A program made the translations under genes and the position numbers. From Candidatus Aminicenantota bacterium (lineage in GTDB: Bacteria > Acidobacteriota > Aminicenantia > Aminicenantales > Aminicenantaceae): DNA of 37,554 bases. Below are positions 1 through 37,554 of the stretch, piece by piece. Position 1 is the first letter of the stretch, and each line of letters starts with the position of its first letter. The stretch covers positions 1-37,554 of the forward strand of contig JAUWTO010000009.1 in assembly GCA_030614685.1 (NCBI GenBank), in the 5' to 3' direction. Below the pieces are notes generated by a model, which had not been told where the DNA came from, made no database searches, and saw nothing but the letters and a program-made list of their open reading frames with translations.

Positions 1-832
1 GGTCGGTCAGCGTGACCGGCCGCCGCTTGACCAGGTCGACGATGGCGGCTTCCACGGCCTCCCGGCCGGAAAGGCGAGGGTCGTCGGAAAAATCGGCGAT
101 GATCTCGGCCTCCGGACCGAAAATCTCCCTGATCTCTTCCATTCTTTCCTGAGTCAGGGCCTGCGCAAAGCCTTCCGCCGGGGGACGCACCACAGTGTTA
201 AGCTGCACCCTGTCCGGATGAATGGCGGCGGCGGCTTCCTTGAGTTCCCGGATGTGCTCAGGGGAGTCGTTGATGCCCGCCACCAGCATCACCTCGAGCC
301 AGAGCTGGCCCCGGTACTCCTGTCGAAAACGGATGAGGCTTTGGATGATGTCCCTGACCTCGAGGGAAGGATGGGGGCGGTTGACCCTTTCGAACACCTT
401 CTGGGTCGCGGCATCCAGGGAAGGGACGACCAGGTCGGCCTCCATCAGGGCCTGCCTGACCTCCTGCCGCGTCAGCAGCGTGGAGTTGGTCAGCACCGCC
501 ACCGGGATGTCTGTCATGGCCTTGATCTTGCGGATCAGGGAACCCAGGTCGGCGTTAAGCGTGGGTTCCCCCGAGCCCGAGAACGTGACGTAGTCGATCC
601 TTCCCTTTGAAGAGGTGACGGCATCCTGGATCTGGGAAAGAATCTCCTGTTCTTCGAAAAAACATCCCGCCCGGTCGGTTGTTTCCGGGGTGGGCCCCAG
701 CTGACAGTAGATGCAGTCCAGAGTGCAGGTCTTGTAGGGGAGGATGTCGACTCCCAGGGAATACCCCAATCTCCTCGAGGGAACGGGGCCGTAGATATGA
801 ACTTGGGAAGGGAAGCCGGCTGGTTCGCTCAA
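1..832 (-). CDS. Radical SAM protein, COG0731/TYW1-like (3' end beyond window)
   Basis: The frame is open from a TTG codon at 830-832 to the window edge (277 codons), so the C-terminus is missing. The radical SAM signature C36-x3-C40-x2-C43 follows a conserved GPVPSRRLGYSLGVD segment. A FSGSGEPTLN motif, typical of SAM-binding glycine strands, comes next. This N-terminal pattern is that of the COG0731 group (wyosine-synthase-like radical SAM proteins), common in anaerobes and mostly without assigned substrate. The last visible residues (REAVEAAIVDLVKRRPVTLTD) look like the start of a helical or winged-helix tail. No ATG start is available: an in-frame stop (that of the upstream gene) lies two codons before the TTG, and AAGGTG sits nine bases upstream as a ribosome site. 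The gap to the upstream gene is 6 bases, so the two are co-translated. The family is confident; the substrate is unknown. Confidence 0.85.
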   Translation of the reverse strand, partial: MSEPAGFPSQVHIYGPVPSRRLGYSLGVDILPYKTCTLDCIYCQLGPTPETTDRAGCFFEEQEILSQIQDAVTSSKGRIDYVTFSGSGEPTLNADLGSLIRKIKAMTDIPVAVLTNSTLLTRQEVRQALMEADLVVPSLDAATQKVFERVNRPHPSLEVRDIIQSLIRFRQEYRGQLWLEVMLVAGINDSPEHIRELKEAAAAIHPDRVQLNTVVRPPAEGFAQALTQERMEEIREIFGPEAEIIADFSDDPRLSGREAVEAAIVDLVKRRPVTLTD

Positions 833-838
833 ATGCGT

Positions 839-1042
839 TTACACCTTGTCTTGGTAGATCGCGATGAAATTCCGCAGGGACCGGTCGTAGGTCCGTTCTG
901 CCTCATCCGGGAACAAACATGCCGGGAGCTCTTCCATGCGCCAGTGGTATTGGAGACATTCGCAGCACACGCCTTTCCGGCTGCAGGGATCATAGGAACA
1001 GTTGCAGTGCGTCAGGTTCTTCTCTTTCTGACATTCATCCAT
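839..1042 (-). CDS. DUF6485-like small cysteine-rich protein
   Basis: A 67-residue protein with eight cysteines (C4, C13, C15, C20, C26, C27, C29, C42) in a CxC...C...CCxC arrangement followed by ELPACLFP. This matches my memory of the DUF6485 family of small putative metal-binding proteins in anaerobic bacteria. The C-terminal third is a plain amphipathic helix. A GTG at 1046-1048 could add two residues, but GAGGA lies seven bases before the ATG at 1040-1042 and only one base before the GTG, so the ATG is preferred. It sits between the NifU-like scaffold and the radical SAM gene in the same transcript. The cysteine pattern suggests Zn or Fe-S binding; no function is established. Confidence 0.75.
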   Translation of the reverse strand: MDECQKEKNLTHCNCSYDPCSRKGVCCECLQYHWRMEELPACLFPDEAERTYDRSLRNFIAIYQDKV

Positions 1043-1059
1043 GCTCACATCCTCGGTTT

Positions 1060-1530
1060 TCAGGTTTTTCGATACGGCTTTTTCCAGGGAGACTTCTGCT
1101 GGTGGAGAAAATCAGCCAGGGCTGAGCGCAGCGATTCCGAAGCCAGCTGGGCGCAGTGGAGGTGGGCCTCCGGGAGGCCGCCCAGCCGTTTGATGATCTC
1201 ATCGGCGCTGACGGCGGCCAGGGCCTGAGTGAAGGTCTTGCCTTTGACCAGCTCCGTGGCCATGGTTGCGCAGGAAACCGTGGCGCCGCACCCGTCAGTG
1301 ATCCAGGTGGCTTCGGCGATGATGTCGTCCCGCATGCGGAGGAAGATCTCTATGGTGTCTCCGCAGATGCCGGTCACCTTGCCGTAGCCGTCGGGATTCT
1401 CCAGCGTGCCCATATTACGCGGGTTGATCCAGCGCTCGATCACGGCCTCGCTGTACTCCAGGCGCGCCTGTGCCAGGATTTGCTCCTGGAGGGCCTGCGC
1501 AAATTTTTCCAGGTCTTCGTGTTCAGACAT
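1060..1530 (-). CDS. NifU/IscU-like iron-sulfur scaffold protein
   Basis: A 156-residue protein with the IscU/NifU N-terminal scaffold fold. The three cluster-binding cysteines are present: C56 in GICGDT (with the conserved D58), C81 in DGCGATVSC, and C126 in LHCAQLA. An extra cysteine, C87, follows the second motif. Scaffold proteins of this type assemble [2Fe-2S]/[4Fe-4S] clusters on these cysteines and pass them to apoproteins. The first 30 or so residues are an added helix not found in E. coli IscU. No NifU C-terminal (Nfu) domain is fused. An in-frame TTG at 1540-1542 would add four residues, but the ATG at 1528-1530 has GAAG six bases upstream. No cysteine desulfurase is adjacent, which is unusual for a scaffold gene. 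Confidence 0.85.
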   Translation of the reverse strand: MSEHEDLEKFAQALQEQILAQARLEYSEAVIERWINPRNMGTLENPDGYGKVTGICGDTIEIFLRMRDDIIAEATWITDGCGATVSCATMATELVKGKTFTQALAAVSADEIIKRLGGLPEAHLHCAQLASESLRSALADFLHQQKSPWKKPYRKT

Positions 1531-1571
1531 TTGATTCTTCAACTCAGTATGCTGTGTCGTTAGGCACTGTT

Positions 1572-1844
1572 TCAGGACAGCGACCGCATGAGGGCCTGGA
1601 TCTTATCGGGATCCTTCAGGTGGTAGCCTCTCAGGTTGCCTTTTTGGCAGAAATCCACGATCCCCGAGGCCTTCAAGATGCTGAGGTGCTGGGACACATT
1701 GGGTTGGCTCGACTGCAGCAGGTCCTGGATGTCGCCCACACATTTTTCGCCCATCAGCAGGGCATCGATGATCATGAGGCGGGTCGGGTGCGCCAGCGCC
1801 TTGAATATCCGGGCCTGTCTGGTAAAGTCCTTTGCTTGAGCCAT
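1572..1844 (-). CDS. ArsR-family metalloregulator-like repressor
   Basis: A 90-residue winged helix-turn-helix protein. The N-terminal FKALAHPTRLMIIDALL and the recognition region SQPNVSQHLSILKASGIV (residues 45-62) are classic ArsR/SmtB features, and the wing is CQKGNLRGYHL. Two cysteines are present, C35 at the position equivalent to the ELCVCDL motif (here only one cysteine, KCVGDI) and C66 just before the wing, so a thiol- or metal-sensing role is possible but not the standard CxC arsenic site. It lies within the minus-strand cluster, 23 bases after the DUF4405 gene and ahead of the NifU-like gene. It could control the distal part of the cluster. Family assignment is secure; the inducer is unknown. 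Confidence 0.9.
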   Translation of the reverse strand: MAQAKDFTRQARIFKALAHPTRLMIIDALLMGEKCVGDIQDLLQSSQPNVSQHLSILKASGIVDFCQKGNLRGYHLKDPDKIQALMRSLS

Positions 1845-1867
1845 GGGAAAATATTATAGTCGAAAGT

Positions 1868-2704
1868 TCACTTTATTTCCATAAGCGCCTCGATCGCTGT
1901 CCGGAACTCGACCAGAGTGAAGCCATAGCGGCGGCGCAGCCGCCCCAGGGCCTCGGCCCGAGAAAGATGGCCGGGAAGCCCCATCTTGGCAAGGATGCGG
2001 GCGGCCGGGATGCCGGTTTCGGCCTCCACCTGACGAAGGGTCATCCGCCCTGAGATCACAAAGGCCACCTGATCGCTCTCCCCGAGTCCGCTGACCAGTT
2101 TTGTCTCATGCTCCTGCTCATCCGCGGTCTTCTCTTCCGTAGGCCTCTCCTGAATCTTAGCAGAGGGCACAAGCCGCGAATTTACCCGGTTCTTCTGTGC
2201 ATTCAGCGTTTCCCTCCGGTCCTGTGTTTCGGGAGGAGACTTCGCAGGCCTGTCCGGGGCCTCGAGAGGAGGCGGAAGCCGCCGGTCCCACTCCACCAGG
2301 GTGGCCTGCCCGCGCCCCTGTCCCTGGCCGAAGCCGAATTCATAGTACTCGGGAGCGTTCTTGGCCATGAATGCCCAAAAGACGAATGGGATCAGCACAG
2401 CCCCCGTGACGATCATCCCCAGGGCGGGGCGCCAGGCTCCCTTGAACAACGTGCGGGTTTTGCCCTTGATCCAGCCCCACTCCAGGATCAGATGGAAAGC
2501 CAGGAACACGGTGAAGGCGATCGACAGGTAGAGGTGGATGTGGGTCCATTGATGCCGGTACAGACCGAGGAAGAATTTGTCGCTCTCCTTGATCGCAGGC
2601 CCTTCCTTGAGGATAAAGGCCAACAGCAGACCGATCAGGATGATCCCGATCATAGTCAGGAACATCAGGACATCGACCAGGTATTTCCAGCTGGTTTTTT
2701 TCAT
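1868..2704 (-). CDS. DUF4405-type membrane protein with C-terminal helical domain
   Basis: A 278-residue protein with three predicted membrane helices (about residues 8-32, 57-77 and 90-112). Histidines cluster around helix two (H51, H56, H58, H70), a pattern in DUF4405 proteins that suggests b-type heme binding. A GQGQGRG-rich periplasmic or cytoplasmic segment is followed by a long charged, low-complexity linker (about 130-210). The final 60 residues (starting ISGRMTLRQVEAETGIP) form a small helical domain that also occurs as the tail of NapH-like ferredoxin membrane proteins. The start ATG has AGGAGG nine bases upstream. Likely an inner-membrane redox or heme protein; its electron donor or acceptor is not evident. 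The neighbours link it to the Fe/S cluster locus. Confidence 0.75.
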   Translation of the reverse strand: MKKTSWKYLVDVLMFLTMIGIILIGLLLAFILKEGPAIKESDKFFLGLYRHQWTHIHLYLSIAFTVFLAFHLILEWGWIKGKTRTLFKGAWRPALGMIVTGAVLIPFVFWAFMAKNAPEYYEFGFGQGQGRGQATLVEWDRRLPPPLEAPDRPAKSPPETQDRRETLNAQKNRVNSRLVPSAKIQERPTEEKTADEQEHETKLVSGLGESDQVAFVISGRMTLRQVEAETGIPAARILAKMGLPGHLSRAEALGRLRRRYGFTLVEFRTAIEALMEIK

Positions 2705-2783
2705 GTGCCGTCATCCTCCTTTTCTTGATCGTCATTATCCAGGATTCCTGCGGTCCGGACTCCAGATCTCCCGGATTGCCTGC

Positions 2784-3974
2784 CTAATCCACCTTGTTCA
2801 GTGCCTGCTCCAAGTCGGCTCTCTGGTCCTCATAGCTCTCACATCCGACCGAAATACGCACCAGATCATCAGTGATCCCGGCCTGCTCCCGTTTCTCCCT
2901 GGGAACTCCTGCATGGGTCATGCTGGCCGGGTGCTGGATGAGAGACTCCAGCCCGCCTAAAGAAACAGCCAGTGCCGCCAGATTCATAGAATTGATCAGA
3001 ATTTCCCCGGCCGCAAATCCGCCCTTGAGCCCGAAACAGAGCAGCGAACCCGGGCCGCGCATCTGCTGCTTGGCCAGCTCGTACTGTGGATGCGAGGGCA
3101 GGCCCGGGTAGTTGACCCAGGCGATTTTGGAGTGCTCTTCCAGGTACTTGGCGAGCTTTATGGCATTCTCCTGGCTTTTATCGACCCTCAGGGCCAGGGA
3201 TTTCACACCACGGAGGGCCAACCAGGATTGGTGCGGGTCCATGGTGCCGCCGTTGTAGACCAGGGACTTCTTGATCTGGTCGAAGAGCTCTTTGGTCTTG
3301 GGGACAATCACGCCGCCGCAGATGTCGCTGTGGCCGTTGATGAACTTGGTCACACTGTGGTAGACGATATCCGCGCCCAGATCCAGGGGGTTCTGCAGGA
3401 TCGGGCTGGCAAAGGTATTGTCCACCATGAACGTGATGCCGTGTTCATGGGCCAGCTCGGCGCAGGCCCGGATGTCGGAGATGCTCATAGTCGGATTGGC
3501 CGGCGTCTCGACAAAGAGGACCCGCGTGTTGGGCCGAATGCAGGCCTTGATCGCGTCAAGGTCCGATGTGTCGACATAGTCGTATTCCACACCGAACTTT
3601 GCGAAGAATACTTCGACCAACATACGGGATGGTCCATAGACCGCGTCCGTGCCAATGATGTGAGCGTCCTTGTCGAGCAGGGCCATGAGCAGAGTGGAAA
3701 GGGCCGCCATTCCAGTGGCGGTAGCCAGCCCCCCGTAGCCGTGTTCCAGGTAAGCGATGTTGTCCTCGAAGGCCTTAGTGGTCGGATTTCCGATCCGGGT
3801 ATAGATATAACCGTCTTCCCTGCCGGCGAAACGGGCAGCGCCCTGGGCCGCATCTTTGAAAACGAAGGTCGATGACTGGTAGATGGGCATGCTGACCCCA
3901 CCGAAGGTCGGATCTGGATGCTGCCCGGCATGGATGACCGCGGTTGCGGTGTCAAGATTGCTATGGTCTTTCAC
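2784..3974 (-). CDS. Cys/Met metabolism PLP-dependent C-S lyase family enzyme
   Basis: A 396-residue, full-length member of the Cys/Met metabolism PLP family (cystathionine gamma-synthase, cystathionine gamma-lyase, methionine gamma-lyase, O-acetylhomoserine sulfhydrylase). PLP lysine K210 lies in SVTKFINGHSD, pyridine-binding D185 in MVDNTF, and phosphate-binding Y58/R60 in YTRIGNPT. The segment Y113-G-P115 corresponds to Tyr-Gly-Cys of canonical methionine gamma-lyase, so the diagnostic cysteine is proline here. The exact reaction therefore cannot be fixed from sequence. It starts at GTG with AAGGAG nine bases upstream. It sits between FmdB and DUF4405 genes in an Fe/S-type cluster that lacks a NifS-like desulfurase, so sulfide release is an attractive role (inference). 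Confidence 0.85.
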   Translation of the reverse strand: MKDHSNLDTATAVIHAGQHPDPTFGGVSMPIYQSSTFVFKDAAQGAARFAGREDGYIYTRIGNPTTKAFEDNIAYLEHGYGGLATATGMAALSTLLMALLDKDAHIIGTDAVYGPSRMLVEVFFAKFGVEYDYVDTSDLDAIKACIRPNTRVLFVETPANPTMSISDIRACAELAHEHGITFMVDNTFASPILQNPLDLGADIVYHSVTKFINGHSDICGGVIVPKTKELFDQIKKSLVYNGGTMDPHQSWLALRGVKSLALRVDKSQENAIKLAKYLEEHSKIAWVNYPGLPSHPQYELAKQQMRGPGSLLCFGLKGGFAAGEILINSMNLAALAVSLGGLESLIQHPASMTHAGVPREKREQAGITDDLVRISVGCESYEDQRADLEQALNKVD

Positions 3975-4019
3975 GAGATTTCTCCTTTGTACAAAACAGA
4001 ATTGATTCGCTGGTAAGGA

Positions 4020-4265
4020 TCAGTCCTTTTGGCAGCTCCCATCGACAGAACACGGTGGTGTGTCGCAGCGCTCGGTGCGGTCGCAGCAGGTATTCTCCGA
4101 ACTTCTAGGGGATGAAACGGAAACGCTGCCCAGGCTGGAAATGAGTTTGCGCAGATCCCGGCCGCCGCATTCGGGGCACTCGAGGTCTTCTGGAACGCTG
4201 CGGCTAGACAGGATGAATTCTGACGTTTGCCCGCACTTCCCACAGGAATATTCATAGATGGGCAT
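4020..4265 (-). CDS. FmdB-family zinc ribbon protein
   Basis: An 81-residue protein beginning MPIYEYSCGKCG, the hallmark of the FmdB/CxxC_CxxC_SSSS regulatory-protein family. The zinc ribbon uses C8/C11 and C30/C33. After the ribbon comes LRKLISSLGS, as in the family, and then a C-terminal tail with five more cysteines (SENTCCDRTERC, PPCS, GSC). That tail could bind a second metal. FmdB was named for a putative regulator of formamidase; the true molecular role is uncertain. It lies 15 bases downstream of the CGGC gene and 45 bases upstream of the C-S lyase gene in the same orientation. Confidence 0.85.
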   Translation of the reverse strand: MPIYEYSCGKCGQTSEFILSSRSVPEDLECPECGGRDLRKLISSLGSVSVSSPRSSENTCCDRTERCDTPPCSVDGSCQKD

Positions 4266-4280
4266 GTCTGTGGCCGGTCC

Positions 4281-4724
4281 TCAGTTGTAGTCTTCCTGCA
4301 GGGCCGGGTCTTCTCTCATCAGGTCGCCCGCCAGCTGCTCCATGTTGCTTTGCTTCCAGAACGGCAGGTCGGCGTGGGCCTGCATGTACTTCAATGGGAT
4401 GGGATGGGTTCCGATTTGAACGGGAATGCCGTAGCGGCTCTCGATGAACTGTTTGAAATGACGGATCCGGGGGCAGGGGGGGTATCCCACGACCAGACCG
4501 GTGGCCAGGTGGATAACGTCCGCCCCGTTCTTGATCATCTCTTCGGGAACGTATTCCACGTTGCCGCCGGGGCACCCCCCGCAGAAGGAATATCCTACCA
4601 GCTCCACGTCCTCATCCTTGGGATAGATGGAAAATGCGCCCACGCGCTCGCGCAGTGCGCGCAGACACTTGCCGCCACCACAGCTTTGGTAACGGCCGCA
4701 GATGATGATGCCGATCTTCTTCAT
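4281..4724 (-). CDS. CGGC domain-containing protein
   Basis: A 147-residue protein with a run of cysteine motifs: C9, C15 and C20 in ICGRYQSCGGGKC and the name-giving C48-G-G-C51 in YSFCGGCPGG. The remaining sequence is alpha/beta, with a GADVIHLATGLVVGYPPCP strand-turn segment. CGGC proteins (PF08821) are small putative metal-binding proteins from anaerobic bacteria and archaea, and no reaction has been assigned. The ATG at 4722-4724 has GAGGA six bases upstream; a TTG five codons earlier would place that site inside the gene. The start is only 11 bases after the Mrp stop, so translation is probably coupled. Confidence 0.85.
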   Translation of the reverse strand: MKKIGIIICGRYQSCGGGKCLRALRERVGAFSIYPKDEDVELVGYSFCGGCPGGNVEYVPEEMIKNGADVIHLATGLVVGYPPCPRIRHFKQFIESRYGIPVQIGTHPIPLKYMQAHADLPFWKQSNMEQLAGDLMREDPALQEDYN

Positions 4725-4735
4725 GTTATATCCTC

Positions 4736-5539
4736 TCAAGCTTCTATGGTCTTCAGAATCTTCTCCACGATCTCCAGGAAGGCTTGGCTGGCCTCTGAAT
4801 CCGGATGACTGTCCAGGAAGGACTTGCCCGCGTCACCCAGGATAACGATCTCGGGTGTGATAGGGATCCCCCCTAAGAACGGTATCCCCAGCTCCGCAGC
4901 TGCCGCCTGCCCCCCTCCCTTTTTGAATAGATCGATGCTTTCACCGCAGTGCGGGCAGGACATGCCGCTCATGTTCTCAATGATTCCCATGAGGGTGAGG
5001 TTCAGCTTACGGGCGAAGGCCACGGCGCGGCGCGAGTCCAGCAGCGCGACCTCCTGGGGAGTGGTCACGACCACCGCACCCGTGGCCGGGATGAGCTGCG
5101 CTACAGACAGCGGCTCATCGCCGGTCCCCGGGGGGGAGTCGATGATCAGCCAGTCCAGTTCTCCCCACATGACGTCGCTCAGGAACTGTTGGATGGCCTT
5201 CATCTTCATGGGTCCCCGCCAGATCACGGGCAGGTTGGGGTCCTGCAGCAGAAAAGACATGGAGATGAGGCTGAGGTTGTCGTTTACGGCCACAGGCTGG
5301 ATTCCTTCGCCCGAAACCTCGAGCCGGCGGTCCTCCATCCCCAACATCTTGGCCAGGTTGGGGCCGTGGATGTCCACATCCAGGAGCCCGACCTTCATGC
5401 CTTTCTTGGCGAAGGCCAAGGCCAGGTTGGCGGCGACGGTGCTCTTGCCGACGCCGCCTTTGCCGCTGAACACCAGCAGGCGGTGCTTGATCTTCTCCAG
5501 GGTCTCTGTGATCTTCTTCTGGTCTTGTTCCTCCGGCAT
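4736..5539 (-). CDS. Mrp/NBP35-type P-loop ATPase (Fe-S carrier family)
   Basis: A 267-residue deviant-Walker ATPase of the Mrp/ApbC/Nbp35 family. The P-loop GKGGVGKST spans 26-34, the second lysine motif and DVDIHGPN follow at 54-61, and Walker B/switch [10 protein letters not shown] is at 133-142. A C195-P-H-C198 pair matches the bridging cluster-binding CxxC of Fe-S carrier members. Such proteins bind a [4Fe-4S] cluster across a homodimer and deliver it to targets; in Desulfovibrio related ATPases accompany the ORP (NifX-like) Mo-Cu protein. The start overlaps the stop of the upstream tandem NifX-like gene by one base (TAATG), arguing for a joint function. There is no N-terminal MIP18 domain. 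Confidence 0.93.
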
Positions 5540-6252
5540 TACGTCACCCCCAGGATGAAGTTCTGGATGGCCTCTCGGATCGTCCCCGAAGCCCCGCTGA
5601 TGATCTGGACACCGGCGGCCCTGAAGACCTGGTCGGCCTTGGGCCCGACCTGTCCAGTCAGGACGATGCGCACGCCTTTGTCCACGAGCATCTGGGCCGA
5701 GCCGATGCCAGCCCCCTGGGCATCCTCCAGGTAGGGATTCCTCACGGCCTCGATCTGCTGGGCCGCCGGATCCAGGATGAGAAAATAGGGCGCCCTGCCG
5801 AAACGCGGATCAATGTCCGAATCCATCCCTTTGTCCGTGGCGGTCAGGCAGATCTTGGCCCCCTGAGGGATCGCCTTCGGAGGCGTCTGCGGGGCCTCCT
5901 GGCACTCGTGGCCATTTCCGTGATGGTGGTCGCAGAGGTCTTCACCCGCGCTCAACTCGTTCTTCAGGTACTTGTCCAAGACCCCATCGATGGGACCCTG
6001 TACGCCTATGATGGTTGTGATGTTATTCTGTGCAAAGAGATTCTGAGCCCGGGGCCCCATGCCACCGGTGATGATGCATTCCACTCCTCTTTCCCCAAGG
6101 TAGCCCGGCAGGAAACCGGGCTCGTGGCCCGGATTGGGGATCTCTTCCCGGGCCACGATCTTGCCGTCTTCGACGTCAACGAGTATATATGTCGGGCAGC
6201 GTCCGAAATGAGCGGATACGTTTCCGCCTTCTGTAGATATCGCTAGCTTCAT
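5539..6252 (-). CDS. Tandem NifX/NifB-C-like (dinitrogenase FeMo-cofactor biosynthesis family) protein
   Basis: A 237-residue protein made of two NifX/NifB-C-terminal-like domains (about 1-105 and 130-235). Each starts with a LAISTEGG or CLTATDKG strand, continues with HFGRCP or RFGRAPYF and contains an [10 protein letters not shown] or [10 protein letters not shown] turn. These repeated signatures show an internal duplication. The linker is rich in metal ligands ([13 protein letters not shown], about 106-118). Proteins of this fold carry Fe-Mo or Mo-Cu clusters (NafY, NifX, ORP). Here it is coupled to an Mrp ATPase by a one-base overlap, as in ORP-type loci. The bound metal is not predictable. 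No nitrogenase structural genes are in view. Confidence 0.88.
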
Positions 6253-6287
6253 GGTGTCTCCTTTCTGATCTTGGTCAAGCCGGTATT

Positions 6288-6629
6288 CTAGTCCTTCTTT
6301 TCGAGCTCTTGAATTCGCTTGGAGATCTGTTCTTGATGGCGTGCCAGGGCGTCGGCCTCCTCCTTGAGCACGAGGAGTTCATCCTCGGGCGCGGGTTGCG
6401 GAGGGGCATAGGGGTATTGCCCGTAAGCGCCCATGAGCCTGGGGTGGCGTAGGCCGCGGCCCCCACCGAATCCCATCCCCGATCCGCGCCTGAAGCCAAA
6501 GCCCTGCCCGAATCCCATTCCCGGTCCGGGCCGCATGTAGCCGGGCGTGTCGTATCCGGCACAGTAACCCATGGCCCTTCCAGAGCGGGGCCCTTCGCCC
6601 CACGGTCCTGTTTGGTTTCCTCTTGGCAT
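6288..6629 (-). CDS. DUF5320-type small Gly-rich protein
   Basis: A 113-residue protein starting MPRGNQTGPWGEGPRSGRAMGYCAGYD, the typical N-terminus of DUF5320. A Gly/Met/Phe-rich middle (about 30-75) follows and then a C-terminal coiled coil (about 83-113, EDELLVLKEEADALARHQEQI). The ATG at 6627-6629 has a near-perfect AGGAGGTG seven bases upstream; a GTG three codons earlier overlaps that site and is unlikely. DUF5320 genes regularly sit beside NifX-like and Mrp genes in anaerobes, and that is the case here. No function is established. A single cysteine (C22) is present. Confidence 0.82.
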   Translation of the reverse strand: MPRGNQTGPWGEGPRSGRAMGYCAGYDTPGYMRPGPGMGFGQGFGFRRGSGMGFGGGRGLRHPRLMGAYGQYPYAPPQPAPEDELLVLKEEADALARHQEQISKRIQELEKKD

Positions 6630-6693
6630 AGTGTTCACCTCCTTTTTTTATGGTGTGTGGAGCGTCGAAGCTTGGAGCATCGATCGCTCTCTT

Positions 6694-7143
6694 TTAACCT
6701 CTACATTCCGGACATAGCCCCAGGAACTCGATGTGGTGGTCGTTGATCTTGAAGCCGTGTTTTTTGGCCAGGGAGTCCTCGATCTTCTTGACCAGTTCCT
6801 GTTCCTCGTCCACAAAATCCGTGTAATCGATGATCTTGCCGCATTGCATGCAGATCAGATGATGATGGTGTGTTTCCTCATCCGTCGACCTGAATTCATA
6901 CCGGCTCTCTCCGCTGCCGAAGGACAGCTTGTTCAAGAGTCCCATGCGAACCAGGAGGTCCAGGGTCCGGTAGACCGTGGTCAGTCCCAAGCCGGGATTT
7001 GTCCGGTGTAGGGAGCCGTAGACCTCTTTGGCGCTTAGGTGTTTCGATGTGCGGCTGAGAAGCTCCAGGATGGCGCGCCGCGGAACTGTCCAGCGCGCGC
7101 CCTGCCTGCGAAGCCTGTGTTGCCATTGCCCTGGTCCGCGCAT
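6694..7143 (-). CDS. Fur-family metal-dependent transcriptional regulator
   Basis: A 149-residue Fur-type repressor. The winged helix covers about 10-85 with the recognition segment GLTTVYRTLDLLVRMG. The dimerisation domain carries HHHHLICMQCGK (H92-H95, C98, C101) and the C-terminal CPEC (C144, C147), which together form the structural zinc site. The sensory metal ligands (His cluster and acidic DFVDEEQE) fit Fur or PerR equally. The ATG has GGAGA five bases upstream. Its own promoter carries a Fur box, so it is probably autoregulated and controls the downstream minus-strand Fe/S-type cluster. The gap to the DUF5320 gene is 64 bases, without an obvious terminator. Confidence 0.92.
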   Translation of the reverse strand: MRGPGQWQHRLRRQGARWTVPRRAILELLSRTSKHLSAKEVYGSLHRTNPGLGLTTVYRTLDLLVRMGLLNKLSFGSGESRYEFRSTDEETHHHHLICMQCGKIIDYTDFVDEEQELVKKIEDSLAKKHGFKINDHHIEFLGLCPECRG

Positions 7144-7156
7144 GTGTCTCCTGTAA

Positions 7157-7177
7157 TGATAATGAAAACCGTTATCA
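7157..7177. promoter_or_regulatory. Fur box (operator)
   Basis: An imperfect palindrome, TGATAAT (7157-7163), 7-base spacer, GTTATCA (7171-7177); six of seven arm positions are complementary. Spacing and arm sequence match the classic Fur operator (GATAAT...ATTATC). It lies four bases downstream of the -10 element of the fur promoter, at the expected transcription start, which would allow repression by occlusion. It is the only such site I saw in the window. Confidence 0.8.
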
Positions 7178-7180
7178 ATA

Positions 7181-7211
7181 ATAATATGTTCTCCTCCACC
7201 CGGAATGTCAA
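7181..7211 (-). promoter_or_regulatory. Sigma70-type promoter for fur and the downstream cluster
   Basis: On the minus strand a perfect TTGACA (7211-7206) is followed by a 19-base spacer and TATTAT (7186-7181). The spacer is longer than the ideal 17, which may make the promoter weak or regulator-dependent. The Fur box lies directly downstream, 14 bases before the fur start codon. Confidence 0.6.
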
Positions 7212-7272
7212 GTTTTTTTTAAATGATCCGAAATTCACGAAAACTGGGAGGGGTTTTTCCCGTTCTCTATGT

Positions 7273-7302
7273 TTGTAAAGAATCCATGAGGTGAGTTATA
7301 CT
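7273..7302 (+). promoter_or_regulatory. Candidate promoter for queF
   Basis: TTGTAA (7273-7278), 18-base spacer, TATACT (7297-7302). Transcription would start near 7309, leaving a leader of about 37 bases, too short for a preQ1 riboswitch upstream of the ribosome site. Confidence 0.5.
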
Positions 7303-7345
7303 TCCGGGAGACCGCTTGGTTTAGTTCAGGTTTAAGGAGGGATCT

Positions 7346-7735
7346 ATGCCCCGAGAGTATAAGGACGCGGCCCGAGCCGGGTTGAGAGCAACGCTGCCGG
7401 CCATCGAGACATTCCCCAATCAATTCCCCGATTATAAGATCACGATCGAAATACCGGAGTTCACCTCGGTCTGTCCCAAGACCGGGCTCCCTGATTTTGG
7501 GATCCTCACCCTTGCTTACGTGCCCCAGAAGGCGTGCCTGGAACTCAAATCCCTGAAGCTCTATTTGCTGGCCTATCGGAATCTCGGAATCTTCTATGAA
7601 AATGCCGTCAACCGGATCCTGGAGGATGTGGTCGCGGCCTGCCAGCCGGTCCGCGCCACCGTGGTCGGGGATTTTAACTCCCGCGGCGGCATCAGTTCCA
7701 TCATCGAGGCCAATTATCCCCGGGAGAATTACTAG
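7346..7735 (+). CDS. queF: NADPH-dependent 7-cyano-7-deazaguanine reductase QueF
   Basis: A 129-residue type I (short, YkvM-like) QueF, which reduces the nitrile preQ0 to the amine preQ1 in queuosine biosynthesis in the cytoplasm. The catalytic cysteine is C43 in FTSVCPKTGLPDFG, with the general acid D50. The QueF signature ELKSLKLY is at 66-73, and the C-terminal RGGISSIIE segment is typical. AAGGAGG lies six bases before the ATG. The stop codon overlaps the convergent membrane-protein gene by four bases through a shared CTAG. queC-queD-queE lie 2.1 kb downstream on the other strand; folE, tgt and queA are not in the window. Confidence 0.97.
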   Translation: MPREYKDAARAGLRATLPAIETFPNQFPDYKITIEIPEFTSVCPKTGLPDFGILTLAYVPQKACLELKSLKLYLLAYRNLGIFYENAVNRILEDVVAACQPVRATVVGDFNSRGGISSIIEANYPRENY

Positions 7736-9681
7736 AACCCTCTTTCCGGCAGGACGTCATACATGTGGATCTTTTTCTTTTCCTGCAGGCAGACCTGTAC
7801 TTTTCGGGCGGAATCGGTGTCCCCGGACCTCAGGTAACAAGCCGCCAGAAGATTCAGCAACTGATGCCGGTAAAACGGCTGCACCTCCACTTGGAGGGCC
7901 GCTTCGAGATAATGGACCGCATCTGAGTATTCACGCGTGTTGTACGCCTCTTTTCCTTTCTCGAACAGGAATTTCGCATCGACTTCCCAGAAAGGATGCT
8001 CCGAAAGCATCCCCTCTAGGGTTTTGCGGAATGCGGGTGAATACGTGCTGTAGAATTGAATCGGGTCTTGCAAAAGGGCGATATGCCCGGGACGTTTGGA
8101 TTTCGCGGGCAAAGCAGCACCCGCCTCCAGGCCGTCTTCACCCGCCCTCAGGGGGAACAACATCCCTTTGTCGATCATACCCAGGTACATGAATATCTTG
8201 CGGTCGGGGTAACTTTCGACAAGCTCGGCATTCTCTTTGCCCAAGTCCCTCGCATAGATGATCCCTTCCTCGAGGTCGGGGCCGTTTTGGAGGAAGCCGG
8301 AGCCCCACCCTCCTGTGGGAAAATTCAGGAGGGGGTGGTAGATCAATTTGAAGATCACCAGGGAGCCTTCCGGCAGAACACTTTTGATCGAGTTGTGGAT
8401 ATCGGGATTGACTCCTGCGAAATGGTGGTCGATCCGTTCGAAAAACCACTCTGAACCCGGCGCCTTGACCCAGCGAGGCAGGGTTATGGCGAATGCATAC
8501 AAGGTGAAAACGAAGATCAGTGAATACAGCGCGGTTTTTCCCCATTTGGGTTTGAGGAACCTCTGTCTCGCTTCCAGCGATCGTTCCAGCTCGAATATTC
8601 CCCTGGCACTCAAGAGAAGCAGGAGGGGTAATGTGCTGAAGAATAGTCGGGGCCCCAGAAATGGGAAGGCCCCCCAATAGAAGAACAAGCCGATAACCTG
8701 GCACATGAAACTGCTGGCTAGAAGAAGATCTTTACGTGTGTGGGTCCTGTCCTGTTTTCGAATGAGGAACAGGGCCAGGACAGCCAAGAATGAGGTGAGG
8801 GGCCAGCCGAACAGAAATTTGCTGTAGGACGCGAGGTTGTTGGCGATGTTCTGGAATCCGTGGAATGCGCTGTGCTCATAGATTTCGAGTACGCTGCTGC
8901 CGAATCCCAGGCCCCTCCCTTCCCCCAGATAGACCATGTATCCCATCTTGAAGGGGTGCCCGTTGGTCAGGGTGTTATAGGTAAACAGAATCCCCAGGAA
9001 TATCCCCATGGTCAAAACGAACCCCAGGAGATTCCTGGACCTCTTTTTAAATGACCGAAGGCTGGAGATCCCGTAATAGATTAAAAAAGGGATCGAAAGC
9101 AGCACTGTGTCCAGGGGCCTGACCAGGAGCATCATGCCGAGGCCGGCTCCTGCTGCTGTCCCGTTTGCCAGGGTGGGGACGTGCAGCGACTTGACCAGGA
9201 AGAGCAAGAACAGGGTCATGAAGAACATACTGCTTGTGTGGGACATCATTGTCGACGATAGGACCAGGTGCCAGATGGAGAGCGAACCCAGGAACGAGGC
9301 GATGATCCCGACCTTCCGGCTATACATCTCCCTTCCCAGGAAATAGAACAGGAAGATGGAGAGCCCGGCCAGGATTGGGTTTAGCAACCAGGGGGCCTTG
9401 AGCAGCAGCCCGATCAGCATCAAAGCCGGAAATCCGGGAGGGTATTGGGCATACCAGCGGCCGTTGTTAACGATATGGGGAAAGTCGAAGGATCCTGAGG
9501 AGCTGGGCGATGGCGCATAGAGACGCCCAGAGAGGAAGATCTTTGCCTGGAAGTTGTAGGCGATCTCATCATTGATGCGGGGTGTGTGATCCAGGATAAA
9601 ATAGGAAAACGAGGAGCAGAAAAAAAACACGAACAGGGCGCACAGGAAAACGACGGGGGGAATCTTTTCGGTGCTGCTCAT
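7732..9681 (-). CDS. GT-C/GT39-like integral membrane glycosyltransferase with TPR-like tail
   Basis: A 649-residue polytopic protein with about 11 hydrophobic helices in residues 8-405. An acidic pair in the first external loop (RINDEIAY, D38/E39) is where PMT/ArnT-type GT-C enzymes keep their catalytic aspartate. The loop IVNNGRWYAQYPPGFPALML resembles GT39-like proteins that use polyprenyl-phosphate sugars. A soluble periplasmic part follows (about 410-560). The last 90 residues form two or three TPR-like helix pairs (FLFEKGKEAYNTREYSDAVHYLEAAL and LLNLLAACYLRSGDTDSARK). Substrate and acceptor are unknown. It converges on queF with a four-base overlap and separates queF from queCDE, without functional reason that I can see. 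A hypothetical O-mannosyl or lipid-A-type sugar transferase is the best guess. Confidence 0.7.
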   Translation of the reverse strand: MSSTEKIPPVVFLCALFVFFFCSSFSYFILDHTPRINDEIAYNFQAKIFLSGRLYAPSPSSSGSFDFPHIVNNGRWYAQYPPGFPALMLIGLLLKAPWLLNPILAGLSIFLFYFLGREMYSRKVGIIASFLGSLSIWHLVLSSTMMSHTSSMFFMTLFLLFLVKSLHVPTLANGTAAGAGLGMMLLVRPLDTVLLSIPFLIYYGISSLRSFKKRSRNLLGFVLTMGIFLGILFTYNTLTNGHPFKMGYMVYLGEGRGLGFGSSVLEIYEHSAFHGFQNIANNLASYSKFLFGWPLTSFLAVLALFLIRKQDRTHTRKDLLLASSFMCQVIGLFFYWGAFPFLGPRLFFSTLPLLLLLSARGIFELERSLEARQRFLKPKWGKTALYSLIFVFTLYAFAITLPRWVKAPGSEWFFERIDHHFAGVNPDIHNSIKSVLPEGSLVIFKLIYHPLLNFPTGGWGSGFLQNGPDLEEGIIYARDLGKENAELVESYPDRKIFMYLGMIDKGMLFPLRAGEDGLEAGAALPAKSKRPGHIALLQDPIQFYSTYSPAFRKTLEGMLSEHPFWEVDAKFLFEKGKEAYNTREYSDAVHYLEAALQVEVQPFYRHQLLNLLAACYLRSGDTDSARKVQVCLQEKKKIHMYDVLPERGF

Positions 9682-9729
9682 ACGGTTACCACGTCTTGAA
9701 TTTCACTCGGAGATCCGATCTGCACTTCT

Positions 9730-9758
9730 ATAATCTTAAAATAGGTCTTACAAAACAA
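9730..9758 (-). promoter_or_regulatory. Weak candidate promoter for the GT39-like gene
   Basis: On the minus strand TTGTTT (9758-9753), 17-base spacer, GATTAT (9735-9730), in a locally AT-rich stretch 49 bases before the start codon. Four of six matches in each box, so the call is tentative. Confidence 0.3.
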
Positions 9759-9831
9759 TCGCCTCTGATGGTGAATCAAGAGGTGATATTTGTCCAGCCA
9801 TATCCCCCTTAAGGGTGATGTCCGATGAGGA

Positions 9832-10461
9832 TCAGGGGATATCGAGGATCTTGTGCAGCTGGGGGGAAAGCCGGACATTGGTTTTCCCGGATCGCAGGAC
9901 CTGCCGGAGCAGGCCCAGGCCCTTCTCGATGGACCAGCCCTGGTTGGATTCCGGCTGCAGGATCAGGGGAGTCTCGGCCGGAATACGGCGGCACAGGCGG
10001 AGGCAGATGTCCGCCGTCAATTCCTCCGACACCACGAGCTTCAACTCCCTGGCGGCCTCTCTCAAGTTGGGGTGCAGGGCGTATTCCGGCGGCTTGGGCG
10101 AAGCCGTGAACCAGTCCACGGGATAGACCGGAGGCTGGGTGGCGTTGGTCTCGACCTGGATCTTGAGTGAGGCCTCCTTCAATGCCTGCAGCAGCCCTCC
10201 AATGTCCTGTAGAAGAGGTTCTCCACCGGTCAGGCAGACCCATTCGCAGGGAAAATCCCGGCGCAGGTCCTGAGCGCGGACGACGATCTGTTCGACGGTC
10301 TGATCTTCTCCTTTTTCCCAGGCCTGACGTGTGTAACAGAAATCGCAGCGCAGGTTACAGCCCGTGAACCGTATGAACAGCGTAGGCTCACCCTGCCGCA
10401 GGCCTTCTCCCTGCAGGGAGGTGAAGATCTCATGGATCTTCAGAATAGGTGGCTGAGGCAT
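9832..10461 (-). CDS. queE: 7-carboxy-7-deazaguanine synthase QueE
   Basis: A 209-residue radical SAM enzyme that rearranges 6-carboxytetrahydropterin to 7-carboxy-7-deazaguanine. The cluster motif is C35-x3-C39-x2-C42 (CNLRCDFC). The N-terminus KIHEIFTSLQGEG is the QueE substrate/SAM segment and WVCLTGGEPLLQ is the GGEP motif. DWFTASPKPP (about 116-125) matches the QueE SPK signature. It is the last gene of the queC-queD-queE set, and its start lies inside queD (32-base overlap), so translation is coupled. The start is chosen at ATG 10459-10461, directly before the conserved N-terminus. Confidence 0.96.
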   Translation of the reverse strand: MPQPPILKIHEIFTSLQGEGLRQGEPTLFIRFTGCNLRCDFCYTRQAWEKGEDQTVEQIVVRAQDLRRDFPCEWVCLTGGEPLLQDIGGLLQALKEASLKIQVETNATQPPVYPVDWFTASPKPPEYALHPNLREAARELKLVVSEELTADICLRLCRRIPAETPLILQPESNQGWSIEKGLGLLRQVLRSGKTNVRLSPQLHKILDIP

Positions 10462-10777
10462 CTTCAGATTCCCAGACTGTGATACTCTGGACAGGAAACA
10501 GAGGCTTTAGTTCGAGATACATATGGCGGGCGAGGTTTTCCGCCGTGGGATTGAAGTCGTAGATCTCGTTGAGCAGGGTGTGATCCGGAAGGATCGTGGT
10601 CAGGGCCTTTTTGATCTCTGTAAAATCGATCCCGATACCGGTTTTGTCCAGTTCTTTGACCAGGACCCGGACCTCCACATGGAAGGTGTGGCCGTGAACC
10701 CTCTCACATTTTCCCTTGTATTCCCTGAGGTAATGGGCGGCGTGGAACCTGTCCCGGACCTTGAGGATCCAACTCAT
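10430..10777 (-). CDS. queD: 6-carboxytetrahydropterin synthase QueD
   Basis: A 115-residue protein of the PTPS/QueD family, which converts dihydroneopterin triphosphate to 6-carboxytetrahydropterin. Zinc ligands H15, H28 and H30 and catalytic C24 are in the CERVHGH motif, and IGIDFTEIK and PTAENLARHMY are standard QueD elements. The ATG at 10775-10777 is chosen because MSWILKVRDRFHAAH is the family N-terminus and AAGGAGG precedes it by nine bases; a longer reading would run into queC. It overlaps the queC stop by four bases (ATGA) and queE by 32 bases. The C-terminus WESEDASATY is the usual glutamate strand. Confidence 0.96.
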   Translation of the reverse strand: MSWILKVRDRFHAAHYLREYKGKCERVHGHTFHVEVRVLVKELDKTGIGIDFTEIKKALTTILPDHTLLNEIYDFNPTAENLARHMYLELKPLFPVQSITVWESEDASATYSEDP

Positions 10778-11469
10778 ATCCGGCCCTCCTTTTTCAATCT
10801 TGAGATCAGTTGGTCTTCTTCCCCCGCCTCCTGCCACGCCCTTTGCCGCAGGAGACAGGCCGAGCATTTGGAACAGGGGATCTCCTCACCGGCATAGCAG
10901 GAGACGGAGTGGGAGTAGTCCGCGCCCAGGGCCAGGCCGGCTTTGATGATCTCGGACTTCGTCATGCCGATGAACGGGGTGTGAAGTGTGAACCGGCCCG
11001 ATTCAAAAGCCGCTCGCGATCCTGTGTTGATCGCCTCCTCCATGGCCGAAACAAAGGCCTGACGTGCGTCCGGGTAGTTTGGGGAGTCGATGATGTTGAA
11101 TCCGCAGACGATGTCCCTTGCCTCGATCACCTCGGCCCAGGCCGCCCCCAGGGACAGGAAGATGCCGTTCCGGAACGGAACATAGGTGATGGGGAGGCCG
11201 TCTCCGATCTCTTCGATGGTGGTGTGTTCCGGGAGCCGGATGCCCGCATCCGTCAGCGCGGACCCCCCGATCTGGGTCAGATCCACAGTCAGGATCTTTT
11301 GGGGTATCCCGAGCCTGCCCGGCAGCTCGGAGGCGGTCCGGACCTCGACCCTGTGCCGCTGTCCATAGTCGAATGTCAGGACAGATACCTGATCGAACCG
11401 ATCCCGGGCCCAATACAGGGCTGTTGTGGAATCGATCCCTCCGGAATACAGGATGAGCGCAGATTTCAT
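10774..11469 (-). CDS. queC: 7-cyano-7-deazaguanine synthase QueC
   Basis: A 231-residue QueC, the ATP- and ammonia-dependent ligase that makes preQ0 from 7-carboxy-7-deazaguanine. The PP-loop SGGIDS is at 9-14, the ITYVPFRNG motif is in the middle, and the structural zinc site is C191, C199, C202 and C205 near the C-terminus. It is the first gene of the queC-queD-queE operon and has a well-formed promoter 15 bases upstream of the start. Length and all motifs are normal. Together with queF it gives every step from carboxytetrahydropterin precursor to preQ1. Confidence 0.97.
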   Translation of the reverse strand: MKSALILYSGGIDSTTALYWARDRFDQVSVLTFDYGQRHRVEVRTASELPGRLGIPQKILTVDLTQIGGSALTDAGIRLPEHTTIEEIGDGLPITYVPFRNGIFLSLGAAWAEVIEARDIVCGFNIIDSPNYPDARQAFVSAMEEAINTGSRAAFESGRFTLHTPFIGMTKSEIIKAGLALGADYSHSVSCYAGEEIPCSKCSACLLRQRAWQEAGEEDQLISRLKKEGRI

Positions 11470-11484
11470 GGTACGACCGGTACG

Positions 11485-11513
11485 ATGATAGACGAAGCCC
11501 TGATCTTTTTCAA
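11485..11513 (-). promoter_or_regulatory. Sigma70-type promoter for queC-queD-queE
   Basis: On the minus strand TTGAAA (11513-11508), 17-base spacer, TATCAT (11490-11485); five of six matches in each box. The -10 box ends 15 bases before the queC ATG, so the leader is very short or absent and no riboswitch can fit. Confidence 0.6.
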
Positions 11514-11607
11514 GCAGGGGATGGCGGGAGAAAGGCGCTTTACTTGCCTGGGTCTTTTTGCCATACTATAGCTTCGAAAATCCATCAAACCAGGCATTGA
11601 GATCGTC

Positions 11608-12465
11608 GTGGACAAAGAAGAACAGACAACCGAAAACAGCGAAGCAACGCTGTCCGGCGCCCCTGGAAATCCCCTGGAGGAACTCCTGGCATCCGCCCGG
11701 ATCAACAGAGAGGGAGTGACCGTCCGTGACGACCTGTATGACGAGGCTCAGCTCCTGGATGCTGTCCGACTGAGCCGAAGGGGAGGCCGCAGGTTTCGCC
11801 TCGTCGATTCCGGTCGCTTGGACCGCCTGCGGCTGGAATGGCTGTTGGAAGCAGGAGCCGACTTCTTCACCACAGATGAGTTCCGGACCGACCTGGAGGA
11901 GCTCGAAGGGCTGCTGCAGGCCGCCGGCAAGGGCCGTTCCATCCTGGCGTATTTCGTTCATGCGCCTTTCCCGAAGGAAGAAGACGGTGGAGAGCAGGCG
12001 CCGCAGCTCCTGTCCCGCCTGGGGCGGACTGGGGGCTATCTTCATGTCTCCGATCGGGAGAATGCGCGCGATCCGGATATGCTCCTGCGGCTGGCCGAGG
12101 AATGCGAGTCCGGGGGAAGCCACCTGGTCTACTATCACCACAGCCCCTTCGTTCCAGAGCTAACAGAGCTGATCGGCGCGTCTCTCTGGTTCCATTTGGA
12201 CGAGCAGAGCCTGTCCGGCCCGGACACGCAGGCGCTTTTTCTGGATGTGCTCAGGTCCTCCCGGAGCCGTGCCCGGTTCGTCCTGTTTTCAGAGGGGAAG
12301 AGTGACGCCGTCTGGCTCAAGGAGGTCCTTGCAGCCGGTGTGTATGTGCGCTTCCATAGGAAACAGTTCGACTACCGCTCTCCCTTCAGGCCTCTGGAGG
12401 ATGCGGCCGCAAGGAAAAAGCTGCCGCACACCGCCTATTACCTGCATCCCACCCTTCTACTCTGA
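11608..12465 (+). CDS. Orphan protein with TIM-barrel-like strand pattern
   Basis: I do not recognise this 285-residue protein. After an acidic, probably disordered N-terminus (1-25), eight hydrophobic strand-like segments alternate with helices: RRFRLVDSG, GADFFTTDE, RSILAYFVHAPF, GGYLHVSD, HLVYYHHSPF, ASLWFHLDE, ARFVLFSEG and GVYVRFHRK. That number and spacing suggest a TIM barrel. Histidines or acidic residues end several strands (FVHAP, YYHHSP, FHLDE, RFHRK), a possible metal or phosphate site. The start is GTG; the frame is open only from 11572 and contains no ATG there. A TACTAT at 11564-11569 could be a -10 box but has no well-spaced -35. It lies 103 bases upstream of the V-ATPase operon, which has its own promoter. 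Confidence 0.7.
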   Translation: MDKEEQTTENSEATLSGAPGNPLEELLASARINREGVTVRDDLYDEAQLLDAVRLSRRGGRRFRLVDSGRLDRLRLEWLLEAGADFFTTDEFRTDLEELEGLLQAAGKGRSILAYFVHAPFPKEEDGGEQAPQLLSRLGRTGGYLHVSDRENARDPDMLLRLAEECESGGSHLVYYHHSPFVPELTELIGASLWFHLDEQSLSGPDTQALFLDVLRSSRSRARFVLFSEGKSDAVWLKEVLAAGVYVRFHRKQFDYRSPFRPLEDAAARKKLPHTAYYLHPTLLL

Positions 12466-12500
12466 AAGCCTGGGCATCCGGCCCAGAGAGACTTTTTCCT

Positions 12501-12529
12501 TTGCATTAAGAGGGCCCTATCGTTATAAT
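12501..12529 (+). promoter_or_regulatory. Sigma70-type promoter for the V-ATPase operon
   Basis: TTGCAT (12501-12506), exactly 17 bases, then a perfect TATAAT (12524-12529). It lies between the orphan gene and the first V-ATPase gene, giving a leader of about 33 bases. Confidence 0.7.
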
Positions 12530-12568
12530 AGCGTTTCTTCATTTTGGCGGTCTTTACTGAGGTATAGC

Positions 12569-12931
12569 ATGAGTCACGAGAAGACCCGGCATCCAGGTCC
12601 GCAGGAGGCGATCAAACGGGTTCAACAGGCGGAAGCTGAGGGCCGGCGCATTGTCCAGAACGCGCGGGAGCAGGAGTCTGTCCAGATACTGCAGAAGGCC
12701 CAGGAGTCGGCACAAAAGGCTCGCGAAGAACTCCTGGCCCAAGCCAGGGAGCAGGCCAGGCAGCACAGAAAATCGCTCATCGAACAGGCGGAAGCAGAGG
12801 CCAGCAAGACACACTCAGAATCCGAGAAGGAAGCCGGGGCTCTCCGTAAGGCCGCAAAACCCGTTGTCCCCGAGGCGGTCTCTAAGACAGCAGCAAAGAT
12901 CGCTGCCATCCTCCACCAAAGACAGGTCTGA
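12569..12931 (+). CDS. V-type ATPase peripheral-stalk subunit H/G-like coiled coil
   Basis: A 120-residue, almost wholly helical protein rich in Ala, Glu, Gln, Lys and Arg. Residues 10-95 form one long coiled coil (VQQAEAEGRRIVQNAREQE onward), and the C-terminal AVSKTAAKIAAILHQ is an amphipathic helix. Position at the head of an H-I-K-E-C-F-A-B-D operon and the composition identify it as the partner of subunit E in the peripheral stalk (archaeal AhaH, Thermus G). Such subunits are poorly conserved, so context carries much of the call. The start is ATG 12569-12571 with GAGGT five bases upstream; an upstream extension in frame would erase the promoter region. Confidence 0.75.
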   Translation: MSHEKTRHPGPQEAIKRVQQAEAEGRRIVQNAREQESVQILQKAQESAQKAREELLAQAREQARQHRKSLIEQAEAEASKTHSESEKEAGALRKAAKPVVPEAVSKTAAKIAAILHQRQV

Positions 12932-12934
12932 TTC

Positions 12935-14845
12935 ATGTCTGTCGCACGCGTCAAGAAGATCCAGCTCCTGGCCCACTGCGAGGCGCATATGGAATTGTTG
13001 GCGTCTCTCCAGGAAGAGGGCCTCATCCATATAGAGAAAACGGATGTTGAGGACAGCGGATTGGAAACGCCTGTGCATGAGGTCGCCGACCTGGATCATT
13101 GGCTGTATAAGCTGAATCAGGCCATCGATTTTCTGTCTCAATGGCAGGAAAAGAGCCTGGCGGATAAGCTGTCCGGGAAAAAACCTGAGGTCAGCATGCG
13201 AGAGCGGGACAAAGCCCTCGATCTCGAGTACCGGCAGGCATTGGCCGAAGTAGACAAACTCGAATCCGACCGCAGCTCCCTGCTGGGCCGGATCCGTTTC
13301 CTCGAGAAAGAGCGAGAGGGCCTCCTGCCTCTGGGATCGCTGGACCTGCCCATCCGGAAGGTCACCCCAACGGAAACCACCCAGGTTCGCATTGGGGAGG
13401 TCCCCGCATCCCACTGGCCGGAGCTGGAATCTCTGTCGGAATCCGAGCCCTTGTTCGTACACGTCATCAGCCGTGACAAGCGGCATGTCTCCGTTGTGCT
13501 CCTCGTGTGGGGCAAGGCTGCCTGCGACCTGGATCCGGCCCTGAAGGAACTGGAGTTTAATCCCAATTTTTTTTCCGAGGTGGTGCTGGACCTGTCTGAG
13601 GAAGAGGACAGAATCGTCGATGTGATCGCCAAGATCTCTCAAGAGGTAGAGGATGCCCGCCGTGCGCTGGAGGCATCACAGGACACGGGCCGGCGCCTGG
13701 CAGCGGAAAAGCTTGACGACCTGATGCGGGTGCATGATGTCCTTTACAACGAACGGGAAAAAAGGATCTCTTCCGGATTACTGGGCAAAACCCACAGCGT
13801 TTTTTTCCTGGAGGGATGGATCCGGGAGAAGGACACGCACCGGCTCGAGGCCAGGCTCGAGCCCTTTTCCGATTCAGTGGAATGCTTCCTGAGGGATCCT
13901 GAACCGGACGAGGAGTATCCCGTAGACCTGGACAACCCGAAAATCTGGCGCCCCTTCGAGTTTATCACACGGCTCTACGGACTTCCGAAGGGTGGGACCA
14001 TCGACCCCACACTTCCTTTGACGCCCTTTTTCTTCCTGTTCGTGGGATTGACTGTGAGCGAGGCAGGATACGGGTTCGTGGTATCGCTCTTCAGCCTGTT
14101 GTTCTTGAAACTGATCAAGCCCAAGGGCGGGCTGCGGCAGTTCCTCATCCTGCTCTCCATCCTGGGCGTTTCCAACATCATCCTGGGAACCCTTGTGGGA
14201 GGCTGGTTCGGGTTCCCCATCCGGAGTTTGCTCCTGCTCGATCCTCTCCAGGATCCGGTACGGTTCCTGCTCCTGGCCCTGGCCCTGGGATTCATCCAGG
14301 TCTGGTTCGGGACTTTTCTCAATCTGTGCTCCAGGATCAAGCACAAGGACATTTCTCAGGCCCTTACCCAGGCCGGTTGGCTGCTGCTCCTGCCCGGATT
14401 GGTGCTGTACGGGATCACCAAGCAGTCTCACTGGGGCTGGCTGGCGATCGCCGGCGCGGCCGGCATCGTGTTGTTCGCCTCGCCCAGCCGAAATCCCATC
14501 GTCCGGTTTTTCGGAGGCCTTTACGGTCTGTATGGGATCTCCGGGTATCTCTCGGACATCCTGTCCTATTCCCGGCTCCTGGCCCTCGGTCTGGCCACGA
14601 GCGTCATCGCCATGGTGGTCAACACGCTGTGCCAGACCGTTCTGGGAATCCCCTGGGTGGGCTGGCTCCTGGCGGCCTTGATCTTTGTAGGTGGGCATCT
14701 TTTCAACCTTGGGATCAGTTTCCTAGGCGGGTTCGTACACTCCATGCGCCTCCAATTTGTGGAGTTCTTCGGCAAGTTCTTCCAGTCCGGAGGAAAGCCG
14801 TTCAAGCCTTTTGGACTGGAAAGCAGATACATCGATTTTACATAA
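12935..14845 (+). CDS. V-type ATP synthase subunit I (stator a subunit)
   Basis: A 636-residue membrane subunit that provides the ion half-channels facing the K ring. Residues 1-340 are cytoplasmic and contain two long coiled-coil stretches (about 60-125 and 220-275). LPLTPFFFLFVGLTVSEAGYG begins the membrane half, which has seven or eight helices to residue 620. The conserved DILSYSRLLALGLATSVIA helix (about 545-563) carries the essential arginine next to LSYS. FNLGISFLGGFVHSMRLQFVEFFGKF is the usual C-terminal signature. It starts four bases after the preceding stop. Length is normal for the family. Confidence 0.95.
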   Translation: MSVARVKKIQLLAHCEAHMELLASLQEEGLIHIEKTDVEDSGLETPVHEVADLDHWLYKLNQAIDFLSQWQEKSLADKLSGKKPEVSMRERDKALDLEYRQALAEVDKLESDRSSLLGRIRFLEKEREGLLPLGSLDLPIRKVTPTETTQVRIGEVPASHWPELESLSESEPLFVHVISRDKRHVSVVLLVWGKAACDLDPALKELEFNPNFFSEVVLDLSEEEDRIVDVIAKISQEVEDARRALEASQDTGRRLAAEKLDDLMRVHDVLYNEREKRISSGLLGKTHSVFFLEGWIREKDTHRLEARLEPFSDSVECFLRDPEPDEEYPVDLDNPKIWRPFEFITRLYGLPKGGTIDPTLPLTPFFFLFVGLTVSEAGYGFVVSLFSLLFLKLIKPKGGLRQFLILLSILGVSNIILGTLVGGWFGFPIRSLLLLDPLQDPVRFLLLALALGFIQVWFGTFLNLCSRIKHKDISQALTQAGWLLLLPGLVLYGITKQSHWGWLAIAGAAGIVLFASPSRNPIVRFFGGLYGLYGISGYLSDILSYSRLLALGLATSVIAMVVNTLCQTVLGIPWVGWLLAALIFVGGHLFNLGISFLGGFVHSMRLQFVEFFGKFFQSGGKPFKPFGLESRYIDFT

Positions 14846-14963
14846 GAGAATGTTGAGATCAATAACACTCAGGCTGTGAATATTCAGCCGGAAGAGAAGA
14901 CAAAAGAGATGAAAAATTGTCCGCAGCAACTTTTAAGGATTGCTAAGGATTGAGGAGGAAGAT

Positions 14964-15434
14964 ATGGAATTAGGTCTGACACTGGCGATTCTAGGCGCGT
15001 CCATTGCCGTTGTGCTGGGTGGCATCGGGTCGGCCATCGGTGTGGGGCTGGCAGGGCAGGCCTCGAGCGGCGTGATGAGCGAGGATCCGGATAAATTCGG
15101 AAGCCTCCTCCTGCTGGTTGCCCTTCCCGGAACGCAGGGGATCTATGGATTTCTGAGTGCGTTCCTGGTCATACTCAAGCTTGGATTGGTGGGGGAGATC
15201 GTCTCTCTGACCACCATGCAGGGATGGCAGATCATGATCTCGTGCCTGCCTGTGGCCCTCACGGGACTGGTTTCCGGTATCCAACAGGGCAAGGTCTGTG
15301 CCTCTGGTGTATACATGGTTGCCAAGCAGCCCAAGGACCTCATGAAACCGGTCATCATGGCCGCCCTGGTGGAGACCTATGCCGTGCTGGGGCTGCTGAT
15401 CACCATCCTCCTGCAGAACGGCATCCAGCTGTAG
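14964..15434 (+). CDS. V-type ATP synthase subunit K (rotor c ring, 4 TM)
   Basis: A 156-residue proteolipid with two helical hairpins (four membrane helices), the duplicated NtpK/AhaK type. The ion-carrying glutamate is E137 in VETYAVLG of helix four. The first hairpin has L54-P-G-T57-Q58-G-I-Y61, and the third helix has Q108 in QQGKV. In Enterococcus hirae NtpK the equivalent residues (Leu61, Thr64, Gln65, Gln110, Glu139, with Tyr68) coordinate Na+. The full set is retained, so this ring is predicted to move Na+. GGAGG is six to ten bases before the ATG. A 118-base gap separates it from subunit I; it contains no recognised element. Confidence 0.95.
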   Translation: MELGLTLAILGASIAVVLGGIGSAIGVGLAGQASSGVMSEDPDKFGSLLLLVALPGTQGIYGFLSAFLVILKLGLVGEIVSLTTMQGWQIMISCLPVALTGLVSGIQQGKVCASGVYMVAKQPKDLMKPVIMAALVETYAVLGLLITILLQNGIQL

Positions 15435-15459
15435 GGATGCGGGAGGTAGGATTTCGGTC

Positions 15460-15876
15460 ATGAGCCTAGAAAGCATTCTGGAAAAAATCGGGCGGGAAGC
15501 CCAAGCCGAGCGCGAGAGGATCATCCGCGAGAGCCGGGAGAAGGCTGAAAAGCTCAGATCAGAGGCTGAACTAGAGGCCCAGAAGCAGTCCGCACAGCTG
15601 CTCAAGGAATCTGCCCGTGAAGCCGAGCTGGAGGCCCACCGCCTCGTTACTCAGGCCCGGCTCCAGAAGAGGCTGCGGCTCCTCTCCTTGAAAAAGAAGC
15701 TGGTGGATGAGGTTCTGGACCAGGCCTTTGATCGCCAGACAGAAAGCGCGGTCTCGCTCAAGAGAAAGGTCGTGCTCAAGGAGGGCATTCGGGAGGAAAC
15801 CCTGGACCGGGAAACCCTCAAACAGGAGCTTCGGCCCCAGCTGGAAGGTTATATCGCCGAATTGTTGAAGAAATGA
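15460..15876 (+). CDS. V-type ATP synthase subunit E (compact form)
   Basis: A 138-residue peripheral-stalk subunit. Residues 1-85 are the usual long N-terminal helix (SLESILEKIGREAQAERERI onward). The C-terminal end, KQELRPQLEGYIAELL, matches the last helix of family members (ELRPEIAELLF type). Typical subunit E has about 185-200 residues, so most of the globular C-terminal domain between these elements is missing. There is no frameshift signature: the frame is closed by TGA that overlaps the subunit C start by four bases (ATGA). It pairs with subunit H/G and anchors A/B to I. Identity rests on the termini and operon position. Confidence 0.85.
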   Translation: MSLESILEKIGREAQAERERIIRESREKAEKLRSEAELEAQKQSAQLLKESAREAELEAHRLVTQARLQKRLRLLSLKKKLVDEVLDQAFDRQTESAVSLKRKVVLKEGIREETLDRETLKQELRPQLEGYIAELLKK

Positions 15877-16658
15877 GCACACAGAAGCGCCTGGATTACG
15901 CCTATGCTGTGGGACGCGTGCATGCCCTGGAGATCCACTTGATCGCCCGGGCTGTGTTTGAAGAGGCTGCCGAGGCAAAGGATCTGACGGGCGCCATGAA
16001 GGTGCTGGTAGATGCCGGCCGCTTTCTGGAAGACCGGGTGGAATTTCAGGATTCACGTGACCTGGACGGCTATCTGGATTCGGAGCGGGCCGTGCTGCTT
16101 ACGGATGTGGCAGCCCTGTTCCGGGAGGACGTCTTCCTGCGGATCATCCAGGAGCGGCAGCGCCCCCGGGGTCTGTGGGCTCTGGTCGAGCCCCTGTCCT
16201 ACCCGTTCGTGCGGGATTACGTGCGTCATCTGCTGGACCTGAACAACCTCAAACTGTATCTGCGTGCTAGGTATCTGGAACGCTCCGTGGATAAGGTGGA
16301 GCCGATTCTCCTGCATGGGGGATTTATCGAGGGCGAGAGGTTCACGCAGAATTTCGACCTGTCGTTCTCAGACATGAGCGAGCTGCTGCATGCGACTCCC
16401 TACCAGGACGTGTGGGACCGGGCCGTCCACACGCTGCTGGAACGGGACTCCTTTTCAGACCTGGAGCGCGGGATCGAAGATTTTATGATGATTTTTCTAC
16501 GCCGAGCCAGGCAGATCGTGTTCGGTCCGGAACCGGTTTTCGCCTTTGCCCTGGCGAGGCTCAAGGAGTTGGAACTTGTTCGCCTCATCGGAGTCGGGAA
16601 GCTTATGCAGATCCCGACTGCGGTGCTGCGCAGCCGGATAAGTGAGACCTATGTATGA
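15873..16658 (+). CDS. V-type ATP synthase subunit C (short form)
   Basis: A 261-residue all-helical central-stalk adaptor (family AhaC/NtpC), which sits between the rotor ring and subunits D/F. The N-terminus YAYAVGRVHALEIHL is the family's YxYAxxRVRALE-type start. Internal LNNLKLYLRARYL and C-terminal PVFAFALARLKELELVRLIGVGKLMQIP are strongly conserved family motifs. Family members usually have 320-350 residues, so this copy is shortened by roughly one helical repeat. The start overlaps subunit E by four bases, and the end overlaps subunit F by eight bases. Confidence 0.92.
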   Translation: MSTQKRLDYAYAVGRVHALEIHLIARAVFEEAAEAKDLTGAMKVLVDAGRFLEDRVEFQDSRDLDGYLDSERAVLLTDVAALFREDVFLRIIQERQRPRGLWALVEPLSYPFVRDYVRHLLDLNNLKLYLRARYLERSVDKVEPILLHGGFIEGERFTQNFDLSFSDMSELLHATPYQDVWDRAVHTLLERDSFSDLERGIEDFMMIFLRRARQIVFGPEPVFAFALARLKELELVRLIGVGKLMQIPTAVLRSRISETYV

Positions 16659-16977
16659 TAAAGTCGCTGTGATCGGGGATGCGGAGCTGATATTTCCCCT
16701 CCGGGCCCTGGGCATACGCGTGTTCAGCCCGGCGGATGTCGAAGAGGCCAGGCAGGCGCTGCTGAGCCTGGAGGACCAGGAGATCGCCCTGTGTTTCCTG
16801 CATGAGCGATATTTTGAACCCCTGGCCAAGGAGCGGGCGCGGCTGGAGAAAAAATTCTGTCCGGTGGTTGCCGGTTTTTCTGACTACCGGATGGTGACGG
16901 ATTACCTGGAAAAGATGATCAGCGAGATGGCTGTTAAAGCGACGGGATCCGATGCTTTGGTCAAAGGAAGGGATTGA
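16651..16977 (+). CDS. V-type ATP synthase subunit F
   Basis: A 108-residue central-stalk subunit with the CheY-like fold of the AhaF/NtpG family. The N-terminal strand VAVIGDAELIFPLRALGIRVF and helix EEARQALLSL are characteristic. Residues 50-60 (EIALCFLHERYF) are the usual 'response' strand, and VVAGFSD is the following loop. The ATG at 16651 is chosen because YDKVAVIGD is the family start; it lies inside the last codons of subunit C (eight-base overlap). The stop is two bases before the subunit A start. It binds subunit D and modulates ATPase activity. Confidence 0.93.
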   Translation: MYDKVAVIGDAELIFPLRALGIRVFSPADVEEARQALLSLEDQEIALCFLHERYFEPLAKERARLEKKFCPVVAGFSDYRMVTDYLEKMISEMAVKATGSDALVKGRD

Positions 16978-16979
16978 CG

Positions 16980-18737
16980 ATGAAACAAGGTGAGATCATT
17001 CGTGTGGCAGGCCCTCTGGTGGTGGCATCGGGATGCCTCGGGGCCAAGATGTATGATATGGTCCAGATCGGTGCTATGGGCTTGATCGGCGAGATCATCG
17101 AGCTGCGGGGGGAAGATGCGTTCATCCAGGTCTATGAGGACACGACCGGTATTGGCCCGGGTGAGCCGGTCTATCTCACGGGCGAGCCCCTGAGTGTGGA
17201 ACTGGGACCCGGGTTGATCAGTGCCATCTTCGACGGGATCCAGCGTCCTCTGGACGTGATCCGGGAGCAGCAAGGCGATTTTGTCACCCGCGGTGTCGAC
17301 CTCCCCTCCCTCGACAGGCAGAAGGCCTGGGCATTCACTCCCCTGGTCAGCGAGGGGCAGGAGGTCATGGAAGGGGATTTCCTGGGCGAAGTGGAGGAAA
17401 CCCCGCTGATCAAACACCGGATCATGGTCCCTTCCGGCATCTACGGGAAGGTCAAGGGGATCAAGCAGGGCGAGTTCCCTGTGGAGCATGTCGTCGCCCG
17501 TGTGGAAACCGAAAAAGAGACCGTCGAGATCCCGATGTTCCAGACCTGGCCCATCCGCAGGAACCGTCGGGTGTCGGAGCGGCTCATGCCCAACGAGCCG
17601 CTGGTCACAGGCCAGCGGGTTCTGGATACCCTGTTTCCCCTGGCCAAGGGTGGCACAGCCTGTGTTCCGGGGCCTTTCGGGAGCGGGAAGACCGTGGTTC
17701 AGCACCAGCTTGCCCGCTGGTCGGACGCCCAGATCATCGTTTTCGTGGCCTGCGGAGAGCGCGGCAATGAGGTGGCGGACCTGCTGCTCAGCTTTCCGGA
17801 GCTCGAAGACCCCAACACGGGGCGCCCCCTCATGGAGCGGACCATCATCATCGCCAACACCTCCAACATGCCGGTGGCGGCCCGTGAAGCCTCCATCTAC
17901 ACCGGGATGACCATTGCCGAATACTTCAGGGACATGGGCTACTCCGTGGCCCTGATGGCCGATTCCTCCAGCCGCTGGGCCGAGGCCCTGCGCGAGATCT
18001 CGGGCCGGATGGAAGAGATGCCCGGCGAGGAAGGCTACCCCGCCTACCTGGCGAGCCGGATCGCGGCGTTTTACGAACGCGCCGGCAAGGTGAAGTGCCT
18101 GGGTTCGGATGAGCGCATCGGTGCCTTGAGCGTGATCGGCGCTGTCTCACCTCCCGGAGGTGACCTGTCCGATCCCGTGGTCCAGTCCACGCTCAAGGTG
18201 GTAAAGGTCTTCTGGGCCCTGGATGACAGGCTGGCCAATGCCCGCCACTTCCCTGCCATCAACTGGCTGAACAGCTATTCTCTCTACGTAGAAAACATCA
18301 AGGATTTCTGGAAGACCGAGGTGGCCGAGGACTTCGTTGCTCTCCGCCAAGAGGCCATGCGCCTGCTGGAGGAGGAGGCGGAACTGCAGGAGATCGCCCG
18401 CCTGGTGGGCGTGGAGTCCCTTTCCCTGAAAGACCGCCTGATTTTGGAATCGGCCCGCTCTATCCGGGAGGATTTCCTGCACCAGAATGCGTTCCACCCT
18501 CAGGACACCTACACCTCGCTGCGAAAACAGTACCTCATGCTGCGGGCCATCATCCATTTCCACGGAGCGGCCCTCAAGGCGCTGGAGCAGGGTGTGGAGA
18601 TGGAGAGCATCCTGGGCCTGGAGGTGCGCGAAAAAATGTCCAAGATCAAGTTCCTGAGCGAAGAGGACACCGCGGCCCTGGATGTGTACATCGAGATCGA
18701 CGGCGCGTTCAGGGAACTGCTCAAGAGTGAACAGTGA
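16980..18737 (+). CDS. atpA: V-type ATP synthase catalytic subunit A
   Basis: A 585-residue catalytic subunit. The Walker A loop GPFGSGKT lies around 230-237. The non-homologous region specific to subunit A precedes it (about 110-190), and [34 protein letters not shown] is the Walker B/catalytic region. It hydrolyses or makes ATP in alternation with subunit B. The start is ATG 16980-16982, two bases after the subunit F stop; a TTG two codons earlier overlaps that stop. Length matches archaeal and Thermus A subunits (about 580-590), so no intein or deletion is present. Confidence 0.97.
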
Positions 18738-18750
18738 GGGACGGAGTACC

Positions 18751-20127
18751 ATGTACAAAGAATATTTGACCGTATCGAATATCACAGGGCCTTTGGTCAT
18801 CGTCGAAAAGATCACCGAGGTAAAATACGGAGAGCTGGTGGAGATCGAGACTGCCGATGGGCAGCTGCGCCGGGGTTCGGTGCTCGACATCTCTACCGAG
18901 CGGGCCGTGGTCCAGGTCTTCGAGGGCACGTCCGGCCTGGATGTGGACAAGTCTCGGGTTCGGTTCCTGGGAAGATCCCAGAAACTGGGCGTATCGGAAG
19001 AGATCATGGGCCGGATCTTTGACGGATCTGGAAATCCCAAGGACAAGGGCCCCCAGATCATTCCCGATAAGATGCTCGATATCAACGGCAGCCCAATAAA
19101 TCCTCAGGCCCGGGACTATCCCTCCGAGTTTATCCAGACAGGGATCTCTTCCATCGACGGCATGAATCCTCTGGTCCGGGGGCAGAAGCTGCCCCTCTTT
19201 TCCGGGAGCGGCCTGCCCCATTCCCGCATCGCGGCCCAGATAGCCCGGCAGGCGGCGGTCCTGGGTAAGGAGGAAAAGTTCGCCGTGGTGTTCGGAGCCA
19301 TGGGGATCACCTTCGAGGAAGCCAACTTTTTCATCGAGGATTTCCGCAATACCGGAGCCCTGGAGCGGGCGGTGCTCTTCCTCAACTTAGCCAATGAGCC
19401 GCCCATCGAGCGGATCGCCACACCGAGGCTGGCGCTGACCTGTGCCGAATACCTGGCTTTTGAATTGGACATGCATGTGCTCGTCATCCTGGTGGACTAC
19501 ACGTTCTATGCCGAGGCCCTGCGTGAGATCTCCGCCGCCCGCAAGGAAGTGCCCGGACGGCGCGGTTACCCCGGTTACCTGTACACGGACCTGGCCTCCA
19601 TGTACGAGCGGGCCGGCCGCATCAAGAACAAAGCAGGCTCCATCACCTCCATCCCCATCCTGACCATGCCCGAGGACGACAAGACCCACCCTATCGCGGA
19701 CCTCACCGGCTACATCACCGAGGGCCAGATCATGCTCAGCCGGGAGCTGCACCGTAAGGGCATCTACCCGCCCATCGACGTGCTGCCGTCGCTGTCCCGC
19801 CTCAAGGACAAAGGGATCGGAGAGGGTAAGACCCGGGAGGATCATGCCGATGTTCTCAACCAGCTGTTCGCGTGTTATGCGCGCGGGAAGGAGGCCCGGG
19901 AACTGGCCCTGATCCTGGGAGAGGCCGCCCTTTCGGAAGTGGACAAGCTGTTTCTGACGTTCGCAGACCGCTACGAGAACGAGTTTGTCCGGCAGGGCGA
20001 GTTCGAGGCCCGCTCCATCATCGACACCCTCGATATGGGCTGGGATCTCCTCCGCACCATTCCTCGAGCCGAACTGAAGCGCATCCGACCGGAGTTCATG
20101 GACAAATATTATCCTGAAAGCCAATGA
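18751..20127 (+). CDS. atpB: V-type ATP synthase regulatory subunit B
   Basis: A 458-residue non-catalytic subunit. The N-terminal barrel starts [18 protein letters not shown], the nucleotide-binding region has [20 protein letters not shown] (no lysine P-loop, as expected for subunit B), and [39 protein letters not shown] is the family signature. The C-terminus ends in a helical bundle. The start is ATG 18751 with ACGGAG six bases upstream; the gap to subunit A is 13 bases. The stop overlaps the subunit D start by four bases (ATGA). Confidence 0.97.
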
Positions 20128-20735
20128 GACTTAACGTCAATCCCAACCGCATGGAGCTGCTGCGCCTGCGCAAGCGCCTTGTCCTGGCGGAACGGGGACA
20201 CAAGCTGCTCAAGGACAAGCTGGAGGAGATCATGCGCCGCTTCCTGGAGCTCATGCGCGAGCTCTCCCAGCGTCAAAAGGGAGTTGGCGAGAAACTCGAC
20301 AAGGTGTTTCTCTCGTTTGCCCTGGCGCGCTGCCGGCATTCCCAGGAAGACCTGGAAGAGCTTATCCCCGAGGGAGAACTGCTGCTGGATGTCACGCCCC
20401 AGAAGGTCTTCAACCTCTCCATTCCCAAATTCGATGTCAGGAGCCTGGAGCTGTCGGACTATGACCTGATCAATACCGAGAGCGAGATCGACGTGGGATT
20501 GAAGACCATGCGGGAACTGCTGCCGGATCTCATGGAGATAGCGCGGCTCTGGAAGGCAGTGGAACTCCTGGCCCGGGAGATAGAGGTCACACGGCGCCGG
20601 GTCAATGCCCTGGAGCATATCCTCCTCCCCAACATCAAGGAAACCATCAGGTACATTTCGAACCGGCTGGAGGAGATGGAGCGGTCGTTCCAGGTCCAGC
20701 TCATGCGGGTCAAAGAAATCATTGGGGAACACTAG
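20124..20735 (+). CDS. V-type ATP synthase rotor-shaft subunit D
   Basis: A 203-residue protein of two long antiparallel helices. The N-terminal part has the family signature [30 protein letters not shown] and the C-terminal part has [24 protein letters not shown]. It is the central rotor shaft that turns inside A3B3 and connects through F and C to the K ring. Length is normal. It is the last ATPase gene and follows subunit B with a four-base overlap. Confidence 0.96.
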
Positions 20736-20743
20736 GAGAACAC

Positions 20744-21376
20744 ATGCGTACACACCGTTTCCAGCGTCTGTCTGCCGTCATATGGCTGGTCCTCTTCCTG
20801 TGTGTACTGCCGAACATCGGCTGCAGATCGGAGGGAGTGGCACAGGAAGCTCGCACCCAGAAGGAGGACCCCCCGGTTCAGCGGACCGATTCGGCGGCTG
20901 CCGCAGACGAAGACGTGCTGAGCAATGCGGCGCTCGATGGGAGACTGCAGGCCGTGCTCACCGCGCTCAGGAATGGAGCGAACGTAAACGCCCTGGATCA
21001 GGAAAAGCGATCGGCACTGATGCTGGCCGCCTTTAACGGCCACACGGAGGTCGTGCGTGCCCTGATCGAGAAGGGTGCAAACGTCCACACCACGGACAAC
21101 ATGGGGCGGAACGCCCTGATGTATGCGTCCAGCGGTCCCAGTCCGGACACGGTCCGGCTGCTCCTGGAAAACAAGGTGGACCCCAATGTCCAGGACACGG
21201 GGGAGGGCTGGACGGCCCTCATGTTCGCGGCCGGAGAGGGACTGGCCGAGGTGGTTCATATCCTCCTGGAACACCGGGCGGACAGGACACTCAAAGACGT
21301 GGATGGGGATACGGCCCTGGATTTTGCCCGGAAAAACGGACACACACTGGTCGTGAGGATCCTTTCAGGAAACTGA
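20744..21376 (+). CDS. Exported ankyrin-repeat protein
   Basis: A 210-residue protein. Residues 5-27 are a signal sequence (basic MRTHRFQR, hydrophobic core, then PNIGC), with a cysteine at 27 that resembles but does not match a strict lipobox (Asn at -3). A low-complexity linker follows to about 55. Four ankyrin repeats follow: NAALDGRLQAVLTALRNGANVN, SALMLAAFNGHTEVVRALIEKGANVH, NALMYASSGPSPDTVRLLLENKVDPN, TALMFAAGEGLAEVVHILLEHRADRT, and a fifth partial. Ankyrin repeats mediate protein binding. The start is eight bases after subunit D with AGGAGA upstream, so it is likely co-transcribed with the V-ATPase. Function unknown. Confidence 0.88.
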   Translation: MRTHRFQRLSAVIWLVLFLCVLPNIGCRSEGVAQEARTQKEDPPVQRTDSAAAADEDVLSNAALDGRLQAVLTALRNGANVNALDQEKRSALMLAAFNGHTEVVRALIEKGANVHTTDNMGRNALMYASSGPSPDTVRLLLENKVDPNVQDTGEGWTALMFAAGEGLAEVVHILLEHRADRTLKDVDGDTALDFARKNGHTLVVRILSGN

Positions 21377-21383
21377 GCGGCAC

Positions 21384-22664
21384 TTATTTATAGAGGAGGT
21401 ACGGCCTCCGCTTTCGGAGAAAGAGCTCTTCGTCCCGGTTTACTCCCTCCATCAGGGCCGAGAAGGCCAGTTCGCCCCGCAGGAAGCGGGCCAGGTCTTC
21501 CGTCCCGAACATCAGTGTCAGGCTGTTCGACTCCTGGTAGATCTTTTCGGGATACTGCTCCTTGAGTACGCGAATAAGTTCCAGGGAAAACCGAACCGAG
21601 GGGAAGCGGCTCCTTTCTTGGAGGTGGATCCGCATCCCGTGGCAGACCCGGTCCTTGTAGGGCGGGTCCGCGCTCTTCCCGGGAATCGAGCGGGGCGTAT
21701 ACACCAGGCTTTCCAGCTCCACCTCCTCGAGGACCGCCGGGGGCAGCCGGCCGGCAACATCTTCCGGATCCAGCCAGGGGGCTCCCCAGAGAAGGAAGGG
21801 CTCCTCTGTGCCCAGGCCCTGGTTCAGGATGATGCCCCCCAGCAGCCCGGTGCCCGGATAGGCCACGGCCGCATCGGAGGTGGGGATGTTGGGGGAGGTG
21901 GCGATCCATGGGAGCCCGGTGTCCTGCCAGCTGAAGTGCCTCTGCCAGCCCTCCATGAGAATGAGGTTCAGGTCGATATTTCCGGGAACCCACCCCTGGC
22001 CCTTCATCATGGCCGCCAGTTCTCCACAGGTCAGGCCATAGCGTATGGGGATGGGAAGGGCCCCGATGAAAGATTCATATCTCGGTTCGAGAAGCGGACC
22101 TTCCACCAAGGTCCCGCCCGTGGGATTGGGGCGGTCGAGCACGTAGACGGGAAGCCCGGCCCGGGCCGCAGCCTCCATCACGTACTTGAGGGTTGTGATG
22201 TAGGTGTAAAACCGCGTTCCCACGTCCTGGATGTCATATACGAAGGCATCGATGTGTGCCATCTGTTCCGGCGTAGGGCGTCGGGTCTTCCCATACAGGC
22301 TGAATATCTTGATTCCCTCCAGCCCGGTGTCACCGACATCCTCTCCTCCCTCGATCCGGCCCGTGAATCCGTGTTCCGGAGAGAATATGGCCCGGACGTC
22401 GACACCTTTGTCCATGAGGGCTCGGTATAAGGGGGTCCCGCCCGGGAGCACGGCCGTGTGGTTGATGACCAGTCCCAGCCTTTTGTCCTGGAGTTCTCTG
22501 GGGAACTGTGCAACGAAGGACTCGTTCCCCAGCTTGACCCTGGCCCCGGGAGAGGCCTGATGGGAGCGGGGCGTGTTGGTTATGGCGGCGAAGGAAAACA
22601 GGAGTGGAGCGAGACAAAAAACCGCCGGCCTGATCCTGGAACTGAACGACCCTCTTCCTCTCAT
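21384..22664 (-). CDS. NamZ/DUF1343-type exo-beta-N-acetylmuramidase
   Basis: A 426-residue protein of the DUF1343 family. A B. subtilis member, NamZ, is an exo-beta-N-acetylmuramidase that removes MurNAc from peptidoglycan fragments. Conserved elements include KRLGLVINHTAV, FSPEHGFTG, DVGTRFYTYITTLKYVMEAA (about 127-148), VLDRPNPTGG and PTSDAAVAYPGTGL. A hydrophobic N-terminus (IRPAVFCLAPLLFSFAAI) indicates export. The ATG at 22662-22664 is chosen because it overlaps the dCMP deaminase stop (ATGA) and precedes the signal sequence; a longer reading would enter that gene. It converges on the ankyrin gene with a seven-base gap. Confidence 0.9.
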   Translation of the reverse strand: MRGRGSFSSRIRPAVFCLAPLLFSFAAITNTPRSHQASPGARVKLGNESFVAQFPRELQDKRLGLVINHTAVLPGGTPLYRALMDKGVDVRAIFSPEHGFTGRIEGGEDVGDTGLEGIKIFSLYGKTRRPTPEQMAHIDAFVYDIQDVGTRFYTYITTLKYVMEAAARAGLPVYVLDRPNPTGGTLVEGPLLEPRYESFIGALPIPIRYGLTCGELAAMMKGQGWVPGNIDLNLILMEGWQRHFSWQDTGLPWIATSPNIPTSDAAVAYPGTGLLGGIILNQGLGTEEPFLLWGAPWLDPEDVAGRLPPAVLEEVELESLVYTPRSIPGKSADPPYKDRVCHGMRIHLQERSRFPSVRFSLELIRVLKEQYPEKIYQESNSLTLMFGTEDLARFLRGELAFSALMEGVNRDEELFLRKRRPYLLYK

Positions 22665-23170
22665 CCGTACTGATGCGTGTCGTCGATGATGTCGTTCTCT
22701 TTCCAGTCTTTGGCCCATTGGCTGATCCGGAATATCTTCATCTTGCCGTCGGCCGTGGAGCTTATCACATGGTTCAGCCCGCAGTTGACGATCATCTTCT
22801 TGCAGATAAAACAGGGGAAGGCGTTGATGGGGTTGTCCTCACCGTAGATGCTGCCGTAGATGTACATGTCCCCGCCCAGCAGGCTGACCCCGGCCCTGGC
22901 GGCGTTGATGATGGCGTTCTGCTCGGCGTGGACGCTCCGGCACAGCTCGTAGCGCTGGCCGTGCGGGATCTTCAGCTTGTCCCGGAGGCATTCTCCATGT
23001 TCGAAGCTGTCCTTGGTCTTGCGCGGAGCTCCCACATAGCCGGTGGAGATGATCTGGTCGTCTCGGATGATGATGGCTCCGATGGAACGCCGGAAACAGG
23101 TGCTGCGGCGGGCCACCTCCTTGGCGATGCCCAGATAATACTCATGTTTGGTGACGCGCTTCGGGGTCAT
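22661..23170 (-). CDS. dCMP deaminase family protein
   Basis: A 169-residue zinc-dependent cytidine/dCMP deaminase. The catalytic motif is H81-A-E83 (SVHAEQNAIINAA), and the remaining zinc ligands are P-C120-F-I-C123. The N-terminal YYLGIAKEVARRSTCFRRSIGAIIIRDDQI is the typical dCMP deaminase start. It makes dUMP for dTMP synthesis; the known family member can alternatively be the ComEB type. ATGA overlaps join it to the kinase gene upstream and the NamZ gene downstream. Confidence 0.94.
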   Translation of the reverse strand: MTPKRVTKHEYYLGIAKEVARRSTCFRRSIGAIIIRDDQIISTGYVGAPRKTKDSFEHGECLRDKLKIPHGQRYELCRSVHAEQNAIINAARAGVSLLGGDMYIYGSIYGEDNPINAFPCFICKKMIVNCGLNHVISSTADGKMKIFRISQWAKDWKENDIIDDTHQYG

Positions 23171-23706
23171 AGAAAAGCCTCCAGTTTTTTGTGATATTCC
23201 TCTAGGGTCCCGTTGTTATGTATTGAATAATCCGCCATCTGCATGCAGGTCTCCAGTTGCTGGGCCATGGGGTCCCGGGTTTTTTCCTGGTCCTCCTTGG
23301 CCTTGAAGTCTTTGAGGGAGGTCGCCGATTCATCGCGTCCCCGAGACGCGGCCCGTTGAAAGCGGACCTCCTCCGGTGCATCGATGGCCAGCAGGATGAA
23401 ATTCCCCTGGCTGCGCCAGTATTCGATTTCGCTCGGGTTCCGGATGCTGTCGATAATGCTGTCGCCCGTGACCTTGTCCATGACCCGGCGGGCCAGGATG
23501 TCCGGGCCGAACCGCTGCCTCAGCTCGTTCCCTTCCCTGATCAAATGGTCCCGGGTCGGCTCCAGGTTTTTCTGCCGCAGCTCGTCCCGGATGACATCGG
23601 ACTGAGAAAAATAGGTGAAGCCATGGCCCATAAAAAAGGCCGCTGCCTCTCCCTTGCCCGAGGCGTTGGTACCTGTCAGCCCGATGAGCCTTCTTCCGGT
23701 CTTCAT
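23167..23706 (-). CDS. UPF0200-like P-loop kinase family protein
   Basis: A 179-residue P-loop protein with Walker A GTNASGKGE (12-20). The pattern GLTGTNASGKGEAAAFF, SDVIRDELRQKNLEPTRDHL, IRNPSEIEYWR and ADYSIHNNGTLEEYHKKLEAF closely follows the UPF0200/archaeal nucleotide-kinase-like family (related to dephospho-CoA and nucleoside monophosphate kinases). The start at ATG 23704-23706 sits on the stop of the aldehyde dehydrogenase (ATGA), immediately before the Walker A strand. A longer reading would lie inside that gene. Next to dCMP deaminase, a deoxynucleotide monophosphate kinase role is reasonable but unproven. Confidence 0.8.
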   Translation of the reverse strand: MKTGRRLIGLTGTNASGKGEAAAFFMGHGFTYFSQSDVIRDELRQKNLEPTRDHLIREGNELRQRFGPDILARRVMDKVTGDSIIDSIRNPSEIEYWRSQGNFILLAIDAPEEVRFQRAASRGRDESATSLKDFKAKEDQEKTRDPMAQQLETCMQMADYSIHNNGTLEEYHKKLEAFL

Positions 23707-25346
23707 TTGGAGAACACGTTGGGGATACTCTTGATAAAATTGCGCAGGGGGACTTTGCGCCGGATGTCCCCCAGCATGGGCGCGATGGCTCCCAGGGCTC
23801 TGGCTTTCCGGCCCAGGCCGGGGTGGTGATACAGGGTTGCGGTGTTCTCGAACAGACCGTGTGTGCGCCGTGTGTACGGGAACCACCAGAGCAGGTCCTT
23901 TTTTCGCGTGAAATCGAAACTGGCATATTTGATGTTCATCAGCTCCAGCATGCCGTAGGGGCCGTGAGAGCGGCCGAGGCCCGTCTGTTTGATACCCCCC
24001 CATATGGCGTTCGGCTCGGGGAAGGTGGTCATGTGGTCGTTGACCGAGACCGTTCCGGCTTCGAGGGCATCCGTCAGCCGGTCTGCCATTGATCGGCTGC
24101 GGGTCCAGACAGACGCCGTGAGCCCGTACATCGAATCGTTGGCCAGCTCCAGCGCCTCCTCGATCTGCTCGAAAGGCATGATGGGAAGCGTGGGGCCGAA
24201 GGTCTCCTCCTGCATGATGAGCATGGAATGGTTAACTTTCGACAGGACGGCAGGGTTCAGGAAATATCCCTTGAGCTCCTGCACCCGGTCGCCCCCGCAG
24301 ATGAGCTCCGCACCCTTTTTCAGCGCATCCCGGATATGCTCCTCGACCAGGCGCAGTTGTGGGAGCGTGGTCATGGGGCCCAGGTCCGTATCCTCTGCCA
24401 GAGGATCCCCCACCCTGATCTCCCGGGTCAGGGCTGTGACCCGCTCCATGAATTCCCCAACGATCTCCTTGTGGACATAGGCCCGTTCGATGGAGCCACA
24501 GCTTTGGCCGCAGTTGCAGAGCGCGCCCCACACAGCCCCGCGGGCCGCCCGCTCCACATCCGCGTCGCGGCACACGATCATGGGATCTTTCCCTCCCAGC
24601 TCCAGAGTGAGGTTGGTGAGGTTGCGGCTGGCCAGAGCCATGATTTTTTTCCCGACCCCGGTGCTTCCGGTGAACATGACCGTCTGCACGTCGGGTGATG
24701 TGATCAGTCCCTCGGCGTGCTGGGTCTTGCAGGGGATGACGTTCAGGACGCCTGGCGGAAGCCCGGCCTCCATAAATATTTCACCCAGCAGCAGGCCGGT
24801 AAAGGCCGTGCTGCTGGACGGGCGCAGGATCACGGTGTTCGCGGTTGTCAGGGCGCTCAAGCAGTCGAACGCCGGGATGAGAAAGGGGAAGTTCCACGGT
24901 GCGATGACGAGGGTCGGGCCCAGGGCTTGGAAGCGGAATTCCGAAGTTTTGTGATAGAAGAGAAAAATGTGCGGGCGGGATCTTAGAGGCCGGGAGTTTT
25001 TGACGGCGGCCCGGGCGTAATAGTCCAGGGCTTCGAGAACCGGGAAGACCTCCATGGCCCAGTTTTCGGTCAGGGGACCGCCTTTTTCCCGCGCGATGGT
25101 CTCCGCCACCTCCGCCCCCCGCTCGAGCAGGATCTTTTTGGCGCGCTGGAAAATCTGTTTTTTCTCTCTGGGCGGCATGCCCCGCCAGGCGGGGAAGGCC
25201 GACTTGGCTGCCTGCACGGCCTGATCACACTCCCGAGGGGAGGCCAGGCAGAATCGGCCCAGAGATTCCAGGGACGCGGGATTCAGGGAGTCCTGGAGAT
25301 CGGCGGTCTCTACGCGGCGGCCGGCTATGATCAGGCGCCCGTCCAT
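23703..25346 (-). CDS. Aldehyde dehydrogenase family protein with C-terminal extension
   Basis: A 547-residue NAD(P)-dependent aldehyde dehydrogenase. The catalytic cysteine is C283 in NCGQSCGSIERAY, the active-site glutamate lies in LELGGKDP, and the cofactor region is ALGPTLVIAPWNFPF and FTGSTGVGKK. The core ends near residue 490; about 50 more residues (LLWWFPYTRRTHGLFEN onward) form a basic tail not seen in most family members, possibly membrane-associating. Eukaryotic and bacterial ALDH3-type and coniferyl-type enzymes also have hydrophobic tails. The ATG at 25344-25346 is chosen because the longer frame would enter tatC. The gap to tatC is 22 bases. Substrate unknown. Confidence 0.88.
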   Translation of the reverse strand: MDGRLIIAGRRVETADLQDSLNPASLESLGRFCLASPRECDQAVQAAKSAFPAWRGMPPREKKQIFQRAKKILLERGAEVAETIAREKGGPLTENWAMEVFPVLEALDYYARAAVKNSRPLRSRPHIFLFYHKTSEFRFQALGPTLVIAPWNFPFLIPAFDCLSALTTANTVILRPSSSTAFTGLLLGEIFMEAGLPPGVLNVIPCKTQHAEGLITSPDVQTVMFTGSTGVGKKIMALASRNLTNLTLELGGKDPMIVCRDADVERAARGAVWGALCNCGQSCGSIERAYVHKEIVGEFMERVTALTREIRVGDPLAEDTDLGPMTTLPQLRLVEEHIRDALKKGAELICGGDRVQELKGYFLNPAVLSKVNHSMLIMQEETFGPTLPIMPFEQIEEALELANDSMYGLTASVWTRSRSMADRLTDALEAGTVSVNDHMTTFPEPNAIWGGIKQTGLGRSHGPYGMLELMNIKYASFDFTRKKDLLWWFPYTRRTHGLFENTATLYHHPGLGRKARALGAIAPMLGDIRRKVPLRNFIKSIPNVFSK

Positions 25347-25368
25347 ACGTCCTCCGCCCGCCGGGACT

Positions 25369-26145
25369 CTACCCGGAAAGGTCCTCCTTCGCATCCTTGT
25401 CTCTGGCGCGCTGCTTCTGCTTCCCGACCACCAGGGCGATGAGGATGCTCAGGCCGTAGAGTATCAGCATGGGAACGGCGATGATGCTCTGGGTGAACAT
25501 GTCAGGGGTGGGGGTTATGACCGCCGCGACGACAAATACCAACAGCACGGCATACTTGAAGTGCTTGACCATCACACGTGCGGAAATGAGTCCCATGCGG
25601 GCCAGGAAGAACACCAGGGTGGGCATTTCGAAGACCAGGGCGATCCCCAGGATGATCCGCATGGCCAGGCTGAAGTACTGGTCGATGGTGATGAGGGCCT
25701 GAAACTCCGCACCCATGTTCAGGAAAAAATTGCAGGCAAAGGGGAAGACCACCAGGAAGGCAAATGCGGCTCCCCCGGTGAAAAAGACCGTGGTGAACAC
25801 GACAAAGGGGACGACGTGCTTCTTTTCGTTCCGGAAGAGACCGGGCGCCACAAAATACCAGACCTGGAGGAACAGGTAGGGCGCCACGGCGAAGATGGCG
25901 GTCAGGAAGGCCACCTTCATGTAGAGGAAGAAGGGAGCGGGGAGAGATGTGAACACGAGCTGCTCCCCCTCGGGAAGGAACCGCGTGATGGGCTTGGCCA
26001 GGAGGTTGAAGATGTCTTTGCTGAAGAACCAGGCGGGGATGACGGCCACGATCACAGCGACAAAGGAGTAAAAGATCCGCTTGCGCAAGTCCTCGAGATG
26101 CTCGAGGAAGGTCATGTTGTCAGGAGTCTTTTTTTCCTTGCTCAT
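25369..26145 (-). CDS. tatC: Sec-independent (twin-arginine) translocase TatC
   Basis: A 258-residue inner-membrane protein with six predicted helices. The N-terminal FLEHLEDLRKRI is the conserved signal-peptide-binding segment (Glu and LR motifs), and FFVAPGLFRNEKK, LGIALVFEMPTLVFFLARMGLI and ITPTPDMFTQ are family hallmarks. TatC recognises twin-arginine signal peptides. It overlaps tatA/B by 26 bases and is the second gene of the operon that ends in NamZ. No obvious Tat substrate with a strict RRxFLK motif is encoded in the same operon. Confidence 0.96.
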   Translation of the reverse strand: MSKEKKTPDNMTFLEHLEDLRKRIFYSFVAVIVAVIPAWFFSKDIFNLLAKPITRFLPEGEQLVFTSLPAPFFLYMKVAFLTAIFAVAPYLFLQVWYFVAPGLFRNEKKHVVPFVVFTTVFFTGGAAFAFLVVFPFACNFFLNMGAEFQALITIDQYFSLAMRIILGIALVFEMPTLVFFLARMGLISARVMVKHFKYAVLLVFVVAAVITPTPDMFTQSIIAVPMLILYGLSILIALVVGKQKQRARDKDAKEDLSG

Positions 26146-26506
26146 GCGGTTCCGTGTCCTTGGGGGTCTCTACTTCCTTTGGGGTTTCTGCTTCCTTGGG
26201 GGTCTCTACTTCCTTGGGGGGGGCTTCGTCTCGGGTTTCGTTCGGGAGGTCGTAGGGATTATCGTTCTCGGTGGTGATGCTTCCGGTTATGTCCACCGTC
26301 TGTTCGATGTCTTTCTTGATCTCCCGGAACTCATCCGCCTGGATCTCTTCCTCGATCTTTTCCTTGATCTCGTCTGAGGTCCTGCGGAATTCCCTCAGAG
26401 CTTTTCCGATCGACCTCCCCACTTCGGGCAGCTTCTTGGGGCCGAAAATGAGCAAAGCAATGCTCAGGATGATGATGATTTCCTGAAATCCGATGCTTCC
26501 AAACAT
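26120..26506 (-). CDS. Twin-arginine translocase TatA/TatB family protein
   Basis: A 128-residue protein. The N-terminal membrane anchor FQEIIIILSIALLIFGPKKLPEVGRSIGKALREFRR is the TatA/B signature (hydrophobic helix, hinge, amphipathic helix). It is longer than typical TatA (about 60-90), so a TatB role is possible; sequence alone cannot decide. The tail carries a six-residue repeat ETPKEV/ETPKEA/ETPKEV (about 98-115), encoded by an 18-base tandem repeat. The start ATG at 26504-26506 begins with the conserved MFGSIG. A good promoter lies 39 bases upstream. Confidence 0.93.
   Translation of the reverse strand: MFGSIGFQEIIIILSIALLIFGPKKLPEVGRSIGKALREFRRTSDEIKEKIEEEIQADEFREIKKDIEQTVDITGSITTENDNPYDLPNETRDEAPPKEVETPKEAETPKEVETPKDTEPHEQGKKDS
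26158..26211. repeat. Three tandem 18-bp repeats inside tatA/B
   Basis: Units at 26158-26175, 26176-26193 and 26194-26211. The first and third are identical (CCTTGGGGGTCTCTACTT) and the middle differs by three bases; a partial fourth unit follows. It encodes the ETPKE[VA] repeats on the minus strand and keeps the frame, so copy number could vary without breaking the gene. Confidence 0.9.
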
Positions 26507-26544
26507 GTTATTTGCCTCGAGCGCCGCGAACGGCAAGCTAGGAA

Positions 26545-26573
26545 ACTATAACTTTTGGTCAAGGATAAGTCAA
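26545..26573 (-). promoter_or_regulatory. Sigma70-type promoter for the tat operon
   Basis: On the minus strand TTGACT (26573-26568), 17-base spacer, TATAGT (26550-26545), five of six matches in each. It precedes tatA/B by 39 bases. Confidence 0.65.
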
Positions 26574-26659
26574 GCTGAGGACTGCCAAACTCATACGTCA
26601 GCATGGGGATTGTTCCTTACGAAACCCGCCGTCGGTCCTTGGCTCCCTTCCCCGTCATC

Positions 26660-26688
26660 TTTACAATAATCCGGTGCTCTGTTAGTAT
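26660..26688 (+). promoter_or_regulatory. Candidate promoter for the S41 protease gene
   Basis: TTTACA (26660-26665), 17-base spacer, TAGTAT (26683-26688). Transcription would start near 26695, 13 bases before the start codon. Divergent from the tat promoter 87 bases away. Confidence 0.45.
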
Positions 26689-26707
26689 AAAAGAACACGG
26701 AGTTACC

Positions 26708-28243
26708 ATGGCAAAAAAGTGGATATTCCTGGTTCTTTTCATCGGTGTGATCCTCCTGCAGCCCCTGTGGGAAGAGGACATGTGGAAGCGGTCCCTGGAC
26801 AAGCTCTCCACCATGTTCGCGCTCATCGGCGAGAACTACTACACGGAAGTGGATCACAGGGAGCTGGCCTATGCCTCCATCAAAGGCATGCTGCCTACCC
26901 TCGATCCCCACTCCTATTTTCTGGACCCCACCAACCTGGCCACCATGACAGAGGATTACAGGGGGAAGTATTTCGGGATCGGCTGCTTGATCCAGAAACA
27001 CGGCGACTTTATCAAGGTCATCTCCCCGATCGAAGGCGGCCCCTCTTACAGGCTGGGTATCCTGCCCAACGATGTCATCTCCCACATCGATGGAGAAAGC
27101 ACCCAGCCCATCACCAGCTACCAGGCCATGCAGAAGCTGCGGGGGGAGAAAGGCACTGAGGTCACCGTCACCATACTGCGTGAGGGCGTCGACGAGCCCA
27201 TGGAATTCGTCATTGTAAGGGCGGAGATCCCCCTGGAGAGCATCCGCTATGCCTTTATCCTGAAGGACGACATCGGCTACATTTACATCCGGAACTTCGC
27301 CGAGACCACGGGCCGTGAGTTTCGGGATAAGATGGCGCTCCTGAAGAGCCAGGGCATGAAAAAGCTCATCCTGGATTTTCGTTACAATGGCGGCGGCACC
27401 TTCCTGCAGTCCCTGGAGATGAGTGAAGACCTGCTCCCCAAGGGGGCCGGGATCGTGTCCATCAGGGGGAGGAACCAGTACTACAACCGAGTCTTTGAGA
27501 CTGATAATGACGGCCGCTACAGCGACATCCCCCTGGTCATCATCATCCATGAAGGCACGGCCAGCGCTCCCGAAATCGTGAGCGGGGCGGTCAAAGATAA
27601 TGACCGGGGCTTGCTCGTGGGGAAGGATTCATGGGGGAAAGGGCTGGTCCAGACCGTGTTCCGTGTCGGCCGGGACGCGGCCCTGGCCCTGACCACGGCG
27701 AGATACTACACACCCAGTGGACGCTCCATACAGCGGGATTACTCCCATATCGAGGACTATGTGAGCAACCAGGAGGTTCCCGAAGAGTCGCGGGATGTGG
27801 CATATACCTCCGGCGGCCGCAAGGTCCTGGGGCAGGGAGGCATTTCCCCTGATTACGAGGTCGATTTCGCGTTCAAGCCCTTGACATTTTATCTGCTGAC
27901 CCAGGGTTCTTTTTTCAACTATGCTCGGCATTTTTATGAAAAGGACACGCCGCTGTCGAAGCGGGTGGTCCAAGGCGATTCGCTCCCTGCCGGCTTTGAG
28001 ATCGATGATGCGGTCGTACAGGATTTTCGCGAATTTGTGGAGGGCCTGAACCTCAAATACGAGTTCACCTCCGAGGAGTTCGAAGAATCCCTGTCAGGGA
28101 TAAAGCGGGAACTGGAGAAAGAGCTCCATGCCTCCTTCTACGGACTCCAGGAGGGGGAGCGGATGTACAGATTGAGCGATCCACTGGTGCGGAAGGCCCT
28201 CGAAGTCCTTCCCGAGGCCGAGAAACTCATCCGCCGCAACTGA
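26708..28243 (+). CDS. S41 family C-terminal processing peptidase (Ctp/Prc-like)
   Basis: A 511-residue exported serine protease. Residues 4-20 are a signal anchor (KWIFLVLFIGVILLQPL). A PDZ domain (about 95-175, with GKYFGIGCLI and YRLGILPNDVISHIDGE) precedes the S41 catalytic domain. The catalytic dyad is S286 in GTASAPEI and K311 in SWGKGLVQ, separated by 25 residues as in the family. The active site is intact. The last 110 residues extend past the usual CtpA core. The ATG at 26708 is chosen because it begins the signal sequence and fits the promoter 20 bases upstream. Such enzymes trim periplasmic or membrane proteins at the C-terminus. The target here is unknown. Confidence 0.92.
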   Translation: MAKKWIFLVLFIGVILLQPLWEEDMWKRSLDKLSTMFALIGENYYTEVDHRELAYASIKGMLPTLDPHSYFLDPTNLATMTEDYRGKYFGIGCLIQKHGDFIKVISPIEGGPSYRLGILPNDVISHIDGESTQPITSYQAMQKLRGEKGTEVTVTILREGVDEPMEFVIVRAEIPLESIRYAFILKDDIGYIYIRNFAETTGREFRDKMALLKSQGMKKLILDFRYNGGGTFLQSLEMSEDLLPKGAGIVSIRGRNQYYNRVFETDNDGRYSDIPLVIIIHEGTASAPEIVSGAVKDNDRGLLVGKDSWGKGLVQTVFRVGRDAALALTTARYYTPSGRSIQRDYSHIEDYVSNQEVPEESRDVAYTSGGRKVLGQGGISPDYEVDFAFKPLTFYLLTQGSFFNYARHFYEKDTPLSKRVVQGDSLPAGFEIDDAVVQDFREFVEGLNLKYEFTSEEFEESLSGIKRELEKELHASFYGLQEGERMYRLSDPLVRKALEVLPEAEKLIRRN

Positions 28244-28305
28244 TCCCCAAAACTCCCTGATTTGACCTTTGGAGTCTCGGTTTCCTGGGAAAGCCGCTCT
28301 GGTCG

Positions 28306-28314
28306 TGATATAAT
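28306..28314 (+). promoter_or_regulatory. Extended -10 promoter for rpiB and downstream genes
   Basis: TGATATAAT, a TG-n-TATAAT extended -10 element with no recognisable -35. It is about 59 bases before the rpiB start and would serve the rpiB-glyA-purD-purE-mtaB-mutL run. Confidence 0.45.
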
Positions 28315-28372
28315 AATTCAACCGATAGACCGGTCCCCGGTCTTCATCGGAAACCTCAAGCCTGGAGGGAGC

Positions 28373-28837
28373 ATGAGAATCGGAGTGGCATCTGATCATG
28401 CCGGATATAATCTCAAGCCGGGCATTCTGGCTTTCCTGGAAGAGCAGGGTGTGGAGGCGGTTGATTATGGCTGCGGCGAGGGAGAGCGGGTGGATTATGT
28501 GGACTATGCGCTCAAGGCCCTGGCGGGCCATGCGGCCGGTGAGTGCGACAGGCTGCTCTTGATCTGCGGCACCGGCATCGGCATGTCCATGGTCGGCAAT
28601 AAACACCGAGGGATCCGGGCGGCCCTGTGTGTGGACGATTACATGGCGGAGATGAGCCGCGCCCACAATAATTCCAACTGCCTGGCCCTGGGCGGGCGGA
28701 TCCTTCCTTTGGACGAGGCGCTGAACATTGTCAAGATCTGGCTCAACACCGAGTATGAAGGGGGGCGCCATCAGGAACGCCTGGACAAGATCGCCAGGAT
28801 CGAGGAAAAAAACTTCAAATCTTTACAGGAGAGTTAA
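28373..28837 (+). CDS. rpiB: Ribose 5-phosphate isomerase B (RpiB/LacAB family)
   Basis: A 154-residue RpiB, which interconverts ribulose 5-phosphate and ribose 5-phosphate. The N-terminal GVASDHAGYNLK holds the substrate residues D8/H9; the active-site cysteine is C65 in ICGTGIGMSM, and RAALCVDDYMAEMSRAHNNSN is the second family signature. The ATG is preceded by GGAGGGA. Its product feeds PRPP and so the purine genes downstream. The gap to the SHMT gene is three bases. Confidence 0.95.
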   Translation: MRIGVASDHAGYNLKPGILAFLEEQGVEAVDYGCGEGERVDYVDYALKALAGHAAGECDRLLLICGTGIGMSMVGNKHRGIRAALCVDDYMAEMSRAHNNSNCLALGGRILPLDEALNIVKIWLNTEYEGGRHQERLDKIARIEEKNFKSLQES

Positions 28838-28840
28838 TCA

Positions 28841-30280
28841 ATGCCTTCATTCTATGACAAAGTCGAATCATTATCCGAACGCCTGGCTGCGAACAATATC
28901 TGGAGACAGCACGAGTCGTTCAACCTGATCCCTTCGGAATCGACACCGTCTCTCCTGGTCAAGATGTGTGAGATCTCAGACCCGGCAGGCCGTTATGCCG
29001 AACACAAGACCATGAAGGGTCAGGAGGTGTATTTTTACCAGGGCATTGATTTCATCAAGGACGTCGAGGAAGAAGCCCAGGCCGAGCTGGCCGATTTCTT
29101 CGGCTGCAGCGAAGTGGAGCTTCGCCCGGTCTCAGGCCAGATGGCCAATGAGGTGATCTTCAAGGGCATGGTCCGCTTCCTGAACCGCGGTCGCCCCGAG
29201 GGCCAGCCCATGCGCAAGATGCGGCTGGTCATGAACAACGACCTGAACAAGGGCGGGCATCTCAGCTCACAGCCCATGGGTTCGCTGTTCAACTATGTGC
29301 AAGAGGATCCGGAAACAGGCAAGGAACGGGTGGTAAACTTCCCGGTCCTGGAAGGAAATCCTTACAGGCCTGATCCGGAAAAACTGGCCGAGCTGCTGGA
29401 GGCTCACCGTCCTGATCTCATGGTGTTCGGTAAGAGCATGTTCCTGTATCCCGAACCCGTCGCCTTGGTGGCCGACCTGGTCAAGGATTGGGAGCGGCCG
29501 CCCGTCATCATGTTCGACATGGCGCATGTGCTGGGACTGTACGGGGCCTTCCAGACGCCTCTGGCGGATGGGGCCAACGTTGTCACGGGGAGCACGCACA
29601 AGACCTTCTTTGGACCCCAGAGGGGCCTGATCGTCGGGAACTTTCCCAAGGGCCACCCTCTGCGCAAGCTCTGGCTCGACATCAAGGGGCGCGCATTCCC
29701 CGGATCCACCAGCAACCACCACCTGGGGACCCTGGTGGGGCTGTTGATGTCGGCCTACGAGATGAACGAGTTCAAGGACGCGTATCAGCGGCAGGTCCGC
29801 GTCAATGCCAAGGCCTTTGCCCGGGTCCTGAAGGATAAGGGCATCCAGGTTGAAGGAGACGAGTCCGATGGCTTCACCGAGACCCATCAGGTCCTGATCC
29901 GTATCGACCGCTACGGCAACGGAATGGACATCGCCCGCAAGCTGGAAGACAACAACATCGTGACCAATTATCAGGCCCTGCCCGATGACGCGACCTTCCT
30001 GGAACCCAGCGGCATCCGGATGGGTGTGCAGGAGATGACGCGCTTCGGGATGACCGAGGGTGATTTTGACGCCCTGGCCGGATTTATCTCCGATCTGATC
30101 ATCAACGGCCGGGATGTCAAGGCGGAGGTCAAGGAATATAGACAGAATTTCAAGGAGATGAAATACTGTTTGCCGTTCGACCGGGCCGTGCCGCTGGCAG
30201 CCAAGGTCATGAAGAGCATTTTCCCCTATCCGGGGTTTGCCGATACCTTTGCCGAGAATCTGCAGAAACTCTCGGGATAG
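28841..30280 (+). CDS. Glycine/serine hydroxymethyltransferase family protein (divergent, long form)
   Basis: A 479-residue fold-type I PLP enzyme of the SHMT family, which moves a one-carbon unit between serine and tetrahydrofolate. The PLP lysine is K254 in TGSTHKTFFGPQRG, the cofactor aspartate and histidine lie in MFDMAHVLGL, and the substrate arginine is in PSGIRMGVQEMTRFG. The start FNLIPSEST replaces ELIASENFTS of the standard enzyme, and NKGGHLSSQPMG replaces HGGHLTHG. It is about 60 residues longer than normal GlyA (415-420), mainly at the C-terminus (SIFPYPGFADTFAENLQKLSG). Active-site residues are kept, so it is probably active; a distinct substrate cannot be excluded. It lies directly before purD. 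Confidence 0.85.
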   Translation: MPSFYDKVESLSERLAANNIWRQHESFNLIPSESTPSLLVKMCEISDPAGRYAEHKTMKGQEVYFYQGIDFIKDVEEEAQAELADFFGCSEVELRPVSGQMANEVIFKGMVRFLNRGRPEGQPMRKMRLVMNNDLNKGGHLSSQPMGSLFNYVQEDPETGKERVVNFPVLEGNPYRPDPEKLAELLEAHRPDLMVFGKSMFLYPEPVALVADLVKDWERPPVIMFDMAHVLGLYGAFQTPLADGANVVTGSTHKTFFGPQRGLIVGNFPKGHPLRKLWLDIKGRAFPGSTSNHHLGTLVGLLMSAYEMNEFKDAYQRQVRVNAKAFARVLKDKGIQVEGDESDGFTETHQVLIRIDRYGNGMDIARKLEDNNIVTNYQALPDDATFLEPSGIRMGVQEMTRFGMTEGDFDALAGFISDLIINGRDVKAEVKEYRQNFKEMKYCLPFDRAVPLAAKVMKSIFPYPGFADTFAENLQKLSG

Positions 30281-30316
30281 CCGGGGAGCACTCAGTCAAC
30301 GAGAAGGGAGTTTGCC

Positions 30317-31591
30317 ATGAAAGTCTTGGTAGTCGGAGGCGGAGGACGCGAACATGCGCTGGTATGGAAGATATCCCAAAGCCCTAAGGTCAAGAAGGTG
30401 TACTGTGCTCCGGGCAATGCCGGCACGCAGTCCCTTGCCGAGAATGTGGACATAAGGGCGGATGACATCCAGGCCTTGAAAAAATTCGCCACCCAAGAAA
30501 AGATCGACTTCACTGTGGTCGGGCCGGAAGCCCCTTTGACCGAGGGCATCGTGGACGAGTTTGAACAGGTCGGCCTCAAGTGCTTTGGTCCCTACAAGAT
30601 CGCGGCTGAGCTGGAGGGGAGCAAGGTCTTCGCCAAACAGTTTATGGACCGGCACAAGATCCCCACGGGGCAGTACCGCATCGTGGACACCCCCAAGGCG
30701 GCCCAGCAGATCCTGCAGTCCGGGGTTTTCTCCTTCCCCGTGGTGGTCAAGGCTGACGGGCTGGCCGCCGGAAAGGGCGTCATCATCTGCCGCAGCCTGC
30801 GCGCGGCAGAGGAAGCAGTGGACTCCATGATCGTGGAGAAAAAATTTGGTGATGCCGGCAAGGTCGTCGTGATCGAGGAGTTCTTGAGGGGGGATGAGGC
30901 CTCGTTCATCGTCGTCTCGGACGGCGTGAAGGTCATGCCCCTCGTGACCAACATGGATCACAAGGCGGTCTTCGACGGGGACAAGGGCCCCAATACCGGT
31001 GGCATGGGGGCCATCTCCCCCAACCCCTTTGTCAAACAGGACCTGTTCAATCATATCATGAAGACCATCGTGCTCCCCACCGTCACCCGTATGCTGGAGG
31101 AGGAGAAAAAATACAAGGGAGTCCTCTACGTGGGCATCATGTTGACGGAGCAGGGCCCCAAGGTCCTGGAGTATAATTGCCGGTTCGGAGACCCGGAAAC
31201 ACAGCCCCAGATGCTCCGCCTGGAGTCCGATCTCATGGACATCCTCGAGGCGGCCATGGAGGGGAATGTGCTCAGTGTCAAGCCCAAATGGAACCGTAAG
31301 GCCTCCGGCTGTGTCGTGCTGGCCTCAGGCGGCTATCCCACCAAATATGAAAAGGGCAAGATGATCGAGGGATTGGATCGAGTGGCGAAGATGAAGGATG
31401 TGGTCGTCTTCCATGCCGGGACCAGGGAAGAGAAGGGCAAGATCCTGACCGCGGGAGGTCGGGTGCTGAATGTGTGCGCCTCCCTGGATACCCTTGAGGA
31501 CACCATGAAGATCATCTATGATGCAGTGGACGAGCTGAAGTTCGAAGCCATGCACTATCGAAAAGACATCGGTATAGCGAGAAAGGTTTAA
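30317..31591 (+). CDS. purD: Phosphoribosylamine-glycine ligase PurD
   Basis: A 424-residue ATP-grasp enzyme that makes GAR, the second step of purine synthesis. KVLVVGGGGREHALVWKI is the N-terminal signature, VVVKADGLAAGKGV the ATP-binding loop, GGMGAISPNP the substrate loop and EYNCRFGDPETQ the metal site. Length is normal. The gap after SHMT is 36 bases; glycine produced by SHMT is the PurD substrate, which supports the SHMT assignment. Confidence 0.97.
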   Translation: MKVLVVGGGGREHALVWKISQSPKVKKVYCAPGNAGTQSLAENVDIRADDIQALKKFATQEKIDFTVVGPEAPLTEGIVDEFEQVGLKCFGPYKIAAELEGSKVFAKQFMDRHKIPTGQYRIVDTPKAAQQILQSGVFSFPVVVKADGLAAGKGVIICRSLRAAEEAVDSMIVEKKFGDAGKVVVIEEFLRGDEASFIVVSDGVKVMPLVTNMDHKAVFDGDKGPNTGGMGAISPNPFVKQDLFNHIMKTIVLPTVTRMLEEEKKYKGVLYVGIMLTEQGPKVLEYNCRFGDPETQPQMLRLESDLMDILEAAMEGNVLSVKPKWNRKASGCVVLASGGYPTKYEKGKMIEGLDRVAKMKDVVVFHAGTREEKGKILTAGGRVLNVCASLDTLEDTMKIIYDAVDELKFEAMHYRKDIGIARKV

Positions 31592-31593
31592 TC

Positions 31594-32088
31594 ATGAGTA
31601 AAGTTGCCATATTTATTGGAAGTGAGTCGGATTTTGATGTGATCGAGGGTGCGGTCAAGGTCCTCAAGGAATTCGAGGTGCCCTTTCTACTGGAGGTGAC
31701 CTCCGCCCACCGCACCCCGGAGCGGACTCAGAAGCTCGTGGCGGAATTCGAGGCGGGGGGAGGCGAGGTGTTTATCGCCGCAGCCGGCATGGCGGCTCAT
31801 CTGGCGGGGGTCGTGGCCTCCCACACCATTCTGCCCGTGATCGGGGTCCCGGTGGGCGGGTCGGCGGTCAACGGCCTGGACGCACTCCTGGCGACCGTGC
31901 AGATGCCCAAGGGGATCCCAGTGGCGTGCATGGGGATCGGCAAACACGGCGCCATAAACGCTGCGTTGCTGGCCGTGCAGATCCTGAGCCTCCAGGACGA
32001 GGCCTTGAAAGCCCGGCTCAAGGCCTATCGCCAGGCCCAGGGCGCCAAGGTCGAACAAAGCTCGGAGAACATCAAAAGCCGGATATGA
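31594..32088 (+). CDS. purE: N5-carboxyaminoimidazole ribonucleotide mutase PurE
   Basis: A 164-residue class I-type PurE. IFIGSESDFDVI is the phosphate-binding N-terminus, SAHRTPERT the active-site histidine segment (about 36-44), and IAAAGMAAHLAGVVASHT the following family block. It converts N5-CAIR (from PurK) to CAIR; no purK is in view. The start is two bases after purD. The stop overlaps the mtaB start by four bases (ATGA). Confidence 0.96.
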   Translation: MSKVAIFIGSESDFDVIEGAVKVLKEFEVPFLLEVTSAHRTPERTQKLVAEFEAGGGEVFIAAAGMAAHLAGVVASHTILPVIGVPVGGSAVNGLDALLATVQMPKGIPVACMGIGKHGAINAALLAVQILSLQDEALKARLKAYRQAQGAKVEQSSENIKSRI

Positions 32089-33356
32089 ACTCGTTCTCCA
32101 TCCAGAGTTTCGGCTGCCGCGTCAATCAGGCCGAGGCCTTTTCCTGGGCGGACGAGTTCCAGAAACGCGGGCTGCGTTTTGAGGAAGAGCACAGCCGGAG
32201 CGATCTGATCCTCGTCAACACCTGCACCGTCACCGCGCGTGCCGACCGCGATGTCCGCAACTTTATCCGGAGGATGAACCGGGAGAATCCCGAGGCCCGG
32301 CTGGTGGTCACCGGATGTTTTGCGGAGCGGGCCGCCGAGGAACTGAGGCGCTTCCCCGGAGTCTGGCAGGTGGTCTCCAACCTGGAAAAGGAAGGGCTGC
32401 CGGACCGCATCCTGCCGCAGCCCCTCCTGCATGAAAAAACACGATCCAGGCCATTCCGCTCGCGGGCCCTGGTCAAGATCCAGGATGGATGCGATTTTGG
32501 TTGCACGTTCTGTATCGTCCCCTCGGTCCGGGGGAGGAGCATGAGCTGTGCGAAGGACAAGATTCTGAATGATGTTCGCACCAGGGTCGAGCAGGGATTC
32601 AAGGAGGTCGTGCTGGCCGGGGTTCATCTGACACTCTACGGTAGGGACCTGGACCCGCCGCTCTCGTTTCGGGAGCTAATCGAGGAAATATGCGCCGTCG
32701 ACGGCCTGCACCGGCTGCGGCTCAGTTCCCTGGACCCGCGCTTTTTGGACGACGGGCTGCTCGAGCTCCTGGTGTCCGACCCCAGGATCTGCCCGCACTT
32801 CCACGTCTCCCTGCAGCATGGAGCGGACCGGATCATCGCCCGTATGGGACGCAAGATAAAGGTGGCGGACTATGAGAGGATCCTGGCTCACCTGCATCAG
32901 GGGCTGCCGCGTGCGGCCCTGGGAACCGACATCATCGCCGGTTTTCCCGGGGAGACCGATGAGGACTTCGCGTCAATGACCGCCTTCCTGGAGCAATCAC
33001 CACTGACTTACTTCCACGTGTTCTCGTTCTCTCCGCGTCCCAACACACCCGCTGCCGCATGGACGCAGGTGCACCCGGAAGCCAAAAAGGAACGAGCCTC
33101 TCAACTGCGGACGCTGGCCCGAAAGAAGAATCTGGTCTTTCGCAGAGGCTTTGTCGGCCAGATGTGTGAGACGGTGGTCATATCCCGCTTCCAACCGGAC
33201 GGTTCCGGCCGGGCCCTTTCCGATAACTACATCGACATCTCCCTGGCGGACTGTCGAGTTCCGGAGATGCAGCTGGCATCGGTGGAAATCGTGTCCGTGA
33301 CCGAAGGGAAAACGCAGGGCAGGGTGCGGCCAAAAGGATCCGTGCCCGAGGAATAG
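32085..33356 (+). CDS. mtaB: tRNA (t6A37-C2) methylthiotransferase MtaB
   Basis: A 423-residue methylthiotransferase. The N-terminal cluster cysteines are C10 (SFGCRVNQAEA), C46 (NTCTVT) and C80 (VTGCFAE), and the radical SAM triad is GCDFGCTFCIVP with PSVRGRSMS after it, which identifies MtaB rather than MiaB or RimO. The C-terminal part from about 360 is the TRAM-like tRNA-binding domain. It adds the methylthio group to t6A at position 37 of ANN-decoding tRNAs. The start overlaps purE by four bases. Confidence 0.95.
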   Translation: MNSFSIQSFGCRVNQAEAFSWADEFQKRGLRFEEEHSRSDLILVNTCTVTARADRDVRNFIRRMNRENPEARLVVTGCFAERAAEELRRFPGVWQVVSNLEKEGLPDRILPQPLLHEKTRSRPFRSRALVKIQDGCDFGCTFCIVPSVRGRSMSCAKDKILNDVRTRVEQGFKEVVLAGVHLTLYGRDLDPPLSFRELIEEICAVDGLHRLRLSSLDPRFLDDGLLELLVSDPRICPHFHVSLQHGADRIIARMGRKIKVADYERILAHLHQGLPRAALGTDIIAGFPGETDEDFASMTAFLEQSPLTYFHVFSFSPRPNTPAAAWTQVHPEAKKERASQLRTLARKKNLVFRRGFVGQMCETVVISRFQPDGSGRALSDNYIDISLADCRVPEMQLASVEIVSVTEGKTQGRVRPKGSVPEE

Positions 33357-33362
33357 CCGACC

Positions 33363-35081
33363 ATGGGGATCATTCAGAAACTGGACCAGGAAGTGGCCCG
33401 GAAGATCGCGGCCGGAGAGATAGTGGAGCGGCCGGTCTCGGTGATCAAGGAGCTGGTGGAAAATTCCCTGGACGCCGGAGCTACCGACATTCGGGTGGAG
33501 CTTCTGGACGGAGGCAAGGGACTGATCCGGATCACGGACAACGGGGAGGGCATGGCCCGCGACGATGCCCTGCTGTGTTTCGAGTCTCACGCCACCAGCA
33601 AGATCGCTGGAATAGACGACCTGGAGCGAATCAATACACTCGGGTTCCGGGGCGAGGCGCTCTCCAGCATCGCGGCCGTGGCCCGCGTGACTCTGATGAC
33701 GTCGGATGGACGAGAAGAGAAGGGGACCCGGATCCTGATCGAAGGCAAGGAACAGGGAGAAGCCGCAGACATCGCCTTTCCCAGGGGAACCAGCATCGAG
33801 GTCAAGGACCTGTTTTTTAACCTGCCGGCCCGGAAGAAGTTCCTGCGTTCGGACCGGGCCGAGCTCAACCGCATCACCCGGCTCCTGACGGATATTGCAT
33901 TGGCCTACCCCGCCGTGCGTTTTGCTCTCCAGCACGGCGAGCGCAGGGTCTTCGACTACCCGGCCGTGACCGGACTGAAGGAACGGCTATATCAAGTCTT
34001 TGGCAAGGCCTTTATTGAGGGCCTGCTCTCCTTTGATTACACGGAGGGAGGGCGTCGTCTCCATGGATTCGCTTCCCGCCCTCCCTCGGCTCGCATGGAC
34101 CGGAAGCATCAGTTCATCTTCATAAACGGCCGCCTGGTCAAGGATCCCACAGTCCAAGCGGCCCTGAACCAGGCCTACAAAAACTTCCTGGAAAAGGGCC
34201 AGTCCGCTGAAGCTGTTGTGGTCCTGGAGATCCCCGTCTCCGAGGTGGATGTCAATGTCCATCCAGCCAAGTCCGAAGTGCGCTTCCAGGACTCCCGTTC
34301 GATCTTTTCCTTTGTGTACCGCTGTGTGGAGCAGGCGCTTTTGCGGGAGCTGGGGATCAAGGAGGTCTATCCGGAGAAGAGCGAGGGACCGGCCGCGTTC
34401 CATGTGCAGGAGATGTCCCAGGCGGATCTGATCGGCCGGCCGGGGAAGAAGCGGAAGCCTTTGCCGCCGGCTGCCTCCGCCTCCCAGGCTCTCCAGGATA
34501 AGGCGACCGCAGAAAACCCGGTTCCCCGGGTCCTGGGCCAGTATCTGGACTTCTACATTGTGGCCGAGGATGAGGACGGCATTCTCATCATCGACCAGCA
34601 CAATGCCCACGAGCGCGTGCTCTTCGATCGATACCTGGAGATCGCTAAAAAGCAGGAATGGCCGCGAAAGATGACCCTGCATCCGAAAATCGTGGAGCTT
34701 TCTCCGGCGCAGGGCCTGAGCCTGGAGGAAAACCGGGCGCTGTTGGAGGACTCCGGCTTCCGCGTGGATGAAATGGGGGGGCGGAGTTTTGCGCTTAAGG
34801 AGTTTCCCGATATCTTTGACGAGCAGGAGGCGGTAGGTGTTTTCCTGGCCCTTCTGGAAGATGTGGGGCAGGAGCAGGTCGAGTCAAAGCGCCAACGGAT
34901 GCTGGCAACCCTGGCCTGCAAGTCCGCGATCAAGGCCGGGGAACCCCTGGCATTCGAGAAGATGGAGTATTTGGTGGAAGAACTGTTCAAGACCTCCAAC
35001 ACAGCCCTCTGCCCCCACGGCCGGCCCATCACCCTGCGTCTCCGCAGGAGCGAGATCGAAAAGGCCCTCCGCCGCAAATAA
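33363..35081 (+). CDS. mutL: DNA mismatch repair protein MutL
   Basis: A 572-residue MutL. The GHKL ATPase N-terminus has KIAAGEIVERPVSVIKELVENSLDAGA, DNGEGM, TLGFRGEALSSI and FFNLPARKKFL. The C-terminal dimerisation domain holds an endonuclease-like site: DQHNAHERVLFD (from D411) and ACKSAIKAGE, CPHGRP. The usual endonuclease motif is DQHA(x)2E(x)4E; here Ala is Asn and the last Glu is Asp. The linker (about 330-395) is short, so the protein is smaller than the typical 600-650. No mutS is in the window. It begins six bases after mtaB. Confidence 0.95.
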   Translation: MGIIQKLDQEVARKIAAGEIVERPVSVIKELVENSLDAGATDIRVELLDGGKGLIRITDNGEGMARDDALLCFESHATSKIAGIDDLERINTLGFRGEALSSIAAVARVTLMTSDGREEKGTRILIEGKEQGEAADIAFPRGTSIEVKDLFFNLPARKKFLRSDRAELNRITRLLTDIALAYPAVRFALQHGERRVFDYPAVTGLKERLYQVFGKAFIEGLLSFDYTEGGRRLHGFASRPPSARMDRKHQFIFINGRLVKDPTVQAALNQAYKNFLEKGQSAEAVVVLEIPVSEVDVNVHPAKSEVRFQDSRSIFSFVYRCVEQALLRELGIKEVYPEKSEGPAAFHVQEMSQADLIGRPGKKRKPLPPAASASQALQDKATAENPVPRVLGQYLDFYIVAEDEDGILIIDQHNAHERVLFDRYLEIAKKQEWPRKMTLHPKIVELSPAQGLSLEENRALLEDSGFRVDEMGGRSFALKEFPDIFDEQEAVGVFLALLEDVGQEQVESKRQRMLATLACKSAIKAGEPLAFEKMEYLVEELFKTSNTALCPHGRPITLRLRRSEIEKALRRK

Positions 35082-35133
35082 CCCCTCCTGTCATTCCCGG
35101 GGGGCTGATGTCCCCATAGGGTGGGTGGTCGTG

Positions 35134-35209
35134 GTCATTGCGGTAAGCACATCGACAAAGCAATCTCCCCCTGTCATTGCGAACGTCCAAGGGTCGCGAA
35201 GCAATCTCC
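35134..35209. repeat. Two degenerate tandem copies of a CATTGCG...GCAATCT intergenic repeat
   Basis: Copy one 35134-35169 (GTCATTGCGGTAAGC...AAGCAATCTCC) and copy two 35173-35209 (GTCATTGCGAACG...GCGAAGCAATCTCC), with a 39-base period. Each is an inverted repeat with ATTGC/GCAAT arms. Similar CATTGCGA...GCAATC elements are widespread in noncoding DNA of many bacteria. A third, shorter relative (GTCATTCCCGGGGGG) begins at 35090. Confidence 0.7.
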
Positions 35210-35213
35210 AGGT

Positions 35214-35241
35214 TTGCATTTTTCCGCACATCGGGTATCAT
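35214..35241 (+). promoter_or_regulatory. Candidate promoter for tRNA-Pro
   Basis: TTGCAT (35214-35219), 16-base spacer, TATCAT (35236-35241). Directly after it is a perfect seven-base hairpin, GACTGCC/GGCAGTC (35245-35260) with a two-base loop, in the transcribed leader before the tRNA. Confidence 0.45.
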
Positions 35242-35287
35242 TATGACTGCCTTGGCAGTCCTGTGCTGCTGAGGAATCACTCGAGAT

Positions 35288-35361
35288 CGGGGAGTAGCGC
35301 AGCCTGGTAGCGCGCCTGCTTTGGGAGCAGGAGATCGTCGGTTCAAATCCGGCCTCCCCGA
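35288..35361 (+). tRNA. tRNA-Pro (anticodon UGG)
   Basis: A complete cloverleaf of 74 bases. Acceptor arms CGGGGAG/CTCCCCG pair fully, the D stem is GCGC/GCGC, the anticodon stem CCTGC/GCAGG encloses TTTGGGA (anticodon TGG), and the T arm is GTCGG-TTCAAAT-CCGGC. Discriminator A, as expected for proline. The CCA tail is not encoded. Confidence 0.95.
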
Positions 35362-35504
35362 TTAATTCTTCGAGCGAAGTGACGAATAATTCAGTATAAT
35401 ATAGGTCTAGATATAAATTGGGTCATGTACGAAAGATGTCGATCCTCACTGAAATATTCACAGGTCATAAATATCGAAATCTTTTGCGAATGATTCAATT
35501 TGGT

Positions 35505-35581
35505 GCGCCTGTAGCTCAGTAGGACAGAGCAGCTGCCTTCTAAGCAGCGGGTCGGGAGTTCGAGTCTCTCCAGGCGCGCCA
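35505..35581 (+). tRNA. tRNA-Arg (anticodon UCU)
   Basis: A complete cloverleaf of 77 bases including an encoded CCA (35579-35581). Acceptor GCGCCTG/CAGGCGC, D stem GCTC/GAGC, anticodon stem GCTGC/GCAGC around CTTCTAA (anticodon TCT), T arm GGGAG-TTCGAGT-CTCTC with one G-T pair. Discriminator G. Confidence 0.95.
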
Positions 35582-35687
35582 CTCAATCCCTTATTTTTCA
35601 ATAGTTTCCCTTTGGTTAGCATTTCTGTGAGATAATGTAATACAAACTGAATAGGGAAATTATTAACATACTCATTAGCATTCTATA

Positions 35688-35840
35688 ATGAAGATTGAGA
35701 ACTGGAAAACGAAAAAAGTTCGTCCGTTAGAAGAACGGTTTCCAAAATATATTTTAGACAAACTAAGAAAGGAATATGAAAAGACAAATTACAAAAGTGA
35801 GACATTCGAAATGTGGCTGATTCGAAATAAGCGAATATAA
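35688..35840 (+). CDS. Small hypothetical protein (50 residues)
   Basis: An open frame of 50 codons from ATG 35688 to TAA 35840 in AT-rich DNA. The product is strongly charged (MKIENWKTKKVRPLEER at the start, then about 12 more Lys/Arg and Glu), predicted mostly helical, without cysteine or membrane segment. No clear ribosome site is present (a TATAAT overlaps the start). I do not recognise it. Codon use is A/T-rich, unlike the genes to the left. It may be a gene of a mobile element or a chance frame. Confidence 0.35.
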   Translation: MKIENWKTKKVRPLEERFPKYILDKLRKEYEKTNYKSETFEMWLIRNKRI

Positions 35841-35860
35841 TCGTACAACACTAGGTTGCA

Positions 35861-35912
35861 GGTTCGAGTCCGGCCCGAGTGCCTAGGGGTTCGAATCCCT
35901 CCGGGCGTGCCA
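35861..35912 (+). other. tRNA 3'-end remnants (possible attachment site)
   Basis: Two T-arm-like pieces in tandem: GGTTCGAGTCC (35861-35871) and GGGGTTCGAATCCC (35886-35899), the latter followed by CTCCGGGCGTGCCA-like sequence ending in CCA at 35910-35912. The second aligns closely with the 3' part of the tRNA-Arg (TTCGA[G/A]TC..CTCC.GGCG.GCCA). No matching 5' half is nearby. GCCCG (35873-35877) could pair with CGGGC (35902-35906). This is what an att site left by integration at a tRNA would look like. Confidence 0.5.
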
Positions 35913-36056
35913 GCTAAAGACCCTAGTTTTAACCACTTAACTCCTGATGCATTTTTAGTTGGATTTAGTTAAACTGAGTCATTTTTAGTCGATTTGTCTG
36001 ACCTGCCCCCACATGCCAATCCCGCAGTTGAGTTATAATTTGGCTGGAGAAAGCGT
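35913..36056. other. AT-rich spacer with a direct repeat
   Basis: No gene is seen here. CATTTTTAGT occurs at 35950-35959 and again at 35980-35989, 30 bases apart, each followed by a GATTT-containing segment. Together with the preceding gap (35582-35687) it forms a mostly noncoding, AT-rich boundary between the tRNA genes and the glycosyltransferase genes. Confidence 0.5.
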
Positions 36057-37283
36057 CTAATCCCGGGGAAATTGGAGCAGGCCGCAGACCGCCTTTGCGG
36101 TTTTGTCTGAAGAGAAATAATCCATCAGGTTTTCCCAGTTTTTCTGAAGTATGCGAAGGTCTTGAAATGAATTCTTTTTTGCAGCAGCCATGGTTCTGGC
36201 AATAAATATATTATTCATGCACTCCAAAGCGCTCTTGTAATCATTCTGGCTGAGATATTCTATGGCAAGCATCTGATTGGAGCGGAATATGCGTTCTTCC
36301 AAATCCGTTTTCAAAAATTCCCCGGGATAAGGATCGAGCTCTTCAGCTGAAATTCTCTCCATACAGGGGATATCTTCCTGGGTATCTAGTTTGTTTTTCT
36401 CAAAAATGAAGCGAACGACATCCTCTCTGACCCTTACCCAGGTGGGAGAGGATTTAGGTGGAGCGAGATGTTTGATGGAAAGTTGATTATCCAAGTAGAC
36501 CTGATATCCAAACATCCTGGCATTGATTAGGAAATCGATGTCTTCACCCCTAGTAACAGAAGGATCAAAAGGAATTCTCAAGAATAATTCCCTGTGAATC
36601 ACAAGATTGCCGCCAAAAGCAAAAGGTGTTGGTTTAATCCTTGGCTCTTTCGAAATGATTTGGTTGAAAGCCCGATTCATGCAATCGATCTTGTTCCAGT
36701 GGGTCATCCAGGGGTCGATTTGTCGGTTCAAGAGGAAATCATTGTCAGGATTAATGTAGTATCCGGCCACTGCGAGGATTTTTTCATTATCTCTATGCTG
36801 GCCGATGAAATCAAAGGCCTTGTTCATGAACAGCTCATCTTCGAATACCTCGTCGTCATCGATAAGAACAGCAGCCTCAGAGCCAAGCAAGTGAGGGAGA
36901 AATGTGCAGAGGTTTCGGACATTCGAATATCCGCCGAGCTTCAACAAAGGGATAAACTCTTCGCGATTGTTTTGTTTTAAGAAATCATAGATCTTTGAGA
37001 GACCGGAATAAGAAAAGAGAAAAGTCTCGACCTCAGGGGATATTTGTTTGATGAGCGTGGTTAATTTCCCCTCCACCTCATCCCGGATATCCTCCGAAGT
37101 AGCGACTCCCAGAATGACAAGATTGAAGTCTATATTTTTGAGTAATTCCAGACTTTTCAGGAGCCTGAGCAGCGTTCCTTCTTGGTCCAAAGGTGTGGGA
37201 TGGTCATAGACATCATCTGATTTTCTCCATCCGTCGCTGGTTTTTCTTCCCCAGTAGCTGGGGATCACCATTGTTGCTTTCAT
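36057..37283 (-). CDS. GT-A fold glycosyltransferase-like protein
   Basis: A 408-residue protein resembling family 2-type glycosyltransferases. The nucleotide-sugar metal motif appears as AVLIDDDEVFED (DDD around 141), an acceptor region GGNLVIHRELF lies in the middle, and TRGEDIDFLINARMFGYQVYLD (about 245-266) is the usual ED motif. The N-terminus MKATMVIPSYWGR is the first strand. The C-terminal 120 residues are helical and of unknown role. GGAGGA is five bases upstream of the ATG. The gene is clearly more AT-rich than the rest of the window, suggesting transfer, as is common for surface polysaccharide genes. Sugar and acceptor unknown. Confidence 0.72.
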   Translation of the reverse strand: MKATMVIPSYWGRKTSDGWRKSDDVYDHPTPLDQEGTLLRLLKSLELLKNIDFNLVILGVATSEDIRDEVEGKLTTLIKQISPEVETFLFSYSGLSKIYDFLKQNNREEFIPLLKLGGYSNVRNLCTFLPHLLGSEAAVLIDDDEVFEDELFMNKAFDFIGQHRDNEKILAVAGYYINPDNDFLLNRQIDPWMTHWNKIDCMNRAFNQIISKEPRIKPTPFAFGGNLVIHRELFLRIPFDPSVTRGEDIDFLINARMFGYQVYLDNQLSIKHLAPPKSSPTWVRVREDVVRFIFEKNKLDTQEDIPCMERISAEELDPYPGEFLKTDLEERIFRSNQMLAIEYLSQNDYKSALECMNNIFIARTMAAAKKNSFQDLRILQKNWENLMDYFSSDKTAKAVCGLLQFPRD

Positions 37284-37293
37284 GTGCTTCCTC

Positions 37294-37554
37294 CTAGTTT
37301 TGCACCCTTGGCTCTTCCTTCATCATCGTTTCAAGCACACGTTCCAGGACTTCCACTCCTTTTTGCCACGCGTATTTTTCTTCGACCAGCCTGCGCGCAT
37401 TACGGCTTATATCATGGTAGAGTGATTCATCATTCAGCAGGTCAAAGATACCCGTGGCAAATCTCTCGGGCTCATCGGCGATGATGATATTCTTTCTGTC
37501 GGCGGCCGGGATGCCCTCTGAACCCAAAGAGGTCGACACGACTGGTCGGCCCAC
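37294..37554 (-). CDS. Family 4/1-type glycosyltransferase, C-terminal part (5' end beyond window)
   Basis: The last 86 codons of a gene that continues past the window edge. GRPVVSTSLGSEGIPAADRKNIIIADEPERFATGIFDLL is the typical GT-B nucleotide-sugar binding segment of GT4/GT1 enzymes (GxPVVsTxxGxEGl and the E-P-xx-F element), followed by the C-terminal helix RRLVEEKYAWQKGVEVLE. The visible GTG at the edge is an internal valine, not a start. It lies 10 bases upstream of the GT-A gene, in the same operon. Confidence 0.8.
   Translation of the reverse strand: MGRPVVSTSLGSEGIPAADRKNIIIADEPERFATGIFDLLNDESLYHDISRNARRLVEEKYAWQKGVEVLERVLETMMKEEPRVQN

Follow-up and report, generated by a model that had tools for sequence, protein, structure and literature searches.

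A probable decayed array of attachment-site remnants from tRNA-targeting integrase elements downstream of tRNA-Arg(UCU) in a Candidatus Aminicenantota genome

The window, the whole stretch of DNA that was analysed, is the complete 37,554-base contig C235 of a 2.94-Mb genome assembled in 397 contigs. Its right edge is the end of the assembly contig, about 2 kb past an intact tRNA-Arg(UCU) gene. Upstream of that gene are tRNA-Pro(UGG) and mutL; downstream are pieces of tRNA genes, a short module that recurs in related genomes, and two predicted glycosyltransferase genes. The features are as follows.

33363..35081, + strand: mutL, a conserved gene that precedes the site (Pfam DNA_mis_repair, E 1e-34; MutL_C, E 2e-31)
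35287..35362, + strand: intact tRNA-Pro(UGG) (ARAGORN; Rfam RF00005, 67.7 bits)
35505..35581, + strand: intact tRNA-Arg(UCU), the left edge of the hotspot (ARAGORN; Rfam, 68.7 bits)
35582..35631, + strand: AT-rich segment common to the window and the same-genus genome G001, inside an 85.8% identity match that ends at 35631
35685..35848, + strand: piece that probably formed the right end of another element and contains an open frame of 50 codons at 35688-35840 (match to G021:C279)
35849..35883, + strand: partial tRNA-Asn(GUU) 3′ tail (30 of 31 bases of the relatives' tRNA-Asn; scanner 21/25 and 34/49)
35885..35912, + strand: tRNA-Arg(UCG)-type 3′ tail, from T-arm to CCA (scanner 24/25; 33/49 in a longer comparison)
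35913..35998, + strand: predicted element left-end module, core 35952-35998, truncated inside the arm word (positions 2-48 of 66 of model R1, E 4e-11)
36057..37283, - strand: GT2-like glycosyltransferase of low GC (Pfam E 2e-4, below the curated cut-off)
37294..37554, - strand: GT1-like glycosyltransferase, cut by the contig end (Pfam E 3e-3, below the curated cut-off)

The upstream genes are widely shared. We found a mutL match in 37 of 41 genomes searched, and tRNA-Pro and tRNA-Arg(UCU) are both present at 23 of 30 mutL loci (own genome included in both counts), in inverted orientation in 2 of the 23. Base composition changes near these tRNA genes: the GC content is 0.585 for positions 1-35500 (the lowest 1-kb window ending by 35000 has 0.525, in 500-base steps) and 0.437 for 35582-37554. 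A reading of this DNA made earlier from its letters only, here called the sequence-only reading, placed a drop to AT-rich sequence directly after tRNA-Arg(UCU). The DNA after the gene is AT-rich, with a GC content of 0.307 for 35582-35848, but the fall begins before the gene, and the spacer at 35363-35504 is already at 0.331. A stretch similar to 35582-35631, as judged by eye, follows a displaced tRNA-Arg(UCU) tail in the genome G002, and this segment is perhaps a remnant of the left end of an old element.

Two partial tRNA 3′ ends lie back to back in the window, the tRNA-Asn-type tail directly preceding the tRNA-Arg(UCG)-type tail. The tail scan kept matches of at least 20 of 25 bases against a library of 82 tRNA 3′ halves. 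The tRNA-Asn-type tail was found in none of 100 shuffled sequences. The last 27 bases of the second tail occur once in the window with up to three mismatches allowed, and in none of 100 shuffles. The second tail starts at the T-arm, since the longer comparison gives only 33 of 49 bases. In G001 (contig C328), the 3′ end of tRNA-Arg(UCG) together with the base that follows it matches positions 35886-35913 at 28 of 28 bases. Tail-like matches that fit no tRNA, such as that at 4398-4425, were treated as chance.

An island edge at the tRNA gene, marked by displaced tRNA 3′ ends, had been proposed from the letters, and these two tails bear it out. The remnant described there as very like the adjacent tRNA-Arg tail does end 331 bases after tRNA-Arg(UCU); its type is that of tRNA-Arg(UCG), and it differs from the adjacent gene at 6 of 28 positions. 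One simple island, in which tRNA-Arg(UCU) is attL, the fragment 330 bp on is attR and the element between them has nearly all been lost, is therefore very unlikely. It would fit the presence of a tRNA-Arg-like tail and the use of the tRNA-Arg(UCU) 3′ half as an insertion site in another genus, but the tail is of another type, and a tRNA-Asn tail intervenes. The tRNA ends also cannot be the attL and attR of the glycosyltransferase segment, as had been suggested, because they enclose about 300 bp and the glycosyltransferase genes lie outside the pair.

The DNA before the tRNA-Asn-type tail probably came from a further element. Positions 35685-35879 match contig C279 of G021 at 86.7% identity over 195 bp, and there too the match runs into a tRNA-Asn-type tail. 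The 50-codon frame in this piece was considered as a conserved gene and rejected. At E <= 0.01 it has matches in 3 of 94 genomes, the window's own among them and the third weak, and 11 of its 15 changed codons are non-synonymous, so there is no clear protein selection and we treat the frame as remnant DNA. The same match bears on whether the region is a chimera, made in assembly by joining at tRNA-like repeats. The 397 contigs and a contig end about 2 kb after the tRNA would suit a chimera, but G001 agrees over the 50 bp that directly follow the tRNA, the piece with the tRNA-Asn tail is also present in G021, and the tRNA tails are only about 30 bp long. We consider a chimera highly improbable.

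The site after tRNA-Pro and tRNA-Arg(UCU) is an integration hotspot, though it is not recognisably occupied everywhere. Relatives lacking the island had been proposed as a check, and two were found: in G035 and G056, which belong to one genus in another family of the order, the site is empty and the DNA after tRNA-Arg(UCU) is colinear. In G029 the flank common to these two genomes resumes 7.9 kb later. The alignments with both start at base 27 of a tRNA copy, so the 3′ half of the tRNA is repeated; the G029 insert thus has both tRNA ends. It also contains a tRNA-Asp tail, and no integrase was found in it. G058 has three tRNA-Arg(UCU) tails before the shared flank (the sequence examined excludes its tRNA gene), and G065 has two tails at the site. 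In G063 and G060 about 6.5 and 13.4 kb, with no recognised tail, lie between the tRNA and the flank, and G066 has neither tail nor flank within 16.6 kb. The module, tails or both follow tRNA-Pro/tRNA-Arg(UCU) in G005, G023, G031, G040 and G050, the G040 contig holding only the tRNA-Pro end. At this site in G040 (L196, contig C240, 248-6530) a 6.3-kb unit encodes Fic, HTH and DNA methyltransferase genes, possibly a defence cargo.

Eleven relatives scanned (G001, G020, G007, G013, G008, G011, G018, G006, G015, G039 and G037) have no accepted tail after tRNA-Arg, and the module has no match on their site contigs. Three of the eleven have tail-like matches on the strand of the tRNA that fit no tRNA. 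We considered G001 as an empty site and rejected it, as its tRNA-Arg is followed by a frame that by eye looks RNase-H-like and by a doubled period-11 word. Because G001 has other DNA there, the genus of the window is without an empty site.

Complete elements occur elsewhere in the order, in G027, G031 and G005. Each has an intact tRNA and, 11 to 36 kb beyond it, a tyrosine integrase gene whose 3′ end adjoins a tail of the same tRNA. The full order is the tRNA, a doubled arm word, cargo, the tyrosine integrase, the 3′ end of which contains a matching word, and the tRNA tail. The doubled word is common to both ends in all three elements (21, 21 and 19 of 22 bases, compared with 17, 15 and 15 at best in 20 shuffles). 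Twenty integrase loci were picked by hand among the matches listed, high-scoring XerC/D-like ones being passed over. The mapped loci contain 19 integrase frames of at least 325 amino acids. At or just after the 3′ end, nine have a recognised tail, three a tRNA call and seven neither, and one of these seven has a tail by eye. Of the 19 integrase 3′ ends, 13 have a period-11 repeat, against none of 19 control stretches of equal length; other periods from 8 to 16 are present at 1 to 3 of the 19. The integrase of G003 at locus L239 has a word of GTCC type.

Lambda-type tyrosine integrases bind arm sites close to the attachment site, arranged as direct repeats spaced by roughly one turn of the helix. 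We infer that the doubled period-11 words are arm-type integrase-binding sites of this sort. Unlike lambda-type arm sites, these putative sites have a word that varies between elements and nearly matches at the two ends of each complete one. Among ten end pairs that have no intact integrase, the window and contig C236 included, an arm-word match is kept only in G029 (18 of 22 bases, shuffles up to 15). As a separate observation, two integrase frames (L229 at 1489-2640 and L222 at 347-769) run into an intact-looking tRNA-Arg directly downstream.

In layout, the module found in the window resembles the left ends of the complete elements. It is a 66-bp sequence with 29 invariant columns among 15 aligned copies. 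The window copy lies 38 bp after the tRNA-Arg(UCG)-type tail, and it is cut inside the arm word, because the profile match covers only positions 2-48. Positions 35889-35998 are 86-87% identical to the end of an intact tRNA-Arg(ACG) and the DNA after it on two contigs of the same genome, C192 and C142. On these two contigs (L084 and L085) the DNA before the tRNA, the tRNA-Arg(ACG) and the module are about 92% alike over 236-241 bp and diverge beyond, and both have a small membrane-protein-like gene upstream (SecG-like by eye).

Across 94 genomes of the order, the module profile matched 54 times, in 24 genomes; under strict filters, which lose some weak matches, the module was not detected in the other 70. 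A recognised tRNA 3′ end lies 26-72 bp upstream on the same strand in 33 of 52 unique copies, counted over 76 mapped loci, many of which were chosen because they contain the module. These ends are 20 intact genes and 13 partial tails. They represent eleven anticodons in all, from tRNAs for Ala, Lys, Met, Val, His, Leu and, with five anticodons, Arg; Arg UCG is represented by tails only. The remaining 19 copies are not near a recognised tRNA end, and several of them have diverged tails by eye. The modules at L193 (5215 and 8112) and L214 (2793) are preceded by a common sequence with no obvious tRNA end, as judged by eye, and this may be another target gene. The module also occurs in tandem.

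An exact pattern from the module was found in 12 stretches from a collection of 84,980 species, in which records of the window's own genome may be absent; they represent eight genomes by accession, all titled Candidatus Aminicenantes. Model R1 matched 10 of 396 genomes drawn evenly across the phylum with the order included: eight of the order and two outside it (G128 and G286), both weakly. The exact arm pattern had no match in viral contigs. Within the DNA covered, sixteen module copies have a tRNA end downstream; by profile, an intact integrase lies between in none of the 16 and a fragment in one, and four of the 16 end at an intact tRNA (L190, L203 twice and L205) and need not be units. That the module is host DNA, such as a tRNA trailer or terminator, is very unlikely: its narrow range of distances from a recognised tRNA end would be expected of such DNA, but 13 of the 33 tRNA ends before it are partial tails and 20 are intact genes, and it occurs in tandem, is undetected by strict filters in 70 of 94 genomes, and has a layout like the left ends of complete integrase-bearing elements.

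Arrays are found in several genomes. G027 has a 15-kb element with an integrase, flanked by tRNA-Arg(UCG) on one side and a module unit on the other, so that integrase, tail and module come in order, and then there are another tail, another module and a tRNA-Asp tail. Ends of different tRNAs also stand in series on contig C192 of the same genome as the window (Arg, then an ARAGORN-called tRNA-Ser), in G050 (tRNA-Arg, then an Ala tail) and in the window. Arrays are also present in G058 and G065.

We predict, with a probability of about 0.86, that positions 35582-36000 are a decayed array of attachment-site remnants, left at an integration hotspot past tRNA-Arg(UCU) by several elements that target tRNA genes with a tyrosine integrase. 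The tails, the truncated module, the complete elements elsewhere and the site that is empty or occupied in another genus support a hotspot with a decayed array. More than one event is indicated, because both a tRNA-Asn tail and a truncated element left end are present. Each element would recombine a copy of the tRNA 3′ half into the chromosomal tRNA gene. At the left end the tRNA gene would stay intact and be followed by arm-type integrase-binding sites (the left-end module), and at the right end a displaced tRNA tail would be left beside the integrase gene. Tails and left ends may then have piled up before cargo such as the glycosyltransferase pair through repeated insertion, deletion and the loss of integrases, in an order of events that we infer for this genome.

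The far side of the island is probably contig C236, a placement drawn from comparison with G001 and made without an assembly link to C235. The DNA downstream of tRNA-Arg in G001 is colinear, at 85-87% identity, with C236 from position 5846. C236 has a tRNA-Arg(UCG) tail at 4024-4076, and the G001-colinear DNA begins 1.8 kb later. A gene encoding two-component-regulator propeller and histidine-kinase ATPase domains stands before the tail, and a beta-propeller gene stands after it. The G001 stretch thus lacks counterparts to about 2 kb of C235 and 5.8 kb of C236, and has about 0.85 kb of other DNA in their place. An attempt to pair the left end in the window with the tail on C236 through their arm words failed, as the best match (14 of 22) is within the shuffle range (up to 15) and the two ends have no common arm word. 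The absence of an integrase from the window, noted in the sequence-only reading, was confirmed: C235 and C236 both have no integrase gene. Three integrase-family matches elsewhere in the genome (C265, C77 and C307) were considered as the missing partner and rejected, none being on C235 or C236.

The two genes at the end of the window may be cargo. The sequence-only reading had glycosyltransferase genes of foreign composition following the tRNA remnant. Their GC content is low. Their Pfam matches are below the curated cut-offs, but homologues of both adjoin each other at 8 of the 11 homologue loci in relatives. The GT1-like protein is 57-63% identical to the product of the gene beside the GT2 homologue in those eight loci. 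The GT2-like gene has a GC content of 0.438 and a GC3 of 0.506, against 0.604 and 0.763 for mutL, and its GC is within 0.06 of the mutL-region GC in eight relatives (region bounds approximate). It has a match in 13 of 41 genomes, own included, and none in G001. The composition suggests that the gene was gained from a relative of lower GC. The GT2 tree is broadly like the mutL tree and does not demand a gain, so the case for a recent transfer comes from composition and from absence in G001.

The mechanism of integration, decay and accretion is of a known kind, and the family is apparently new in a little-studied lineage. The tRNA-targeting genomic islands with tyrosine integrases of Islander (PMC4383910) are among the comparable known systems. 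The elements in G027, G031 and G005 are like them in having an intact tRNA at one end, a displaced tRNA fragment at the other and an integrase inside. The window differs from this in having no integrase, and in tails of Asn and Arg(UCG) type that do not match tRNA-Arg(UCU). Displaced tRNA 3′ fragments are present, two in the window and one on C236. A cognate intact tRNA at the other end is absent here, where the adjacent gene is Arg(UCU), and is present in the elements of relatives. CIMEs, which have lost the integrase and kept the attachment sites, and tandem accretion from later insertions are well described (PMC5704250, in the portion cited). The integrase-less remnants in tandem are alike, and the window has two tails and one left-end module within 150 bp. 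Unlike the arrays covered in that portion, those here mix tails of different tRNAs and have mostly lost the right-end arm word; for the two ends expected of a CIME, the window has a truncated left end, and the candidate right end is on another contig and lacks a matching arm word. Tycheposons and additive flexible islands, as presented in part of PMC10872708, likewise have tRNA-bounded cargo and, in the additive island, repeated tRNA ends, whereas here one left-end module is common to many tRNA targets. Among the matches listed for Aminicenantes islands and mobile elements, tycheposons and accretion, titles and abstracts describe no such family in this lineage.

A wider reading, which we regard as tentative and rather unlikely, is that Aminicenantes have a tRNA-tail cassette system in which small units with a common arm-site module, used at tRNAs of at least eleven anticodons, would be moved in trans by a few resident integrases, the window being one array. 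Many units would then have no integrase and some would have one gene or none, and tails of different tRNAs would be stacked as integrons stack cassettes. For the decayed array of element remnants, the 66-bp left end, the period-11 arm word in the integrase 3′ end and the tRNA tail provide an anatomical key for mobile islands in a mostly uncultured lineage, in which one chromosomal site is used repeatedly across the order. Arm words offer a way to test which integrase mobilises a given unit that has none of its own.

The genome also encodes an intron in a tRNA-Asn gene. At about 4245-4672 of L090 (contig C392) a group I intron some 350 bases long (Rfam RF00028, 69 bits) interrupts tRNA-Asn(GUU) in the anticodon. 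Titles and the starts of abstracts among the literature matches listed mention no group I intron in a bacterial tRNA-Asn. Group I introns in L076 and L077 are also above the cut-off, and similar intron ends were recognised by eye in L068 and L074 (both below the cut-off) and in contig C154 of G001 (L262).
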